Shown here one piece after another: positions 1 through 64,000 of a stretch of 64,000 nt of DNA; position 1 is the first letter of the stretch; each line of letters opens with the position of its first letter. Origin of the DNA: Microbulbifer thermotolerans (GTDB lineage Bacteria; Pseudomonadota; Gammaproteobacteria; Pseudomonadales; Cellvibrionaceae); contig NZ_FOKT01000003.1 of the NCBI RefSeq assembly GCF_900112305.1, positions 62,001 through 126,000 of the forward strand, written 5' to 3'. The notes under the pieces were generated by a model. It saw nothing but the letters and a program-made list of their open reading frames with translations. It was not told the DNA's origin and did not search any database. Made by a program: the position numbers and the translations under genes.

Positions 1-2
1 AT

Positions 3-2312
3 TACACCGCAGCCGCGCGGGATTTCCGCACACTGTTGGAGCGGGGCGACAGTCCCTTCGAAGACAATGCGCGCTACATGCTCGCCTGGTCCGAGTTCAA
101 ATCGGCAAATTACCGCACATCCACATACACCTTCCTGGAACTGCTGGACGTATTGCACCAGCGGGCGCCGTTTGAAGAACTTCCCCAGGGACAAAAGCGT
201 CTCGCGGAAGACAGCCTGCGCGGACTCGCCCTCAACTTCAGCTACCAGGGCGGCGCCGAGGTCATCGAATCCTACAGCGGCGAAGGGGAGCCGCGCCCCT
301 ATCAGCACCATCTGTACCGCGCCCTGGGGGACTGGTACCGGGAAAAAGAAAGGTTCCGGGACAGCGCCGACACCTACCTGACCTACGTCGAACAGTATCC
401 ACAAAGCGCGGAGGCACCGGCGCTGCACCTGTCCGCGGTGGAGACACTGCAAAGCGCCGGTCTGGACGGCGAAGTGTTGCCGGCCAAGCGGGAATTTGTG
501 CAGCGCTACGGCATCCGCAGCCAATACTGGCAATCGGCGGACGAAGCGCAAAGGGAAAAACTGCGCGGCTGGCTGCAGCCGTGGCTGGAAGAGCTGGCCA
601 AATACGACCACGCCCGCGCCCAGGCTCTCACCGCCCAGGCGGAAAAAATCCCTGCGCGCAAGGCGCGGGAAAAACAGCAGCTTGAAGAAGACGCGCGCGG
701 CGCTTACATGGCCGCGGCGGAGCTCTACCGCCAATACGCGGATACCTTTCCCGAAGACCCGAGCACACCGCCGCTGGTATTCCTGATGGCGGAGTGTCTG
801 GAACAGGCCGGCGACTACGCCGGCGCCTGGCTCGCCTACAGCCAGGTGGCCTGGACCTACGGCGACAAAACCCACGGCGCCGAAGCCGGCTACGCCGCGA
901 TTCTCACTTCCGCCCAGGTACAACAGCAACTGGACGGCAATGAAGACCCGGAAGTGGTCAACTTGTGGCGCGACCGCAATATCGAATCCGGCCTCAAATT
1001 TGCCGACAGCTGGCCGCAAGATCCCCGCGCTCTGCCGGCGCTGCTGGTGGCCGCCGACAAACTGCTGCAACAGTCCCGCTATCAGGAAGCCATCGCCGCC
1101 GCGGGCAAAGCCGCCCAATGGCAGCCGCCGCCCAACGGCCAGCAGCAACTGAATATCGCCATGATTCTCGGCCACAGCCAGTTTGAACTCGGCAACTTTG
1201 CCGAGGCGGAACAAGCCTACAGCCGCGCCCTGCAACTGGCCGGAACAGATACCGCCATTCGCAATAACGCACAGGAACGGCTCCAGGCGGCGATATACCG
1301 CCAGGCGGAGTTGGCAATGGCCGAAGGACCCAGCGAAGAAGGGCTCGCGCACCTGCTGCGCATCCGCGACAGCGGCCGCACCGAGATCGCCGCAACCGCC
1401 CAGTACGATGCCATCAACCATCTCATTGAGCTGAAGCGGTGGCAGCAGGCCAGTGCCGAACTGGCGGACTTCCGCAAATACTACCCGGGACACCGGCTGA
1501 CACCGACCCTGGCCGCCAAGGCCGTGGTCATCTTCCGCGCCTTGGAAATGCCCAGCGCCGCCGCTGGCGAGCTGCTGCAACTGGCGCAGAGCGATCCGGA
1601 CGGCGCCGTGCGCCGCCAGTCGCTGTACATGGCCGCAGAAAGTTTCCAGGAGGCCGGTGATCAGCGCCAAGCTATCGATGCCTATCAGCGCTACATCAAG
1701 CAATGGCCGCAACCGGCGGAAGAGAATCTCGAGGCCCAATACCAGCTGGTGCAACTTTTCGCCGCGAGCGGACAAGCGCGCGAGCGCAACGCCTGGCTGC
1801 AAAATCTGGCCGGCAACAAAGTTGAGTCGCCGCGCGGTCGCTACCTGGCCGCCTACGCGCAGAGCGAACTGGCGGATCAAAGCTATCAATCCTTTGCCGC
1901 CATGCGGCTGCAACTGCCGCTGAAGAAAAGCCTCGCGGCCAAGAAACGCGCGATGGATACCACAGTCGCGGATTACCGCAAAGTGCTGCAATTCAATATC
2001 GCGGAGTTCACAACCCTCGCTAACTTCCGCCTGGCAGAAGTCTACCGCCAGCTGAGCCGCGATCTAATGGAGTCACAACGCCCGACCAATTTGAATGAAT
2101 TGGAGTTGGAGCAGTATGAAATTCTGCTCGAGGAACAGGCCTACCCCTTTGAAGAAAAGGCAATCGAACTGCATGAGGCCAATATCCGCCGCACTGGTGA
2201 AGGCATCTATGACGACTGGGTAAAACGCAGTTTCGAATCCCTCGGCAACCTGCTGCCGGCACGCTACAAGAAACAGGAAACAACCCTCGCCTGGAGCGAG
2301 GCATTGCACTGA
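3..2312 (+). CDS. Large TPR-repeat protein, 5'-truncated by the window edge
   Basis: The frame is open to the first base of the window, so the true start lies upstream; the TTG at 36 is only the first possible in-window start. About 769 residues are visible. They are alpha-helical and rich in tetratricopeptide-like units (for example the stretch around residues 80-130 with a YREKERFRDSADTYLTYVEQ-type repeat, and others near 230-290, 380-420 and 560-600). TPR arrays are protein-docking scaffolds. The gene is followed with a one-base gap by a TPR lipoprotein and then by ExbB/ExbD/TonB-like genes, so I infer a periplasmic scaffold for a proton-driven envelope complex. No enzymatic motif is visible. 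The family assignment (TPR) is fairly sure, the role is inference. Confidence 0.75.
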   Translation, partial: YTAAARDFRTLLERGDSPFEDNARYMLAWSEFKSANYRTSTYTFLELLDVLHQRAPFEELPQGQKRLAEDSLRGLALNFSYQGGAEVIESYSGEGEPRPYQHHLYRALGDWYREKERFRDSADTYLTYVEQYPQSAEAPALHLSAVETLQSAGLDGEVLPAKREFVQRYGIRSQYWQSADEAQREKLRGWLQPWLEELAKYDHARAQALTAQAEKIPARKAREKQQLEEDARGAYMAAAELYRQYADTFPEDPSTPPLVFLMAECLEQAGDYAGAWLAYSQVAWTYGDKTHGAEAGYAAILTSAQVQQQLDGNEDPEVVNLWRDRNIESGLKFADSWPQDPRALPALLVAADKLLQQSRYQEAIAAAGKAAQWQPPPNGQQQLNIAMILGHSQFELGNFAEAEQAYSRALQLAGTDTAIRNNAQERLQAAIYRQAELAMAEGPSEEGLAHLLRIRDSGRTEIAATAQYDAINHLIELKRWQQASAELADFRKYYPGHRLTPTLAAKAVVIFRALEMPSAAAGELLQLAQSDPDGAVRRQSLYMAAESFQEAGDQRQAIDAYQRYIKQWPQPAEENLEAQYQLVQLFAASGQARERNAWLQNLAGNKVESPRGRYLAAYAQSELADQSYQSFAAMRLQLPLKKSLAAKKRAMDTTVADYRKVLQFNIAEFTTLANFRLAEVYRQLSRDLMESQRPTNLNELELEQYEILLEEQAYPFEEKAIELHEANIRRTGEGIYDDWVKRSFESLGNLLPARYKKQETTLAWSEALH

Positions 2313-2313
2313 C

Positions 2314-2940
2314 ATGCAAATAAAAAAAGTGACAAAAAGAGGCATTAACTATCCGCTGCTCGCGGCGATAACAGTATTACTTGCCGCTTGTGCCTCCGGC
2401 CCGCAACAAACCGCGGAAATTTCCGCGGGCGGGCCCAGTGCCAACCCCTATCTGTCCCAGGCCCGAAAAGCGCCGGCGGCAGCGCGGGAAGGAATGGAAA
2501 TTGCAAGGCGAGCTTACGAGGCCGGCGATATGGCGGCGGCGGAAACCCAGCTGATGCAAATTACCGAACGCTGGCCCGAGCTGTCCGGTCCCTGGCTCAA
2601 TCTCGGCATAGTGCAGAGCCGCGCTGGCAACGCGGAGGCGGCGGAGGCCAGCTTGCGCCAGGCCATCAGCGTCAATGACCTGAATGTCTTTGCCTGGAAT
2701 CAGCTGGCCGCGCTGCTGCGCGACGCTGGCCGCTTTGACGAAGCCTTGCAGTGTTATCAAGAAGCATTGGCGCGCTGGCCGGATTACAGCGATGCGCACC
2801 GCAACCTGGGCATACTGTTCGATCTCTATCTGCAGCAGCCGCAGAAGGCACTCGAACACTACCGCGCGGCTCAGGCGCTGCGCGAAGAACCGGACAAACA
2901 GCTGGCCGGCTGGATAGTGGATCTGGAGCGCAGACTGTGA
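2314..2940 (+). CDS. TPR-repeat lipoprotein
   Basis: A 208-residue protein with a type II signal peptide: basic N-terminus, hydrophobic stretch and lipobox LAAC with the acylated Cys near residue 26. The mature part holds three or four TPR units (residues 50-190; alternating pairs such as WLNLGIVQSRAGNAEAAEAS and NLGILFDLYLQQPQKALEHY). It is predicted to sit on the periplasmic face of a membrane as an adaptor. It starts one base after the stop of the upstream TPR gene and its own stop overlaps the next ATG (TGATG), so it is translationally coupled inside the ExbB/ExbD operon. It resembles PilF/NlpI-type TPR lipoproteins, but the operon points to the ExbB-ExbD-AgmX complex instead. Confidence 0.75.
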   Translation: MQIKKVTKRGINYPLLAAITVLLAACASGPQQTAEISAGGPSANPYLSQARKAPAAAREGMEIARRAYEAGDMAAAETQLMQITERWPELSGPWLNLGIVQSRAGNAEAAEASLRQAISVNDLNVFAWNQLAALLRDAGRFDEALQCYQEALARWPDYSDAHRNLGILFDLYLQQPQKALEHYRAAQALREEPDKQLAGWIVDLERRL

Positions 2941-3215
2941 TGAAAAAAATATTTCCACTCTTGGCGGCACTACTGCACCTCAGCGCCCCGGCGGTGGCAG
3001 ACGACGTGATAGAACTGGAATCCTCGGTGATCGGCAGCCAGGAACAGCCCAAGGTGCTGTACATCATTCCCTGGAAACAGGCCGACAGCCTGCAGCGGCT
3101 GGACAGCGTATTGCCGCAAACGGTGGGCTATGTCTTCAGCCACCAGGAGTATTCAGAGTTGCAGCGGGAAATGAAACTGCTGCAAAACGACCAGGAAAAA
3201 CAAAAGAATCCGTAG
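2940..3215 (+). CDS. Small exported protein of unknown function
   Basis: A 91-residue protein starting at the ATG that overlaps the previous stop (TGATG). It has a cleavable signal peptide (residues 1-20, ending AVA|DD), then a short mature domain with VLYIIPWKQ and a charged C-terminal helix ending in QNDQEKQKNP. I do not recognise a family. Its position between TPR lipoprotein and ExbB-like genes suggests a periplasmic accessory subunit of the same complex. A 154-nt gap with a hairpin follows before the ExbB-like gene. Confidence 0.65.
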   Translation: MKKIFPLLAALLHLSAPAVADDVIELESSVIGSQEQPKVLYIIPWKQADSLQRLDSVLPQTVGYVFSHQEYSELQREMKLLQNDQEKQKNP

Positions 3216-3231
3216 GGTTGGCAAACTGCCG

Positions 3232-3260
3232 GTGGAAAATCGCTTTCGCGCTTTTTCCAC
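3232..3260 (+). promoter_or_regulatory. Intercistronic hairpin
   Basis: GTGGAAAA and TTTTCCAC form a perfect 8-bp stem enclosing a GC-containing loop in the 154-nt gap between the small exported protein and the ExbB-like gene. No U-tract follows, so it is more likely an RNA-processing or stability element than a strong terminator. It would separate expression of the TPR genes from the membrane motor genes. Confidence 0.35.
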
Positions 3261-3369
3261 ATGTCCCCATCCACGCGGGCTGACACCCATCCCGGTACCG
3301 GCGGTGGGCGCACTGGGCTTTGCCCATCTTACAACACGAAAAACTGTCTAAATTTGCGGAGATTGCATT

Positions 3370-4032
3370 ATGGAATTTACCCAGGCGCTGCTGCGCTTCT
3401 TTCAAAACGGCGGCCCCTTTATGTACCCGATCGCCCTGGTGCTGGTTATCGGCCTGGCGATGGTGGTGGAACGCTGGATCTTTTTAACCCACGCCAAGGC
3501 CGCCAACCGCCGCGCCTATATGCAACTGCTGCCGATGTTACAGAAACGCAATTACCAGGGGGTGCTGCAACTGGCCCGCGACAGCAAGGCAGCCATGGGC
3601 CGTATCGCCGCCGCCGGTATCGGTACCATGCAGTACGCAAAACGCGATGAAAATATCGCACTGGCGATCGAGGAGGGCATTCTCGAGGCGGTGCCGCGGC
3701 TGGAAAAGCGCACTAGCTACCTGGCTACCCTGGCCAATATTGCCACTCTGCTTGGACTGCTCGGCACCATCATGGGCCTGATCTCCGCCTTTACCGCGGT
3801 TGCCAACGCGGACCCCTCGGAAAAAGCCTCAATGCTGTCTTCGAGTATTTCCGTGGCCATGAACACCACCGCTTTCGGCCTTATCTCAGCAATTCCGCTG
3901 TTGCTCTTCTACTCCATGCTGCAAAACAAAACCAACGAAATTGTCGACAGCCTGCAAATGGCCGGCGTCAAATTTCTGAACCTGATCACTATGGGCCGCG
4001 GCGCGGCGGAACAGAAAGCGACCAAAAACTGA
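3370..4032 (+). CDS. MotA/TolQ/ExbB-family proton channel protein
   Basis: A 220-residue inner-membrane protein with the ExbB/TolQ layout: one N-terminal membrane segment (residues 16-36, PFMYPIALVLVIGLAMVVER), a long cytoplasmic loop, then two segments (about 118-145 with the LATLANIATLLGLLGTIMGL signature and 165-190 with the MNTTAFGLISAIPLLLFY signature). The family forms the stator pore that uses the proton gradient with ExbD/TolR partners. A GGAG ribosome site lies 8 bases before the ATG. It is followed by two ExbD-like genes and a TonB/AgmX-like gene; such sets also occur in Agl-type motility and unassigned transport complexes. It is not necessarily the TonB-system ExbB of the cell. Confidence 0.9.
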   Translation: MEFTQALLRFFQNGGPFMYPIALVLVIGLAMVVERWIFLTHAKAANRRAYMQLLPMLQKRNYQGVLQLARDSKAAMGRIAAAGIGTMQYAKRDENIALAIEEGILEAVPRLEKRTSYLATLANIATLLGLLGTIMGLISAFTAVANADPSEKASMLSSSISVAMNTTAFGLISAIPLLLFYSMLQNKTNEIVDSLQMAGVKFLNLITMGRGAAEQKATKN

Positions 4033-4042
4033 CGGTAGCGCC

Positions 4043-4576
4043 ATGCTCAAACTGAATATCCCCCGGCGCACGCACGGGGACACGGAGCTGGACATCACCT
4101 CCTTTATGAGCCTGATGATCATCCTGGTCCCGGTGCTGCTGCTCAACATGGTCTTCTCGCACATCTCGGTGCTGAAGCTGAACCTGCCCGGTCTCAGTGA
4201 TGGAAGCGCGGCCAGTGCGGAGGAGAACCGGCAACTGGAGATGGTGCTGCGACAGTCCTATATCGACATCAACTATCCGGCCGGGATGCGGGTCAAGCGC
4301 ATCCCCCATGTACAGGGCGAACCGGATTTCGCCATGGTGTCGACAGTACTGCAGGAAGTGAAACGGCAACTGCAGGAAAAATCCATCGATAAAAAAGACC
4401 TGGTGATCCTGTCCGAGAGAGGCACACCCTACAAAACGCTGGTACGCGCCATGGACACAGCGCGCAGTTACCGCGCAGTAGTGGCCGCCTCGGTGGTGGA
4501 CGCGGAGCTATTCCCACAAATCTCTCTCGGCGACGCACCGCAGGAACAGACACTGCAGACAGCAGCGGGGCAATAG
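4043..4576 (+). CDS. ExbD/TolR-family protein, first paralogue, lacking the membrane Asp
   Basis: A 177-residue ExbD/TolR-like protein: short cytoplasmic N-terminus, one membrane segment (residues 21-41, FMSLMIILVPVLLLNMVF) and a periplasmic domain. In this family the membrane helix normally starts with a conserved Asp that carries protons; in the neighbouring paralogue this is SLMD, but here the aligned residue is Ser23 (SFMS). Asp17 sits a turn or two upstream and might compensate. The gene lies 10 bases after the ExbB-like gene and 1 base before the second ExbD-like gene, which suggests a hetero-oligomer in which only one ExbD type conducts. The family call is firm, the functional inference is mine. 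Confidence 0.85.
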   Translation: MLKLNIPRRTHGDTELDITSFMSLMIILVPVLLLNMVFSHISVLKLNLPGLSDGSAASAEENRQLEMVLRQSYIDINYPAGMRVKRIPHVQGEPDFAMVSTVLQEVKRQLQEKSIDKKDLVILSERGTPYKTLVRAMDTARSYRAVVAASVVDAELFPQISLGDAPQEQTLQTAAGQ

Positions 4577-4577
4577 C

Positions 4578-5102
4578 ATGAATCTGAATGTAGCCGCCAA
4601 ACTGCAGGAGCGTAAGCAGCGGCAGCAAAAACAGCAGACAAAACTGAACCTGGTGTCTCTGATGGACATCTTTACCATCCTGGTGTTTTTTCTGCTGGTA
4701 AACTCCTCCGATGTGGAAGTATTGCAGAGTGACAAAACCATCAAACTGCCAGACTCCACATCGCAACAAAAACCGGAAGTCACCACAGTGGTGCGGGTCA
4801 ACAACGAACAGCTGTTCGTCGGCGATCGACTGATCGCCAAGGTCTCGGAAATCGACACTGAGGCGGAAAATATCGAACCGCTGCTGAAGGAACTGAAGTA
4901 CCTCGCCAACCGAGCCGGCGCACTGCCGGAAGACAAAAAAGAGGCGGGGCGACCGGTGACCATTATGGGCGATGAGCAGGTGCCCTACAGGCTGCTGAAA
5001 CAAATTATGCAGACCTGTGCCGCAGCGGATTTCCGCGATATGGCCTTCGCGGTAAATCAGACTTCCCCGGACGCAGTTACGGAAGCGGGGGTCAGCGGCT
5101 GA
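4578..5102 (+). CDS. ExbD/TolR-family biopolymer transport protein, second paralogue
   Basis: A 174-residue ExbD/TolR protein with a basic, Gln/Lys-rich cytoplasmic N-terminus, one membrane helix (residues 27-42, SLMDIFTILVFFLLVN) carrying the conserved Asp30, and a periplasmic domain of about 120 residues ending near two Cys-containing strands. It is the canonical proton-relay partner of the upstream ExbB-like protein. The ATG follows the stop of the first ExbD-like gene by one base, and its own stop precedes the AgmX-like start by one base, so the four genes are tightly coupled. Confidence 0.88.
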   Translation: MNLNVAAKLQERKQRQQKQQTKLNLVSLMDIFTILVFFLLVNSSDVEVLQSDKTIKLPDSTSQQKPEVTTVVRVNNEQLFVGDRLIAKVSEIDTEAENIEPLLKELKYLANRAGALPEDKKEAGRPVTIMGDEQVPYRLLKQIMQTCAAADFRDMAFAVNQTSPDAVTEAGVSG

Positions 5103-5103
5103 T

Positions 5104-6078
5104 ATGGCAAATTTTATTTACGCACCCTGGCAAATTCAGGAGACGGTTCTGCCCTGGTCCTCTTCTGAGGAAGAAGACCGCCGCTTTACAAAATTTGTCC
5201 GCGGTGGGCTGATCGCCTTCGCCGTTCTCGGTATCGCGGTGGCTTTGATTCCGGTACCGGAACTCACCCGGGAGCAAGCGGAGCGGATTCCGCCACAGCT
5301 GGCCAAGGTAATTTTGGAAAAGAAAGAACTTCCAAAACCGAAGCCCAAGCCGAAACCGAAGCCAAAGCCAAAACCGGCGGAAAAGAAAAAACCGGAAAAA
5401 AAGCCGCCTGAACCAAAGAAGAAAAAGCCCGAGCCCAAGCCACAGGTGAAGGAAAAAGCGCCGGCGGCCAAGGTGAAACTGGCGCGCGAGAAGGCCGCCA
5501 ATAGCGGTCTTCTGCAAATGCAGGATGATCTGCTGGCGATGCGCGAAAGTATTGATGTAGCCGAGGTCAACACCGGCCAGCTGGCCGCTGGTGCCGCGCG
5601 GGCAAAGACCGTTGACCGCAGTCTGATCAGCGATCGCTCCAAAACCACCAGTGGTGGCGTCAACACCGGCAATCTGAGCAGGGATACCGGTGGTATCGCC
5701 CTGGCCGCGCGTGAAACCACCAAAGTCAAAAGCGTTCAGGCCAGTGGCGCCGCACGGGAAGTCGCCAAGAAAGTGCAGCGGGAAAAAACCGCACGCGCGG
5801 AGGAATCCATCCGCAGTATTATGGAGGCTAACAAGGGCGCCATTTATGCGATCTATAACCGCGCTCTGCGCCGCGACCCAACGCTGCAAGGTAAAGTCAC
5901 AGTACAGCTGGTGATTGAAGCCAACGGCACGGTGTCGGGAATCAAGCTGATCGGCAGTGACCTGAATGATCCGGATCTGGAACGCAAGTTGCTGGCGCGG
6001 ATACGCCTGATCAACTTCGGCGCGGCCAATGTGGAGAGAACCACACTGAACTACTCCATCGACTTCCTGCCATCCTGA
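5104..6078 (+). CDS. TonB/AgmX-like energy-transducing protein
   Basis: A 324-residue protein with a cytoplasmic N-terminus, one membrane anchor (residues 33-52), a Pro/Lys-rich spacer (residues about 76-118, tandem KP dipeptides followed by EKKPPEPKK-like blocks) and a C-terminal domain (about 230-324) with the AIYAIYNRALRRDP and GKVTVQLVIEANGTVSGIKL signatures of the AgmX/PglI C-terminal or TonB-C-like family. Such proteins span the periplasm and transfer energy from ExbB/ExbD motors to outer-membrane partners. It is the last gene of the operon. The DNA of the KP block (about 5333-5380) is a near-perfect short repeat and may vary in length between strains. Confidence 0.85.
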   Translation: MANFIYAPWQIQETVLPWSSSEEEDRRFTKFVRGGLIAFAVLGIAVALIPVPELTREQAERIPPQLAKVILEKKELPKPKPKPKPKPKPKPAEKKKPEKKPPEPKKKKPEPKPQVKEKAPAAKVKLAREKAANSGLLQMQDDLLAMRESIDVAEVNTGQLAAGAARAKTVDRSLISDRSKTTSGGVNTGNLSRDTGGIALAARETTKVKSVQASGAAREVAKKVQREKTARAEESIRSIMEANKGAIYAIYNRALRRDPTLQGKVTVQLVIEANGTVSGIKLIGSDLNDPDLERKLLARIRLINFGAANVERTTLNYSIDFLPS

Positions 6079-6088
6079 TCGCTCACAC

Positions 6089-6128
6089 AGCCGCGACCGG
6101 CCTCCGGCTGACAGCCCCGGTCGCGGCT
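6089..6128. terminator. Bidirectional hairpin between convergent genes
   Basis: AGCCGCGACCGG and CCGGTCGCGGCT form a perfect 12-bp stem with a 16-base loop between the AgmX-like gene and the convergent DUF2237 gene; the right arm overlaps the DUF2237 stop codon. There is no U-tract, so termination efficiency is uncertain. Confidence 0.45.
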
Positions 6129-6510
6129 AATTCAGATCGATTGCATAGCGGCGCAACAGTGTCATGGGCACAATTTCCAGCGCCCTGATATGTGTGCTCA
6201 GCAGATAGACCCGCGGTGCCATATTGTGTTTCTGTGCCTCCAACCAGCGGGCTGCGCACAGGCACCAGCGGTCTCCCGGATTCAACCCGGGGAACCCGAA
6301 TTCCTCCAGCGGGGTACTGAGATCGTTACCGCGGGCGCGAGAAAACGCCAGAAACGCCTCTGTCACTTCTACGCAAACCGTATGGGAACCCAAATCCTCC
6401 TCGCAAGTGTTACAGCAGCCATCGCGGAAAAAACCCGTCACCGGGTCCAGGCCACACGGCAACAGGGGGTCCCCAAATACATTTACCGACTCTTGCATGA
6501 CGCTATTCAT
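6127..6510 (-). CDS. DUF2237 family protein
   Basis: A 127-residue protein with the DUF2237 hallmarks: NVFGDPLLPCGLDPVTGFFR, DGCCNTCEEDLGSHTVC, then GNDLSTP and PGDRWCLCAARWLEA. The conserved Cys residues suggest metal or redox chemistry, but no function is established. It overlaps the end of the upstream DUF2939-like gene by 8 bases, so the two are probably co-transcribed. Confidence 0.9.
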   Translation of the reverse strand: MNSVMQESVNVFGDPLLPCGLDPVTGFFRDGCCNTCEEDLGSHTVCVEVTEAFLAFSRARGNDLSTPLEEFGFPGLNPGDRWCLCAARWLEAQKHNMAPRVYLLSTHIRALEIVPMTLLRRYAIDLN

Positions 6511-7075
6511 TTTCTTTCTCCCCTCCCAGCAGGTGCAAGTCCACCAGTTGCCAGCGTAACCCGCGGCGCTCCAAAATCAGGCGCAGGCGCGCTGTGGTGT
6601 CGCCGCCATAGTCAGCACTTACCAAGTTGACACCAACAAAGCGCCAGCGCCTCAATTGCCAAGTGTTTTCCTCATTTTCTGGCACATCCACGACATCTCC
6701 CGATACGGACGAAGACATGCGGTACAGTTCGAGTTCGAACTCACGCAAATCCTTGCCGCCGCGCAACAGTTCGCCGATTCCCTCCGGTGTCACCAATTGC
6801 TGCAGCAGCGGGCTCACAAACAGATTGACACCGGCGGCCAAGAACTCGCGAAATTCCTCGGGCACATCGCCATTCACCGATTCACGCAATTTCCGCTGCA
6901 ACCGCAGCCTCAGATTGTCACGCAAGGCGGGAAAGTCTATATAACGCTGCAACTGTTCTTCATTTTCATCACGTGCCGCCATTTCCAGCTGCTCGATAGC
7001 ATAACGCGGCAAGGCAATATAGCCCGCAGCCAAAAGTGCAAATGAAACCAGAGCAATGGTTAACCATTTTTTCAT
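6503..7075 (-). CDS. DUF2939-like exported protein
   Basis: A 190-residue protein starting at the ATG at 7075 (a TTG directly before it is less likely). It has an N-terminal signal/anchor (residues 3-24) followed by LPRYAIEQLEMAARDENEEQLQRYIDFPALRDNL, the typical start of DUF2939 proteins, and a C-terminal beta-rich part ending with the LERRGLRWQLVDLHL motif. It is likely periplasmic and inner-membrane anchored. The function is unknown. It forms a two-gene unit with the DUF2237 gene. Confidence 0.75.
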   Translation of the reverse strand: MKKWLTIALVSFALLAAGYIALPRYAIEQLEMAARDENEEQLQRYIDFPALRDNLRLRLQRKLRESVNGDVPEEFREFLAAGVNLFVSPLLQQLVTPEGIGELLRGGKDLREFELELYRMSSSVSGDVVDVPENEENTWQLRRWRFVGVNLVSADYGGDTTARLRLILERRGLRWQLVDLHLLGGEKENE

Positions 7076-7257
7076 CAAACTTTAATCTCTCGACTTACGT
7101 GCTATAGATCTCAGAATTTTATCCCCGGGCCGGATCATCGCCTAATTTTTTCCAATTCACCCTATGGCGCGGGATTGTCCGCCAGCGGTTGCTGTGCGAT
7201 AGTCCCATGGCCGGGTTCTATACCCAATCCAACAAAGACAACAAAGGACATTTGGAG

Positions 7258-8001
7258 ATGAGCGATATTTATAAAGCTCCAGAAGCACAATTAACCGAGG
7301 GGGGCGAAAGCGGCAGTTACGGTTCTCTGGAGAAAGGACTTGCCGGAGACTACTCCATTGCCATCGAAGATACTCTCAAAGAAGCCTGGAACCGTAGCAA
7401 AGGTAAAAAGCTTACCATCTGGCTGGCTCTTATCCTGTATTTCGTCTGCTATGTCGCGATCACCCTGGTGGCCAGTGTCATTACAGGCTACTCCGCTTTC
7501 AATTTCGGTGCTTCCGCTAACGGCGCCTTAACGTCTATGTTCCTATATCAGGTGATTGTCGCCCTGGCCACTGCACCCCTGATAGCAGGATTATGGATGG
7601 TCGGCATCAAAATAGCGCGCGAAGAGCAAACCTCAGCTACGGAAATATTTTCCCACTTCGACAAATTGCTGCCTCTGGCAATTGCCAATATCCTCATCTC
7701 AATATTCACTCTTGTGGGCTTTTTCCTGTTCGTCATCCCTGGTATCTACTTGTCTGTAGCCTATTTGCTCGCGATACCGCTGATTGCCGATAAAAACATG
7801 GGCCCCTGGCAGGCAATGGAGACTTCCCGCAAGGCCATTACCAAACACTGGTTCTCCTTCTTTGGCTTTCTGATTGTCTGCTTGCTGCTGTACTTTGCGG
7901 GCGCCCTGGCGTTGCTGATCGGTCTGATCTGGGCACTGCCCCTGATCGCCATCGCCATCGGTGTTGTCTACCGCAATATCTTCGGCGGACCCGAAGACTG
8001 A
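7258..8001 (+). CDS. Multi-pass inner-membrane protein with a MSDIYKAPEA N-terminus
   Basis: A 247-residue protein. I chose the ATG at 7258 because MSDIYKAPEA is a typical start of this membrane family and a GGAG precedes it; the frame is open further upstream to 7189, but that extension is polar and poorly spaced from a ribosome site. Five or six membrane helices are visible (about residues 55-80, 95-120, 145-170, 172-195, 210-240). Similar proteins, related to the DUF975/glycerophosphodiesterase membrane-domain group, often neighbour RDD genes. It lies 24 bases before the RDD gene, so it may be the first gene of that operon. No catalytic residues are visible. Confidence 0.7.
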   Translation: MSDIYKAPEAQLTEGGESGSYGSLEKGLAGDYSIAIEDTLKEAWNRSKGKKLTIWLALILYFVCYVAITLVASVITGYSAFNFGASANGALTSMFLYQVIVALATAPLIAGLWMVGIKIAREEQTSATEIFSHFDKLLPLAIANILISIFTLVGFFLFVIPGIYLSVAYLLAIPLIADKNMGPWQAMETSRKAITKHWFSFFGFLIVCLLLYFAGALALLIGLIWALPLIAIAIGVVYRNIFGGPED

Positions 8002-8025
8002 TCGAGTTAGCCAGGGAGCGGTAGT

Positions 8026-8718
8026 TTGCTGGACACAACCTACAGTGTCGAAACGCCCGAGGGCGTTGATCTGCGTGCACAGGCCGCCGGGCCCGTGCCA
8101 CGCATTCTCGCTTACGGCGTCGATATCTTTTACCGCAGCCTTATTCTGATCGCCCTAGCCATCGCACTGGCCTTTGCCGAAAATGCTGGCTTGGGCATTT
8201 GGCTGCTGTGCTCCTTCCTGCTGGAGTGGTTTTATCCGGTCTACTTCGAGGTGATGCACGGCGGCCAGACCCCAGGTAAAAAGGCCTTCGGCCTTGTGGT
8301 GGTCAACGATAACCTGACGCCGATTTCCTGGAGCGCCTCCCTGCTGCGCAATCTGCTGCGTTTTGCCGACTTTCTCCCCTTTGCCTATGCCGCGGGTGTC
8401 GTCAGCATGACACTTGGCCGGCACTTCCAGCGCCTCGGCGATCTCGCTGCGGGTACGCTGGTAGTCTACCGGCGGGAGAGCAAGGCCCCCCAAACCCTGC
8501 CCGATGTCACCCCGCTGCCGCCGCCCCGAGGTCTACAACTACAGGATCAACAGGCACTGATCAGTCTGATCGAGCGCAGCGGAGAGCTGAGCGAGGCCCG
8601 CCAGCGGGAGTTGGCTGAACTGCTGGAGCCGCTCACCGGCAAAAAAGAACGGGCGGCGCTCGACTATCTGCGCGCCGTGGGCACATGGCTGCTCGGCGGT
8701 CAGACGGGTGGAAAATGA
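8026..8718 (+). CDS. RDD family membrane protein
   Basis: A 230-residue RDD protein: ILAYGVDIFYRSLI gives the N-terminal Arg/Asp signature in the first membrane helix, and GGQTPGKKAFGLVVV is the conserved cytoplasmic loop. Membrane helices lie at about 32-50, 55-75 and 110-135, with a charged C-terminal tail. The start is TTG at 8026, supported by an AGGGAG ribosome site 6 bases upstream. The function of RDD proteins is largely unsettled; some have been linked to ion exchange. It opens a conserved six-gene set with SpoIIM-like, DUF4129, DUF4350, MoxR and DUF58 genes and overlaps the next ATG (ATGA). Confidence 0.88.
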   Translation: MLDTTYSVETPEGVDLRAQAAGPVPRILAYGVDIFYRSLILIALAIALAFAENAGLGIWLLCSFLLEWFYPVYFEVMHGGQTPGKKAFGLVVVNDNLTPISWSASLLRNLLRFADFLPFAYAAGVVSMTLGRHFQRLGDLAAGTLVVYRRESKAPQTLPDVTPLPPPRGLQLQDQQALISLIERSGELSEARQRELAELLEPLTGKKERAALDYLRAVGTWLLGGQTGGK

Positions 8719-9680
8719 AACAGAGGGATTTCGAACAACGCTACCGCGCAAGTTGGGAGCGGTTGGAAAAGTGGCTCAAAACCGGCGCAGACGGCGATAC
8801 CACCCTGGACCTGCCCGTCGCCTACCGCAGTGTGTGCCAGCAGCTGGCGGTGGCCAAAGAGCGCCAGTACACCAACCAGCTGATCGAGCGGCTCAATCAG
8901 CTGGTGATGGCCGCCCACCACCGGCTCTACCGGCAGCAGACACTGCGGCGCAATACCTGGCTCCGGTATCTGCTGAGCGGCTTCCCCCAGGCAGTGCGCG
9001 CGCAAATCCGCACTGTTTGGCTGGCGGCGGCCCTTTTTGTATTACCGGCGTTGGTACTCGGTATCGGCAGTTATCACAATGATGCGCTCGTTTACGCGGT
9101 CCTGGACCCGATCCAGGTGCGGCAAATGGAAGCCATGTACGATCCCGGCAACCGCGTGCTGGGGCGCGAACGGGGCTCGGACTCGGATCTGATGATGTTC
9201 GGCTTCTACATCAAGAACAACATTGGCATTGCCTTTCGCACCTTTGCCGGCGGCCTGCTGTTGGGGCTCGGTTCTATTTTCTTCCTTGTCTACAACGGCA
9301 TTTTTCTCGGTGCCATCTGCGGTCATATCACCCGCATCGGCTTTGTCTCCACCTTTTACCCCTTTGTGATTGGGCACGGCGCTTTTGAGCTGACCGCCAT
9401 CGTACTGGCCGGTGCCGCCGGTCTGATGTTGGGGCAGGCACTGGTGGATCCGGGCCGCCACCGCCGCCTGGTGGCGCTGCGGCTGGCCGGCACTGAAGCG
9501 ATGAAAATCATGTACGGTACCTTTTTGATGCTGGTCATCGCCGCCTTTATCGAGGCTTTCTGGTCCTCCAGCACGGAGATTGCGATCAGTGTAAAACTGG
9601 CCGTCGGCGCTCTTCTGTGGCTGCTGGTTTTCGCCTATTTCACTCTGGCTGGCAGAGAGGGGACACAGCGTGGAGCTTGA
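8715..9680 (+). CDS. Stage II sporulation protein M (SpoIIM)-like membrane protein
   Basis: A 321-residue protein starting at the ATG that overlaps the RDD stop (ATGA) behind a GGTGGA site. The N-terminal 100 residues are soluble and helical; the membrane part (about 105-321) carries the SpoIIM/DUF95 features FYIKNNIGIAFRTFAGGLL and a GHGAFELTAIVLAGAAGL motif. Despite the name it has no role in sporulation here; in Gram-negatives the gene belongs to MoxR-linked operons. It overlaps the DUF4129 gene by 11 bases. Confidence 0.88.
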   Translation: MKQRDFEQRYRASWERLEKWLKTGADGDTTLDLPVAYRSVCQQLAVAKERQYTNQLIERLNQLVMAAHHRLYRQQTLRRNTWLRYLLSGFPQAVRAQIRTVWLAAALFVLPALVLGIGSYHNDALVYAVLDPIQVRQMEAMYDPGNRVLGRERGSDSDLMMFGFYIKNNIGIAFRTFAGGLLLGLGSIFFLVYNGIFLGAICGHITRIGFVSTFYPFVIGHGAFELTAIVLAGAAGLMLGQALVDPGRHRRLVALRLAGTEAMKIMYGTFLMLVIAAFIEAFWSSSTEIAISVKLAVGALLWLLVFAYFTLAGREGTQRGA

Positions 9681-11247
9681 GCGCCTGGCAATACGCGCAC
9701 GGCTGCGCTCTCCATGGGAGTCCATCGACCTGGGCATCGCCCTGGCGCGCCAGCACTGGTGGCCACTGTTTATTGTGTGGCTGCTGCCGGCATCCGTGGT
9801 GTTTGCCTGCAGTTTCTGGCTACTGCACGACTCCCCCAGCTGGGCCTTGTTATTGGTCTGGTGGCTGAAACCGGTCTACGACCGCTTGCCGCTCTTTATC
9901 GCCAGCCGCGCCCTGTTCGGTGAGCAGGTCTCCGTCAGTGGCGCGCTCAAGCAGTTCTTTTCCCTGAACCGCCGCGACTGGTTTGCCTGGCTTACCTGGC
10001 GCCGCCTCAGTGCCACCCGCTCGTACGATATGCCGGTGACCCTGCTCGAGCAGACCAGCGGCAGCGCCCGTGCCGCGCGTATCGGTGTGTTGCACCGCAA
10101 GCATTCCAACGCCGCCACCTGGCTGACCCTCACCGGGTTCCATCTGGAATTTTTTCTGTTTCTCGCCCTGCTGGCTTTTATGTACCTGTTGATTCCCGAG
10201 CAGGTACAGATCGACTGGCTGCCTATGCTCACAAACAGTGCACTGTGGCTGGAATGGGCTTCCAATGTACTCTATCTGCTGGTAATGGCCGCAGTGGCGC
10301 CTTTTTATGTCGTCAGCGGTTTCTGTCTCTACATCGGCCGGAGGATTGAGTTGGAGGCCTGGGACATAGAGATACAGTTCCGCAGTCTGCGCGACAGACA
10401 TCTGCGCGCACAAAAGGACCGGCAGAAGCGCGCGGCCCACGCCACCACCGCCGCATCTCTGTTACTGCTCTGTGTTTTGAGCATATCCACGCTGCTGCCG
10501 GCGGAAGACGCCAGTGCCGAGGCAGCGCTCACACCGGAACAATCCCGCGAAACCATCGACCAGGTCCTCGCAGGCGAAGACTTCCACCAACAAGAGGAAG
10601 TGAGCGGCTGGCGATTGAAAGAACTCGACATGGATAGCGAGATCCCCGAGTGGCTGATCGACTTTGTGCAATGGCTGGAGAACCGCCAGTTAGCCAGTGA
10701 TAAAGAACGGGAGGTCGATTGGGCCGCCCACATCGGCCTGCTGGCAGAGTTACTGCTTTGGGCGGCCTTTATAGGCCTGGTAGCCTATCTGCTGCTCCGT
10801 CATCGCGAACAGATTTTGCAAAGTCTGCGCTGGCAGCGAAAAAAACCTGAGACGCGGCTACGACCGGAAACCCTCTTTGGTCTAGACGTGCGCCAATCGA
10901 GCCTGCCCGATGATGTCTGCGCGGAAGTCCTGCGCCTGTGGCGAAGTGGTGATAAGCGCGGCGGCCTGGGGCTTTTATACCGCGCCACCCTGGCCCACCT
11001 GATCGAAAGCTATCAGTTTGAATTCGGCGACCACCTGACCGAAAGCGAGTGCGCGCAGCTGGTGCGCCAGCGGCAGGCGCACCCGCAGCCGGAGGCGCAG
11101 CGGCCGGTCAGCGCCGCTCTGTGCGAACTGGTGCAGCAACTGACCGTCGCCTGGCAGCAACTGGCTTACGCTCACCGGGCGCCGCAATTGGCGCAGGTGG
11201 AAACCCTGTGCAATCAGTGGCAGGAGGCTTTCGGCAATGAAGATTAG
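9670..11247 (+). CDS. DUF4129 domain membrane protein
   Basis: A 525-residue protein with a GTG start at 9670. Several membrane helices fill residues 25-245, then comes a short signal-like helix (about 263-280), an acidic periplasmic stretch, another helix (about 355-380) and a C-terminal soluble DUF4129-type domain (about 430-520, including LRLWRSGDKRGGLGLLYRAT and a LTESEC motif). Such domains accompany MoxR/DUF58 genes, and I infer that it is a structural partner of that system. It overlaps both neighbours, so it is strongly coupled. Confidence 0.82.
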   Translation: MELERLAIRARLRSPWESIDLGIALARQHWWPLFIVWLLPASVVFACSFWLLHDSPSWALLLVWWLKPVYDRLPLFIASRALFGEQVSVSGALKQFFSLNRRDWFAWLTWRRLSATRSYDMPVTLLEQTSGSARAARIGVLHRKHSNAATWLTLTGFHLEFFLFLALLAFMYLLIPEQVQIDWLPMLTNSALWLEWASNVLYLLVMAAVAPFYVVSGFCLYIGRRIELEAWDIEIQFRSLRDRHLRAQKDRQKRAAHATTAASLLLLCVLSISTLLPAEDASAEAALTPEQSRETIDQVLAGEDFHQQEEVSGWRLKELDMDSEIPEWLIDFVQWLENRQLASDKEREVDWAAHIGLLAELLLWAAFIGLVAYLLLRHREQILQSLRWQRKKPETRLRPETLFGLDVRQSSLPDDVCAEVLRLWRSGDKRGGLGLLYRATLAHLIESYQFEFGDHLTESECAQLVRQRQAHPQPEAQRPVSAALCELVQQLTVAWQQLAYAHRAPQLAQVETLCNQWQEAFGNED

Positions 11248-12541
11248 TCGCCTGCTGATCGGGCTTGTGCTGCTGCTGGCTGCGGCTTTGGCGGCCCTGT
11301 TTTTCCTCCTGTTTGAGCGCTATACGGAAAAGGCCGACCGCGGCTGGAGCGCGGCGGCCTGGCGCAATCCCTATCTGGCCGCGGAACAGTTCCTCGCCGC
11401 CGCCGGTGTGCGCCACCGCCGCGCGGACAATATCTCAGAGCTCGCCAGACTCGCGCCGGATGACACCCTTTTCCTGGCCAGCTCCACCCAGGTATACAAC
11501 CCCCGCCGCGCCAGCGAACTGCTCGAGTGGGTGGCACGGGGCGGCCACGCCATCGTCATTGCCCATGCCCTCGACAGTACCGAACGCGACTGGCTGCTGG
11601 AAGAATTGGGCGTCACGCTGGAAGAGGGCCGGGAGAAATTCTTTATGGAACACCCTTTCCGCGACCTGCTCGGCGAGGATGTGGAAAAGTATGAGGGAAA
11701 AACTGCCAGTGAAATCCTGCGCGAGCACAACCGCAAGCTCAAGGATGGAAAGCGCGATACAGAGGCAGACGGAGAGGAAGAAACCCAAGAGGAACAAGCG
11801 CCGCGCAATCCGGAGGTAGACCCGGAAGACCTAGTTGAACTCACTGGCGACAACGGCAGTTACCAATTGCATTTCAACCCGAGCCAACTGCTCCACCACC
11901 CGGCACTCGAAGATGAAACGGTGGTCGACGGGCCGGTCTTCTGGGCGAAAATCCGCCGCGGTGACAGCGGCGTGCCCTTTATGCAATTCCAGCGCGGCGA
12001 CGGCCGCATCACTTTATTGACGGATGGCGGCATCTGGCAAAACCGGCGTATCGGTCATTTCGATCACGCCTATTTCCTCGCGCTGCTGGCATCCAGCGGT
12101 GAATTTATCTTTCTGACCCAGCCGCACTTCGAATCTCTCTTCGTCCTCGCCCGCCGCTACGCAGGCGAATTTTTCCTCGCCGGAGGCCTGGCGCTGCTGG
12201 CGTGGCTGCTACTCCGCTCACGCCGCTTTGGGCCCCTGGCGGTCGAGCCGGAAAGGGCACGCCGTTCTCTGCTGGAACATATCTCCGCCTGTGGCCACTA
12301 CTACTGGCGCGCCGATCGATGCGAAGGTCTGCTCGACGAACACCGCCGCGCCCTGCTGCGCCGCCTCGGTGCCGAAGGGGCCGGCCAGGCCACCCGGCGC
12401 CAGGTGTGCGAGCGACTTAGCGCCGAAACCGGCCTGGACGAAACCACCATTGCCGCCTGCCTGTGGGGCGATCCCCCCCGCAGCGAAGAGGCGTTTACCG
12501 AACGAATGCGCAACCTGCAGCAAATCGAGGCAGTCCTATGA
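11237..12541 (+). CDS. DUF4350 domain membrane protein
   Basis: A 434-residue protein with an N-terminal anchor (residues 7-27), a periplasmic DUF4350 region (about 40-290, beginning with NPYLAAEQFLAAAGV), an acidic low-complexity insert near residues 165-190 rich in Glu, then a second membrane helix (about 310-330) and a cytoplasmic tail. DUF4350 proteins sit between DUF4129 and MoxR genes in many gammaproteobacteria. It overlaps the MoxR start by 4 bases (ATGA). No catalytic residues are evident; the domain resembles glutamine-amidotransferase-like folds. Confidence 0.82.
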   Translation: MKISRLLIGLVLLLAAALAALFFLLFERYTEKADRGWSAAAWRNPYLAAEQFLAAAGVRHRRADNISELARLAPDDTLFLASSTQVYNPRRASELLEWVARGGHAIVIAHALDSTERDWLLEELGVTLEEGREKFFMEHPFRDLLGEDVEKYEGKTASEILREHNRKLKDGKRDTEADGEEETQEEQAPRNPEVDPEDLVELTGDNGSYQLHFNPSQLLHHPALEDETVVDGPVFWAKIRRGDSGVPFMQFQRGDGRITLLTDGGIWQNRRIGHFDHAYFLALLASSGEFIFLTQPHFESLFVLARRYAGEFFLAGGLALLAWLLLRSRRFGPLAVEPERARRSLLEHISACGHYYWRADRCEGLLDEHRRALLRRLGAEGAGQATRRQVCERLSAETGLDETTIAACLWGDPPRSEEAFTERMRNLQQIEAVL

Positions 12542-13551
12542 GCGACACCACTTACCAACCCGAACAACAACATCCTCTGGCCGGGTCCGACAGCCCGGAC
12601 TGGAAAACAGCATCGGCACAACTGACGCTGCTGCGCAGCGCCATCAACCGCTTGCTGATCGGACAGGAAGCCGTGGTGGACCAGGTGTTGATCGCACTGC
12701 TGGCCTCGGGCCACGTGCTGCTGGAGGGGGTGCCCGGCCTGGGCAAAACGCTGCTGGTACGCGCCCTCGCCAACTGTTTTGGCGGCAGTTTCCGGCGCAT
12801 TCAATTCACCCCGGACCTAATGCCGGCGGACGTCACCGGTCACGCGATCTTCGATATGGCCAAGAGCCGTTTCGAGGTGCGGCGCGGCCCGGTGTTTACC
12901 AACCTGCTGCTGGCAGATGAAATCAACCGCGCCCCCGCCAAAACCCAGGCGGCACTACTGGAAGTGATGCAGGAGAAACAGGTCACCATCGACGGCGAAG
13001 CACTGCCGGTGCCCAAACCCTTTATGGTACTGGCCACCCAGAACCCGATTGAACAGGAGGGCACCTATCCCCTGCCGGAGGCAGAACTGGACCGCTTTCT
13101 GCTCAAGGTAGTGATCGACTTCCCCAGCCTGGACGCGGAGTTGAAACTGGCAGCCGCCGCCAGTGGCGGGCGTATCGAAAAACAACTGCAACAGCCGCCG
13201 GCGGGCCAGATGACTCTGGAACAACTACAGCAGCTGCAAGACACAATCCCGCAGATCGCCTTGGACCAGCAGGTGCTGGACTACGCCGTGCGGCTGGTGC
13301 GCGCCACCCGTGAGGCCTCCCAGCTGCGCCGCGCCGCCGGCCCCCGTGCCAGCATCGGCCTGCTGCAGGCCGCCCGCGCCCAGGCACTGCTTGCCGGGCG
13401 CGAATTCGTACTGCCCGACGACGTCAAGGCAATGGCAATTCCGGTGATGCGGCACAGGGTGGGCCTTTCCCCGGACATGGAAATCGACGGCGAGACCCCG
13501 GACTCCGTGCTGGCGCAGATTATCGATACCGTCGAGGCCCCGCGGCTATGA
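12538..13551 (+). CDS. MoxR family AAA+ ATPase
   Basis: A 337-residue AAA+ ATPase starting at the ATG at 12538, which overlaps the DUF4350 stop. Walker A is GVPGLGKT (residues 64-71), Walker B is LLLADEINRAP with the MoxR-type Asn, and sensor and arginine-finger regions follow (ATQNPIEQEGTYPLPEAELDRF, then the small helical domain). MoxR ATPases act as chaperones that help metal loading or complex assembly, usually with a neighbouring VWA or DUF58 protein, here the DUF58 gene directly downstream with a 4-base overlap. Confidence 0.93.
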   Translation: MSDTTYQPEQQHPLAGSDSPDWKTASAQLTLLRSAINRLLIGQEAVVDQVLIALLASGHVLLEGVPGLGKTLLVRALANCFGGSFRRIQFTPDLMPADVTGHAIFDMAKSRFEVRRGPVFTNLLLADEINRAPAKTQAALLEVMQEKQVTIDGEALPVPKPFMVLATQNPIEQEGTYPLPEAELDRFLLKVVIDFPSLDAELKLAAAASGGRIEKQLQQPPAGQMTLEQLQQLQDTIPQIALDQQVLDYAVRLVRATREASQLRRAAGPRASIGLLQAARAQALLAGREFVLPDDVKAMAIPVMRHRVGLSPDMEIDGETPDSVLAQIIDTVEAPRL

Positions 13552-14954
13552 GCAAAGACACCGCGGCACTGACCGGTAGTGCCGCAGAAACGGTCGGGAA
13601 CAGAACCGCCGGCACGCGCCCCAGCCGCCGTCTGGTGACGCTGTTGGGCTACTGGAGCCTGGCGGCGCTGGCAGTCACCGCCGCGCGCATCTGGTCTCCG
13701 CCAAGCGCAACCGCACTGGCCAACCTCTGGTGGTGCGCCGGCGCCCTGCTCTTCGGCGCCGCGCTGCTGGACTTTCTCACCGGTCGCCGCGTCGCAGGTC
13801 TGGAGGGCAGCCGGCGGCCACCCGGAAACCTGGCCCTGGGCGTGCCCAATCAGGTGCGCCTAACCCTGCGCAATCTAGGCCCGCGCCGCCTGTGCCTAAA
13901 CGTCTGCGACGCACTCCCGGCCCAACTCCACACCGATGGCCTTCCGCGCCGCGCCCTGCTGGAACCGCAACAGGAAGTAACCATCGACTACCCACTGGTT
14001 CCCCACCGCCGCGGCCGCGCGGACTTCGGCTGTATCGAGGTATTGGCGGACTCCCCCTGGGGGCTGTGGCAGACAAAGGCGACGTTGGGCCGCCCCGAGT
14101 CGGTCAAGGTCTACCCAAATTTTCTTGGCATTTCCTCGTTGCAGGCACTGTCCACCGAGCAGAGCCTGCGCTTTCTCGGTCTGCACCAGCGTCAGCGGCG
14201 CGGCGAAGGGATGGATTTCCGCCAGCTGCGCGAATACCGGGAGGGCGACAGCCAGCGTCAGGTTGACTGGCGCGCCAGCGCGCGGCTGCGCAAGCTGGTA
14301 AGCCGCGAGTACCAGGATGAACGCGACCAGGAAATCGTCTACATGCTCGACTGTGGGCGCCGCATGCATGCCAAGGACGGGGAACTCAGCCATTTCGACC
14401 ACGCGCTGAACGCGCTCTTACTGTCCGCCTATGTCGCCATCAAACAAGGGGACGCAGTGGGCCTGGAAGCCTTTGCCGCCGACAACACGAGCACCGGCGG
14501 CCGATTGCCGCCAGTGAAAGGCGAAGGGGGCATCAACCTGCTGCTAAATCACGTCTACGACTTGCATTCGGGCACCGCCAACCCGGATTACATCAGCAGC
14601 GCCGAGCAATTGCTGGCCGCACATCCGCGCCGCGCCCTGGTGATCCTGATCACCAACCTGCGCGATGAAGACAGCGATGAATTACTGGCTGCAGTGCGAC
14701 TGCTGTCCCGCCGTCACCTGGTAATGGTGGCCAGCCTGCGCGAAACCGCGGTGGACGAATTACTGCGGCGGCCAGTGCGCACCTTTGGCGAAGCCGTAAA
14801 CACCGCCGCTGCCCGGGACTTTTTACAGCGCCGCGTACAATTGCTGCAGCAACTGCGGGCGCGCAACGTGCTGGTTGTGGATTCTGAGCCACGCCATCTG
14901 CATATGGCCCTGGTGCAAACCTACTGGGAGCTGAAGCGCTGCGGCAGAATCTGA
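13548..14954 (+). CDS. DUF58 domain protein, MoxR partner
   Basis: A 468-residue protein with two membrane helices near the N-terminus (about residues 28-48 and 58-75) and a C-terminal DUF58 domain (about 190-470). The diagnostic GEGMDFRQLREYREGDSQRQ and DWRASARLRKLVSREYQDE motifs are present, followed by a VWA-like fold (EIVYMLDCGRRM, a MIDAS-like segment). DUF58 proteins are the standard clients or partners of MoxR ATPases. It is the last gene of the RDD-DUF58 operon. No intrinsic terminator is obvious downstream. Confidence 0.9.
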   Translation: MSKDTAALTGSAAETVGNRTAGTRPSRRLVTLLGYWSLAALAVTAARIWSPPSATALANLWWCAGALLFGAALLDFLTGRRVAGLEGSRRPPGNLALGVPNQVRLTLRNLGPRRLCLNVCDALPAQLHTDGLPRRALLEPQQEVTIDYPLVPHRRGRADFGCIEVLADSPWGLWQTKATLGRPESVKVYPNFLGISSLQALSTEQSLRFLGLHQRQRRGEGMDFRQLREYREGDSQRQVDWRASARLRKLVSREYQDERDQEIVYMLDCGRRMHAKDGELSHFDHALNALLLSAYVAIKQGDAVGLEAFAADNTSTGGRLPPVKGEGGINLLLNHVYDLHSGTANPDYISSAEQLLAAHPRRALVILITNLRDEDSDELLAAVRLLSRRHLVMVASLRETAVDELLRRPVRTFGEAVNTAAARDFLQRRVQLLQQLRARNVLVVDSEPRHLHMALVQTYWELKRCGRI

Positions 14955-15670
14955 AAAAGCCTCGAATACTCTCCCATTACCGCGACTAAGGGACTTCTGA
15001 AGAATTTACACGAGCCCTTTTGTGGGCCTCGCGGCGCGCAAGTAATGACGGGCATTGCGCAAATGCCCGACTACACCCCAGTGGCCCGCCCCTATATCTT
15101 ACGGCTTCGAAATGCCCGGCCACCGCCTCCGCTTTCCACCTAAGTCAAAAGGCCCCTTACCGTCACATACCGACTGCATCAGGGGCTTTCTTGAGAGTCC
15201 GCACTCGAATAATACGGATTGAGGGAAAATATGAAGATGTGCGGTGGGACGGGGAATGCATGGGGCTGACTTATCTGTCATTTCGTTTCAAATACCGGAT
15301 GAAAGCGCAATCACCCCCCCATAGCTGCCAGTTAACCGAGGTTGCAGATAAGTGCCAAAATTTAATGGCATCCCCCATCCCCTGGGTTTTGATGCGCTTA
15401 CCGCTATCGTACTTTTTTCGTATAGCAGGTGCTTAAGTTATCCAGAAGGCAACGGTCCATATCCCTTTTCAACTAAGTAAAAAAATGTCAAAAGGTCTTT
15501 GATAATTTCTCCCTCTGCTGTGCAATTACTGCAAGATTGTTTCGCAATAAAATAAGCCTTGCAAAAATTGCGAATTGAAAAGTCACCTGAACCGGCACAG
15601 ATAAGCAGCGGCACACTGCCCTGTTGTTCTCTTATATGGTATAACCTCTTCCCGCTTTGCCCAGGGGGAA
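14955..15670. other. 716-bp intergenic region without a convincing gene
   Basis: Several open frames exist but none has family-like composition or a good ribosome site. The left end (14990-15030) reads AAGGGACTTCTGAAGAATT, which loosely resembles the terminal repeat of the MITE-like family. A perfect 7-bp hairpin GGGCATT/AATGCCC lies at 15050-15068, and GCCCCT/AGGGGC blocks at about 15153-15190 could pair as a weak terminator. The last 230 bases are AT-rich and precede the oxygenase gene, so its promoter should be there. It may be decayed mobile DNA. Confidence 0.4.
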
Positions 15671-16327
15671 ATGACCCAGTGGCCACCGATCAACGTCACC
15701 AAGTCTTATAAAAACATGCTCAATTTCACAGAAATCAAAGCAACAACGGTAAAAGCCGACCCATTCCCCTACTTGTACGTAAAAAATTCGGTTAGCGCCG
15801 ATCACATTCAGTCGCTGATAGCCGATTTCCCACCGCTTGAGAAGGGTGGCAGCTTTAATATCGACGATGTGAGCACATCCGAGCGCTTCCGCCGCTTTAT
15901 CGAGCTGTTCGACAGCGAGGACTTCCGCCGCATTATTTGTGACAAATTTGCGGTCGATGTGATGGATAAACCCATGCTTGCAACCCTGCGCGGTTTTTCC
16001 CGCGCCAAGGATGGCCGCATCCACACGGACTCCAAAACCAAACTGATTACGGTACTGGTCTACCTGAACGAAGACTGGCAGGCGGAGACCGGGCGACTGC
16101 GCATATTGCGCAGCGGTACCGATATGGACGATTTCGTGGAGGAACTGTTCCCGGGACCCGGTGCAATGGCCGCTTTCAAGGTGACCGATAATTGCTGGCA
16201 CGGCTATCCCAGCTTCGAGGGCAAGCGTCAATCGATACAGATCAACTACCTTACCGACAGCGGTGCCAAAACCAAACATCGCTTCTTCCACCGGCTGAGT
16301 GCCAAAATGAAGTCCCTGCTGCGGTAA
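15671..16327 (+). CDS. 2-oxoglutarate/Fe(II)-dependent oxygenase family protein
   Basis: A 218-residue protein of the 2OG-Fe(II) oxygenase (prolyl-4-hydroxylase-like) superfamily. The iron site is visible as HTDSK (His-x-Asp, about residues 117-119) and a distal His in NCWHGYPS (about 177), followed by an Arg about ten residues later (GKRQSIQINY) that would bind 2-oxoglutarate. The substrate is unknown. The start at 15671 has a purine-rich AGGGGGA just upstream; a second ATG at 15715 is possible. It stands alone and is followed 15 bases after its stop by a full MITE-like element. Confidence 0.82.
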   Translation: MTQWPPINVTKSYKNMLNFTEIKATTVKADPFPYLYVKNSVSADHIQSLIADFPPLEKGGSFNIDDVSTSERFRRFIELFDSEDFRRIICDKFAVDVMDKPMLATLRGFSRAKDGRIHTDSKTKLITVLVYLNEDWQAETGRLRILRSGTDMDDFVEELFPGPGAMAAFKVTDNCWHGYPSFEGKRQSIQINYLTDSGAKTKHRFFHRLSAKMKSLLR

Positions 16328-16341
16328 CAAAACTTCGGTGC

Positions 16342-16560
16342 TAGGGAACCTCTGATTAATTCACTTTCTGGTGGCAGAGGTTCTTCGGGAGCGGATGAGA
16401 AGCTCAGGGGATAGGAAAGATATTTCGAAACCGTCGGATACAGGGATGTATCCGACGGAGCTACAGGGAAGTACTCGTGCGTTTTCGAAATGTCCGTCCT
16501 ATTGCCTGAGCGCCCCGGAAGCCACCATAGTGTTCACGCGAATTAATCAGAGGTTCCTTA
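16342..16560 (+). repeat. MITE-like palindromic element, copy A (full length)
   Basis: A 219-bp element bounded by TAGGGAACCTCTGATTAAT and its inverted counterpart AATTAATCAGAGGTTCCTTA. It contains a perfect 12-bp hairpin with a GGGA loop (CCGTCGGATACA/TGTATCCGACGG, about 16429-16456) inside a longer imperfect stem running from GCTCAGG to CCTGAGC. It sits 15 bases after the oxygenase stop. It has the same length as copies D and F and the same orientation. No coding capacity. Confidence 0.88.
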
Positions 16561-16575
16561 ATCAGGGGGTCTCTA

Positions 16576-16740
16576 GATAAAACCTCGGTTGATGAGACCG
16601 GCATTTCCAGACCTCTGGAGACAAGATGTACCCAGCAGAACACATAGAGAAGTGCTCCAACCTTGTCGCAAGGTCCGTCCCATCGTCCGAGTGCCCGCCG
16701 TCCACTACCGCGCGCACGTACTTTGACCGGAGCTTTTCCC
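16576..16740 (+). repeat. Possible strongly diverged second copy of the MITE-like element (A')
   Basis: Directly after copy A the sequence keeps the skeleton of the element: AACCTCGGTTGATGAGA, then GAGAAGTGCTCCAACC (compare GGGAAGTACTCGTGCG) and AAGGTCCGTCCCATCGTCC (compare AAATGTCCGTCCTATTGCC), followed by GAGTGCCC (compare GAGCGCCC). The central hairpin is destroyed. The order of blocks matches copy A, so I read it as an old tandem copy, but the similarity is partial. Confidence 0.4.
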
Positions 16741-16813
16741 CATCACTTGCAAAGTGGCCGACGCGCTTTATCCTGGGCACTTCTTCCGGGCAGGCAATCC
16801 ACCGATAACAGAC

Positions 16814-17263
16814 ATGGCACAGCGCAACCGACACAGACATCTGCTCGGCGCCCGACTGTCCCAGTGGCAGGCGGTGCTGTTGCTGTGCCTGTTCCTCTCA
16901 GTGCGCGGCCTGATGCCGGCCGGCTATATGCCCGCCCCCATGGCTACCGGCTCGCTCTTTGGGCTGTGTCACGGCGACAGCCGCAGTACCGCGCTACTGC
17001 AGTCGCTGGCCCGGCTGCATGCTCAACACGGCCACCACCCCCACAATGGCCATCAACACGATGCCCTGACGGCACATACCTTCGCCGACAACCACTGTAA
17101 CTTTTCCACCGGTGCCAACTTGGCCACGGCACAGGCACTGGACCTCAGCGCGATTGCAACCGGTGCCCAGCCAGTACCGGGCGCCCGTTACACCCGTTTT
17201 CCGGTCAAGCTCGAACACCTGCTGCCGCCGCCGCGCGGCCCACCCGCTTCCCGTTCCGCCTAA
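16814..17263 (+). CDS. DUF2946 family protein, paralogue 1
   Basis: A 149-residue protein with one N-terminal hydrophobic segment (about residues 18-34, LLLCLFLSVRGLMPAGYMP), the VRGLxPAGxMPAP and CHGDSRST signatures of DUF2946 (a family usually found in heavy-metal and copper gene clusters), a His-rich stretch (HAQHGHHPHNGHQHD, residues about 75-90), then TFADNHCNFS. His and Cys residues fit metal binding in the periplasm. It has a clear paralogue at 18431-18871, with the Met/His-rich outer-membrane gene between them. I chose the ATG at 16814, which gives a short cytoplasmic N-terminus. Confidence 0.8.
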   Translation: MAQRNRHRHLLGARLSQWQAVLLLCLFLSVRGLMPAGYMPAPMATGSLFGLCHGDSRSTALLQSLARLHAQHGHHPHNGHQHDALTAHTFADNHCNFSTGANLATAQALDLSAIATGAQPVPGARYTRFPVKLEHLLPPPRGPPASRSA

Positions 17264-17364
17264 AGCTCCCAGGAGTTTCTCGGCAAGCATGGCTTTGCCA
17301 CAAAATGGATTGACAGCAACCGCCCCCATCGGGTGGCGGTCGCTGCTGCACGGGAAAAAAAACG

Positions 17365-18396
17365 ATGAACGCATTTAAGAAAACGCTGCTCGCGGCCGCT
17401 GTCGGCTGCTGCACACCGCTCGCTAACGCGCATACGGAATCCCCTGTCTACCTGCCCGCAAGCCACGCCCCCGCTGGTGTGATGGCAGATCACCTGCACG
17501 CCGAGGGTGAGTGGATGTTTGGCTACCGGGTTATGCGCGAGGAATACAGTGATATCTACCACGGCTCGGATGAGGTCGGTGCCATGGAAGTCGCTATGGC
17601 CGGCTATTCGATGATGCCGACCAGCATGACCATGGAAATGCATATGCTCGACATCATGTACGCGGTGTCCGACGACCTGACACTGATGCTGATGCCTCAG
17701 TACATGACCATGGACATGGCCATGGAAATGGTCGGCAGTGGCCACGGCCATATGGACAGCATGCACGAAGGCGGCCACGATCACAGTGTTTCTGGCGTCG
17801 GCGACACCATCCTCGGCGGCCTTTTCCGCATCGCGGATACCCAGGGTTACCGGCTGCACGCGACTCTGGCGATAAGCGCTCCCACCGGTTCTGTGGAAGA
17901 AAAAAATGCCGACGGCACCTTCACCCACTACGGTATGCAACTGGGTACCGGTACCTGGGATCTGCTCCCGTCGCTCACCTATACGAGCCGCCTTGAGCGG
18001 CTGAGCTGGGGCGCTCAAGTATCTGCCCGCCTGCCGCTGGAAGACGAAAACGACTCCGGTTTCGCCTTTGGCGAGCGCTACGGCGCCACCGCCTGGAGCG
18101 CCTATCGGATCGCTGACTGGGCCAGTCTATCGGCGCGGCTTGAGTATGCGAAGGAAGGCGATATCAACGGCCACTACAACGGTCCCCACAACCACTCCAG
18201 CCCACCGGATCTGCAGGAAAACTACGGCGGAGAATTTGTTGACTGCGGCATTGGAGTCAACTTTGTCGCCCAGCGGGGTGCGCTGGCCGGTGTGCGCCTG
18301 GGACTCGAATGGGTCGGCAGCATTTCCGCCAACTACAACGGCTATCAGCTGGCGCGGGAGGATGGGCTCAATATGAGCCTGAGCTATGCCTTCTAA
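17365..18396 (+). CDS. Met/His-rich outer-membrane beta-barrel protein, probably metal-related
   Basis: A 343-residue protein with a signal peptide (residues 1-22, cleavage after NA|HTES). The first third of the mature chain (about 30-140) is exceptionally rich in Met and His (MTMEMHMLDIMYA, MTMDMAMEMVGSGHGHMD, HEGGHDH), a composition typical of copper-handling periplasmic or outer-membrane proteins. The remainder has alternating beta-strands and ends in SYAF, an outer-membrane barrel signature. It lies between two DUF2946 genes and upstream of a copper receptor gene, so copper export, sensing or uptake is likely. The exact function is not assigned. Confidence 0.78.
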   Translation: MNAFKKTLLAAAVGCCTPLANAHTESPVYLPASHAPAGVMADHLHAEGEWMFGYRVMREEYSDIYHGSDEVGAMEVAMAGYSMMPTSMTMEMHMLDIMYAVSDDLTLMLMPQYMTMDMAMEMVGSGHGHMDSMHEGGHDHSVSGVGDTILGGLFRIADTQGYRLHATLAISAPTGSVEEKNADGTFTHYGMQLGTGTWDLLPSLTYTSRLERLSWGAQVSARLPLEDENDSGFAFGERYGATAWSAYRIADWASLSARLEYAKEGDINGHYNGPHNHSSPPDLQENYGGEFVDCGIGVNFVAQRGALAGVRLGLEWVGSISANYNGYQLAREDGLNMSLSYAF

Positions 18397-18430
18397 GACG
18401 CGTTAACCCAGAATCGATTCCGGTAAAACG

Positions 18431-18871
18431 TTGACACGGCGGAAGCGGCACAACAGCCCAGACCACCCGCTCCTGCCCCAGTGGCGGGCGGCGCTGCTGT
18501 TGTGCCTGTTTCTCGCCGTGCGCGGCCTGGTGCCGGCGGGTTTTATGCCCGCACCACTGGCCGCCGGTGCGCCCTACACACTCTGCCACGGCGACAGCCG
18601 CAGCACCCTGTTGCTCCATGCGCTGGCACATTGGCAACGGGACGATCACGGCGCCGGCCACCATCACGACGCGCTGACCGCGCAAACCTTTGCCGACAAT
18701 CACTGCAGTTTTTCCGCGGGCGCCGCCCTCGCTGGAACGCCAGCGGTAGATATCCATTTTTTCACTGTCGGGGGTCTTGTACCGGCGCCACCAGTCCTGC
18801 AAGGCGCTGCCCGCTCTCGGGCCTACGCCCGTCCCCCTGCCCGCGCGCCACCCGTTCCCCCTTACACCTGA
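18431..18871 (+). CDS. DUF2946 family protein, paralogue 2
   Basis: A 146-residue DUF2946 protein, clearly paralogous to the one at 16814: LLLCLFLAVRGLVPAGFMPAP, TLCHGDSRST, a His cluster (HGAGHHHD) and TFADNHCSFS are all shared. Translation probably starts at TTG 18431, since no ATG lies nearby in frame; that start is not strongly supported. The C-terminus is Pro/Ala/Arg-rich and diverged from the first copy. It lies 34 bases after the Met/His-rich barrel gene and about 80 bases before the copper receptor gene. Confidence 0.75.
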   Translation: MTRRKRHNSPDHPLLPQWRAALLLCLFLAVRGLVPAGFMPAPLAAGAPYTLCHGDSRSTLLLHALAHWQRDDHGAGHHHDALTAQTFADNHCSFSAGAALAGTPAVDIHFFTVGGLVPAPPVLQGAARSRAYARPPARAPPVPPYT

Positions 18872-18951
18872 CCCACAACCAACCAATAACGAATTTGCGT
18901 ATGCGCAACAGCCGCGTGCGGCCTGCGTATACGCCCCTATGGGGAATCACG

Positions 18952-21078
18952 ATGAATAACAATCGCAACATTTACGTGCCGCTGCGATCGGCACTCAGCG
19001 TCGCGGTGATTACCTACTGCGGCCATAGTGCGGGGGCCCTTGCCGACAGTGGGAAAAGCGACGCGAATCTCGAACAGATGGTGGTTACCGGTGTAAAGAC
19101 GGAGCTGCCTCTGAGCCCGGTCACCGACCCGAAAAAACCCCGCCAACCGCTGCCCGCCAACGACGGCGCCGATTACTTGAAAACCATCGCCGGCTTCTCA
19201 GTAATCCGCAAAGGCGGCACCGACGGCGACCCAGTGCTGCGGGGTATGGCCGGCTCGCGCCTGAATATGGTGCTCGACGGCGATACGATCCTCGGCGGCT
19301 GCAGCAACCGCATGGACCCGCCCACCGCCTACATCTTTCCGGAGACACTCGACACCATCAAAGTGATCAAAGGCCCGCAGACAGTGAAATATGGTCCGGG
19401 CAATTCCGCTGGTGTTGTGCTGTTTGAACGGGACCGCGAGCGCCCCACAGAGGCCGGCTGGCACCTGTACACTAGCCTGCTGGCCGGCACGGCCGGCCGC
19501 GAGGACGGCACTGTCGACGCCAGCTACGCCTCGCCGGAGTTTTCTCTGCGCGGCACCGCCACACAGGCTTCCGCCGATAATTACGAGGACGGCGACGGTG
19601 TCGAAGTACACTCCCAGTACCAGCGTTGGAAAGGCCAGCTCACGGCCGCCTGGACACCGGATGCGGACACCCGCTTTGAACTCAACGCCAGCCGCAGCGA
19701 CGGCGAAGCGGCCTATGCGGACCGCGGCGTCGACGGCGCGAAATTTGCGCGTGAAAGCTACGGCGCGAAATTCTCGCGGGAAAATATCAGCGAGCTGGTC
19801 CAGTCCATCGAATTCCACGCCTATTACAACTACGTCGACCATGTGATGGACAACTTCAGCCTGCGCGAGCCCAGCGGTATGATGGCGACACAGATGGCGA
19901 TGAATCCCGACCGCAAGACCACCGGCGGCAAACTGGCGCTGGAACTGGCCCCAACGGAAGCCGTCCAGTGGAGTCTGGGGCTGGATGTCCGCGATGACCG
20001 CCACAGCAACCGCAGCACTATGCATCAACAGCTGATGGACTACCGGGACATGAAGCGCGAGGCCGATGCGGAATTTCAGCAAGTGGGCCTGTATTCCGAA
20101 ATCAGTTGGGAAGTATTGCCCGGCCGACGCTGGATCACCGGAGTGCGGGTGGATGAATGGGAAGTACGGGATCTGCGCGACACAGTGAAGCTGTCGATGA
20201 TGCAGTCCGTCGCCAACCCCACCGCTGGCGACAGCCGCAAGGAACAGTTGCACAGCGGATTTCTGCGCTACGAATTCGCCCTCGACAGCGCGCCGGCGGC
20301 GTCCGCCACTGTCTACGCCGGTCTCGGCTACAGCGAGCGCTTCCCCGATTACTGGGAAATATTCGCCAAGGAAACAGAGGACTCTATCAGTGCCCTGGGC
20401 ATTGCGCCGGAAAAAACGACGCAGCTGGATATGGGCTACCTCTACAGCGGCGAACGGCTGTCCGCCAGTGTGTCCACCTTCGCCAATACCGTCGATGACT
20501 ATCTGATGATCCAGACTGGTTATATGAAATCCGCCGTCTCCACGGACACAGGAATGAGCGGTATGGACGGCGCGAGTGCCATGCGCAGCACCAGTATCGT
20601 GCGCAATATCGACGCCCGTACCTGGGGCCTGGAAATGGAATTGAACTACCGCTTGCAGGATAACTTACGCACAGAGTTAACCGTGTCATCGGTGCGCGGC
20701 GCCAATGAAAGTGACGGCACCACCCTGGCACAGCTGCCACCATGGGAAGCACGCCTGGGGCTCTACTACGAGTTGCCGCGGTGGTCCGCCGGTGTTCTCT
20801 GGCGCAGTATCGCCAGCCAGGAGCGCGTGGACATCGGCAAGGGCAATATCGCCGGACAGGATTTCGGCCCCACAGACGCCGCCAATATCTTGTCCGTCAA
20901 CGCCGGCTGGCGCCTCACTAATGAGCTGCTGCTGACCGCGGGCATCGACAACCTGCTCGATGAAACCTACGCGGAACACATCAGCCGCGCCGGTGCCACT
21001 ATTCCCGGATTCGATCAGCTGACGCGGATCAACGAGCCGGGACGGACCCTGTGGTTGAAGGGAGTTTACAGCTTCTAG
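18952..21078 (+). CDS. TonB-dependent copper receptor (OprC/NosA type)
   Basis: A 708-residue TonB-dependent outer-membrane receptor. The start at ATG 18952 is preceded by GGGGA; the frame is open upstream to 18481, but that stretch shadows the DUF2946 gene. After the signal peptide comes a TonB-box-like region (EQMVVTG), a plug domain with LRGMAGSRLNMVLDG and the GGCSNRMDPP segment, whose Cys-x3-Met resembles the copper-binding pair of OprC, then a 22-strand barrel ending in KGVYSF. The family binds copper at the cell surface and imports it with TonB energy. The copper-type neighbours support this. Confidence 0.87.
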   Translation: MNNNRNIYVPLRSALSVAVITYCGHSAGALADSGKSDANLEQMVVTGVKTELPLSPVTDPKKPRQPLPANDGADYLKTIAGFSVIRKGGTDGDPVLRGMAGSRLNMVLDGDTILGGCSNRMDPPTAYIFPETLDTIKVIKGPQTVKYGPGNSAGVVLFERDRERPTEAGWHLYTSLLAGTAGREDGTVDASYASPEFSLRGTATQASADNYEDGDGVEVHSQYQRWKGQLTAAWTPDADTRFELNASRSDGEAAYADRGVDGAKFARESYGAKFSRENISELVQSIEFHAYYNYVDHVMDNFSLREPSGMMATQMAMNPDRKTTGGKLALELAPTEAVQWSLGLDVRDDRHSNRSTMHQQLMDYRDMKREADAEFQQVGLYSEISWEVLPGRRWITGVRVDEWEVRDLRDTVKLSMMQSVANPTAGDSRKEQLHSGFLRYEFALDSAPAASATVYAGLGYSERFPDYWEIFAKETEDSISALGIAPEKTTQLDMGYLYSGERLSASVSTFANTVDDYLMIQTGYMKSAVSTDTGMSGMDGASAMRSTSIVRNIDARTWGLEMELNYRLQDNLRTELTVSSVRGANESDGTTLAQLPPWEARLGLYYELPRWSAGVLWRSIASQERVDIGKGNIAGQDFGPTDAANILSVNAGWRLTNELLLTAGIDNLLDETYAEHISRAGATIPGFDQLTRINEPGRTLWLKGVYSF

Positions 21079-21095
21079 AAAAGCGCCGAATATTT

Positions 21096-21144
21096 CGCTT
21101 CCGGAATCCGGTCGCGGCCATTGCCGCGATCGGATTCAGAAGCG
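21096..21144. terminator. Long palindrome between convergent genes (bidirectional terminator)
   Basis: A 15-bp stem (21104-21118 with 21123-21137, loop CATT, one G-U pair in the plus-strand RNA) extended by an outer CGCTTC/GAAGCG pair after one mismatch. It lies between the stop of the copper receptor gene and the stop of the convergent barrel gene, whose last codons are inside the right arm. The stem is very strong, but a U-tract is poor. Confidence 0.6.
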
Positions 21145-21702
21145 ATAGCCGATATTCAGCGTCAGCGAACGCAAATGCCCCAGATCGAAGTCGTAGGATA
21201 CCGGCTTGCCGACATCGTAATAGTTATACTCGATTGAGGTATCCAGCGAGTCGGTCCAGTTGTAGCGGTAACCGACACCAGCATTCCAATAGTTGTCGTC
21301 ACCCCTTTCATCCACAAAAACGAACTCTCCCCCCCGCTTCACTTTGTCGACATCGAAGTCGCCGTAATTCCACCCCGCCATCCAGTAAAGGCATTGCACA
21401 TCACAGTTGAAAGTGAAATCCACCTTAAAATTCAGCCCGTATTGATCGACGGAAACACTGCCATCGTCAAAATTCGAATAGCGTAATTCTACCTGCCAAA
21501 CACCCACTGTCGGGGTAATACCAACACTGGCCTGAACAAAAGTGTCATCGTCGTGGTTAATCTGCTGTTGACCGCTGCCGGCGCCGAAATTGGTCACCAC
21601 GCGGTACTCCCCTCTGCAGATTCCGACGAACGGGTTATTCCACATCTGGGCACTGACCGCGGAGGAATAGACCAGGGCAAAAACAAACAGAACTTTTTTC
21701 AT
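21136..21702 (-). CDS. Small outer-membrane beta-barrel protein
   Basis: A 188-residue protein. The start is the ATG at 21702, preceded by AAGGAAGG and followed by a clean signal peptide (MKKVLFVFALVYSSAVSA). The mature part alternates polar and hydrophobic residues with many Asp/Asn/Tyr (FVQASVGITPTVGVWQVELRY, YNWTDSLDTSIEYNYYD) and ends in LTLNIGYRF, the terminal Phe signature of outer-membrane barrels of about eight strands (OmpA/OmpW/opacity-like). Two Cys pairs (GICRGE and FNCDVQCLYW) may form disulfides. No specific ligand can be assigned. Confidence 0.75.
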   Translation of the reverse strand: MKKVLFVFALVYSSAVSAQMWNNPFVGICRGEYRVVTNFGAGSGQQQINHDDDTFVQASVGITPTVGVWQVELRYSNFDDGSVSVDQYGLNFKVDFTFNCDVQCLYWMAGWNYGDFDVDKVKRGGEFVFVDERGDDNYWNAGVGYRYNWTDSLDTSIEYNYYDVGKPVSYDFDLGHLRSLTLNIGYRF

Positions 21703-21733
21703 AGCGACCTTCCTTGGACTTTGGTTGCCTACA

Positions 21734-22015
21734 TCACGATTGTTTGTCGGAGGAATCCAGAGGAGGGGCGACGTCAATAATCGCCCAGATTCCGCCATCG
21801 AAAGCGGGGTTTTTGCGCAGCAATTCCAGATCTCCCGGCGCCGGCAGCGGATAGCCGTCGGCGAGCAGTTCCTCAATGCGCTCTACGATGGTCTCCGCCA
21901 TTTTCTGCAGTGTGGCGTCCAACGTGTCGGCCTGGCAGTGGCAATGGGGCAGGTCCGGCGCTATGGCACCGAAACCGGCGTATTCGATATTGTGAACCAC
22001 AACCGGATAACGCAT
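21734..22015 (-). CDS. HicB-like antitoxin-family protein (orphan)
   Basis: A 93-residue protein with the HicB partial RNase H-like fold: RYPVVVHNIEYAGFGAIAPDLPHCHCQADTLDATLQKM is the typical first half (Y-x-V-x4 ... DLP-x-C-x-x-x-G-like, here CHCQAD), followed by a helix with DGYPLPAPG. In HicAB systems this protein blocks the HicA RNase, but no HicA-like gene is next to it and there is no C-terminal DNA-binding domain. It is likely an orphan or solitary HicB_lk protein. It lies 31 bases upstream of the barrel gene on the same strand. Confidence 0.75.
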   Translation of the reverse strand: MRYPVVVHNIEYAGFGAIAPDLPHCHCQADTLDATLQKMAETIVERIEELLADGYPLPAPGDLELLRKNPAFDGGIWAIIDVAPPLDSSDKQS

Positions 22016-22136
22016 AGAGCATGTCTCTTATGGAATTAACTCATCAAGCGTAGACAGGATTTATTTTTTATGGCGAGTTTGCGCGGGAAATTCACGCGCT
22101 AATGCACGTGCGCGCTTTTTTGTCGGGGTAAGGTCG

Positions 22137-22343
22137 TCAGCGGGGGATGCGGCCCAACAAAGCACGGCGGCAAAACAGCATTTCTTTGTAAGTCTGCCGC
22201 AGAGAGATATCCACGTCAGAACTGGAACCGCTCATCTCTTCCATCTGCCGTTGCAGCCAAGTGATTTCGATTTCCAGCTGCCGACGCAACCTGCGGATCT
22301 CGCTTTCACTCATATTGACGGGCGCACTGTGGACGTTGGACAT
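22137..22343 (-). CDS. Small coiled-coil protein, unknown
   Basis: A 68-residue protein starting at the ATG at 22343 (an in-frame extension upstream lacks a ribosome site). Residues 10-40 form a charged amphipathic helix (ESEIRRLRRQLEIEITWLQRQ) likely to be coiled coil, followed by an SGSSSDVD linker and a second helix rich in Arg. No family recognised. It lies downstream of cysQ on the same strand. Confidence 0.5.
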   Translation of the reverse strand: MSNVHSAPVNMSESEIRRLRRQLEIEITWLQRQMEEMSGSSSDVDISLRQTYKEMLFCRRALLGRIPR

Positions 22344-22481
22344 GGCTTCAGCTCTAACACAAATCGCACGCAAAGCGCGGAGGAATTCAGGGTCCTGCGC
22401 GTGACTCCAGTTCGCGCGGACCCGGGCACCACACAATATGCGTACGCCAGTGTGGAAGGCCTCTGGCTAGAGCTTAGACGA

Positions 22482-23330
22482 TCAGGCGTGATCTGTGAGC
22501 AATTCGCGCCAGCCGAAAGCCGGATCGCCGATGACATAAAAGAAGGGGTTCAACAGCGAATCCTTGGTGTTGTAGCGCAGCAGACGGAAATCTTCACTCA
22601 CTACCCGGCCGCCGGCAGCCTCCACCACCGCTTGCGCCGCCGCCGTATCCCACTCGCAGGTGGGCGCCAGGCGGGGGTACAGATCGGCGGCGCCCTCGGC
22701 CACCAGACACAGCTTCAGAGAGCTGCCCATACTTTTGCAGGCCACCGGACCGAGGTGCGACTCGATGCGCTCCACCAGTTGCTCCACTTTGCCGGCGCCA
22801 TGGCTGCGGCTGGCCACCAGTTCCACCGGCTCACCGGCCTCCAGGCGCGGCTTGAGAGCGCGCACACGGATCGTCTTTTCTCCCTCGGCGGTGCGTTTGA
22901 ACGCAATAGTTTGTCCGCCAGCGGCATTGCCCCTGGCGCCGGCATAGGTGATACCCAATACCGGCACGTACACCACCCCCAGTACCGGCTCACCGTTTTC
23001 GATCAGGGCCACATTGACGGTGAACTCACCGTTGCGGCGGATAAATTCCTTGGTGCCGTCGAGCGGATCAACGATCCAATAGCGCTGCCAGCGGCTGCGC
23101 TCGGCGAAAGGGGGCATTTCCTGCTCCTCCGACAGGACGGGAACGCCGTCGATCAAATCCGCCAGCGCCGGTGCCAGCACTGCGTGCGCGGCCAGGTCGG
23201 CGGCGGTTACCGGCGAATCGTCCGCCTTGGTTTCCACGGCCAGCTCCGCACTGCTGTTGTAGACCTCGAGGATCGCCTCGCCCGCGCGGGCACATATCTC
23301 AATTACCCGCTCCAGTAATGTATTTTCCAT
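22482..23330 (-). CDS. cysQ: 3'(2'),5'-bisphosphate nucleotidase CysQ
   Basis: A 282-residue member of the inositol-monophosphatase superfamily. It hydrolyses 3'-phosphoadenosine 5'-phosphate to AMP, removing the by-product of sulfate assimilation. The metal-site motifs are present: VLSEEQE, then WIVDPLDGTKEFI (residues about 86-98) and near the C-terminus CEWDTAAAQAVVEAAGG. The length fits CysQ. The cysteine synthase gene lies upstream on the same strand, so a sulfur-metabolism pair is likely. Confidence 0.92.
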   Translation of the reverse strand: MENTLLERVIEICARAGEAILEVYNSSAELAVETKADDSPVTAADLAAHAVLAPALADLIDGVPVLSEEQEMPPFAERSRWQRYWIVDPLDGTKEFIRRNGEFTVNVALIENGEPVLGVVYVPVLGITYAGARGNAAGGQTIAFKRTAEGEKTIRVRALKPRLEAGEPVELVASRSHGAGKVEQLVERIESHLGPVACKSMGSSLKLCLVAEGAADLYPRLAPTCEWDTAAAQAVVEAAGGRVVSEDFRLLRYNTKDSLLNPFFYVIGDPAFGWRELLTDHA

Positions 23331-23410
23331 TGATTTCCCCCTGATTGCAGCGCGGCATTATACGCGCCCACCGAAAACCGGCCACGGCGTCTACGCCGCG
23401 GGTGAGATGT

Positions 23411-23438
23411 GCGATCGCGGCATCTTATCCGCGACCGC
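23411..23438 (-). promoter_or_regulatory. Hairpin between cysteine synthase and cysQ
   Basis: On the minus-strand RNA a 10-bp stem GCGGUCGCGG/CCGCGAUCGC (one G-U pair, 8-base loop) forms 13 bases after the cysteine synthase stop codon. It has no U-tract and may be a Rho-assisted terminator or an mRNA 3'-end stabiliser separating the two sulfur genes. Confidence 0.4.
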
Positions 23439-23450
23439 CAGTCTGTCGCG

Positions 23451-24368
23451 CTAGGCTGAGAAGAGATCGTCGATGGAAAGGTAGCGCTCACCGGTGTCGT
23501 AGCTGAACACCAGTACTCGGCTGCCAGGCGCCAGCTCAGCCTCGCGCTTTTTCACCGCCGCCAGGGAAGCGCCGGAAGAAATGCCGACAAAAATGCCCTC
23601 CTTGAGCGCACATTGGCGGGCCATCTCAAAGCTCTCCACCTCATCGACCAAGATAGTGCCGTCGAGTATCCCGGTATTGAGCACCTCTGGCACAAAGCCG
23701 GCGCCGATGCCCTGCAGTCGGTGCAGCCCCTTCTCGCCGCCGCTGATCACCGGGGAGCTTTCCGGCTCTACAGCAAACACTTTCAACTGCGAAAACTGTT
23801 CCTTTAAAACTTCGGCACAACCGGTGATATGGCCGCCGGTACCCACGCCGGTGACCAGCCAATCCAACCCCTCCGGGAAGTCGGCGGCAATCTCCCGCGC
23901 CGTGGTTTCCCGGTGTACCTTTACGTTGGCCGGATTGCGGAACTGCTGCGGCATCCAGCTGTTTTCATGCTCTCGCAGCAGCTCTTCAGCCCTGGCGATG
24001 GCGCCGCCCATACCGCGCTCCTTGGGCGTGAGCACCAGCTCCGCACCCAGCGCCTTCATCACCTTGCGCCGCTCTACCGACATGGATTCCGGCATGGTCA
24101 GAATCAGCCGGTAGCCTTTCACCGCCGCTACCATCGCCAGGCCGATGCCGGTATTGCCGGAAGTGGGTTCAATAATCACACCACCGGGCTTCAGCTCGCC
24201 GCTGGCCTCTGCCGCCTCGATCATGGACAAGGCGATACGGTCCTTGATGCTGCTGCCGGGATTGAACCGCTCGACCTTCATCCACACCTCGATATCCGGG
24301 CGAAACAAGCGGTTGATCCGCACGTGCGGCGTATTGCCGATGGTTTCGAGAATATTGGCTGCCTTCAT
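23451..24368 (-). CDS. cysK: Cysteine synthase (O-acetylserine sulfhydrylase)
   Basis: A 305-residue PLP enzyme that makes cysteine from O-acetylserine and sulfide. The PLP lysine lies in [11 protein letters not shown] (about residue 42), the substrate loop is [12 protein letters not shown], the phosphate loop is [10 protein letters not shown] and the C-terminal motif is GISSGAS. The [11 protein letters not shown] and [12 protein letters not shown] segments fit the CysK/CysM family; CysK and CysM cannot be separated with certainty by eye, although QGIGAGFVP is CysK-like. It is divergent from the lysoplasmalogenase gene. Confidence 0.9.
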
Positions 24369-24476
24369 GGGTAACGCTCTCCTTTTGTAAACCGCCGGCG
24401 ATCAATTGCGCCGCTGCGGACTTTGCCGAATACTCGGCCCAGCAAATCATAAAAGCATAAAAATCGCGAGAAAATC

Positions 24477-25142
24477 ATGACCGCCACACCCAGCAATCTC
24501 TCAATCCGTGTCCCCACACACCTGCCGACCACCTTTATCGCCGCCGCGCTGACCTATTTGATCCTGGACGCTGCCGGCTTGCGCGGCCCCTGGATGGCTC
24601 TCTTGAAAACATTGCCCATCATCCTGTTGGCACTGATTGCGCGGCACAGGCTCAGCGGAAGTACGCGCGGCCTGACTCTGGCCGCCTTGGCGTTGTCGGC
24701 GCTCGGCGACCTGCTGCTGGCGCTGGATTTTCCCGGTCAGTTTGTCTACGGCCTCAGCGCCTTCCTACTGGCGCAGCTCGCCTACGCCTTCAACTTCCTG
24801 CGCGGGGCGGATTTCCGCTGCAGGCGCAGTGTCCTGCGCGGCGCACCGGTGTTGCTGGCGGCGTTCCTGCTGGCACAACTGCTGCTCCCAGCGGCGGGAG
24901 AGCTGGCACCGGCGGTGGCCGTCTATTTCCTGGCGATTGTCACCATGGCCCTCGGCGCAGCCGCGCACCGCGGAAACTCGACCTTGCTATTTGTCGGCGC
25001 GGTGACCTTTATGGCCTCCGACACCCTGATCGCGATTCACAAATTTGTGACCCCGCTGCCAATGGCGGGCACGGCTATCATGGTCACCTATTACAGCGCG
25101 CAGATGGCGCTGCTGTACGGTATAGGGCGCGCACGGGCATAA
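24477..25142 (+). CDS. Lysoplasmalogenase / YhhN family membrane protein
   Basis: A 221-residue protein that is almost entirely hydrophobic with about eight membrane helices. The YhhN/TMEM86 signature is visible: ALSALGDLLLALDFPGQFVYGLSAFLLAQLAYA (Gly-Asp then Phe-x-x-Gly) and a C-terminal FMASDTLIAIHKF. Family members hydrolyse the vinyl-ether bond of lysoplasmalogens; bacterial activity is established only for some. The region between it and the cysteine synthase gene serves as a divergent promoter. Confidence 0.85.
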   Translation: MTATPSNLSIRVPTHLPTTFIAAALTYLILDAAGLRGPWMALLKTLPIILLALIARHRLSGSTRGLTLAALALSALGDLLLALDFPGQFVYGLSAFLLAQLAYAFNFLRGADFRCRRSVLRGAPVLLAAFLLAQLLLPAAGELAPAVAVYFLAIVTMALGAAAHRGNSTLLFVGAVTFMASDTLIAIHKFVTPLPMAGTAIMVTYYSAQMALLYGIGRARA

Positions 25143-25204
25143 TGGGCCTATTGATGTGACGGAGAACGGCCGCGATTCTCCCCGACTGCAAGGTACCCTC
25201 AGGC

Positions 25205-25873
25205 ATGCTCGACTGGCGAGAGATAGACACGGTGCTGCTGGATATGGACGGCACCCTGCTCGATCTGCACTACGACAATCACTTCTGGCTGGACCACCTG
25301 CCCAAGCGCTACGCGGAGATCCACAGTCTGCCACTGGACAGGGCGCAGTGGCAGCTGCACGAGGAAATTGAAGCTCTGCGGGGCACCCTGGAGTGGTACT
25401 GCCTCGACTATTGGGAGCACAAACTCCAGCTCGATGTGACCGAAATGCTGCGGGAAACCGAGGACCGCATCGCCCTGCGCCCGCAAACGGAATCTTTTCT
25501 GGAGGGCCTGCAAAAGCTGAACAAAAATGTGTATTTGGTCACCAACTCTCACCCCCGCGGCCTGGAACACAAGCTGGAGATTTCCGGTATCGACCGCTGG
25601 CTCGATGGCGTCGTTTCTTCCCACGACCTGGGGCACGCCAAAGAGCACCCCGACTTCTGGGCGGCACTCAGTAAAACCATTGTATTCGACGCCGACCGCA
25701 CTCTGTTTGTGGACGACAACGAGAGCGTACTCGCCGCGGCCCGCGACTACGGCATCGGGCAGCTGCTGTGCATCCGCCAGCCGGACAGCCGCGGTCCCCT
25801 GCGCGAAATCACCGATTTCCCAGCGATTCACCAGTTTGACGAAATCATGACAATCCAAGAAACCTCTGATTAA
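25205..25873 (+). CDS. yrfG: HAD-family GMP/IMP nucleotidase, YrfG-like
   Basis: A 222-residue HAD hydrolase with motif I LLDMDGTLLDLHYD, motif II VTNSHP, motif III Lys in HAKEHPDF, and motif IV FVDDNESVL. The HYDNHFW segment after motif I and overall length match YrfG, which dephosphorylates purine monophosphates. The last four residues (ETSD) and the TAA stop are encoded inside the terminal repeat of the MITE-like element, so the original C-terminus may have been different. The downstream gene hslR is also the usual neighbour of yrfG. Confidence 0.88.
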   Translation: MLDWREIDTVLLDMDGTLLDLHYDNHFWLDHLPKRYAEIHSLPLDRAQWQLHEEIEALRGTLEWYCLDYWEHKLQLDVTEMLRETEDRIALRPQTESFLEGLQKLNKNVYLVTNSHPRGLEHKLEISGIDRWLDGVVSSHDLGHAKEHPDFWAALSKTIVFDADRTLFVDDNESVLAAARDYGIGQLLCIRQPDSRGPLREITDFPAIHQFDEIMTIQETSD

Positions 25874-25936
25874 CTCGCTTCGTGACAAAACGATATTTTG
25901 AAACCGGATGAGAAGCACAGGTAACGGGATGGACAT
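25858..25936 (+). repeat. MITE-like element, copy B (left part only)
   Basis: A truncated copy that begins with AGAAACCTCTGATTAACTC inside the yrfG 3' end and keeps GGATGAGAAGCACAGGTAACGGGATGGACAT before similarity ends. The central hairpin and the right half are missing. The yrfG stop codon (TAA, 25871-25873) is the TTAA of the terminal repeat. Confidence 0.75.
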
Positions 25937-25990
25937 ACAGCGCAGGGGCCGCTAATACCGCTCCGGCGCAATATCCGCAGCGCATAGGAA

Positions 25991-26368
25991 ATGGATAAAG
26001 TACGCATCGACAAGTGGCTCTGGGCCGCACGCTTTTTCAAAACCCGCAGCCTCGCCAAGCAGGCCATTGAGGGAGGCAAGGTGCACGCTGACGGCCAGCG
26101 TCTTAAACCCAGCAAAGAGATCACCCCCGGCATCACCCTGAGCATCCGCCAGGGCTGGGATCTGGTGGAGGTGGAAGTACTGGCGCTGTCCGACCAGCGC
26201 CGCGGTGCCGATATCGCCCGCACCCTCTACCGGGAAACCGAAGACAGTATCGCCAGACGGGAACAGGCCCGCGCCGAGCGCCAAGCCAGCAATGCCGGTA
26301 TCCGCACAGAGCGCCCCAACAAGAAACAGCGTCGGCAGATTCACCGCTTTCTGCGCGAACATGACTGA
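25991..26368 (+). CDS. hslR: Ribosome-associated heat shock protein Hsp15
   Basis: A 125-residue S4-domain RNA-binding protein. The S4 motif VRIDKWLWAARFFKTRSLAKQAIEGGKVHADG (residues 4-35) is characteristic of Hsp15, which rescues 50S subunits carrying stalled peptidyl-tRNA. The C-terminal tail is rich in Arg/Lys/Gln as usual. It follows yrfG as in enterobacteria, and hslO lies about 2 kb downstream, so the classic yrfG-hslR-hslO set is interrupted here by a protease gene and a DUF4124 gene. Confidence 0.92.
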   Translation: MDKVRIDKWLWAARFFKTRSLAKQAIEGGKVHADGQRLKPSKEITPGITLSIRQGWDLVEVEVLALSDQRRGADIARTLYRETEDSIARREQARAERQASNAGIRTERPNKKQRRQIHRFLREHD

Positions 26369-26426
26369 ATCCCCGCCGCGCCTGCTACACTGGCCCCACA
26401 TTGATCGACAGGACAGCCGTAAAAAG

Positions 26427-27920
26427 ATGAAAAAATTTTTCGCCTTCGCCACCTTCCTCTTACTGCTGTGCACCCAGTCTGCCGCCGCCGACAGCCGCGA
26501 ACACGAGCGGCTCAAGCGCTCTATCGTCAAGATTTACACCACCGCCGCGGCGCCAGACTACTTCAACCCCTGGGCGCTGTTGAACGCCAAACAACTATCC
26601 GGCTCCGGCGCGGTGATCAAAGGTAAGCGAATACTTACAAATGCCCATGTGGTCGCCAACGGCAGCTTTATTCAGGTGCAGCGCCACGGAGACGCGCAAA
26701 AGTTCCGCGCCCAAGTGCAGTTCATATCCCACGATGCGGACCTGGCGCTACTCACAGTCGATGACAACAGCTTCTTCGAGGACACCCACCCGCTTACCCT
26801 GGGTGAACTGCCAGACCTGCAAGAGGAAGTTACGGTGTACGGCTACCCGATCGGCGGCAAATCCCTGTCGATCACCCGCGGCGTGCTCTCCCGTGTTGAA
26901 CACCAATACTACGCCCACGCGGAAAGTTACCTGATGGCGGGGCAGATTGACGCCGCCATCAACCCCGGTAACAGTGGTGGCCCGGTGATTTCCAACGGCC
27001 GTATTGTCGGCGTGGCCATGCAAGCCAACCACGGCGCCGAGAACCTGGGTTACTTCGTCCCCCCGAGCGTTATCCGGCATGTACTGGAAGACGCCAAGGA
27101 CGGCGTGCATCAGGGCTTCCCAGAGCTGGGCGCGGTAACCCAAAGCCTGGAGAGCCCGGCGATGAAAAAGGCCGCCGGCATCGGCGAAAACCAGGAGGGC
27201 GCACTGATCGTCAAGGTCTTCAGTGACACTCCCGCCGCCGACGTATTCAAGCCCGGCGACGTACTGCTGGAAGTGGACGGCTACCCGGTCGCCGCCGACC
27301 GCACGGTGGAATGGCGCGAGAATCAGCGCACCAACTACCACTACGTCGTCGACCAGTACCACGTCGGCGACAAGCTGCCGGTGCGCTTCGCCCGCGATGG
27401 CAAAGTGCACAGCGCCGAGATCACTCTGGCCGCGGCACCACCTTCCCGCTCCCTGGTAGTGCGGGAACAATTCGACCAGCGCCCGCGCTACTACATCTAC
27501 GGTGGTGTGGTATTCGTGCCCCTGAACATGAACCTGATCAAGCGCTGGGGCAACAACTGGCACACCAAAGCGCCGATCGACTACCTCTACGCCCGCAACC
27601 AATGGAACAGTGAGGAGCGCCGCGAACTGGTGGTGGCTCTGAAAGTACTGCCCGCCGACGTCAACCTCGGCTACCACGACTGGAAGAACTGGATTATCGA
27701 CTCAGTCAACGGCCACCGCATTTCCGACTTCGACGAATTTGCGCAGCTGATGGAAAACAACACCGAGCCCTTTGTAGAGTTGCGCGACCAATCCGGCTAC
27801 CGGATGGTGTTGGACGCCTTGGCGGCACGCGAGCAGGAGCCGCTCATCCTGCAGACTTACCAGATACCGCACCGGCACTCCCAGGGCCTGTTCAGTACCC
27901 TGGCCAACAAGGATGAATAA
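26427..27920 (+). CDS. DegP-like trypsin-family serine protease with PDZ domain, exported
   Basis: A 497-residue protease. The start at ATG 26427 gives a signal peptide (MKKFFAFATFLLLLCTQSAAA). The catalytic triad is visible: His in TNAHVV, Asp in DADLALL and Ser in NPGNSGGP. The trypsin-like domain covers about residues 30-240 and a PDZ domain follows at about 250-350 (GALIVKVFSDTPAADVFKPGDVLLEVDG). A further 130 residues resemble the second PDZ-like region of plant-type Deg proteases more than E. coli DegP. It probably works in the periplasm in protein quality control. The gene overlaps the next one by 8 bases. Confidence 0.88.
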   Translation: MKKFFAFATFLLLLCTQSAAADSREHERLKRSIVKIYTTAAAPDYFNPWALLNAKQLSGSGAVIKGKRILTNAHVVANGSFIQVQRHGDAQKFRAQVQFISHDADLALLTVDDNSFFEDTHPLTLGELPDLQEEVTVYGYPIGGKSLSITRGVLSRVEHQYYAHAESYLMAGQIDAAINPGNSGGPVISNGRIVGVAMQANHGAENLGYFVPPSVIRHVLEDAKDGVHQGFPELGAVTQSLESPAMKKAAGIGENQEGALIVKVFSDTPAADVFKPGDVLLEVDGYPVAADRTVEWRENQRTNYHYVVDQYHVGDKLPVRFARDGKVHSAEITLAAAPPSRSLVVREQFDQRPRYYIYGGVVFVPLNMNLIKRWGNNWHTKAPIDYLYARNQWNSEERRELVVALKVLPADVNLGYHDWKNWIIDSVNGHRISDFDEFAQLMENNTEPFVELRDQSGYRMVLDALAAREQEPLILQTYQIPHRHSQGLFSTLANKDE

Positions 27921-28362
27921 CCTGCATCTCACCTGGCTGCTCTCCGGCCTGCTGCTCGCGGGTCCGGCCGCACTCGCCAGTGAGATGTATCGGTGGGTGG
28001 ACGAACAGGGCAAAGTACACTTTAGCGACAGGCCGCCGGTGGAAGCGAAGGCTGAAAACATCGAGCACAAGCTGCGCCCGATCAATACCGCCGACGCGCC
28101 CCAGCCGAAAGACACCGCCCGCCATGGCGGCGACGCCGACCCCGAGCAGGAGTACGAAAGCCGCCAGCAACAGCGGCAGTTGGCGCAGCAGCAGAAAATG
28201 CTCAACGCCTGCAATGCCGCGAAGAAAAAGCTGCGGATATTGCAGGGGCCAGTGGCGCTTATCGATGAAAACGGCAAGGAAATCAAAATAAGCGAGCGCG
28301 AACGCCAACAGATGGCCGCGCAGCTGCAAAGCGAGATCCGCGGCAAGTGCGGCCAGCTGTAA
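27913..28362 (+). CDS. DUF4124 domain exported protein
   Basis: A 149-residue protein with a signal peptide (residues 1-22) followed at once by the DUF4124 motif MYRWVDEQGKVHFSDRPP. A Gln/Arg-rich helical region follows (residues 75-105), with Cys pairs at about 97 and 146. The domain is short, found mainly in periplasmic proteins of gammaproteobacteria, and has no known activity. It overlaps the protease gene by 8 bases, so translation is coupled. Confidence 0.82.
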   Translation: MNNLHLTWLLSGLLLAGPAALASEMYRWVDEQGKVHFSDRPPVEAKAENIEHKLRPINTADAPQPKDTARHGGDADPEQEYESRQQQRQLAQQQKMLNACNAAKKKLRILQGPVALIDENGKEIKISERERQQMAAQLQSEIRGKCGQL

Positions 28363-28462
28363 GGCGCGGCCGTCTGTTTTGCACTCCCGCCGCAACACGC
28401 GGCTACCATTTAGGAAAATCCGCCTCTAAAATCCCGCGGTTTTTCTATCGAGGCATTGATCC

Positions 28463-29341
28463 ATGTCCGATCAGCTGGAACGCTTTATCTTTTCGGGGCA
28501 CGACATTCGCGGACAAGTTGTGACCCTCACCGAGTCCTACCGCGCCGTGCTGGAAAACAATCAACTGCCGCCGCCGGTTGCCCGCGTACTGGGAGAATTT
28601 CTCGCCGCCGCCTGCCTGCTCTCCACCACCCTCAAGTTCGAGGGCCTTCTGAGCCTGCAGGCGCGGGGAAACGGCGATGTCCCCCTGATCCTCGCCGAGT
28701 GCACACACCATAGCGATCTGCGCGGCATAGCCCGGGTGGCCGAGGGCGCGCAAATAGACGACGGCGCCAGCCTGCGCCAACTGATGGGCTCCCAGGGCGC
28801 CCTGGCGATCACCATCGAACCGCAGGATGGCGAGCGCTATCAAGGCATAGTGCCGCTGGAAAAAGACACCCTGGCCGAATGCCTCGAGGATTATTTCGCC
28901 CAATCCGAGCAGCTGGCCACCCGCTTTTGGATCGAATCCAGCCCGCATACGGTGGGCGGCATCATGCTGCAGATACTGCCCGGCAACAACGCCGCCTCCG
29001 AGGCGGAAAACCGCGATGCCTGGGAAACGGCACAGCACCTGGCGGAGACAGTCACCGCCGAAGAGCTGCATTCCCTCCCGCACGATCAATTGTTGCACCG
29101 GCTGTTCCACGAGCTGCGACCCAGCTCCCTGGGAACTGCCAACATCCGTTTCAAATGCAGCTGTTCGAGGGAGCGCAGCGCGCGCGCGCTGATCGCATTG
29201 GGTCCGGAGGAAGTCTATACACTGCTGGAAGAACAGGGCGGCGAGATCACCGCCGACTGCCAGTTCTGCAATACCCGTTACCAGTTCGACCGGGAGCAGA
29301 TAGAGACACTCTTCAACGCCCCGCCGCCGACATTGCACTGA
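28463..29341 (+). CDS. hslO: Redox-regulated chaperone Hsp33
   Basis: A 292-residue Hsp33. This chaperone is activated when oxidants displace zinc from four Cys residues; they are present here as CSC (FKCSCSRERS) and CxxC (CQFCNTRY) near residues 233-268. The N-terminal domain begins with the typical DQLERFIFSGHDIRGQVV. The length equals that of E. coli Hsp33. A 100-nt gap separates it from the DUF4124 gene. Confidence 0.95.
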   Translation: MSDQLERFIFSGHDIRGQVVTLTESYRAVLENNQLPPPVARVLGEFLAAACLLSTTLKFEGLLSLQARGNGDVPLILAECTHHSDLRGIARVAEGAQIDDGASLRQLMGSQGALAITIEPQDGERYQGIVPLEKDTLAECLEDYFAQSEQLATRFWIESSPHTVGGIMLQILPGNNAASEAENRDAWETAQHLAETVTAEELHSLPHDQLLHRLFHELRPSSLGTANIRFKCSCSRERSARALIALGPEEVYTLLEEQGGEITADCQFCNTRYQFDREQIETLFNAPPPTLH

Positions 29342-29602
29342 ACACTGCCCACACCCGCGCTTGGCAATGACGCAGACGAAAAATATTCATCTGATTTATT
29401 GCCAAGCAAATACAGATAAACGGGGGAAATTTGGAAGCGTAAAAATTTCTGAGACAACGCTGTCATTGAGCAAAGAATAGCCAGGTTTGCTACCGGGGCA
29501 AATTGAAGTTTGCCATAATGCGCGCCCGGATATCGTCTGGCCTCCGCATACCGCGGCGGCCCTATTATTTTTACTGATACAACTTTCACGGGTAATCGAC
29601 GA

Positions 29603-31150
29603 ATGGCACAGATCGACGACACTGCGCAGGTTTTCCGTAACCTGGCGCCGGCGCAATTGGTAGAACAGGCGCTGGCGCGCGGTGAGGGCAAGTTGTCCAA
29701 CACCGGTGCGCTGGTCACCGAAACCGGCGCCCGCACCGGTCGCTCCCCGGCGGACCGCTTCCTGGTGGAAGAGCCCTCTACCGCCGACAGTATCGACTGG
29801 GGTAGCGTCAACCGCCCCTTCCCACAGGATAAGTTCGACGCCCTGTGGAACCGCGTTGAGGAGTTCCTCGCCAATTCCGACCGCTTCGTGCAGCAGCTGC
29901 ACGTCGGCCAGGATGAAGACCACTACCTGCCGGTCGTCGTCACCACCCAGACCGCCTGGCACAACCTGTTCGCGCGCAATATGTTTATCCGCGCGGAAAA
30001 GTACAACCCCAAAGGCAAAGAGGAGTGGCGCATACTGCACGCCGCCAACTTCGTCTGTAACCCCGAGCGCGATGGCACCAACTCGGATGGCTGCGTAATC
30101 ATTAATTTCAGCGCGCGCAAAGTGCTGCTGGCGGGTATGCGCTACGCGGGCGAGATGAAAAAAGCCATGTTCTCGGTACAGAACTTCCTGCTACCGGAAA
30201 AGGATGTCATGCCCATGCACTGCGCCGCCAACGTGGGTAAAGACGGCGACACTTGCCTCTTCTTCGGCCTGTCTGGAACCGGCAAGACCACCTTGTCCGC
30301 GGACCCGGAGCGCTATCTGATTGGCGACGACGAGCACGGCTGGGCCAAGGGTGCGGTATTCAATATCGAAGGCGGCTGCTACGCCAAGACCATCAATCTC
30401 AGCCGCAAGAACGAACCGGTGATCTGGGATGCTATCCGCTTCGGTGCCATCGTCGAGAATGTAGTCACCGACGAAACCGGTGTGCCCGACTACAGCGACA
30501 CCAGCCTGACTGAGAACGGCCGCTGCTCCTATCCTCTGGAGCACGTGGAAATGCGCACACAGGAAAATCGCGCCGGCGAACCCAAGAATGTGATCTTCCT
30601 GACCTGCGACGTGTCCGGTGTGCTGCCGCCGGTGGCGATCCTGTCCAAAGAGGCCGCCGCCTATCACTTCCTGTCCGGCTACACCGCGCGCGTAGGCTCT
30701 ACCGAACTGGGCGCCGAGGCGGGCATTCACCCCACCTTTTCCACCTGCTTCGGAGCGCCCTTTATGCCGCGCGCGCCCCGCGAGTACGCAGACCTGCTGA
30801 TGAAGCGCATCGAGGACTTCGGCTCCAAGGTCTACCTGGTCAACACCGGCTGGACCGGCGGCTCCGGTGACGCGGGCAAACGCTTCCCCATCCCGGTAAC
30901 CCGCGCGGTGGTTTCCGCCATCCAAAGCGGCGCCCTGGAAGGTGTGCAAACCGAGCATCTGGATATCCTCAACCTGGACATCCCGCTGGAAGTGCCGGGC
31001 GTGGACAAAGCCTATCTGAATCCGCGCGAAGCCTGGGCCGACAAAGCGGCCTACGACGAACAAGCCACCAAGCTGGCGCAACTCTTCGCCGAGAATATCG
31101 AGAAGTTCGAGGTCAGCGACGCGGTCAAGGCCGCTGGCCCCCGGACCTGA
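29603..31150 (+). CDS. pckA: Phosphoenolpyruvate carboxykinase (ATP)
   Basis: A 515-residue PEPCK that converts oxaloacetate and ATP to phosphoenolpyruvate, the entry step of gluconeogenesis. The kinase-1a loop [14 protein letters not shown] (about residue 225-238), kinase-2 motif and metal ligands GDDEHGW are present, with the N-terminal [14 protein letters not shown] loop that binds substrate. The length is typical. It has its own 261-nt upstream region (promoter expected, no clear boxes seen) and a strong terminator behind it. Confidence 0.96.
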
Positions 31151-31185
31151 TCGCGGGTTCATCACACCGCGCTGATACGGCCTCC

Positions 31186-31225
31186 AAAGCCCCCGCAGCA
31201 CCCGTTGCGGGGGCTTTGATTTTTG
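31186..31225 (+). terminator. Rho-independent terminator of pckA
   Basis: AAAGCCCCCGCA and TGCGGGGGCTTT form a perfect 12-bp stem with an 8-base loop (CCCGTT region), followed by GATTTTTG. It begins 36 bases after the pckA stop. Confidence 0.85.
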
Positions 31226-31301
31226 CGACTATAGTGAATAAAGAGGCGCCGCGGCGCCCGCTGTATCACCGGGCCACGGCCCAGCAGTTGCAAAGGCAAG
31301 C

Positions 31302-31970
31302 ATGTCCGGAGGCACTCCCCTTTCCAACCATTCGCCCCGCCCCCCGGGGCAGCCTGTTCACCGCTTGGTGGTGGTGGGAATAGCGCTGGCGCTGTTACTG
31401 GTGCTGGCCACCCTGTGGCTACATCTGTACCTGAAATCTCTGGAGAAGCCCTACGTCGAGTTCAAGGGTTACCGCATCGCCACCGCGGAGCGCTTCAACA
31501 GCTTCCTGCGCCAGGGCGATAACCGCGCGCGCTTTATGCGGCTGTCCGATTTTCTGCGCGAGCGCGGCGTCGGCGATGTGGTACCATCGTATAAGTTGGT
31601 GCGACAGGGGACCGACTGGCAGGATATCGGCGAACCCCCCTTTGCGATACCGCCGGCCGGACAGTGGCACAACATGGTGCGCACCCTGACGCTACTGCGC
31701 GACGAAGTGGAACCGGCAATTGGCCCGGTGGAAATCCTCTCCGCCTACCGCACCGAAAACTACAACCGCAAAGCCGGCGGTGCCACCGGCAGCAAACACC
31801 GCGAGTTTTGCGGGCTGGACGTGATTCCCAAATCCAATATCAGCCGCAAGGAATTGGTGGAGGAACTGCGCAGCCTGCACGCGCGCCTGGGGCCGGAGAG
31901 CAACTTCGGGCTCGGCATTTACCGCGGACTGCGCTTTCATATCGATACCTGCGGCTACCGGCGCTGGTAA
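31302..31970 (+). CDS. Peptidase M15-type D-alanyl-D-alanine carboxypeptidase-like protein, membrane anchored
   Basis: A 222-residue protein with one N-terminal membrane anchor (about residues 21-45). The C-terminal domain shows the M15 zinc site: EILSAYRTENYNRKAGG, then SKHREFCGLDV (S-x-H...D) and the final FHID. A Cys replaces the usual Ala before Asp. Such enzymes trim peptidoglycan peptides on the periplasmic face. It stands alone behind the pckA terminator. Confidence 0.8.
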   Translation: MSGGTPLSNHSPRPPGQPVHRLVVVGIALALLLVLATLWLHLYLKSLEKPYVEFKGYRIATAERFNSFLRQGDNRARFMRLSDFLRERGVGDVVPSYKLVRQGTDWQDIGEPPFAIPPAGQWHNMVRTLTLLRDEVEPAIGPVEILSAYRTENYNRKAGGATGSKHREFCGLDVIPKSNISRKELVEELRSLHARLGPESNFGLGIYRGLRFHIDTCGYRRW

Positions 31971-32048
31971 AAAACATCCGCTTTTGCTTACATAGGCGCC
32001 TTCCAGGCGCTGCGCCTGCCGTATGACAAAAAGAAGAGGAAAAACCCG

Positions 32049-33110
32049 GTGCACGAAAAACTGGAAAGGCGCTCCTTTATACTGGCGCTGTTGCTGGTAA
32101 CACTGGCCTTTACACTGCTATTAAAACCCTTCTTCACCCCCATTTTCTGGGCCTGCGCCATCGCGCTGATCTTTTTTCCTGTCTACCGCTATCTGATCGG
32201 ACGCTTCCCCCGCTGGCCCAATCTGATGGCGCTGCTGACACTGCTGCTGTGCATCGTACTGGTAGTGATACCAGTTCTGGCGGTAGCCAGCTCTTTTATC
32301 AACCAGGCGGCGACTTTCTATCAAAAAATACAAAGCGGCCAGATAGACCTGTCGCAACAGATTGAGCAGGTGCGCAATGCCTTTCCCGGTATCAACGCCG
32401 CGCTCGAACGCACCGGCCTTGATCTGGAACAGGTCAAGCAGCGCCTGCTCGGCGGGCTGATGAATGCCGGCAGTTTTCTGGCCAAAAACGCCCTGGCCCT
32501 GGGGCAGAACACCTTGAATTTCTTTGTCATGCTCGGCCTGATGACCTACCTGACCTTTTTCCTGCTGCGCGACGGCGAAAAGTTGGTGGACCTGCTGATC
32601 CGCGCCCTGCCGCTCGGCGACGAGCGGGAGCATCTGCTGCTGGCCAAGTTCGCCGAAGTGACCCGGGCCACCATCAAAGGCAACCTGGTGGTCGCCGTTA
32701 CTCAGGGCACGCTGGGTGGTCTTATTTTCTGGATACTCGGCCTACCTGCACCGCTGCTTTGGGGCGTGCTTATGACTCTGCTGTCACTGTTACCGGCAAT
32801 CGGCGCAGCGCTGATCTGGTTCCCGGCGGCTATCTATCTCTATGCGATCGGGGATATCGTCAAGGCGTCGATATTGATGCTGTTCGGCTTTGTCGTCATC
32901 AGCCTGGTGGACAATCTACTGCGACCGATATTGGTAGGGCGCGACACCAAGCTGCCAGACTATATAGTGCTCTTTTCCACTGTCGGCGGCTTGATGATGT
33001 TCGGCATCAGCGGCTTCGCCATCGGACCGCTGCTAGCGGCACTGTTTATGGCGTTTTGGGAAATCTTTATGCGGGAGTTTGTCAGTACATCCGGCGGGGC
33101 CGCCACCTGA
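32049..33110 (+). CDS. AI-2E/PerM family transporter
   Basis: A 353-residue permease of the AI-2E (YdiK/PerM) family with about eight membrane helices (residues 11-30, 34-52, 60-85, 150-175, 205-235, 240-270, 275-295, 305-335). The start is GTG at 32049. Conserved elements are FFLLRDGEKLVDLL and the ILVGRDTKLPDYIVLFSTVGGL segment near the C-terminus. Substrates are known for few members; AI-2 export is one example and Na+/H+ exchange another, so the substrate here is open. Confidence 0.85.
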   Translation: MHEKLERRSFILALLLVTLAFTLLLKPFFTPIFWACAIALIFFPVYRYLIGRFPRWPNLMALLTLLLCIVLVVIPVLAVASSFINQAATFYQKIQSGQIDLSQQIEQVRNAFPGINAALERTGLDLEQVKQRLLGGLMNAGSFLAKNALALGQNTLNFFVMLGLMTYLTFFLLRDGEKLVDLLIRALPLGDEREHLLLAKFAEVTRATIKGNLVVAVTQGTLGGLIFWILGLPAPLLWGVLMTLLSLLPAIGAALIWFPAAIYLYAIGDIVKASILMLFGFVVISLVDNLLRPILVGRDTKLPDYIVLFSTVGGLMMFGISGFAIGPLLAALFMAFWEIFMREFVSTSGGAAT

Positions 33111-33120
33111 TCTCGCGGTT

Positions 33121-33432
33121 TCAATTGGCTGAGCCGCGCTCCGTCTCAAAGCGCCGGCTCAGCTCAACCATCGGAGTCTGATCCACGATCAAAAATCCCT
33201 CGTAGCTTCGGTCCAAATCCACGATAAGCAAAATCACCAGGGAAAATGCCAGCGCCAAGGCCACCGCGCTCCCGAGAGACGACTCAACGCTCTTGTCCCG
33301 GCGCGCTGCGCGGCGACCAAAGAAGCGTCCAACAGCCAGCAACACCAATACCAGCAGCACCGAAAAGATATAAATCTGGGGAAGCGAAAAGGTTCCGAGG
33401 ATATCTTCTGCGGGCATGCGAAAATCCGACAC
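33121..33432 (-). CDS. Small two-helix membrane protein, DUF4239-like C-terminal half
   Basis: A 103-residue protein with two membrane helices (about 18-36 and 53-73). The VDLDRSYEGFLIVDQTPMVEL segment recalls the last helix and tail of DUF4239/bestrophin-like proteins (normally about 200 residues or more), so this may be a truncated or a minimal relative. The start is either GTG 33432 or ATG 33417; neither has a strong ribosome site. It is convergent with the AI-2E-type gene with only 10 bases between them. Confidence 0.5.
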   Translation of the reverse strand: MSDFRMPAEDILGTFSLPQIYIFSVLLVLVLLAVGRFFGRRAARRDKSVESSLGSAVALALAFSLVILLIVDLDRSYEGFLIVDQTPMVELSRRFETERGSAN

Positions 33433-33552
33433 TGATTAGAAGGTGTGGCCGATACAAGACGCCGCCGCCAGGTGCCGCGCCATATAGCTTCCAGCCGCCA
33501 CCCCGGTTAGCATAGCCCAGCCCTCACAAATAGCCCCAAAAGGAGCCACGCT

Positions 33553-34071
33553 GTGAAACGCTTGATCGCTTTTTTACTCGCTGCCACCGCCAGTCTGCCA
33601 CTAATGGCCCTGGAAGTCGGCGACCCCGCACCCAACTTCTCCCTGCAGGCCTCCGATGGCAAAAACTATTCGCTAGCGGACTTCAAAGACAAAAAAGCGG
33701 TTGTCATCGCCTGGTACCCCAAGGCCTTTACCAAGGGTTGCACTATCGAGTGCAAATCCCTGGCTGAGAACGGGCACCTGATACGCAATTACAATGTCGC
33801 CTACTTTATGGCGAGCACCGATGAAGTGGAGGTAAACACCAAGTTTGCCACCGAACAGGACGCTGATTTTCCACTGCTCAGCGACCCCAAGGGCGAAACG
33901 GCCAAGGCCTATGGCGTACTGATGCCAGTTATGAATATAGCCCGCCGTGTCACTATCTATATCGGCAAGGACGGCCGTGTTCTCAAGATCGACAAGGAAA
34001 TCCATCCAGCCACAAGTGCCGAAGATATTGCGCGAACACTGGGTGAACTTGGTATTGAACGAAGCAACTGA
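33553..34071 (+). CDS. Exported peroxiredoxin (AhpC/TSA, BCP-like)
   Basis: A 172-residue thioredoxin-fold protein with a signal peptide (residues 1-19). The peroxidatic Cys lies in YPKAFTKGCTIECKSL (about residue 64), in the TKGCT context of BCP/PrxQ proteins, and a second Cys five residues later (ECK) would be resolving. It probably reduces peroxides in the periplasm. Most BCP proteins are cytoplasmic, so the signal peptide is notable. A partial MITE-like element follows. Confidence 0.85.
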   Translation: MKRLIAFLLAATASLPLMALEVGDPAPNFSLQASDGKNYSLADFKDKKAVVIAWYPKAFTKGCTIECKSLAENGHLIRNYNVAYFMASTDEVEVNTKFATEQDADFPLLSDPKGETAKAYGVLMPVMNIARRVTIYIGKDGRVLKIDKEIHPATSAEDIARTLGELGIERSN

Positions 34072-34116
34072 TAAATCGCAATAAGCACCCAGCTTGCCCG
34101 CAGCCTTTGTCCCCGC

Positions 34117-34246
34117 GAGTCCCCCCTGTAACCTCGTCGGATACCTCCCTGTATCCGACGGTTTCAAAATATCCATCCCATCACCTGAGCTTCTCATCAG
34201 GGGGCAAGGTATCTTTATTGTCTGGGAGCGAATGAATCAGAGACCA
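34117..34246 (-). repeat. MITE-like element, copy C (partial, reverse orientation)
   Basis: Read on the minus strand, the copy keeps GATGAGAAGCTCAGGTGATGG, the left arm and the GTCGGATACA/GTATCCGAC hairpin, then decays, so the outer right arm of the palindrome is missing. It lies between the stop codons of the convergent peroxiredoxin and pilus-tip genes. Confidence 0.75.
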
Positions 34247-34261
34247 CTTTTTACGAGAGGA

Positions 34262-35173
34262 TTAAAAAGTCACCGTGGCGGTAATCGTATCCTGATAGAT
34301 ACCGGGCGGTTTTGCTCCTTGCGCTGGCACTCTCCCATATACGGTGATCGATTGGGCTGCACCACTGCCCGTACCACTCACTACTGTGCCCACAGTGTCG
34401 CCCCAGACCTGGGTTCGCGCCGCATCCTGGTACAGTTGGTAGTCGATACTGTCCCCTCCCAACAGCATTCTGCGATTGTTGATATCGCCACTGCCACCGC
34501 CGTCAAGCGCCACACTATAGGCGCCATTCAATGTACAGGTCACTGAGAGGTTACTGCTGGCGTCCGTCTGCACAAGGTTGGTGACGGTGCCGAAATCGAG
34601 TGGGCTGGCCGAGATAGTGCAGTCGGGTTCAACTTGCAGTTGCGCAGTCATGCTTTCGGCTAGGTTGAAGGGAGTCAGCGAGCTGCAATTCGGTGCAAGT
34701 ACCGCATAAGTGCCTTCACGCACTTCGATAGTATTAAACACCGATTGGTAGAAACCCGCTGCACTTCCGCCACCTGCAAATACCCGACCGTAAACGGTGG
34801 CGGTCATGGTCCCGCCAAACAGCACCGGAAAGTCCAGTTGTACCTGCTGCCCACTGGCTACTGTGCCCCACACCTGAGTGCGGGCGGCATCCCGGTACAC
34901 ATTAAACGGCACATCGAATGCACCGCTTGTCAGGCGGCGGTCTGCCAGCGAAACACCGCCGCTACCCACAGGTAAGCTGATACAGATCCGCCGTTGAAGT
35001 AAATCCAGCACAGGACACTGAACAGTGATATCTGCCGTTGCGTCTATCTGTGGGGTGGGCAGCCCGGTAACAGAACCGAAATTCAATGTCGGCGTCACGG
35101 TATAAGTACAGTCCTGCCCCCATGACACACCTGTCAGTAACATTGTGAATACCAGCAGAATCCGTTGCGCCAT
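34262..35173 (-). CDS. Spore coat U (SCPU) domain protein, tandem, probable pilus tip adhesin
   Basis: A 303-residue protein. The start is the ATG at 35173, which overlaps the usher stop (TGATG). After a signal peptide (about 20 residues) come two SCPU domains (about 21-150 and 165-303), each with the repeat pattern LDFGTVT / LRRMLL-type and a Cys near the start, ending in a TITATVTF strand typical of donor-strand-exchange pilins. In archaic (Csu-type) systems a two-domain subunit encoded after the usher forms the tip. This assignment rests on gene order and domain number. Confidence 0.82.
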   Translation of the reverse strand: MAQRILLVFTMLLTGVSWGQDCTYTVTPTLNFGSVTGLPTPQIDATADITVQCPVLDLLQRRICISLPVGSGGVSLADRRLTSGAFDVPFNVYRDAARTQVWGTVASGQQVQLDFPVLFGGTMTATVYGRVFAGGGSAAGFYQSVFNTIEVREGTYAVLAPNCSSLTPFNLAESMTAQLQVEPDCTISASPLDFGTVTNLVQTDASSNLSVTCTLNGAYSVALDGGGSGDINNRRMLLGGDSIDYQLYQDAARTQVWGDTVGTVVSGTGSGAAQSITVYGRVPAQGAKPPGIYQDTITATVTF

Positions 35174-37605
35174 CACGGTAACTCCTCACAAATATCCGGC
35201 GACAGGCGCAGACGCGTAAGCGGTGCGCTCTGTCCGTCGCCTGGGTCAATGTGGTAATGGCAGATCAACCTGCCCTGCTGCACTTCAATGCGCGCGCCGC
35301 CGGAGATATCTTCCAGGTACAATTCCCCATCAAATCCCACCGGCAGAGTCTGGCCTTCACCGCCCGGAAGCAGGGTGGCGATACTGCCAGCGGCAATCGC
35401 GTCGCCGGACTGATCGAGCAGAGTGATAATTGCCGGTCGCAACTGCACGATTGGAAACACAATCAGCTGGCCCGCGTGATCGGCGGGCACAGCGAATTGC
35501 TCCAACTCAGCCACAGCGAGATTTGCTCCCAGCTGGTCTGGATTTATGCCAATACGGTTCCTCTGCCAGCCGCGCAGATCCGGTATCAGCAAATACCCCT
35601 CGTGGTCGGTGTAGCCGTAAAGACGGTTCTCGCTCAGAACGGGCACATCTCCGATTCCGGTGTACACCAGTGCAAAGGCGTCTTGAATACGTCGACTGGC
35701 GATTACCCGGCCATCCATAACGGCAAGACTGCCGCCCATCTCCAGGAAATATCCGCGCTTGCCACTGTCCCAGTCGATCCCCGCGCGTGCCTCGAAGTAG
35801 CGCCCGCGGGTTTCCAGCGCTGCCTGTCCATAGTCTCCGTCACTGTTGCCTCCCTGCAGCCACCACCCCCAGCCGCCCTCATAGGGGACTGTGTGCCGCA
35901 ACATGGCTCTCGGCTGATTATTCCCGCCACTTTGGCGCTGCACACCGACGGATGCATAGGCCAGATGTTGCAGCGGTATGCTAAAGGTGACGCTGCCGCC
36001 AGAGCCATTTTCGTCGTCCTTGAACAGGGTGGCGGAAAACGACAGGCGCCGGCCAATATTCTGCGTCCAGCTGAGGCTGTGGCTACTGAAGATCTCTCGC
36101 GGCAGCAGTCTGTCGCGATGATCGCGCCAGCGCAGATAGCTATAAGCCAGACTGCCGCGCCCCGTCTGTAGCCAGAGGGTGGCCCGATCCTGTGCATTGA
36201 GCCAGCGCTCGATCAAAGTCCGGTCCGTATCCAGATCCGCCAGGTCCCGATAGCCGCGCGAGCGGCGCAAGCTCTGCAAATCAAAACCGAAAATGGGCCC
36301 AACCCACTGATAACCAAGGCTGTACTGATGCCCCGACTTATCGCGTTCGTTCCGGTTCTGCCCGTCACTGAAGGCGAGGGAGCCGGACAGCAGCCCCCAA
36401 CGCCCCTCCGGCGACCAGACGCCACCGATACCAGCAAGCCTCAACTCCTCTGCCAATTCCCCATGCGCCTCGAAAGTGAAGGTATCAGTAATACCCTGCA
36501 GCCAGCTGGCACTGGCCACCGGGTGTTCACCGTAATCGTCCCAACCACCTTCGAAATTCGTGCGCAGTACACCTGCCTCGATACTGAAATCGCTTAACCC
36601 CCGCGCCAGGCGGCGGTGGTCCACATATAGGGGCACGCTGGTTTCAGTGGCGCGCCCCAGCGCGTCGGTTACTACCAGCGTGGCCATTCCTGCCCCGCCG
36701 ATTCTTGGCAGAGCGTCGAGCACAAAGGGCCCACCATCCACATTCGCGCCGTATTGCAGAATATTATTTACATACAACTCCACAGTGGAGGGAAGGGAGG
36801 CACTGCCATCGAAACGGGGCACCGGCAGGGTGATCAGGTCCGGGCGCACCTCGAAGTTGCGCCGCCACTGTACACCGCCCATGCGAACCGGGCGGTTCCA
36901 GCTGTGGCCACCACTGATCAGATCACCTGCTGTCCAGGTCCACAATTGCTGCGGGTCACTGTAGGTCCAGAAACTATCCAGGCGGCGATAGCCGATGTTT
37001 TCATCGCCACTGCGGCTGACACCGGAAATTTTTACACTCCCGTAACGTCCAAACCAATTGAGAGAAGTACCAAGGGAGGCGTTGCTGCTGTCCTGCCACT
37101 CGCGGCCGTAAAAGTCATAACTGAACAGCAGCCCGTGATCGCGGCGCACTTCCACCGGTGGGGGTGGCTGATACCCCAAGTGCTGCGCCCGACGTAGATT
37201 GGGCGGCGCGTGCAATATCAGAGACTGGGTGGGAATGTCGTAGCGGTAGCTGAGCCCCGGCACCGAGTCCAGCGCTACCCATTGATCGGGGTCCTGCATC
37301 GGTAATTGCAGTCCGATTTCCCACAGGTCGCCCGCAATTACATAGAGCTTTTCCCTGCTCAGACGTGCATGCACAATCAGTCCGGTGGTTATTTCACCGT
37401 AGAAGGCCTCCAGGTACAGATCCTGTTCCAAGCGTGCGGAGTGCAGGAAATGCTCAGCACTGTTGGCAACCAACAGCGGACTATCGGAAAGGACGTCAGC
37501 TCTAACAGAGACGGTGACTACACTGATAAACAGGCTGACGTAAAGAAATTTTGCGAAGCGTCCACAAATATTATTGTTGAAGTGAAAGCTGGGTTGGCTG
37601 GCCAT
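35173..37605 (-). CDS. Archaic chaperone-usher outer-membrane usher
   Basis: An 810-residue usher of the Csu/archaic branch. It starts with a signal peptide, followed by the N-terminal domain (EAFYGEITTGLIVHARLS), a 24-strand barrel with a plug, and C-terminal domains, of which the last ends in RLRLSPDICEELP. Ushers polymerise and export pilins across the outer membrane. It is transcribed with the chaperone (35-base overlap) and the two SCPU subunits; the csuD-type usher fits best. Confidence 0.85.
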   Translation of the reverse strand: MASQPSFHFNNNICGRFAKFLYVSLFISVVTVSVRADVLSDSPLLVANSAEHFLHSARLEQDLYLEAFYGEITTGLIVHARLSREKLYVIAGDLWEIGLQLPMQDPDQWVALDSVPGLSYRYDIPTQSLILHAPPNLRRAQHLGYQPPPPVEVRRDHGLLFSYDFYGREWQDSSNASLGTSLNWFGRYGSVKISGVSRSGDENIGYRRLDSFWTYSDPQQLWTWTAGDLISGGHSWNRPVRMGGVQWRRNFEVRPDLITLPVPRFDGSASLPSTVELYVNNILQYGANVDGGPFVLDALPRIGGAGMATLVVTDALGRATETSVPLYVDHRRLARGLSDFSIEAGVLRTNFEGGWDDYGEHPVASASWLQGITDTFTFEAHGELAEELRLAGIGGVWSPEGRWGLLSGSLAFSDGQNRNERDKSGHQYSLGYQWVGPIFGFDLQSLRRSRGYRDLADLDTDRTLIERWLNAQDRATLWLQTGRGSLAYSYLRWRDHRDRLLPREIFSSHSLSWTQNIGRRLSFSATLFKDDENGSGGSVTFSIPLQHLAYASVGVQRQSGGNNQPRAMLRHTVPYEGGWGWWLQGGNSDGDYGQAALETRGRYFEARAGIDWDSGKRGYFLEMGGSLAVMDGRVIASRRIQDAFALVYTGIGDVPVLSENRLYGYTDHEGYLLIPDLRGWQRNRIGINPDQLGANLAVAELEQFAVPADHAGQLIVFPIVQLRPAIITLLDQSGDAIAAGSIATLLPGGEGQTLPVGFDGELYLEDISGGARIEVQQGRLICHYHIDPGDGQSAPLTRLRLSPDICEELP

Positions 37606-38299
37606 TTAAAATTGTTTCCAGTCGCACCTCTCTCATATTATTCGCGCTGGACACACCGGAGTTTTCCGGCAAGGCCCAGACCTTACGGCTACCGGGCAGC
37701 ACGTAACCGAGTAGACCCGCACTCAACTGTACTTCCCACCCGGAACTATCGATCAGAAAACTGGCCCCCAATTGGGCCGCACGCCCACCCGAATTGATAC
37801 ATTCCAGCACCACGGCGTTATCACGCACAGCACAGGAGATCTTTGCTTCGGGCGCATCCTGCGCACGCACAAACAGGGGCAGCACATAGCGCATACGTAC
37901 GCTTACCTGGTTTGGCGCAGCCCCCCCGTTCAGCGGTAGCTCATCTACCACCAGGCGAAAACTTTGGTCCGCGCCAGACGGTGATTCCCCCAGACGTACC
38001 AGGCGCACAATCTGCTCCATCCCCGGCATCAGCTCCACAATGGGCGGGCTGGCCACCACCGCATCACTTGCAGTGAGTTGGTCCTCACCATTTTCCTGGC
38101 TCCAGGCGAACACCCGCACCTGGGCCACCAGACGCTCGTCTCCGGTATTGGAAAGCCGCAGGCGCGAAGCCTTCTGACCAGCGCCGATCTGCAACAGTAT
38201 CGGCCCCGCCTGCAGCTGCCCCTTGGCATGGGCGAAGTTGCAAAACAGCAGGGCGATCAGAAGCACCCGCGACAGCGGGATGCACTGCGCGAGACGCAT
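37571..38299 (-). CDS. Periplasmic fimbrial chaperone (Csu-type)
   Basis: A 242-residue PapD-like chaperone. A signal peptide (residues 1-25) is followed by two Ig-like domains: LQAGPILLQIGAGQKASRLRLSNTGDERLVAQVRVFAW begins the first, and VSVRMRYVLPLFVRA is the G1 strand that complements pilins. It would fold SCPU subunits and hand them to the usher. It sits one base after the major subunit gene. Confidence 0.88.
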   Translation of the reverse strand: MRLAQCIPLSRVLLIALLFCNFAHAKGQLQAGPILLQIGAGQKASRLRLSNTGDERLVAQVRVFAWSQENGEDQLTASDAVVASPPIVELMPGMEQIVRLVRLGESPSGADQSFRLVVDELPLNGGAAPNQVSVRMRYVLPLFVRAQDAPEAKISCAVRDNAVVLECINSGGRAAQLGASFLIDSSGWEVQLSAGLLGYVLPGSRKVWALPENSGVSSANNMREVRLETILNGQPTQLSLQQ

Positions 38300-38300
38300 A

Positions 38301-38786
38301 TCAGAAGGTTGCCGTGGCGGTGATCGTCGAGTTGTAAGTTCCGGCCGGCTTGGGGTTCTGCCCCGGATCAGTCAGACCATAAACATCAAAGGCATCGGCA
38401 CCACCGGTACTGGTGAAGTCGATAGTGAAGGTGCCGCCACTGCCGTCCCCCAGGATCTCCGTATTCGCCGCGTCGCGGTAGAGGTTGTAGTCGATCGTGT
38501 TGACACCATCATCCATCTGCCGGGTGGCAAAAGTACTGGCGCCGCCAGTTCCCGCGTCAAAAGATACGCTTACCGGTGCCAAGCCAGTACAGGTCACCGT
38601 GCCGGTGGTGGACGCAGATATAGAGGGAGTTAAATCATTGACCGTACCGAAATTCAGATCGTTGACAGAAATAGTACAACTGTTCTCAACCGTGATAGAG
38701 ACGAGGAAGGTAGTATCCTCGGTGGCGGAGAATGCCGCAGCGGAGAGCAATAGTGCGGACAGGGAAAGCGCGAATCTTTTATACAT
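38301..38786 (-). CDS. SCPU domain major pilin subunit
   Basis: A 161-residue pilin starting at the ATG at 38786 with a GAGGTGA ribosome site (an in-frame extension to 38906 is not needed). It has a signal peptide (cleavage near FSA|TED), then one SCPU domain with Cys residues in ENSCTISV and TCTGLAPV and the C-terminal beta strand TYNSTITATATF. It is the first gene of the archaic pilus operon and so most likely the major rod subunit. The MITE-like copy D lies directly upstream, where the operon promoter should be. Confidence 0.85.
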   Translation of the reverse strand: MYKRFALSLSALLLSAAAFSATEDTTFLVSITVENSCTISVNDLNFGTVNDLTPSISASTTGTVTCTGLAPVSVSFDAGTGGASTFATRQMDDGVNTIDYNLYRDAANTEILGDGSGGTFTIDFTSTGGADAFDVYGLTDPGQNPKPAGTYNSTITATATF

Positions 38787-38903
38787 AATCACCTCGGCCG
38801 ATTTATGTTGCCGGAATGTTTTTATCCGCATAAATCTAGGCCAATACCGCGCATTCCCCAAACCAAAAGTCAATAAATGGCGTGCAAATTTCGTTATTGC
38901 AGC

Positions 38904-39122
38904 CAAGAACCTCCGATTAATTTTTTTCTTGGCGGCAAAACTAACTTTGAGGGCAGATGAGAAGCTCAGGTGATGGGATGGATACTTCTAAACCGTCGGA
39001 TACAGGGAGGTATCCGACGGAGCTACAGGGAAGTACTTGTGCGTTTTCGAGATGTCCATCCCATTGCCTGAGCGCCCCGAAACCAACTACAGCGTTCCTA
39101 GGAATTGATCAAAGGCTCCCTA
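38904..39122 (+). repeat. MITE-like element, copy D (full length)
   Basis: A 219-bp copy reading CAAGAACCTCCGATTAATT at the left and GGAATTGATCAAAGGCTCCCTA at the right. The hairpin GTCGGATACAGGGAGGTATCCGAC (two-base-changed loop) and the outer arms GCTCAGG.../...CCTGAGC are present. Its last three bases form the TAG stop codon of ntrC on the minus strand, and it lies upstream of the pilus operon. Confidence 0.87.
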
Positions 39123-40529
39123 ATCCTCGTCGCCATTCATACCCAGCTCCTTGAGCTTCCGCGTCAACGTATTGCGCCCCCAGCCCAACAGCTCCGCAGC
39201 GTCGCGCTTGCGTCCAGCGGTGTGCTTGAGGGCGATTTCTATCAGCGCGCGCTCAAAAGCGGGCACCGCCTCACTGAGGATTTCCCGACGACCATTGGCC
39301 AGTGCCTGATCGGCCCAGAGGCGCAAAGCTTTCTGCCAGTCCTGCGACGCATCACTATTCGCTGTCTGCTGATGTAGTTCCTGCGGTAAGTCTTCGATGT
39401 GCACTTCGCGGCCGGAAGCCATCACGGTAATCCAGCGGCAGGTATTTTCCAACTGGCGCACATTGCCGGGCCAGTCGAGGCTCGACAGATACTCTTCGGC
39501 TTCTTTTGTGAGAATTTTCGGCTCCACCCCCAAATCCTTGGCGGCGGCATTGAAAAAGTGGCGTACCAGCCTGGGAATATCCTCGCGGCGGTCTGCCAGG
39601 CGCGGGATATGGATGCGAATCACATTTAGGCGGTGGAACAAATCCTCGCGGAATTTATGCTCCTCCACCAGCTTTTCCAAATCCTGATGCGTTGCCGCGA
39701 TAATACGTACATCCACTTTTACCGGGGTGTGGCCGCCGACGCGATAGAATTCCCCGTCCGCGAGTACACGCAGCAGGCGCGTCTGTGTCTCCGCCGGCAT
39801 ATCGCCGATTTCATCCAGGAACAGAGTGCCGCCATTGGCCTGCTCGAAACGACCAGCGCGGCTGGCACTGGCACCGGTGAAGGCGCCCTTCTCGTGGCCG
39901 AACAACTCCGACTCCATCAGATCTTTCGGAATCGCGGCCATATTCAGGGCGATAAAAGGTTTGTCTTTACGGGGGCTGTGATTGTGCAGCGCCTGTGCCA
40001 CCAGCTCCTTGCCGGTGCCGGATTCACCGTTAATCAGCACGGTGATATTGGAGTGAGACAGGCGGCCTATGGCCCGGAATACCTCTTGCATCGCCGGTGC
40101 CTCGCCGATAATCTCCTTGCGGTTCGTACCATTTTCCACCGCTACGGGTTCAATCTGCTGCTCGCTGGCATGGGCGAGGGCGCGGCGGGTGACCGCCACC
40201 GCCTCATCCACGTCGAAAGGTTTGGGCAGGTATTCGAAAGCGCCACCCTGATAGGCGGCGACGGCACTGTCCAGATCTGAATGCGCCGTCATGATGATAA
40301 TCGGCAGTGCGGGGCGTTCCGCCTGAAAGCGCTGCAACAATTTAAAGCCGTCGGACCCCGGCATACGGATATCGCTGATCACAACATCCGGCGAATCGCT
40401 GTAAAAATCATCCAGGGCGCGATCACCACTCTCGTAGCACTTGGTTTCTATTCCGGCACGACTCAGGGCACGCTCCAGTACCCAGCGGATTGACCGGTCG
40501 TCGTCAATGATCCAAACGCGATTGCTCAT
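39120..40529 (-). CDS. ntrC: Nitrogen regulation response regulator NtrC
   Basis: A 469-residue sigma-54 activator. I use the ATG at 40529 with GGAAG upstream; a TTG at 40550 abuts the ntrB stop. The receiver has the phospho-acceptor Asp in VVISDIRMPG, the AAA+ domain has Walker A GESGTGKELVAQALHNHS, the sigma-54 loop GAFTGA (GHEKGAFTGASASR) and Walker B, and a Fis-type helix-turn-helix ends the protein (ERALIEIALKHTAGRKRDAAELLGWGRNTLTRKLKELG). The stop TAG lies in copy D of the MITE-like element. Confidence 0.96.
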   Translation of the reverse strand: MSNRVWIIDDDRSIRWVLERALSRAGIETKCYESGDRALDDFYSDSPDVVISDIRMPGSDGFKLLQRFQAERPALPIIIMTAHSDLDSAVAAYQGGAFEYLPKPFDVDEAVAVTRRALAHASEQQIEPVAVENGTNRKEIIGEAPAMQEVFRAIGRLSHSNITVLINGESGTGKELVAQALHNHSPRKDKPFIALNMAAIPKDLMESELFGHEKGAFTGASASRAGRFEQANGGTLFLDEIGDMPAETQTRLLRVLADGEFYRVGGHTPVKVDVRIIAATHQDLEKLVEEHKFREDLFHRLNVIRIHIPRLADRREDIPRLVRHFFNAAAKDLGVEPKILTKEAEEYLSSLDWPGNVRQLENTCRWITVMASGREVHIEDLPQELHQQTANSDASQDWQKALRLWADQALANGRREILSEAVPAFERALIEIALKHTAGRKRDAAELLGWGRNTLTRKLKELGMNGDED

Positions 40530-40550
40530 ACTCACACTTCCGCTACTCAA

Positions 40551-41612
40551 TTATTCGTTCATCAGGGGCAGAAAAATTTGAAAAACACTCTGCCCAGGGC
40601 GACTGTCGCACTGAATCAAGCCGCGGTGCTGATTGATGATGTTCTGTGAGATGGACAGGCCCAGTCCCGACCCCTCGGCACGCCCGGAAATCATCGGGTA
40701 GAAGATGCGCTCGCGGATATCCTCGGGAATGCCGGGGCCGTTGTCTTCGATTTCTATACGGCACACCAGAGGGCATTGGCGCCGGCCAATGGTGAACTGG
40801 CGCTGGATACGGGTGCGCAAAGTGATTTGTCCGGCGGCCAGCCCGATACTCTCGTCCAGTGCCTGCATTGCGTTGCGGGCGATATTGAGCAGGGCCTGGA
40901 TCAGCTGTTCTCTATCGGCGGGGACATCCGGAATAGAGGGGTCATAGTCGCGGCGGATTTTCAGTTCGCCATCGCACTCGGCATCGATCAACTGTGCCAC
41001 CCGTTCGAGTATCTCGTGCACGTTGGTGGGCGTAAGCCGCACCGGTACTCGTGGCCCCAGCAGGCGATCGACCAGATTCCGCAGGCGATCCGCCTCTTCA
41101 ATAATAATCCTCGTGTACTCGGTCAGCTCCTCGTCCGCCAACTCGCGCTGCAGCAGTTGTGCTGCGCCGCGGATGCCACCGAGCGGATTCTTCACTTCAT
41201 GTGCCATACCGCGCACCAAATTGCGGGTGGTCTCTTGGGCGCTGATCAGCGCATCCTCGCGGGCGATGCGCAACAAACGGTCCATGGGCTGCACTTCCAG
41301 CAACAGCCCGAGTTCCGGCACCGGACAAACTGTATAGTCTACGGTGCACGTCTCCAGATTGTGCAGCCGCCACACAGCGCGCCGTACCGTGTACTTCTCG
41401 CCGCTTTCGAGTGCATTGCGCATTGCCTCCTCGGCAGTTTGCGACTCCCAAACCACTTCCGCCAGGGGCACACCGCCGATCCGCGCACTGGAGGCCGCCA
41501 ACAGATCCTCGGCAGCGGAATTCAGATAGCGCAGCTGCAGGTGGTCATCCAGCACCAGCACTGCGGAGTTGAGGCTGTCGAGGAGCTGGCGAAACTGGCG
41601 GTCGTTGAGCAT
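40551..41612 (-). CDS. ntrB: Nitrogen regulation sensor kinase NtrB
   Basis: A 353-residue soluble histidine kinase. A PAS-like domain spans about residues 10-115, the phospho-His lies in RGMAHEVKNPLGGIRGAAQLL (about residue 136), and the HATPase domain shows N-box (NIARNAMQAL), G1 (DNGPGI) and G2 (GSGLGLSI) boxes. With PII it phosphorylates and dephosphorylates NtrC. It lies one base before the ntrC frame and has a sigma-54-like promoter and NtrC site upstream. Confidence 0.95.
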   Translation of the reverse strand: MLNDRQFRQLLDSLNSAVLVLDDHLQLRYLNSAAEDLLAASSARIGGVPLAEVVWESQTAEEAMRNALESGEKYTVRRAVWRLHNLETCTVDYTVCPVPELGLLLEVQPMDRLLRIAREDALISAQETTRNLVRGMAHEVKNPLGGIRGAAQLLQRELADEELTEYTRIIIEEADRLRNLVDRLLGPRVPVRLTPTNVHEILERVAQLIDAECDGELKIRRDYDPSIPDVPADREQLIQALLNIARNAMQALDESIGLAAGQITLRTRIQRQFTIGRRQCPLVCRIEIEDNGPGIPEDIRERIFYPMISGRAEGSGLGLSISQNIINQHRGLIQCDSRPGQSVFQIFLPLMNE

Positions 41613-41704
41613 GCGAGTCTTTCCGGTTAAATCGCTGCCGGCGGCGCCCCGGCATTTACCGCGCTTTGCCAGCGACCGGCGAAAACGCGTTGTTTTCAGT
41701 CAGT

Positions 41705-41720
41705 GCAAAAAGCACACCAA
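41705..41720 (-). promoter_or_regulatory. Sigma-54-type promoter of ntrBC
   Basis: On the minus strand TGGTGTGCTTTTTGCA gives GG-N10-GC spacing with a good TTGCA -12 element. It lies about 93 bases before the ntrB start, with an NtrC site about 150 bases further upstream. That geometry fits an NtrC-activated promoter. Confidence 0.65.
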
Positions 41721-41859
41721 AATAGCGCACCAGACTACTGCTGGGGCCTTTCGGGCTATTAATACTGACCTTCGGAAGGGCGGTAACTGTCTCCGTAAGC
41801 CCGCTAACGGGCATCCGGGCGAGGTTGATGCAGTCGATCGGGAACATTAGCGCCACTGA

Positions 41860-41876
41860 TGCACCATTATGGTGCT
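41860..41876. promoter_or_regulatory. NtrC binding site upstream of ntrBC
   Basis: TGCACCATTATGGTGCT is a palindrome that matches the established NtrC consensus TGCACC-N5-GGTGCA in 11 of 12 positions. It lies about 150 bases upstream of the sigma-54 promoter of ntrBC, the spacing of an enhancer. Confidence 0.75.
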
Positions 41877-41925
41877 CTGTCTATAAAAACACCAGTGCGC
41901 TCCTTCGGCGGGCAGAAACAGAGAA

Positions 41926-41950
41926 GGGGCTCCGGCGGTGCCGGGGCCCG
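41926..41950 (-). terminator. Terminator of the DUF4124 gene
   Basis: On the minus strand a GC-rich hairpin (GGGCCCCGGC/GCCGGAGCCC, one mismatch, 3-base loop) is followed by TTCTCTGTTT, 10 bases after the DUF4124 stop. Confidence 0.5.
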
Positions 41951-41959
41951 GGAAAGGAG

Positions 41960-42616
41960 TCAGTCGGCGCTGGGAGGCTTGGCCCGAGGCAGGCCGGGAG
42001 CCACCGGAGCCTTGGGGGCCTGAGACGCCTGGGCGGCGGGGTTGTCCGGCAGTACACCACCCGGGCGTTTGACATAGAGGGTAATGATCTGGGAGCGAGC
42101 CAGCTCGTTACCGGCCGCGTCAACGAGTACCGCCTGCACACTGTGGGTGCCGCGTTCCAGGGCGGAGATATCCAGGCTGGTGCCGGAGGAAGCTCCCGCC
42201 CAGGGCCGGCCGTCCACTACCGCGAAGAACTGGTAGTCACCGGACGGCACCGGGTCCATCGCCACTTCCAGAACAATGGAGCGCTGCCCCGGCGGAATAG
42301 TGGCGCCGTCCATGGGACTGACAATGGCGAAACGCACCGAGCCAGCATAGTCATCACCTCCCTGGTCCCGCGGCGAAAGCTTGCGCGTGGGCAGAGTGCG
42401 CGGCAGAGCGATAGGCTGGACGTTAGTGGGCGCCAACTCAACTTTTTCCGTCGGCTCACCGGGCAGTGGCTTGTCGCTGAAAACAACACTGCCATCCGGA
42501 GCCACCGTTTTGTAGATGGAACCACCGGACTGTGCATTATCAGTTTCATTGCCGCCGGCCAGGGAAATGAGAGGGCTGGCGAGCAGCAGGGTCAAAATCA
42601 CTTTGCTGGGATTCAT
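41960..42616 (-). CDS. DUF4124 domain protein in the glnA-ntrBC neighbourhood
   Basis: A 218-residue exported protein with a signal peptide (1-20), a DUF4124 motif (SIYKTVAPDGSVVFSDKPLPGEP, residues 33-56) and a second, Ig-like domain (about 95-185, RFAIVSPMDGATIPPGQRSIVLEVAM). The tail is Pro/Ala-rich. Related genes lie between glnA and ntrBC in many gammaproteobacteria, but no function is known. A separate DUF4124 protein is encoded at 27913-28362. Confidence 0.85.
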   Translation of the reverse strand: MNPSKVILTLLLASPLISLAGGNETDNAQSGGSIYKTVAPDGSVVFSDKPLPGEPTEKVELAPTNVQPIALPRTLPTRKLSPRDQGGDDYAGSVRFAIVSPMDGATIPPGQRSIVLEVAMDPVPSGDYQFFAVVDGRPWAGASSGTSLDISALERGTHSVQAVLVDAAGNELARSQIITLYVKRPGGVLPDNPAAQASQAPKAPVAPGLPRAKPPSAD

Positions 42617-42700
42617 CGGTCCTTATTGCGGCCTTGCCGCTCCTTTTGGCTAGCAAATTCCAGTTGCAACAATACACCCAAGGCTAGCGTACCCGCTATC

Positions 42701-42735
42701 AAAAAAAAGCCCGCACCAGAGCGGCGCGGGCTTTT
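42701..42735 (-). terminator. Rho-independent terminator of glnA
   Basis: On the minus strand AAAAGCCCGC pairs with GCGGGCTTTT (11-base loop) followed by a run of eight T. It starts 33 bases after the glnA stop and is the strongest terminator in the window. Confidence 0.9.
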
Positions 42736-42768
42736 CGGAGGGGCGAGCCCCATTGGTTTACCGGTATT

Positions 42769-44175
42769 TTACACCGAGTAGTACATATCAAACTCGACCG
42801 GGTGAGTGGTCATCGCCAGGCGCTCCACCTCTTCCTTCTTGAGCTCGATGTAGGCGTCAATAGCGTCGTCGGTAAAGACGCCACCTTCGGTCAAGAAAGC
42901 GCGATCCTTATCCAGGGCATCCAGCGCCATTTCCAGGCTGGAAGCCACGGTCGGGAACTCAGCCACTTCTTCCGGCGGCAGGTCATACAGATCCTTGTCC
43001 GCAGCATCGCCGGGGTGAATCTTGTTCTTGATGCCGTCGAGACCGGCCATCAGCAGAGCGGCAAACGCCAGGTAAGGGTTCGCGGTGGGATCCGGGAAAC
43101 GGGTCTCGATACGCTTGCCCTTGGGGCTGGTCACAAAGGGAATACGGATGGACGCGGAGCGGTTGCGTGCGGAGTAGGCCAGAATCACTGGCGCCTCGAA
43201 ACCTGGCACCAGGCGCTTGTAAGAGTTGGTGGAGGCGTTACAGATAGCGTTCAAGGCGCGGGCGTGCTTGATAATACCGCCGATATAGTAGAGCGCGGTT
43301 TCGGACAGACCGGCGTAGGCATCACCGGCAAACTGGTTGACACCGTCTTTACTGAAAGACTGATGCACGTGCATACCGGAGCCGTTGTCACCCACCAGCG
43401 GTTTGGGCATAAAGGTAGCGGTCTTGCCGTAGGCGTGAGCCACATTGTGGACCGCGTACTTGAGGATTTGCACCTCGTCTGCCTTCTTAGTCAGAGTATT
43501 GGCGGCGACGCCGATCTCACATTGGCCAGCGGTGCCCACTTCGTGGTGGTGCACTTCCACCTGCAGGCCCATTTGCTCCATAGCGGAACACATGGCCGCG
43601 CGAATGTCGTGCAGGGAGTCCACCGGCGGAACCGGGAAGTAACCGCCTTTTACGCGCGGACGGTGACCGATATTGCCGTCGGCGAAGCTCTGACCGGAGG
43701 ACCAGGCAGCCTCTTCGGAGTTGATCTTGTAGAAGGCGCCGCCCATTTCCGCGCCCCAGGTGATGTCGTCAAAGACAAAGAACTCGGGCTCCGGTCCGAA
43801 CATGGCAGTGTCGCCGTAGCCGGTAGACTTGAGATATTCCTCGGCGCGCAACGCGATGGAGCGCGGGTCGCGCTCATAGCCCTGGCCGGTGATCGGATCG
43901 ACGATGTTACAGCGCACGATAACAGTGGCTTCATCGGTGAACGGATCCAGGAAGGCTGTATCGTCCACCGGCATCAGAATCATGTCGGACTCGTTGATGC
44001 CTTTCCATCCGGCGATGGAAGAGCCATCAAACATCTTGCCCTCTTCGAAGAACTCGCCGTCAACTTCCGACGCCGGAATCGATACATGCTGTTCTTTGCC
44101 CTTGGTATCGGTGAAGCGCAGGTCTACCCACTTGGCTTCACTCTCTTTGATCAAACCGAGCGTTTTCGCTGACAT
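42769..44175 (-). CDS. glnA: Glutamine synthetase type I
   Basis: A 468-residue GSI that makes glutamine from glutamate, ammonia and ATP. The start at 44175 follows a GGAGG site; the frame is open upstream but that extension is not protein-like. Recognisable motifs are [18 protein letters not shown], the [19 protein letters not shown] loop and the adenylylation site [11 protein letters not shown] with its Tyr. Adenylylation by GlnE is therefore expected. A sigma-54 promoter and two NtrC sites lie upstream. Confidence 0.97.
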
Positions 44176-44238
44176 TGCTGTCCTCCAGGTCTCAAAAAAT
44201 GGAATGTGTCGCTGTAACCCTTCTGTGGCATTCAATAA

Positions 44239-44255
44239 AGCAAAGAGTGTGCCAA
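44239..44255 (-). promoter_or_regulatory. Sigma-54 promoter of glnA
   Basis: On the minus strand TTGGCACACTCTTTGCT matches the sigma-54 consensus TGGCAC-N5-TTGC with GG and GC 10 bases apart. It lies 64 bases before the glnA ATG, giving a leader of about 50 bases. Two NtrC sites are 105-150 bases further upstream. Confidence 0.8.
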
Positions 44256-44360
44256 ATTGGGGCGCCGGCCGTGCCCTGGGCACCACCAGCGTGTTCGCGC
44301 TCCATACAGGGCTAATCGCAGGCAGAATAGATGCAAAGTGGCCACCCGGCCACAGGTGTG

Positions 44361-44410
44361 TGCACCATAGTGGCACACATCATCGCGCAAGTGCACCAAA
44401 TACGGGCACA
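44361..44410. promoter_or_regulatory. Paired NtrC-type sites between glnA and thiI
   Basis: Site 1 TGCACCATAGTGGCACA (44361-44377) and site 2 TGCACCAAATACGGGCAC (44392-44409) are each strong in the first half (TGCACC) and weaker in the second. Their centres are about 31 bases apart, three DNA turns, as in the E. coli glnA enhancer. They also sit next to a possible -10 box of thiI (TATAAT at 44433-44438). Confidence 0.6.
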
Positions 44411-44432
44411 AACAACTTTCCGGCGGCTGGTT

Positions 44433-44438
44433 TATAAT
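44433..44438 (+). promoter_or_regulatory. Possible -10 box of thiI
   Basis: A perfect TATAAT lies 46 bases upstream of the thiI ATG on the plus strand. The matching -35 region (about 44410-44415) is poor, so the promoter may depend on an activator or be weak. Confidence 0.35.
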
Positions 44439-44483
44439 GCCCGGCTCTTATCCAACCCCCAACGCGGTGCCCAACGAATCCCC

Positions 44484-45956
44484 ATGCACTTTGTCGTCAA
44501 GTTCTTTCCCGAGATCACCATCAAGAGCAACCCGGTTCGCAAGCGGATGTCGAACCAACTCAAGGACAACCTGCAGCGTCTTCTCAAGTCACTGGATGAG
44601 CGCATCCAAGTGCGCAAAGACTGGGAGAAGATTGATGTCATCGTGCCCGACGAGCTGGCCCATTTGAGCGGGCGCATTGAGGAGACGCTCGCCCACACCC
44701 CGGGGATCGCCAACTTCTCGCGAGTGCAGCAATTCCCCTTGGGCACACTGCAAGATATTTATGAGAAGACGATGTCCGTCTGGGGCGACAAGCTCGCCGG
44801 CAAGACTTTCTGTGTGCGCGTCAAACGCACTGGTGATCACGATTTCAAATCCCTGGATGTAGAGCAGTATGTGGGCGGCGGCCTGAACCAGAACACCGAC
44901 GCCGCCGGAGTTAAGTTGAAGAACCCGGACATCACCGTAAAGCTTGAAATACGTCACGACAAACTGAACGTGGTAGAAGAGCAGACACCGGGCCTGGGCG
45001 GCTTCCCCCTCGGTACCCAAGACCCGGTGTTGTCGCTGGTGTCCGGCGGCTTCGATTCCACAGTGGCCAGCTACCTCACGATGAAGCGCGGTATCCGCAC
45101 GCATTTCCTTTTCTTCAATCTGGGGGGCCGCCAACATGAGTTAGGGGTCAAAGAAGTGGCCTTTTACCTCTGGAACAAATACGGTGCTTCCCACCGGGTG
45201 CGTTTTATCACCGTACCATTCGATGAAGTAGTGGCGGAGATTCTGGAAAACGTCGACGACTCTTATATGGGCGTGATCTTAAAGCGCATGATGCTGCGCG
45301 CCGGTTCCGCGATAGCCAAAGAGCTGGAAGTAGACGCACTGGTAACCGGCGAGGCCATAGCCCAGGTATCCAGCCAAACACTGAAAAACCTGTCGGTGAT
45401 CGACAGTGTCACAGACACGATGGTACTGCGCCCGCTGATCACCAGCGATAAAACCGATATCATCAAACTGTCGCGGGAAATCGGCACCGAGGACTTTGCC
45501 GCAAATATGCCGGAGTACTGCGGTGTAATTTCGGTGAAGCCCACCACGCGGGCAAAAATAGAAAAGGTTCAGAAGGAAGAAGACCGCTTCGACTTCTCGG
45601 TTCTCGAACGCGCCATTAGCAGCCGCGTAATGCAGAACATCGATGAAGTGATGGAGGATGTGCGCGGCGAGATCCCCGCAGTTGAAATTGTCAGTGAGCC
45701 TCACGGTCAAGTGGTCATCGATATTCGCCATCCGGATGAGGAGGAGCTGGACCCACTGGAGTTGCCCGGAACCGATGTGGAGACCATCCCCTTCTACCGC
45801 CTGAGTAATGCTTTCAAGAAGCTAGATAAAAACCGCGACTACCTCCTTTACTGCAAACGCGGTGTTATGAGTAAACTGCACGCCTCCCATCTGCTCGACG
45901 AAGGCTACCGCAACGTCGGTGTCTTCCGGCCAGAGAAGCCGGACACCGATCAATAA
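44484..45956 (+). CDS. thiI: tRNA 4-thiouridine synthase / thiamine sulfur carrier ThiI with rhodanese domain
   Basis: A 490-residue ThiI. The start ATG 44484 gives MHFVVKFFPEITIKS, the canonical N-terminus. A ferredoxin-like/THUMP domain (about 1-170) is followed by the PP-loop SGGFDST that activates uridine-8 in tRNA, and a C-terminal rhodanese domain with the catalytic Cys in YCKRGVMS. The rhodanese extension is typical of gammaproteobacterial ThiI and is needed for sulfur transfer. It is divergent from glnA. Confidence 0.95.
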   Translation: MHFVVKFFPEITIKSNPVRKRMSNQLKDNLQRLLKSLDERIQVRKDWEKIDVIVPDELAHLSGRIEETLAHTPGIANFSRVQQFPLGTLQDIYEKTMSVWGDKLAGKTFCVRVKRTGDHDFKSLDVEQYVGGGLNQNTDAAGVKLKNPDITVKLEIRHDKLNVVEEQTPGLGGFPLGTQDPVLSLVSGGFDSTVASYLTMKRGIRTHFLFFNLGGRQHELGVKEVAFYLWNKYGASHRVRFITVPFDEVVAEILENVDDSYMGVILKRMMLRAGSAIAKELEVDALVTGEAIAQVSSQTLKNLSVIDSVTDTMVLRPLITSDKTDIIKLSREIGTEDFAANMPEYCGVISVKPTTRAKIEKVQKEEDRFDFSVLERAISSRVMQNIDEVMEDVRGEIPAVEIVSEPHGQVVIDIRHPDEEELDPLELPGTDVETIPFYRLSNAFKKLDKNRDYLLYCKRGVMSKLHASHLLDEGYRNVGVFRPEKPDTDQ

Positions 45957-45969
45957 AGCGGGCTACCGG

Positions 45970-46080
45970 AACCAACGGATACAGGGATGTATCCGATAGA
46001 GTGCCAGGGACGCTTCCTAAATACCTACCCCATTGCTTGAACGGTCCCGAGCCGACTACAGCTGGGTTTAGCCATTAATT
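45970..46080 (+). repeat. MITE-like element, copy E (decayed)
   Basis: Keeps the ACGGATACAGGGATGTATCCGAT hairpin, GTGCCAGGGACGC, CCCCATTGCTTGAACGGTCCCGAGCC and a terminal ATTAATT, but the left half is missing. It lies between the convergent ends of thiI and nrtS, and the nrtS stop codon (46075-46077) falls in the terminal TTAAT. Confidence 0.6.
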
Positions 46081-46404
46081 TTCCGACTCGTTTCTGCTCA
46101 TCCATTCGATTTGATTCCTTGCTGCACTGTAAGACGCCACACAGTATGGCACTACGAAGTTCAGTAAAACCTTCAACCAATCGATTTCCTGACCAGTAGT
46201 CAATGCGGGCCCCTGGTTGATCGCATTCAACAGAGCGCCCACTACTAACGATACACGAAACGCATTGCGAACAACGTGCTGCTGTATAAGAATTAACCCT
46301 ATCCTGCTCAAAGCAAAGATCCCCATATGTATCAAGCGCATACAAATCCAGGCAAAGTTGATTCTGGGCGCTCTTGAGCCAGTCCGAATACGACCGCCGA
46401 TCAT
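46075..46404 (-). CDS. nrtS: Nitrate/nitrite transporter NrtS-like membrane protein
   Basis: A 109-residue protein with the NrtS signature VVRNAFRVSLVVGALLNAINQGPAL ... INWLKVLLNFVVPYCVASYSAAR (here DWLKVLLNFVVPYCVASYS, residues about 74-92), giving two membrane helices. NrtS proteins are small nitrate/nitrite transporters first described in cyanobacteria and marine gammaproteobacteria. The ATG at 46404 overlaps the upstream stop (ATGA), which supports this start although inner ATGs (46341, 46326) are possible. No nitrate assimilation enzymes are visible in the window. Confidence 0.78.
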   Translation of the reverse strand: MIGGRIRTGSRAPRINFAWICMRLIHMGIFALSRIGLILIQQHVVRNAFRVSLVVGALLNAINQGPALTTGQEIDWLKVLLNFVVPYCVASYSAARNQIEWMSRNESEN

Positions 46405-46853
46405 CCAATATGGCGCAACAACAACTGCTTTGTGATCTCTCGTCTTTTTTGATCAGTTAAATCACTCTTGCTCAAATAGAGAACAGGTGTGTCCACCTGT
46501 TCAAGAGAACCGTATTGATCAGAATTTGAAACCCCAACTATCTGAGCGTTAATTCCTTTCTTATCCAACAGGTCGGCAATGGTTGTGGCTGCCACATCAA
46601 AAGGCAATAGAGCCGCGAAAATAATCGGCAACTTTGGATTGATGTCGAGAACACTGTCCACCACCTTCTCTACTGAAGCATCTATGCTGGAGACCACTGC
46701 TAAGGATATGAGTGCTGCGCCTGAGCGCTTGGCTTGCGCACCTATATCGGCAAAACAGTCCGGCTTCAATACACTATAATGACACTGCTCAAGTAGCGGC
46801 TTCATCTCCTGAACAATAAAAGGGTGGGGCCTGGCAAGTAGTACATTTTTCAT
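46401..46853 (-). CDS. CheY-like receiver protein lacking phospho-acceptor residues (pseudo-receiver)
   Basis: A 150-residue protein with the receiver pattern of alternating beta strands and helices: NVLLARPHPFIVQEMKPLLEQ, AALISLAVVSSIDASVEKVV, KLPIIFAALLPFDVAATTIADL. The acidic pair expected after strand 1 is replaced by RPHP, and the phospho-Asp position after strand 3 is Ser/Ala. It is therefore probably not phosphorylated, as in atypical receivers. It is translationally coupled to nrtS (4-base overlap), suggesting that it regulates or senses in the same pathway. The receiver assignment is a judgement from pattern. Confidence 0.5.
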   Translation of the reverse strand: MKNVLLARPHPFIVQEMKPLLEQCHYSVLKPDCFADIGAQAKRSGAALISLAVVSSIDASVEKVVDSVLDINPKLPIIFAALLPFDVAATTIADLLDKKGINAQIVGVSNSDQYGSLEQVDTPVLYLSKSDLTDQKRREITKQLLLRHIG

Positions 46854-46961
46854 CACTGCTTACTCCTGATCTTTGAAACGAACTTTTTCTCCTTAGTCGT
46901 TCAAGCTTCAGGGTTATTACAGGCACGATAGAAAATTAATCCAGCTTCTCACCGAAAACTC

Positions 46962-47180
46962 TAGGGAACCTCTGATTAAGTCGCTTCCTGACGGTAAAAA
47001 TTCTTTGGAGCCAGATGAGAAGCTCAGGTGATAGGATGGCCATTTCGAAACCGTCGGATACAGGGATGTATCCGTCGGAGCTACAGGGAAGTACTCGTGC
47101 GTTTTCGAAATGGCCATCCTATTGCCTGAGCGCACCGGAACCTACCTTAGCGTTCACGCGAATTAATCGGAGGTTCCCTA
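46962..47180 (+). repeat. MITE-like element, copy F (full length, best-preserved palindrome)
   Basis: 219 bp between TAGGGAACCTCTGATTAAG and AATTAATCGGAGGTTCCCTA; flanks give CTAG at both ends, in line with a TA target duplication. The arms 47022-47050 and 47103-47131 pair over 29 positions with 2 mismatches and enclose the smaller GGGA-loop hairpin. It sits between the pstB stop and the pseudo-receiver gene, so it separates the arsenic/pst operon from nrtS. Confidence 0.9.
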
Positions 47181-47214
47181 GATCCAAAACTTACGCAAGT
47201 TGATATCCTGCCTA

Positions 47215-48045
47215 TCAACCTCGCGCGCCGGACACATAAGCCGCAGTCAATGCATGGCGTGGTGCTTCAAACAAATGTCGACACAGGCCAAATTCGATCA
47301 GTTTCCCAACCCGCTCAGTCATCCAGAAAAAGCCTGCATAGTTGGCAACCCGACGGGCCTGCGCCAAGTTGTGCGTTACAATCACTACCGTGTAGCGCCC
47401 TCGCAAGCGCAAAATCAACTCCTCCACGATGCCGGATGAAATGGGATCAAGAGCGCTGCACGGCTCGTCCATCAACAGCACTTCTGGCTCTAGGACCAGC
47501 GCACGAGCGATACATAACCGCTGTTGCTGTCCACCGGAAAGCGCCAGAGCGGATGCGTCCAATCGATCCGATACTTCCTCCCAGAGCCCGACATCTTTGA
47601 GCACTTTTTCGATCTTCCTGTATCGCACTTGGCGGTCTCGAATACCGTGCTCTTTTAAAGGCAGTTCCAGGTTTCGCCGAATAGACAGGGGAAAAGGGTT
47701 GGGCCGCTGGAATATCATTCCTATACGGCGTCTGAGGCCCAGCGTATCCACCGAATCGCGCAACAGATCCTGACCATCAAATAAAATCTGCCCGGCAACG
47801 CGCGCATCGCTGTGGTCGGTAAGCCGATTCAAAGTGGAAAGGAAACTGGTCTTGCCGCACCCTGAGGGTCCGATCAATGCGGTGATACAACCCTTGTAAA
47901 TATCCAGCGATACCTGGGACAAAACTGTCTTATCGCCGTAGCCAACCTCCAGGTCACGCACACGCATCAAGGGCTCGGGAGCACAACAGGGAGGCCTTTG
48001 TTCGATACATCCCAACGTATAGTGGTTCACTTCACTCAGGTTCAC
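47215..48045 (-). CDS. pstB: Phosphate ABC transporter ATP-binding protein PstB
   Basis: A 276-residue ABC ATPase. The start is GTG at 48045, overlapping the pstA stop (GTGA); the open frame further upstream shadows pstA. Walker A is GPSGCGKT, the signature is LSGGQQQR and Walker B is LLMDEPCSALDP. The RIGMIFQRPNPFPLSI segment is typical of PstB (QxPNPFP). It is the last pst gene, and no phoU follows, unusual for such operons. Confidence 0.95.
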   Translation of the reverse strand: MNLSEVNHYTLGCIEQRPPCCAPEPLMRVRDLEVGYGDKTVLSQVSLDIYKGCITALIGPSGCGKTSFLSTLNRLTDHSDARVAGQILFDGQDLLRDSVDTLGLRRRIGMIFQRPNPFPLSIRRNLELPLKEHGIRDRQVRYRKIEKVLKDVGLWEEVSDRLDASALALSGGQQQRLCIARALVLEPEVLLMDEPCSALDPISSGIVEELILRLRGRYTVVIVTHNLAQARRVANYAGFFWMTERVGKLIEFGLCRHLFEAPRHALTAAYVSGARG

Positions 48046-48896
48046 GATACAAACACCCTCCGTTTGAACCAGTCTTCCAGCAGGCTCTGCGCCAGCGTGT
48101 TGAGTAAGACAATCAGAACCACCAGTACCAACGCCGAAGCATAAGCCGCACTGTCGCCACCGGTGACATTCATGGACAAATCGTAAATATGTACTGCGAG
48201 AGCGCGCCCTGAATCCAGCGGCGACTCCGGCATACGATCGACATAGCCACTGGTGAACACCAATGCTGCCGTTTCTGCGGTGGCACGACCGATTCCCAGC
48301 ACTAACCCGGCTCCTATCGCGGGACGCGCCGCCGGTAACAGGATATGCCAAATCGCAGCACTGCGGGCCATACCAAGCGCTAACGCCCCCCGGCGCCACT
48401 CGTCGTTTACCGCTCGCAACCCAGATTCACAGGTACGCACAAACACCGGCAAAATCATAAGTGCCAGAGTTAACCCGCCAGATAACAGAGAAAAGCCGAG
48501 ACCGAGATAAATACTGAAAAATGCATTGCCAAAAAGCCCATATACGATCGAGGGAACCCCGGCCAAAATATCCAAAGTGACGCGCGCGATATCGGAAAAC
48601 CGACGGCGTCCTGCGGCAAACTCTGACAACCAAACGGCAACGCCCAGCCCCAGTGGCAGTGCAGTAACCAGCGCAATAGAGAGTATCCACAAAGTGGAAA
48701 CCAAAATGGGGGCGATACCACCGGATCGTCCGGAATCCTCAGGCTCAGTAAATAAAAAAGACCAGGAAAAGTGGGCAACTCCCTCAATCAATACATCGCC
48801 CAGCACCCACAACAACAAAGAAACCACCAAGGCGGCGCAACCTGACATAAGCCAACCGAACAGGCGATCAACCATATTGGCCGGCCTCGCGTCCAT
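48042..48896 (-). CDS. pstA: Phosphate ABC transporter permease PstA
   Basis: A 284-residue permease with six membrane helices (about 15-40, 63-85, 110-135, 140-160, 185-210, 250-275). The permease EAA-like motif is in GMARSAAIWHILLPAARPAI. It overlaps pstC by 29 bases if started at 48896; a second ATG (MVDRLFG, 48875) would overlap only 8 bases. With PstC it forms the channel for phosphate and, by chemical similarity, arsenate. Confidence 0.93.
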   Translation of the reverse strand: MDARPANMVDRLFGWLMSGCAALVVSLLLWVLGDVLIEGVAHFSWSFLFTEPEDSGRSGGIAPILVSTLWILSIALVTALPLGLGVAVWLSEFAAGRRRFSDIARVTLDILAGVPSIVYGLFGNAFFSIYLGLGFSLLSGGLTLALMILPVFVRTCESGLRAVNDEWRRGALALGMARSAAIWHILLPAARPAIGAGLVLGIGRATAETAALVFTSGYVDRMPESPLDSGRALAVHIYDLSMNVTGGDSAAYASALVLVVLIVLLNTLAQSLLEDWFKRRVFVS

Positions 48897-49764
48897 TGCG
48901 GGTAACTCTATAGCTGCCCCATGACAGCAACCACACCATAGCGGTCAACAGCAATCCGGACGCAAACAAGCTGGCTCGGTGGTCACCCATGGCATAGGAC
49001 ATTTCCAGGGCAATATTGGCAGTGAGAACACGCACTGGATCAAACAGCCCCGCAGGAAACTGAACCACATTTCCCGCAACCATAAGCACCGCCATGGTTT
49101 CCCCTAGAGCTCTTGCAGTAGCCAGCAATACACCTCCGAAAATATTGGAGCGGGCAGCCGGAAGCATGATATGGAGAATTTGTGTTTTCCGACGCATCCC
49201 TAAGGCTATACCGCCATGGAGCAATTCTCCGGACACACTGGCAAGGGCGGCGGCGCTGGTCAGAGCAATCGTAGGCAATACCATTAATGACAGCACTAGT
49301 ATTGCCGCCAATAATGACGCCCCAGGAGGCTGCCAAAGGGCGATTAACGGAACTATCCGCGTTAACCCCCACAGTCCAAATACTACCGAGGGAACACCTG
49401 CCAGTAGGGTGAGCAGTAAACGGAAAGTTCTCGCCACTTTGGGATTCGCGTAAAACTGCAGATAAATTGCACTTGCCAAGCCCACAGGAAGCGCCACGAT
49501 AAGAGCGCCCAAAGTTACAGCGAGCGATGCCAGTAACATCGGCGCCATGCCAAAGCGGTTTTCCTGTGGATACCACCCCTGATACTGTAGCCAATCGAAC
49601 CAGCTTCCACTGTGCCAACGGCTGGAGAGAAAAGGCCAGGATTCCTTGATTAAAAATAAAACAATAAGAGTTAGCAGTAATGCAGCCCCGGCAGACAGCA
49701 CAGCAAGCATCATACTCAGGCGGTGATCGGTGCGATTGACGATCCCCTTAGCGATCCAGCTCAT
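48868..49764 (-). CDS. pstC: Phosphate ABC transporter permease PstC
   Basis: A 298-residue permease with about six membrane helices and the conserved cytoplasmic loop ALGMRRKTQILHIMLPAARSNIFGGVLLATARALGETMAV. The start is ATG 49764 (a GTG at 49767 is next to it). It follows pstS with a 16-base gap. Confidence 0.93.
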   Translation of the reverse strand: MSWIAKGIVNRTDHRLSMMLAVLSAGAALLLTLIVLFLIKESWPFLSSRWHSGSWFDWLQYQGWYPQENRFGMAPMLLASLAVTLGALIVALPVGLASAIYLQFYANPKVARTFRLLLTLLAGVPSVVFGLWGLTRIVPLIALWQPPGASLLAAILVLSLMVLPTIALTSAAALASVSGELLHGGIALGMRRKTQILHIMLPAARSNIFGGVLLATARALGETMAVLMVAGNVVQFPAGLFDPVRVLTANIALEMSYAMGDHRASLFASGLLLTAMVWLLSWGSYRVTRNGREAGQYG

Positions 49765-49780
49765 CACCTATGGTTATCCA

Positions 49781-50590
49781 TCAGGGTGCAACAAAAAATT
49801 GTGCTTCTATAATGTCCTTTACGGCATCTGATTGCGCAAAGGCTATAAATTCTTTAGCTAATCCAACAGGTGTATTTCTCACAACCAAATTCAACTGGCG
49901 AGAAAACTGATAACGACCTTTTGCCACATTCTCCGAGGTAGGGATTTCACCCTCCATAGAAATTAATTTGATAGGAGTTCCGTGGTTCTCTTCATATTCT
50001 GCAGTGCCGATGGATACATAGCCAATCGCACCGGCAATCGCCGACACACTTTTGATGCCCTGTTGATTATCTCCAATTACAACTTGTGCATTTATCTGAC
50101 TATTTCTGAGGGAAAAATGTTGTAAAAATAATTCCAAAGTCGAACGTCCTTCCGCCTTATTGATTACAGTTATTGGCAAATTCGAACCACCGACTTCTTC
50201 CCAGTTGCGAATCTTTCCGGAGTAAATACCAACTATCTGATCACCAGTGAGGTTTCTTACCGGATTATTCTTATGCGTAATTATGCCGATACCGTCTCTG
50301 GCAATAAGGTATGCGGAAAGATCTTTTTCCGAGGCTTTCAACGCACGTGACACCATTCCGATGTCTGCCAGCCCAAGACGAACATCATTGATTCCTCTTG
50401 AGGAACCACCTGTCTGCACATTGATACGCACTCCTGGATGTTGAGATTCGAAGCGCTTAGCCACTTCCAAAATCAAAGGAGCAATAGTGCTTGACCCCGT
50501 TAAAGTGAGACGACCTCCACTGGCCTGGACAACTGAGGCACTGGCCAATACATACATTAATAACAACAACCTAATAAAAATTCTTAACAT
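49781..50590 (-). CDS. pstS: Phosphate-binding protein PstS
   Basis: A 269-residue periplasmic binding protein with a signal peptide (1-23). The phosphate-binding loops are visible: LTGSSTIAPLILEVAK and TGGSSRGINDVRLGLADIGMVSR. It is shorter than E. coli PstS and belongs to the SphX/PstS 'PBP-like' branch. Whether it discriminates against arsenate cannot be read from sequence alone, but the arsenic genes directly upstream make this question important. Confidence 0.92.
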   Translation of the reverse strand: MLRIFIRLLLLMYVLASASVVQASGGRLTLTGSSTIAPLILEVAKRFESQHPGVRINVQTGGSSRGINDVRLGLADIGMVSRALKASEKDLSAYLIARDGIGIITHKNNPVRNLTGDQIVGIYSGKIRNWEEVGGSNLPITVINKAEGRSTLELFLQHFSLRNSQINAQVVIGDNQQGIKSVSAIAGAIGYVSIGTAEYEENHGTPIKLISMEGEIPTSENVAKGRYQFSRQLNLVVRNTPVGLAKEFIAFAQSDAVKDIIEAQFFVAP

Positions 50591-50708
50591 GCCAGTCTCA
50601 TGAACATTTGTGGATTATTTATCGCAATAAACTCTGATTAAGGAGCAAGTAAAACTTCACATTTCATAAATTGGAAATAAAGTTTTCTGCATCACCATGG
50701 CCTTATAA

Positions 50709-50740
50709 GACGGCAGATAGACATAAGTCCATCCGCCGTC
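50709..50740 (-). promoter_or_regulatory. Hairpin between arsM and pstS
   Basis: In the minus-strand RNA, 14 pairs including two G-U wobbles (GACGGCGGAUGGAC/GUCUAUCUGCCGUC, loop UUAU) form 8 bases after the arsM stop. The wobbles exist only in the minus RNA, so this strand is probably the functional one. A short UUAUAA follows rather than a U-tract; it may be a partial terminator that lets some transcription through to pstS. Confidence 0.5.
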
Positions 50741-50748
50741 GCGAAAAT

Positions 50749-51789
50749 TCAGCAGCAAGCCCCGCTTTGTGTAGCGAATACGTCAATATCAAAAGGGATA
50801 TTAGAGCCACAGCCCTCAAATACACCAAAATGCCGGCTGAAGTCTCCGATGTATTGAAAATGTTCTGAAAACCGGGTATCGCGCAACATCCTCCAGGTAT
50901 TTCCACACACAGGAAACACTCGCCCTGTCTCGATTACATGGTGTTTATCCAAAACAAACCTGTGTTCGCAGTTAGGGATAGAGCCCCGATATATCACTGC
51001 CTGGCCGTAATCTTCACAGGCGCTTTCCAGATCTTCCAGTTTGAACAGGCGATAAGTCGCGGAAAAGAACTGCAGGTTACCGGTTCTATGTGCCAGGTTA
51101 TTGTCGGTGATTTCTAGACGTCGGTCTTCCAGCAAACGGGGATCTATAAAGCCAGCAGCCTGTGCCAGACGGAGAAAATCATTCCAATACAAGGCTCCGC
51201 CAAGACACTCTCCGTACAATACAGCATCCGTCCTCACTTCATCTGGAACTCTGCGGTCGGAGTAAACGTCGGAAAAATAGAATTCACCACCGGGTTTTAA
51301 TAGGCGGTAGACACCGGACAGCACCGCAGCCTTATCCGGTGACAAGTTCACCACGCAATTGGAAACAATAACATCAAATGAGCCAGGCTCCAGATCGAGC
51401 TCATCGAGCTTCTCGATATACCCTTTAATAAACCTTACGTTGTCATAACCAAACGCCTGCGCATGCCATTCTCGATGGTTTTGAGCCACAGCAAGCTGTT
51501 CTTCAGTCATATCAACGCCGACAACCTCTCCCTCGGGTCCGACCAACTGTGCCAGGGCATAGACATCGCGCCCCGTTCCACACCCGAGATCCAGCACCCG
51601 GCACCCCGATAACAGGGGTGGGCACACAAGGCCACACCCATAGTAACGGGACAGAATTTCCGGATGGATTTTGGCCAGCAACGGCTTCAGCCACTCGGGC
51701 ACAGCACTGGCATCACAACAGGCAGTTGTTTTGAGATCATCGGAACTCTGCAACTGTTTTCCATAATAATCTTGGACGAATTCATGCAT
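50749..51789 (-). CDS. arsM: Arsenite S-adenosylmethionine methyltransferase ArsM
   Basis: A 346-residue methyltransferase. SAM motif I is RVLDLGCGTGRDVY (residues 64-77). The arsenite-binding Cys residues expected of ArsM are present: CC at 24-25, C52 in YYGCGLVCP, the Cys of SNCVVNLSP and of GECLGGALY. A C-terminal domain follows and ends in GACC. It methylates As(III), the step that provides dimethylarsenic for arsenosugars. A GAGGAG site precedes the start. Confidence 0.9.
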   Translation of the reverse strand: MHEFVQDYYGKQLQSSDDLKTTACCDASAVPEWLKPLLAKIHPEILSRYYGCGLVCPPLLSGCRVLDLGCGTGRDVYALAQLVGPEGEVVGVDMTEEQLAVAQNHREWHAQAFGYDNVRFIKGYIEKLDELDLEPGSFDVIVSNCVVNLSPDKAAVLSGVYRLLKPGGEFYFSDVYSDRRVPDEVRTDAVLYGECLGGALYWNDFLRLAQAAGFIDPRLLEDRRLEITDNNLAHRTGNLQFFSATYRLFKLEDLESACEDYGQAVIYRGSIPNCEHRFVLDKHHVIETGRVFPVCGNTWRMLRDTRFSEHFQYIGDFSRHFGVFEGCGSNIPFDIDVFATQSGACC

Positions 51790-51823
51790 GGTGAAAAACT
51801 CCTCTCGAACTCACTTGAACAGA

Positions 51824-52255
51824 TCAGGAGCTCTTCTTTGACAAAGTAAACAAGTTATCCCAATCCCTTAACCAATACAGCGCCAGGCAGGCCGCCAACA
51901 TTGGCCAAGCGGCAAAAAACAGAAGGTGATCAAAAGGTGCCATGTACTGCTTATAGGATGAAAACGTGGAAATTGCGTGCAGTATTAACACCAACCCATA
52001 AGTCCAGCGCCGCCAGAGCCCGGCAACAAATGCCAGAACCAATAATAATTCCAAGCTACCGAAGATGTAGGACATATGGCTTGTCAGCCATTCGATACCG
52101 TAAAATTTTTCAAAAACTTTTCCGGTGTGCGCGGGGTTTACAAATTTATCCAGTGTCCACATCAACATCACAATAAAAACGCCCAGACGCAGTGCTAGCA
52201 GAGATCGTGACAAAGGCTTTTCTAGTGAATCGGGAAGTGCGGTTTTTACGTCCAT
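51824..52255 (-). CDS. DoxX-like small membrane protein
   Basis: A 143-residue protein with four membrane helices (about 22-40, 62-82, 85-105, 112-130) and the DoxX-like core ALRLGVFIVMLMWTLDKFVNP. DoxX-type proteins are linked to oxidative stress and redox balance at the membrane. It sits between arsM and the glycosyltransferase gene with short gaps and AAGGAG upstream, so it is part of the arsenic unit. Its role there is unknown. Confidence 0.75.
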   Translation of the reverse strand: MDVKTALPDSLEKPLSRSLLALRLGVFIVMLMWTLDKFVNPAHTGKVFEKFYGIEWLTSHMSYIFGSLELLLVLAFVAGLWRRWTYGLVLILHAISTFSSYKQYMAPFDHLLFFAAWPMLAACLALYWLRDWDNLFTLSKKSS

Positions 52256-52276
52256 AGGTATATTCTCCTTTCTGGT

Positions 52277-52939
52277 TTAACTTTGGTTATATTTAAATCC
52301 GCGATGTAAATTGACAGGCCAGTCTTCAGGCAAGTACTGCAAGTCTTGCGGTTCATCAATGTCGTGTAACGGTGTCATTTCCACGAGTGTCCAACCAGCC
52401 TCCACTATTCTCTGCCGGGTAAGACTTGCGACTGAAGCAGTACTCCAGGGTATATCGAGAAACACCGTGGGCAGGTAGTTTGAAAGCCCCAGTAGCGCGT
52501 AGCCGCCATCGCTCACAGGTACCATGCATGCGTCGTTTTTCTCCAGGGATAGTGCCGCCGCACGCAGCTTATCAGCGGTCATATCGGGGCAGTCTGTTCC
52601 TATTAATAAAACTGCTTCTCCCTTGTCAGTTGTTCGTCGGGCCGCATCGGCCAAACGTTCACCCAGATTGCCTTCTTTCTGCTCGGACCACTCCAGGGAA
52701 GAGGGCAGGGCTAGTTCACTCCAAATAGGCAGCATACGATCCGGTGCCACACACAGTTCAACTGGTCCAATATCCGCCTTAACCGCTTGCTCTACAGTAT
52801 GTTCCAGCAGTTTTGCAGCGAGACATGCCGAACCTTCACTGCCAAGGGCGGGAATCAGTCTCGTCTTGGCCATACCCGGTAAAGGTGCCTTGGCCAGAAT
52901 AACTATCCGGATCACGGTGTCGTCACGGAATCTCATCAT
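52277..52939 (-). CDS. TIGR04282-family glycosyltransferase (arsenosugar-associated)
   Basis: A 220-residue protein of the DUF2064/TIGR04282 group of nucleotidyl/glycosyltransferase-like proteins: IVILAKAPLPGMAKTRLIPALG is the N-terminal sugar-nucleotide site and LLIGTDCPDM carries the metal-binding DxD-like motif. TIGR04282 proteins co-occur with arsM and arsS and are assigned to arsenosugar biosynthesis. The start has two adjacent ATGs (52939, 52936). Confidence 0.85.
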   Translation of the reverse strand: MMRFRDDTVIRIVILAKAPLPGMAKTRLIPALGSEGSACLAAKLLEHTVEQAVKADIGPVELCVAPDRMLPIWSELALPSSLEWSEQKEGNLGERLADAARRTTDKGEAVLLIGTDCPDMTADKLRAAALSLEKNDACMVPVSDGGYALLGLSNYLPTVFLDIPWSTASVASLTRQRIVEAGWTLVEMTPLHDIDEPQDLQYLPEDWPVNLHRGFKYNQS

Positions 52940-53085
52940 GGTTCTAAAATGCCCTTTACTTCTTGTATGGCAATATCCACAGCTTTATATCTGAAATACT
53001 TTTAGGTGCAGGCGATTTATGCCTCCGCCCATAAGACAGGTGTTCAACGGTTCTTTATTGGGGAAAACTTGCAAAGTTATCGCCA

Positions 53086-53886
53086 TTATTTTTTGTTGAG
53101 ATTCCAGTCATAGTTCAGAAAGTCGATTTCCACTTTCCCGTTTCTCAACTTCGTCTTCATCGGCTCAGATAATTGGAGCGCATCAGCCTTCTCCAAAAGG
53201 AAATCTTCCAGCCTTTGATACCCTAACCAGCCCTTTTCAAAATCCTCCCGATACCATTTGAATATCGGCGAAAGATTAATCGCACTATCTTCTACCCGGT
53301 TTCGGCTGCGATCGCGAAGAAACAAGTCAACTTGTTCGTTCAACTGCTGATCGAGGCGCTCCCCGGTATAAGCTTCGGCGCGCAGTGCGGGGCATCCTAT
53401 ACTGGCGCAGTTGACGGCAAAGTGAATTCTGGGGTCGTTATATCGACCAGGAGCTCGCAACAGGCCATGTTCAATATCGTCGAGGCTTCTCGTTTCTCCA
53501 AGTAGTGGCACAAACTCTTTACGCCATGGAGAGGTGAAGAGACCACCTAAATCCTTGATCGACTCCAGCTCCGGCCACGCGCTCAGAATCAGCTCTACAG
53601 TCCAGGCGTTATAGGCATTAATCAAAAATGCCTTTTGTTCATTTACCGTCCAGCTGTCAAATTCCGATCGGCGCACTTTCGATAACGCCTCGCGGTACGT
53701 CATTAACTGATCCCGATCCCCGGACAGCCCCTGATAATCCACAACAGTGGCTACACCGCCATTGATGCTGTAAACATGGGCATTGAGCAATTTGTTCCAA
53801 ATAGAGTGATCGAAACTTGTGGCCGCAGCACCGTTAAGTGCCAAAAGGCTTAGTAGTAATCCGATCAGCCAGCGATTATTTCGCAT
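53086..53886 (-). CDS. DUF547 domain exported protein
   Basis: A 266-residue protein starting at the ATG 53886, which overlaps the end of the reductase gene by 11 bases, with AGAGG just before it. A signal peptide (1-24) is followed by a DUF547 domain: NEQKAFLINAYNAWTVELIL, then DDIEHGLLR, and RIHFAVNCASIGCPALRAEAY, whose Cys residues recur in the family. DUF547 proteins are often found next to thiol or electron-transfer enzymes; no activity is established. Its tight coupling to the reductase gene suggests a partner. Confidence 0.85.
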   Translation of the reverse strand: MRNNRWLIGLLLSLLALNGAAATSFDHSIWNKLLNAHVYSINGGVATVVDYQGLSGDRDQLMTYREALSKVRRSEFDSWTVNEQKAFLINAYNAWTVELILSAWPELESIKDLGGLFTSPWRKEFVPLLGETRSLDDIEHGLLRAPGRYNDPRIHFAVNCASIGCPALRAEAYTGERLDQQLNEQVDLFLRDRSRNRVEDSAINLSPIFKWYREDFEKGWLGYQRLEDFLLEKADALQLSEPMKTKLRNGKVEIDFLNYDWNLNKK

Positions 53887-56035
53887 TACCTCTTCTCCAC
53901 TGGTGATATTTTTCCACCCACGCGAGCACACCTTGTGGCGCATGGGCACGCTTCCATTCACCGGCTGCATATTTATTGGCCTCAGCCCATGTAGGATAGG
54001 CGTGAATGGTGCCGAGAATCTTGTTCAGGCCCAGTCGATATTTCATCGCCAGAACAAACTCAGCCATTAGATCGCCACTGCGATCTCCGACAATAGTGAC
54101 GCCGAGAATACGGTCTTTTCCCGGTTCAGTGAGTACCTTGACGAATCCACAGGCGCTGCCGTCCGCTATGGCCCTATCCAGGTCATCTAAACCGTAACGA
54201 GTGACTTCAAAAGGAATACCTTTTTCCCTGGCTTCCTGTTCATTGAGGCCGACCCGCGCTACTTCAGGGTCAATAAAGGTCGTCCAAGGTATAACGCGGT
54301 AGTCGACCCGGAACTTCTTGAACTGGCCAAACAACGCATTGACGGCGGCGTACCAGGCTTGATGGGCTGCGACATGCGTAAATTGATAAGGCCCCGCCAC
54401 ATCACCGACAGCGAAAATATTCGGGTATAACGTCTGGAGATAGTCATTGGTGACTATCGTCCGTCCGGTTTCAATACCCAGTTCTTCCAGCCCGTACCCC
54501 TCCAATCGGGCAACGCGTCCTACTGCGCAGAGCAGAGCGTCGAAGGCAATCGCTTTCTCCGCACCATCGTGCTCGACGATCAATCGTTTTTCACCATTGG
54601 ATATTTCACAGCGAAGCGCTTTGTGGCCAGTAAGAACCGTGACGCCATCACGCTCCAATGAGGTTTTGGCCAGTTCGGATACCTCCTCATCTTCCCGAAT
54701 CATAATACGAGGTGCCATTTCCACCTGAGTTACCTGAGATCCCAGCCGCGCAAAACTCTGTGACAGCTCGCACCCTATGGGGCCACCTCCCAGTACCAGA
54801 AGCCGGTTTGGCGCGTCATCCAGCTGGGCGAATTCGTCCCACAAAGTATCACTGGTGACGTAGCCCACCTCTTCAATACCCGGGAGAGGAGGAACAAAGG
54901 GACGTGCCCCCGTTGCCAATACAATCGAACGGCTGGTGAGACGTTGTACATCTCCATCGTTGCGTTTTATTTCCACAGTCCAGGGATCGATGAGCTTCGC
55001 ATATCCCTGAATGACCTCTACCCCCAGCCCTTCGTACCGCTCGATGCTATCGTGTGGCTCAATCTTGCGAATCACCTCATGGACACGGGCCATGACCTTG
55101 CGAAAAGAAAAGTCTGGAGATACCGCATCCAACCCGTAATGGTCTGCATGACGCATCTGGTTTGCCAGGCTTGCGCTCTTAATCAGGGCTTTGCTCGGGA
55201 CACAACCGTAATTCAGGCAGTCGCCCCCCATCTTATTGGCTTCGATCAGGGTAACTTTTGCTTTTACCGCTGCCGCTATATAAGAACTCACCAATCCGCC
55301 GGCACCAGCGCCAATGACAACCAGATTGCGGTCAAATTTTTTTGGCTTTTTATAGTCTTTATAGACACGGCGATTCTTTATTAAAGTCAGTATTTTTTTC
55401 GCCAATAGAGGGAAGATTCCCAACAAAGCGAACGATGCCAGCAAGGAAGGAGACAGTATTCCCGACAAGCTGGTTAGATTGGCCAACTGTGTCCCTGCAT
55501 TAACATATACCAGAGTTCCTGCCAGCATCCCCAACTGACTCACCCAATAGAAGGTCAGCGCTCTCAAAGGGGTAAGCCCCATTAGTAAATTGATAAGGAA
55601 AAAAGGGAATACCGGCACCAAACGCAAGGTGAACAGATAGAAGGCGCCTTCTTTCTCGATACCTTTATTAATGGGACTCAGTCTTTCGCCAAAACGGCTT
55701 TGTACCGTATCCCGAAGAAGATAGCGGGAAACGAGAAGGGCGAGTGTTGCTCCTATAGTGCTGGCGAATGAAACAATTACCGTTCCCCATAACAGGCCAA
55801 ACAAGGCTCCCGCCGCCAATGTCATTACCGCTGCGCCAGGTAAAGACAATGCTGTTACCAGGACATAAATCAAGAAAAAGACACCACCAACCAATATGGG
55901 TGCCTCTACACGCCAACTTTCAAATTGTGAAAGTCCATTTTTTAAACCATCCAATGTCGTCAATTGGTGTAGGTCAAAGTAAAAAAAACCAGCAACCAAT
56001 ATGGCCAACAGGATTAATAAACCTATTTTTTTCAT
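53876..56035 (-). CDS. VTT/DedA-domain fused to a mercuric-reductase-like FAD disulfide oxidoreductase
   Basis: A 719-residue fusion. Residues 1-215 form a TVP38/TMEM64 (VTT) membrane domain with about six helices, including the SLPGAAVMTLAAGALFG motif. Residues 235-715 form a class I pyridine-nucleotide disulfide oxidoreductase: FAD motif VIGAGAGG (240-247), redox-active Cys pair in GDCLNYGCVPSK (C273 and C278), NAD motif GGGPIGCELS and the dimer interface ending YPTWAEANKYAAGEW. The mercuric-reductase C-terminal Cys pair is absent. It may transfer electrons at the membrane for arsenic or sulfur chemistry. Confidence 0.88.
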   Translation of the reverse strand: MKKIGLLILLAILVAGFFYFDLHQLTTLDGLKNGLSQFESWRVEAPILVGGVFFLIYVLVTALSLPGAAVMTLAAGALFGLLWGTVIVSFASTIGATLALLVSRYLLRDTVQSRFGERLSPINKGIEKEGAFYLFTLRLVPVFPFFLINLLMGLTPLRALTFYWVSQLGMLAGTLVYVNAGTQLANLTSLSGILSPSLLASFALLGIFPLLAKKILTLIKNRRVYKDYKKPKKFDRNLVVIGAGAGGLVSSYIAAAVKAKVTLIEANKMGGDCLNYGCVPSKALIKSASLANQMRHADHYGLDAVSPDFSFRKVMARVHEVIRKIEPHDSIERYEGLGVEVIQGYAKLIDPWTVEIKRNDGDVQRLTSRSIVLATGARPFVPPLPGIEEVGYVTSDTLWDEFAQLDDAPNRLLVLGGGPIGCELSQSFARLGSQVTQVEMAPRIMIREDEEVSELAKTSLERDGVTVLTGHKALRCEISNGEKRLIVEHDGAEKAIAFDALLCAVGRVARLEGYGLEELGIETGRTIVTNDYLQTLYPNIFAVGDVAGPYQFTHVAAHQAWYAAVNALFGQFKKFRVDYRVIPWTTFIDPEVARVGLNEQEAREKGIPFEVTRYGLDDLDRAIADGSACGFVKVLTEPGKDRILGVTIVGDRSGDLMAEFVLAMKYRLGLNKILGTIHAYPTWAEANKYAAGEWKRAHAPQGVLAWVEKYHQWRRGNAK

Positions 56036-56070
56036 TCGCCACCTATGTCACGATGTTTTCCAAACCAGCG

Positions 56071-57024
56071 CTAGAAAGCACCGCCACAACTGCTGCCCTG
56101 ACCGGCAGTACAAGCATAACAATGGTCCGCCACACAGATTGGCTCTTCATTGACATCTTCCTGCAGCAGATCGCGTAAGTGTTTGCGTTTAGTACCACCC
56201 AGTGGCAGATCCAGTTGCTGATTGAAATCACAGTCGTATAAATATCCTTGCCAGTCGACACTAACCAGCGATCTGCACATAACCTGTTCAATATTGCTCT
56301 GTTGGTAATTGTCCTTAAGCAATTGCATATAGCTTTGAAATTTTCCCTTGGCGATCAGGGTGGCGCCAAAACGCTTAATCGGCATATTGGCCAATGCATA
56401 CAGCTGATTGAATTCGATACCAAAGTGCCGCTGTAGTTCGCGTTTGTATTCCGCTTCGAGCAATTTTTGATCCGGCGGTAAAGATGCCCCCTGTGGGTTG
56501 TAAACCAGATTCAGGATCAAACCACTGCCAGGCTTGCCATAGCCCAACGCATTGAGCTTTTGTAAGCCCGCAATACTTTTATCAAATACGCCCTTACCAC
56601 GCTGGTTATCGACATTTTTCAGGGAATAACAGGGCAGTGACGCGACTACTTCCACTTGCTTCTCCGCCAGAAATTCCGCCAACCCTTCCTGCCCGGATTC
56701 AAACAAAATTGTGAGATTACATCGATCAATAACGTGCAGGCCGGCAGCGCGCGCCGCGGACACCAAATAACGGAAGTCGGCGTGTAATTCCGGTGCGCCA
56801 CCGGTCAGATCCAGCGTTCGGACATTACGGGACTTGGCAACCGGCAGGATCAGATCCAGGGTTTCCCGCGCCATCATCTCTTTGCGATTCGGTCCTGCGT
56901 TGACATGGCAGTGCAGGCAACGCTGGTTGCACTTGTAGCCCAGATTGACTTGGAGAGTCTCCAGGCCTTTGCGCCGAATGACGGGGAAGTCAGTAACTTC
57001 CAGCAGGGGTAAGGTTGCGCGCAT
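56071..57024 (-). CDS. arsS: Arsenosugar biosynthesis radical SAM protein ArsS
   Basis: A 317-residue radical SAM enzyme. The cluster motif CNQRCLHC (Cys 32, 36 and 39) and the GG(A/T)PE SAM loop (LDLTGGAPEL) are intact. C-terminal Cys residues (YDCDFNQQL, ICVADHCYACTAGQGSSCGG) would hold a second Fe-S site. ArsS attaches a 5'-deoxyadenosyl group to dimethylarsenic, the committed step of arsenosugar formation. It is the promoter-proximal gene of the arsenic operon. Confidence 0.93.
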   Translation of the reverse strand: MRATLPLLEVTDFPVIRRKGLETLQVNLGYKCNQRCLHCHVNAGPNRKEMMARETLDLILPVAKSRNVRTLDLTGGAPELHADFRYLVSAARAAGLHVIDRCNLTILFESGQEGLAEFLAEKQVEVVASLPCYSLKNVDNQRGKGVFDKSIAGLQKLNALGYGKPGSGLILNLVYNPQGASLPPDQKLLEAEYKRELQRHFGIEFNQLYALANMPIKRFGATLIAKGKFQSYMQLLKDNYQQSNIEQVMCRSLVSVDWQGYLYDCDFNQQLDLPLGGTKRKHLRDLLQEDVNEEPICVADHCYACTAGQGSSCGGAF

Positions 57025-57449
57025 CGCAATCTCCAGAGTCTAGTCGAAATATGTAGGTTAGTCGGACCTGGTGCCGAATTCTTACAGACTAGATATCGCA
57101 AATATGAAATTTGTTCCGGGCGGCTTTAGGGCCACCCCTTGAGTTGAATATGGAGTGTGCGTTGCATGAAGTAAGGACATTCGCCATTTCTGGCGCACAG
57201 GGTATGTGACCACTAACTTAGTGAAGCATGTTTGGGATCGGCTCAGGATGTCTTGCAAGCCTTGGGCAATCCACAGGAGCTGTTCTCCCAGCTCAGGTGA
57301 CATGTATAGCTTTAGGACTCTCCCGCCAAGATACCACCGTAAACCGCTCGCGATATTAAACGGGACTTCAGAAAAAAATGGCCCCAACTCAGAGGTTGGG
57401 GCCAAAGGGGGGGGGAAGATTTCTTTTTTATGCGATCAGGCGTGGATTC
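57025..57449. other. 425-bp intergenic region, probable promoter of the arsenic operon
   Basis: Lies between the start of arsS and the end of the CBM6 gene. It should hold the arsS promoter, but I see no obvious Pho box. A short palindrome CGCCATTTCTGGCG lies near 57182-57195. A minus-strand open frame (about 107 codons) crosses it but overlaps a terminator and lacks a recognisable domain. Confidence 0.4.
57371..57403 (-). terminator. Rho-independent terminator of the CBM6 gene
   Basis: On the minus strand GGCCCCAAC and GTTGGGGCC (9-bp perfect stem, loop CTCTGA) are followed by ATTTTTTT, 47 bases after the CBM6 gene stop. Confidence 0.88.
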
Positions 57450-58880
57450 TTATAAAAACTCATCAAAGAATCCCGAGATATTCCCTACATGGTTAAAACC
57501 GAAGATCCAGGTTGTCTCAACCGTGTCGGAAAAATCCATACCCCCCTCCGCAATGGTGGGGTTCTTCCAACCAACTTCGTTATCAATAGCGTGGTCGGCA
57601 ACACGCTTGGCCTCGGTCCAGATAACCCCCACTTGTGGGTGGTTCAATACCCGGCTCCATTGGCTGGTGTCTTTGCTGTTGAAACCAGGAGTACTATTGT
57701 TGCCGGAATTACCGTCATCGATTTTCTGGTAATCGGTATTGTTGCGCACATAGCTCAAGTCATCGTCACTGGTTTTGTCTTCATTCCAGTTGCTGTGCTG
57801 AATAATATGAATGCGCGCGTTGGTATTCACTGATGGCAGATCCTGCTTCACCCGGCGCACCAAGTCAGCACTGAAGTCAGACTGGCCAGCTTCCGATATC
57901 CACACATCGCCACCGTTATTGAGTGTGGTTTTTACCTTATTGAATACGGTATTCAGGGCACCGTTATAGTCAGAATGGGCATCCGACCAACGGTTAGCAC
58001 CGAACGCGAGATCAAACAGATAGTCGGCTTCAATAAAGTCACCGCCCTGGATACCGTAAGCGCCAGCAACGGCATGGTAGTTTACATTGCTAAAGCGAGC
58101 ATCCTTCAATATTGTGGCAACACCGGCGACAGAGTGAATATCATCCGGGTCCGGTTTGCTATCAAAATTGGCCAGGTACAAATCTTTACTAGTATCGAAA
58201 CGGCCGATTATTTCACCAGAACCGCTATCGGAAACTTGGCGCAGTTCCAGCCAGTTGATATTGAAGTTACCCGCCTGAATCTGCAAGCGCAGTGTATGCT
58301 GCCCCTCGCTCAACTGTCCGAGATCCAGTTTTTGCGTGATCCACTTTTGCCAACCACCGGTAGCGCCTACCTGTTGTGCACTACCGCGGGTTTGACCATC
58401 GACTTCCAAAGTATATTGACCGCCACCGGGCGCTGACGCTACGCGGACGTTCGCATAGTATTCTCCAGCCTGCAGTACGTCGATATCGAACTCCAGCCAT
58501 TCGTTGGTTTCGGTCCATCCCACATTGTATTGACCGCCGTTATCACTGGTTTCCTGGATATCCACGCCGTCCTCTCGGTAGGCACCACCGAGGTTCTGCG
58601 CAGTACTGTCCCAATAGCGATGATAGTCTTCCGCCTGAATGTATCCAGGCACCATAAATGTATCCGGAGACGGGGTGGAAGGATCTTCAACTTCATCACA
58701 GGGAACAGAACCGCACATGCATACACTGTAGAGGGAACGGCTATTCAAACAGTCTGTCGCCTGGTCACCGTAGATTGCTTTACATTGCGATGTGTAATCG
58801 CATTGATCTTGGGCAAAAGTGGCCATTGCCAGCGCGCTGAACGCGAAACCGGTCAAATATCGCAAAGCAGGCAAGCTCAT
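57450..58880 (-). CDS. Secreted CBM6 protein with nucleoside-hydrolase-like C-terminal domain
   Basis: A 476-residue protein. The start at 58880 has AAGGAG 8 bases upstream and a signal peptide (1-23). A Cys-rich segment (residues 25-62) precedes a CBM6 (about 73-205; GYIQAEDYHRYW ... GGVDIQ-type, NEWLEFDI, GTHTLRL-like). The C-terminal domain (about 215-476) begins YLANFDSKPDPDDIHSVAG, whose Asp cluster resembles the calcium site of nucleoside hydrolases. I infer binding and processing of an algal polysaccharide or glycoside; the activity is not known. Confidence 0.75.
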   Translation of the reverse strand: MSLPALRYLTGFAFSALAMATFAQDQCDYTSQCKAIYGDQATDCLNSRSLYSVCMCGSVPCDEVEDPSTPSPDTFMVPGYIQAEDYHRYWDSTAQNLGGAYREDGVDIQETSDNGGQYNVGWTETNEWLEFDIDVLQAGEYYANVRVASAPGGGQYTLEVDGQTRGSAQQVGATGGWQKWITQKLDLGQLSEGQHTLRLQIQAGNFNINWLELRQVSDSGSGEIIGRFDTSKDLYLANFDSKPDPDDIHSVAGVATILKDARFSNVNYHAVAGAYGIQGGDFIEADYLFDLAFGANRWSDAHSDYNGALNTVFNKVKTTLNNGGDVWISEAGQSDFSADLVRRVKQDLPSVNTNARIHIIQHSNWNEDKTSDDDLSYVRNNTDYQKIDDGNSGNNSTPGFNSKDTSQWSRVLNHPQVGVIWTEAKRVADHAIDNEVGWKNPTIAEGGMDFSDTVETTWIFGFNHVGNISGFFDEFL

Positions 58881-59498
58881 GATAGAGACTCCTTTTACAA
58901 ATAAATATAAAAATATATTCCGATTTTTTTGAATTAGTGTGTTTCGGAAACTGACATTAACTGCCAGCGCAGAGACTCTATACATCAACTCCCACACGAA
59001 CCGCTTATAAGATCACAGGGATAGGGAAAAAAAGACGACTCACGAAATAATCTGAATACCCTTCTCTTGAAAAAAATTAAAAAACGTTAACCGTTTAACA
59101 AGTTAAAAAAATACAACCTCATAAATACCATATTAATGGCATGAAAATATCTAGGCTTTTTTGTTATACAAAATAACAAGGAATCATATTTTTTCAGTTA
59201 TAGAAAAATAGATGCAAACACTAAATTTACATCTGAATACCATACAAACAATACGAAGGGTTTTATGAAAAAATTTTAGTGCAATACAGCAAATTCAGGT
59301 AACGTAATGGCACTCCTAGCTCCATTAAAATATCAGAGAAAAGTTAATGTGGGGTTTCTATAGATACCAAAAGGCTCTTACATTTGTAAGAGCCTTTATG
59401 CAATCCCTGATTTAACTACGTACAATCCTTGTATTCATATTTTTCTAACAGCTAGATCACTCATGCTAATTCATCAGCAGCTCCTAAACCTGCTTCTT
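58881..59498. other. AT-rich intergenic region
   Basis: 618 bp without a supportable gene, very AT-rich from 59040 to 59340. It contains the promoter region of the CBM6 gene (right side) and the terminator of the next gene. No known operator is recognised. Confidence 0.5.
59370..59397 (-). terminator. Terminator of the F5/8C-CBM6-beta-helix gene
   Basis: AAAGGCTCTTACA and TGTAAGAGCCTTT form a perfect 13-bp stem with a 2-base loop, about 100 bases after the stop codon. T-rich flanks exist on both strands, so it may act in both directions. Confidence 0.75.
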
Positions 59499-62294
59499 TT
59501 AATTTTGCTGGATATTGTTATCGCTGGTATTTCCTGAGACTGGACCATTGGATTGCCCATTGACGCCTGACGCCAAGTTATTTATCAGCACGGGGAAGTT
59601 TGTGAGATTATTAACGACTGAGCTTGTTAGAGTTAACTGATCCTGATTCTGCAGGGAGTCTTCCAGATGACGAATACTGTGCTTGTCTCCCGATAGCACC
59701 ACTTGCAGATTGGAGGGTATATCGGTTTGACTGCTACGCAAGGTAATATCATGATTTTTTCCTCCAATAAAGGCGAGTGCTCCCCACCCATTTTTTGAAC
59801 CGTCGGTTGGCAAAACAGTGATATCTGCCTTGGTGCCGTTATCGCTAGAATAGGCGAAAGTAATTACCGGACCTACATCAGCATCAGCGTACGAATTAAC
59901 AATATTTCCGGAGCCGATTGAATATCCCTGCTCACAACCGATTACTGTTGTATTTTCAACATACTTGCTGCCAGTGGCGTGCACCAAAGTAACACCTGTT
60001 CGCGTATTTCGAATCACTGAATTCAATACTGTTACCGTATCTGCACCGCGCTCATATTCAACCCCATCGATAATGGTGTTACCGCCGTTATAAGCCCGGA
60101 TACCGGCTTCTTGCAAACTCATCCAGTAACCTGTCGGCAGCTTGTAGCCCCAAACCGTCATAAAATCAACACTGGCAGCACGGGCATCGGCAGCGGCAAA
60201 ACGTGGGTTGTTTGCTGCCAACATATCCGCTGTTGAGCGCAACTCACCTTGTACATAAATACCATCAATCAGCGTATCTTCAGATCCCTGCATAAACACG
60301 GAGTGACCGTATGAATAATTGAATACCGTGGAATTCCTGAAGGTATTGCGTAAACCACGAATCAGTACTGAAGAGTGTTTCTGGTGAGATAGTACAGGGC
60401 CAGCGCCTTTACCGTAGGCATCACCCAAACCGTATGGTTGAGAGCCGCGCGAGGTGATAATGAGGCCTTCAATTACATTATCCCGGCCGTCCATCATGAC
60501 ACCGAGTGCGCCACCACTCGGCGAAGTGTCGCCGATATCTTCAATAGAAAGATTGCTTATGGTGTTGTAGTTACCGACCGTACGCAACTGTATGACTTCG
60601 TTTTTCCCAAATTGACGCCACAGATCCGTATCAAATTTTATGTAGGCACAGCGGAAGTCGTAATGACTGTTGTGTCCATCAACGGGCAATAGCGTACTAG
60701 CGGCCTTGCCACCGGGTAGGGATTGTGAGGTAAATAAACTCGTATCACTTTCATCAATGACATAAGTGCCTGGTTTTAATGCCACTTTTACATTGTTTTT
60801 CCCCATGGCCTCAATCATTTCAGGTAAAGAGTCCACAAGTGTAAATCCTGCGGGCGTTTCACAGCTAACGGGCAGAGCACCTGCTACTGTCCCACCGCCA
60901 CCAACGTAGGTTGCACCCTCCCGAATGGAGGAATCATTGTCAATTATATTTAACCAATTTAGATTAAATGCCGCCGATTCAACATTGATTCTCAGAGTAT
61001 GAGTGCCAGCACTGATATTACCTAAGTAAACTTCTTCAGTATTCCAGTTTTGCCAGCCTCCGGTAGAATCTACCCCATGTTGCGCCACCACGACGCCATC
61101 AACCTCTATAGAAATCTGCCCCGTGTCGCTTGGTGAAGCCAGGCGAAGTTGCGCACTGTACTCCCCTGTATTGGAAACATAAATTGGATACTCCAACCAC
61201 TCACCGGCATCCATCCAGCCAACGTTGTAGCCACCGCCAGAATCAGTTGTCTCCTGAATATCGACACCTTCATCCGGGCGATACGCTCCACCACGATTCT
61301 CAGTATCAGCATCAGAATAGTTACTGAAGTCTTCGGCCTCTATTTTTCCGGGGACAATAAACAGGCTGCCTGTAGCTTCAACACCATAAACCTCTACTTC
61401 TGCGAGGCTTAACGGATTACTACCAGCAAGCTGAACTCTGACATAACGACCGCTACGATTAATATCGATAGATGTCGGGCTACCCGCTGTGGAACCGTAG
61501 TAGTAACTGGCAACATCGTCCTGTGCAAGCAGCACATTTAAATCGTTTGAACTAAATGGTTTATCTGAAACCAATACATAAAAATTGGATAAACGTGAGC
61601 TGCAACAGCTATCAGTTCGGTTATAAAGATTGATGGTTGAAATGGTGCTTACACTGCCTAAATCAACCTGCCACCAAGGTTGTATTTCGTTCTCAGTATG
61701 TGTAATGGTATTGCTACTCCAGTTACCGCGAACATCTCCATCAACCGCTCGACTGGAAATACCACTGTAATCCGTAGAGGATTGCGAGGTAGATTTACCC
61801 AAGGCCAAATTCACTATTTCGCCACTTGCCACCTCAGAAGCTGAAATAGCCACCTCAGTAAAGCTGTTCCATTTATTTGACGTATTTCCGTAACCCACAA
61901 TACGCACATAGCGGGCTTCCGTATCGTCTACATCAAAGATTTGCAGATCCAAGGTTTTTGATGGTTGATCACCGTAGAAAATACTTTCCCAGGTGTTACC
62001 ATCACTAGATACTTGGATTTCTATCGTCGCAGTTCTCTGATCACCTTTATAAAAAGCTATCTGCACATCTTTGACGATGTAATTCTTTCCGAGGTCATAT
62101 TCAATCCATTGCCCATCTCCAATGGCAGACCAACGGGTTTCCAGATTGTTGTCTAGCGTATTCTCCGGGATATTGCCATCATTAGAAGAAGCAGTAACAG
62201 AAACAGGATCGATTGCAAATGCGCTAACGCCATATAAGGATGAAAGCAAACACAAAATGGTAGCACTCAGTGGGATTCTTTTATATCTACTCAT
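59499..62294 (-). CDS. Secreted multi-domain protein: two F5/8C domains, CBM6, right-handed beta-helix
   Basis: A 931-residue protein with a signal peptide (1-27), a first discoidin (F5/8 type C) domain (about 30-150), a second (about 158-305), a CBM6 (about 308-445, beginning FIVPGKIEAEDFSNY) and a beta-helix region (about 475-900) with many Asn/Gly-rich turns (SNLSIEDIGDTSP, IRNTRTGVTLVHATG). Beta-helices with such CBMs occur in polysaccharide lyases and glycoside hydrolases acting on algal polymers. I cannot assign a CAZy family by eye. The C-terminal Asn/Ser-rich tail may be a linker. Confidence 0.8.
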   Translation of the reverse strand: MSRYKRIPLSATILCLLSSLYGVSAFAIDPVSVTASSNDGNIPENTLDNNLETRWSAIGDGQWIEYDLGKNYIVKDVQIAFYKGDQRTATIEIQVSSDGNTWESIFYGDQPSKTLDLQIFDVDDTEARYVRIVGYGNTSNKWNSFTEVAISASEVASGEIVNLALGKSTSQSSTDYSGISSRAVDGDVRGNWSSNTITHTENEIQPWWQVDLGSVSTISTINLYNRTDSCCSSRLSNFYVLVSDKPFSSNDLNVLLAQDDVASYYYGSTAGSPTSIDINRSGRYVRVQLAGSNPLSLAEVEVYGVEATGSLFIVPGKIEAEDFSNYSDADTENRGGAYRPDEGVDIQETTDSGGGYNVGWMDAGEWLEYPIYVSNTGEYSAQLRLASPSDTGQISIEVDGVVVAQHGVDSTGGWQNWNTEEVYLGNISAGTHTLRINVESAAFNLNWLNIIDNDSSIREGATYVGGGGTVAGALPVSCETPAGFTLVDSLPEMIEAMGKNNVKVALKPGTYVIDESDTSLFTSQSLPGGKAASTLLPVDGHNSHYDFRCAYIKFDTDLWRQFGKNEVIQLRTVGNYNTISNLSIEDIGDTSPSGGALGVMMDGRDNVIEGLIITSRGSQPYGLGDAYGKGAGPVLSHQKHSSVLIRGLRNTFRNSTVFNYSYGHSVFMQGSEDTLIDGIYVQGELRSTADMLAANNPRFAAADARAASVDFMTVWGYKLPTGYWMSLQEAGIRAYNGGNTIIDGVEYERGADTVTVLNSVIRNTRTGVTLVHATGSKYVENTTVIGCEQGYSIGSGNIVNSYADADVGPVITFAYSSDNGTKADITVLPTDGSKNGWGALAFIGGKNHDITLRSSQTDIPSNLQVVLSGDKHSIRHLEDSLQNQDQLTLTSSVVNNLTNFPVLINNLASGVNGQSNGPVSGNTSDNNIQQN

Positions 62295-62869
62295 TAATTA
62301 ATCCTTTCTATCTCAGCATCGCTTTTAGATTGACCAGTAACTTACACTGATTTACAACACCTCTCGGCAGGAAAAGAGGGCGCATCCAGTTATTCAATAT
62401 AAGAATCAATAAAATGAATACGCTGCAGAAAATTCTACCTTGCACATTTTTTTACAACTAGGAAAAAAACACTTTCCAAAAAGTTTTTCACGCCATCATT
62501 ATTGCTATTGATCACGTATTTGTTTTTTCGCATTACTAGCCAACTAATAACAAGACATTTTTTCACGCAACGATATCTAATTTTTTCCGTTAAAACCTAT
62601 TCTATATAGGAGGGTGCAATTTAGTATCAGCAAGCTATAGGTGAATGTGCTGCGTTGATATTTGATTACTTCCGGTACAATCGTGACACTGTCGCCCCCC
62701 AAAATGCCAATTATTCAGCAATTGGAAAATATCGTCTCAGACAGTAGAAGAGATTACGAGTCACCCCCAAATTTCTGGAGCCTCCAAAAGAGTTTTTTCC
62801 GTAAAAATAAAAGGCGTGTCTCTAATTAGCCACGCCTTTTCTATGATTACCTTGTGTACGAAAAACCAT
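62295..62869. other. AT-rich intergenic region upstream of the beta-helix gene
   Basis: 575 bp of AT-rich sequence that should contain the promoter of the 59499-62294 gene. No gene or known operator is recognised. The terminator of the next gene lies at its right end. Confidence 0.45.
62809..62840 (-). terminator. Terminator of the right-edge beta-helix gene
   Basis: AAAAGGCGTG and CACGCCTTTT form a 10-bp stem (12-base loop) followed on the minus strand by TTTTATTTTTAC. The MITE-like copy G lies between it and the stop codon of the gene it serves. Confidence 0.8.
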
Positions 62870-63067
62870 TAGGGAACCTCTGAATAATTCGTGTGGACAC
62901 AATGGTAGGTTCCGGGGCGCTCAGGTAATAGGACGGATATTTCGAAAACGCACGAGTACTTCCCTGTAGCTCCGACGGATACCTCCCTGTATCCGACGGT
63001 TTCGAAATATCCGTGCTATCACCTGAGCTTCATATCCGCCTCAAATGAATTAATCAGAGGCTCCTTA
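62870..63067 (-). repeat. MITE-like element, copy G (near full length, reverse orientation)
   Basis: 198 bp with ends TAGGGAACCTCTGAATAATTC and AATTAATCAGAGGCTCCTTA. Read in reverse orientation it keeps the long arms with 2 mismatches in 29 and the GTCGGATACA-type hairpin. It sits 9 bases after the stop of the right-edge gene and so between the gene and its terminator. Confidence 0.87.
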
Positions 63068-63076
63068 GAGTTTGTT

Positions 63077-64000
63077 TTACTTGATAATATTCGTTTCCAC
63101 CTCTGCATCGTAATCGATATCACAAGGTGATCCGTAACATTTAATTTGATTGCAGGTGCCACTTGGGTTTGCGCAGTTTCCGTACACATTCAGATTTACA
63201 AAGCGCGTATCGTAAATACCATCAGTAAAGTGCAATCCATGGTCTGCATTGTTAGTCACTTTTAGATTTTCCAAATAAGCATTTTTGATATGCGAGGCCC
63301 GGATGCCATGACCACGGGGGCTGTCGTAGTAACCACCAACGTTGTCATCGGTTTGAATCATTACAAGATCTGCAACACGACGGAAATATATGTTGTGGAA
63401 CAAGTCAGTTTCGGTATTTCCGTTATTGTGCAGCTTTAGATCAATAGCAGTTACACCCGTAGCGCCTTTAATGTGCATACCGTTACTGCAGTACATCGCT
63501 TCGATACGCTCCATATACAAGTTATTATTACTGGTTGCTTCTCCCTGTGATGGATCACCGCTGCCTTCCAGGAACAATCCCATATGATCGTTGCGCAAAT
63601 CATAGCTGTTCGGATCTTGGTTAATATGACAGCGCAACTTGAAGTCTCTTAGTTCCACATTATTTACTGCCGTTGCATATAACAGTGGTTCATTGATGCT
63701 ATCAGCGATCGAGTCCGGCCAAGTGATAACCGTATCGTAGCCCTGTCCCACGATGTTAACGTTATCTTTAAGAATTAAAGATTCAGTTAAGTAGTAGGTT
63801 TTTGCTTCCAGATTCACGGTACCACCACCTTTTGCGGACATGGCGGCAACACAATCAGGCAGGTCATAGCTACCAACGCAGATTTCACTCTCTGGTTCAA
63901 GATTATCAGGTGCCTGGCCTAAAAGTTTTACTTCGGTAATATCTGTCCAGCTTGTAGAGGCAGAATTAGAGTGTGTTTTAATGCGCACTTCCTGCACTTC
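63077..64000 (-). CDS. Right-handed beta-helix protein with F5/8C domain, N-terminus beyond the window
   Basis: The frame is open to the right edge; about 307 residues are visible. The first 25 residues (VRIKTHSNSASTSWTDITEVKLLG) are the end of a discoidin-like domain. Then follows a beta-helix: DLPDCVAAMSAKGGGTVNLEAKTYYL and VNIVGQGYDTVITWPDS are typical of pectate-lyase-superfamily helices. The C-terminal end has several Cys (NCANPSGTCNQIKCYGSPCD). It probably acts on extracellular polysaccharide together with the upstream beta-helix protein. Confidence 0.75.
   Translation of the reverse strand, partial: EVQEVRIKTHSNSASTSWTDITEVKLLGQAPDNLEPESEICVGSYDLPDCVAAMSAKGGGTVNLEAKTYYLTESLILKDNVNIVGQGYDTVITWPDSIADSINEPLLYATAVNNVELRDFKLRCHINQDPNSYDLRNDHMGLFLEGSGDPSQGEATSNNNLYMERIEAMYCSNGMHIKGATGVTAIDLKLHNNGNTETDLFHNIYFRRVADLVMIQTDDNVGGYYDSPRGHGIRASHIKNAYLENLKVTNNADHGLHFTDGIYDTRFVNLNVYGNCANPSGTCNQIKCYGSPCDIDYDAEVETNIIK

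Follow-up and report, generated by a model that had tools for sequence, protein, structure and literature searches.

Why should a bacterium tie a phosphate-type importer to an arsenosugar pathway, as is seen in several phyla, though arsenate enters cells via phosphate transporters? The question is raised by a 64,000-nucleotide stretch of the Microbulbifer thermotolerans genome (hereafter the window), in which twelve genes follow each other on the minus strand in the order arsS, a VTT/FAD-reductase fusion, a DUF547 gene, a TIGR04282 gene, a DoxX-like gene, arsM, pstS, pstC, pstA, pstB, a gene for a 151-aa protein and nrtS. An earlier note on this DNA had listed these genes, and a check of the open reading frames found each of them where it had been placed. 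With modest conviction, we lean towards the view that the unit is an arsenic-methylation/arsenosugar operon with its own accessory PstSCAB, which would act as an arsenic-responsive phosphate importer made together with the arsenosugar enzymes; within this view, we infer the co-regulation in M. thermotolerans, the direction of the benefit and arsenosugar as the product. Two questions become testable with such a locus, namely what the substrate of the accessory Pst in arsenic loci is and why bacteria make arsenosugars.

The first half of the unit resembles known arsenosugar gene sets (TIGR04167, TIGR04282/TIGR04283 and NF038099 of NCBIfam), as it holds an ArsS, a TIGR04282 protein and an ArsM; it differs in its neighbours, since most arsS loci examined are without pst. 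The arsenosugar radical SAM protein ArsS (56071..57024) carries a CNQRCLHC motif and reaches 474 bits against TIGR04167 (cut-off 300), and no solved relative was found for it at E 1e-5. Next come a VTT (TVP38/TMEM64-type) domain fused to a FAD-dependent disulfide-reductase-type oxidoreductase (53876..56035; PF09335, PF07992, PF02852), two halves that are separate genes in the related locus L062, and a DUF547 protein (53086..53886; PF04784), whose start at 53886 is preferred among the candidates of an open reading frame that itself begins at 53970. The TIGR04282-family arsenosugar glycosyltransferase-like protein (52277..52939) also exceeds its NCBIfam cut-off (189.8 vs 134 bits). It is followed by a small DoxX/MauE-like membrane protein (51824..52255) with weak Pfam matches under both the MauE and the DoxX cut-offs, and a similar gene lies in the operons of L062, L092, L093, L095 and L106.

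For the arsenite methyltransferase ArsM (50749..51789), the best match among solved arsenite methyltransferases is PDB 5evj (344 bits), with 4fr0 at 295 bits, and its cysteines C24, C52, C145 and C195, which we take to bind the arsenic, stand at motifs aligned with these structures. The protein misses the NCBIfam models NF008823 (177 vs a cut-off of 263) and NF038099, the model for arsenosugar ArsM (89 vs 400); by these scores it is of a lineage other than that of NF038099, with 5evj as its nearest relative in the PDB. No other convincing ArsM was found in the genome, where the next match reaches 44 bits. A second arsS lies elsewhere in the genome (sister locus C21) together with an MtnP-like and a GT4283-like gene, and no arsM or pst match was found in its 20-kb stretch.

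The pst genes, all on the minus strand like those before them, are closely packed, with 13 bp at the first junction and overlaps after it. The permeases PstC (48868..49767; TIGR02138, 217.8 bits, cut-off 196.45) and PstA (48042..48896; TIGR00974, 251.3 bits, cut-off 193.45) pass their models. PstS (49781..50590), the substrate-binding protein of an arsenic-linked clade, stays under the TIGR02136 cut-off (177.9 vs 206.6 bits), and so does the ATPase PstB (47215..48045) under that of TIGR00972 (316 vs 343.2 bits); the pstB reading frame begins with a GTG at 48045, within reach of the pstA stop codon, which it overlaps. Both proteins are clearly homologous to their families despite the sub-cut-off scores, and an AF2 model of PstS (pLDDT 93) matches the solved PstS 1twy with E 1.3e-28 in Foldseek. 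Between arsM and pstS lies a gap of 158 bp, in which an arsC remnant was sought and not found, and tblastn with arsC genes of relatives gave no match in the window. Likewise, the absence of phoU and arsR from the window, as claimed in the earlier note, was confirmed by tblastn with arsR genes of relatives and the phoU of this genome.

At the far end, the 151-aa gene (46401..46856) overlaps nrtS (46075..46404), and both are separated from pstB by a MITE-like inverted-repeat element of about 220 bp (46960..47182, no strand assigned), of which the genome holds at least 40 near-full copies, the one in the window included. The earlier name "pseudo-receiver" for the 151-aa protein finds no support, as the protein matches no Pfam or NCBIfam model, and tblastn gave no match for it in 177 related loci. 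NrtS passes the cut-off of its family model (NF038050, 38.7 vs 25 bits), with nitrate transport as a putative function; the papers listed by a literature search on NrtS deal with plant or fungal transporters. The nrtS gene was found in 1 of 48 genomes of the genus and, at E 1e-3, in 21 of 143 of the family (19 of them exceeding the cut-off); of the 177 loci whose arsS or pst surroundings were retrieved, five (L089, L093, L114, L141, L188) include it. Because of the intervening high-copy repeat and this sparse distribution, we rejected nrtS as a member of the unit. The two genes do not clearly belong to the unit; a loose association of neighbours behind the repeat is possible.

Is this Pst the phosphate importer of the cell? 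The 3.92-Mb genome has a second pst operon about 147 kb off on the same contig, in which pstS-pstC-pstA-pstB are joined by a phoU-like gene (pstS and phoU were named by inspection), and no phoU stands beside pstB in the window. By gene content, the PstSCAB of the window is separate from what would be the housekeeping pstSCAB-phoU of the cell. Each of the 18 distinct clade genomes examined (G221 and G701 show the same places and count once) has PstC matches in two or more places; in one of them, that of L119, no ars gene accompanies the pst. Because all 18 keep another Pst, we regard the one in the window as accessory. A search for a Pho box upstream gave no match at up to three mismatches, using a pattern that missed the canonical pst region too and so carries little weight.

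Evidence for a link with arsenic comes from the Pst side. With an alignment of PstS as the query, a scan of 84,980 species genomes gave 274 relatives, and the best 80 were taken as loci on PstS similarity alone. Among these best 80, arsM and/or arsS lie within 10 kb on the same strand in 55 and on the opposite strand in 2, another 12 have only an adjacent arsR, and 11 have none of these genes. The labels stem from tblastn with queries from the window, L062 (arsC), Nitrospira and Moorena, leaving acr3, arsB and divergent ars genes uncounted, and several of the loci are on short contigs. Three of the 11 loci without an ars label are on contigs below 9 kb and several on long contigs; one of the 11 (L118) carries the VTT/reductase gene along with DUF547, and two (L159, L161) have DUF547 upstream. 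Judged by organism name, the loci linked to arsM/arsS belong to Pseudomonadota, Nitrospirota and Cyanobacteriota, and two with arsR only to Planctomycetota. The labelled gene next upstream of pstS (up to 700 bp) in the best 80 loci is arsM in 21, arsR in 20, arsC in 9, arsS in 8 and another labelled gene in 7, with none labelled in the remaining 15. Distances were measured in 51 loci, from the first start codon of each open reading frame: in 14 of them pstS and its nearest ars gene overlap, and in 15 more (29/51) the two are at most 52 bp apart. A PstS tree made with a quick method is poorly resolved (stars on 22 of its 88 inner branches) and does not set the outgroup apart at a single branch. 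On this tree the ars label is clustered, with 19 changes vs a shuffled mean of 27.0 and none of 500 shuffles as low.

Two relatives (L092, L093) share the whole order arsS-VTT/reductase-DUF547-TIGR04282-DoxX-arsM-arsC-pstSCAB, and a third (L095) has it without arsS in its stretch. The genes run arsM-arsR-arsS-pstSCAB in Nitrospira and arsM-arsS-arsR-pstSCAB in Moorena, whose ArsM exceeds the arsenosugar model (577.8 vs a cut-off of 400). Because these arsM genes are only about 25-34% identical to that of the window, the pairing of arsM with pst seems to have formed more than once. Such recurrence in distant bacteria suggests that uptake and arsenic-sugar chemistry may work together. Besides, 27 of the 80 relatives have an ArsR-type reading frame upstream of pstS, and 26 of these 27 ArsR carry Cys-Cys near the C terminus, which is a mark of some arsenite-sensing ArsR; unlike these 27, the pst of the window has no adjacent ArsR.

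In nine loci, pstS overlaps with a gene of the arsenate-reductase type; eight of them read arsM-(arsC-like)-pstS (L092, L093, L095, L107, L140, L152, L163, L166) and one (L100) lacks arsM. This order, which reads as import, reduction and methylation, would fit the main rival of a phosphate importer: that Pst brings in arsenate to feed arsenosugar/arsenolipid synthesis and makes it a usable input, for instance by sparing phosphate in lipids. We judge this unlikely. The ArsC-like proteins, members of the LMW phosphatase family (PF01451), stay below the NCBIfam ArsC cut-offs (65 vs 174), and an Acr3 arsenite pump is encoded by one gene on another contig of the genome. A further argument for arsenate feeding is the PstS loop, which reads K-x-E-G-[RH]-S-T in the clade (K145-A-E-G-R149-S-T in the window), unlike R-x-x-G-S-G-T in 4gd5. 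However, we rejected it as an arsenic-specific signature, as it is found throughout the clade, including members without ars genes; its K and R also occur in two control pst loci (L285, L286), and one PstS scan pattern contained NKAE, making the conservation of that part of the motif partly circular. In addition, 51 of the 58 ars-linked PstS retain the Asp aligned with E. coli D56, presumably the residue that selects phosphate. The altered loop, together with the lack of phoU alongside, might instead point to a PstS-type protein that binds another arsenic or phosphorus anion, such as methylarsenate or an arsenosugar phosphate, for uptake or sensing, but the protein shares its fold and several residues of the site with PstS, and we hold this to be very improbable.

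Viewed from the arsenic genes, the linkage is rare. In the family, pst adjoins arsS in 2 of 57 loci besides the window (L062 and L069, in genomes G087 and G112), counting pstS, pstC and pstA and leaving out a 39-residue pstS match in L083. A phylum sample of 40 loci, drawn from 117 arsS genomes with one per genus and one genus twice, yielded one case (L180), not counting a 26% pstS-like match 3 kb from arsS in L204. From the arsM side, 18 of 39 other places were distant loci (49-58% identity) and none of the 18 had a pstS match; two nearer ones among the 39 were L180 with pst and L186 without, and the further 19 fell outside the sample. These counts (2/57, 1/40, 0/18) led us to reject the linkage as something that arsS or arsM loci show in general. 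In a class sample of 143 genomes, clade PstS was found in five besides our own (51-57% identity, next matches at most 35%), and these five more distant members, one of them a 7.4-kb contig, have arsM/arsS in none and arsR in one. The 15 control loci, the next PstS-like matches with 29-35% identity, include one arsS neighbour (L285, where arsS is divergent from the pst) and no arsM or arsR match. In these samples, this PstS predicts arsenic genes well inside its inner clade; arsenic genes do not predict this PstS. The earlier note named a lack of conservation in relatives as refuting its coupling; for this Pst clade the linkage is conserved, with 57 of the 80 PstS-chosen loci having arsM/arsS within 10 kb and 12 more arsR only, but arsS and arsM at large do not generally show it, so that the reading of the note is supported in part.

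This patchiness (of the 58 family arsS loci, only the window and those of G087 and G112 have a pst next to arsS) is also what a mobile phosphate-scavenging cassette would leave behind, one that often lands in arsenic islands and has no part in the work of the arsenosugar enzymes. Such a cassette would fit the outer members of the clade, which lack arsM/arsS, as well as plasmid-borne pst copies in differing ars context (one with arsR, one with arsR plus arsM a few kb off, one without a labelled ars gene) and L062, in which arsS has an internal deletion and the pst reading frames are open. Against it speaks that the genes are immediate neighbours, in many cases overlapping, in several phyla, with arsM of differing lineages and with Cys-Cys arsR, and we find this explanation unlikely.

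An Acinetobacter plasmid offers a replacement of a different kind, since arsS-VTT/reductase-DUF547-GT-GT-arsM is followed there after 22 bp by a PHO4-family transporter in place of pst; a plasmid search with this transporter found no other copy. The protein is labelled as an inorganic phosphate transporter and scores 99 bits against the CysP sulfate permease model (cut-off 400) and 47 against PitA (cut-off 800). Because its score is nearer to CysP than to PitA, phosphate is only one candidate substrate. A transporter of the PHO4 family, which discriminates poorly, does not fit a purely arsenate-excluding role when it stands in the place of pst. The replacement speaks for arsenate feeding; with regard to the phosphate importer, its place just after arsM counts for and this poor fit counts against.

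An arsenic-induced accessory pst beside aio/ars genes is known. In the aio/ars islands of Agrobacterium tumefaciens 5A and GW4, a second Pst (pst1/pho1) lies by arsenic genes with a separate pst2 and is arsenic-controlled in 5A (PMC3834237, PMC7965956, PMC7533571). According to passages on strain 5A, As(III) raises pstS1 8.6- to 14.1-fold, the separate pst2 is reported as unresponsive, and the ars-linked pst1 is repressed by ArsR1 (PMC7965956). The difference is that Agrobacterium pst1 adjoins aio and ars with phoB/phoU, whereas the window pst adjoins arsM/arsS; "arsM" and "arsenosugar" are absent from the main text of PMC3834237. According to a review, A. tumefaciens Pst1 imports As(V), of which about half ended up in lipids under phosphate starvation (PMC7533571), which speaks for arsenate feeding. 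Halomonas GFAJ-1 likewise has a complete pst operon in an ars island and a second pst; the passage on the island names arsH1, acr3-2, arsH2, MFS genes and gapdh and no arsS or arsM (PMC5930303). Its Pst systems are described there as highly phosphate-specific, which argues against arsenate feeding, and deletion of either pst operon was without effect on arsenic resistance (PMC5930303). In cyanobacterial arsR-pstS-gap3-MFS-arsB-arsC clusters, arsR precedes pstS in some, and the authors propose that the genes are co-regulated by arsenic and that PstS may be insensitive to arsenate; these are, as far as the passages go, pstS with efflux genes and not pstSCAB with arsM/arsS (PMC4284471). The joining of arsM/arsS to pst is not described in passages of PMC4010505, PMC3954881 and PMC5552862, and we found no description of such a union with arsenosugar genes in the literature searched, which left most subscription titles outside and does not establish absence in print.

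Taken together, the PstS-chosen linkage, the overlap of ars genes with pstS, the Cys-Cys ArsR, the second Pst and the 5A precedent count for an arsenic-responsive phosphate importer. Against it count the rarity of pst at arsS and arsM loci, the distant clade members, the 11 of 80 loci without ars genes, the missing arsR and the 158-bp gap in the window, the poor fit of the PHO4-family transporter and the GFAJ-1 deletions (PMC5930303). Our preferred reading would work as follows. Arsenic would enter as arsenate and be reduced by an ArsC-like enzyme, whose gene stands between arsM and pstS in a number of relatives and would lie elsewhere in M. thermotolerans. The reduced arsenic would be methylated by ArsM and joined by ArsS to a 5'-deoxyadenosyl-derived sugar, the chemistry that we assume for this enzyme, and one or more glycosyltransferases would lead on to arsenosugars. 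The accessory Pst, co-produced with these enzymes under arsenic control, would maintain the entry of phosphate while arsenate competes.

PstB itself adds a feature that, on the alignments at hand, is new. In the window, its extension carries Cys-Cys (47983-47988) 39 residues ahead of Walker A, and the same spacing is found exactly in 47 of 74 clade PstB (from 74 of the 80 loci) vs 0 of 30 canonical PstB, a control made of the 30 best TIGR00972 loci from 60 genomes and hence of the most canonical ones. A further cysteine just before Walker A accompanies it in 46 of the 47 and occurs in 2 of the 30. An arsenic-assimilation operon, in which a dedicated arsenate importer feeds arsenosugars/arsenolipids and these cysteines let arsenite gate the pump from the cytoplasm, is a highly doubtful extension of arsenate feeding. 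Cys-Cys PstB is present in 38 of 52 loci with arsM/arsS, in 1 of 12 with arsR only and in 8 of 10 with neither, so it follows lineage and not linkage alone. An arsenite-sensing role of the Cys-Cys is a guess; if it held, the transporter would have what may be an arsenite sensor of its own.

An N-terminal extension of PstB with a conserved Cys-Cys pair, lying exactly 39 residues N-terminal to Walker A, occurs in 47 of the 74 clade loci compared and in none of the 30 canonical PstB proteins (best TIGR00972 loci); in the window PstB the pair is encoded at 47983-47988, at the same 39-residue distance. The non-clade pst operon of L285 (7083-13584; about 30-38% identity) also stands beside arsS, which together with glycosyltransferase genes is divergent to it.

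Near arsS or pstB, nrtS is followed by a sigma-70 family factor and a small zf-HC2-like gene in L093 (1507-2604) and L114 (13457-14520), and by a sigma-70 family factor in L188 (10566-11585), the sigma-70 assignment of the adjoining ORF coming from a profile search in L093 only. It is possible that such a factor acts as regulator in loci without arsR. Similar sigma ORFs also lie close to the operon in L095, L107, L120 and L147, accompanied in the last three by zf-HC2-like ORFs.

In the sister operon of a congener, Microbulbifer rhizosphaerae (L062:9605-17382), arsS carries an internal deletion, VTT and reductase are two separate genes, an arsenate-reductase-like gene lies directly upstream of pstS, and no arsM match is present. 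The window's own genome holds a second, small arsenosugar locus (contig C21:337747-340385, equivalent to L035:8979-11617) with MtnP-like, arsS and GT4283-like genes, and no arsM match was found near it in the L035 stretch. On an Acinetobacter plasmid (L304:2740-11031), a PHO4-family transporter gene follows arsM in the arsenosugar operon, which mtnP adjoins.

The inverted-repeat element of ~220 bp at window 46960-47182 is one of at least 40 near-full copies in the genome, besides which there are further candidate copies; the other near-full copies show 91-95% identity. A related, shorter palindrome lies at window 45967-46010.
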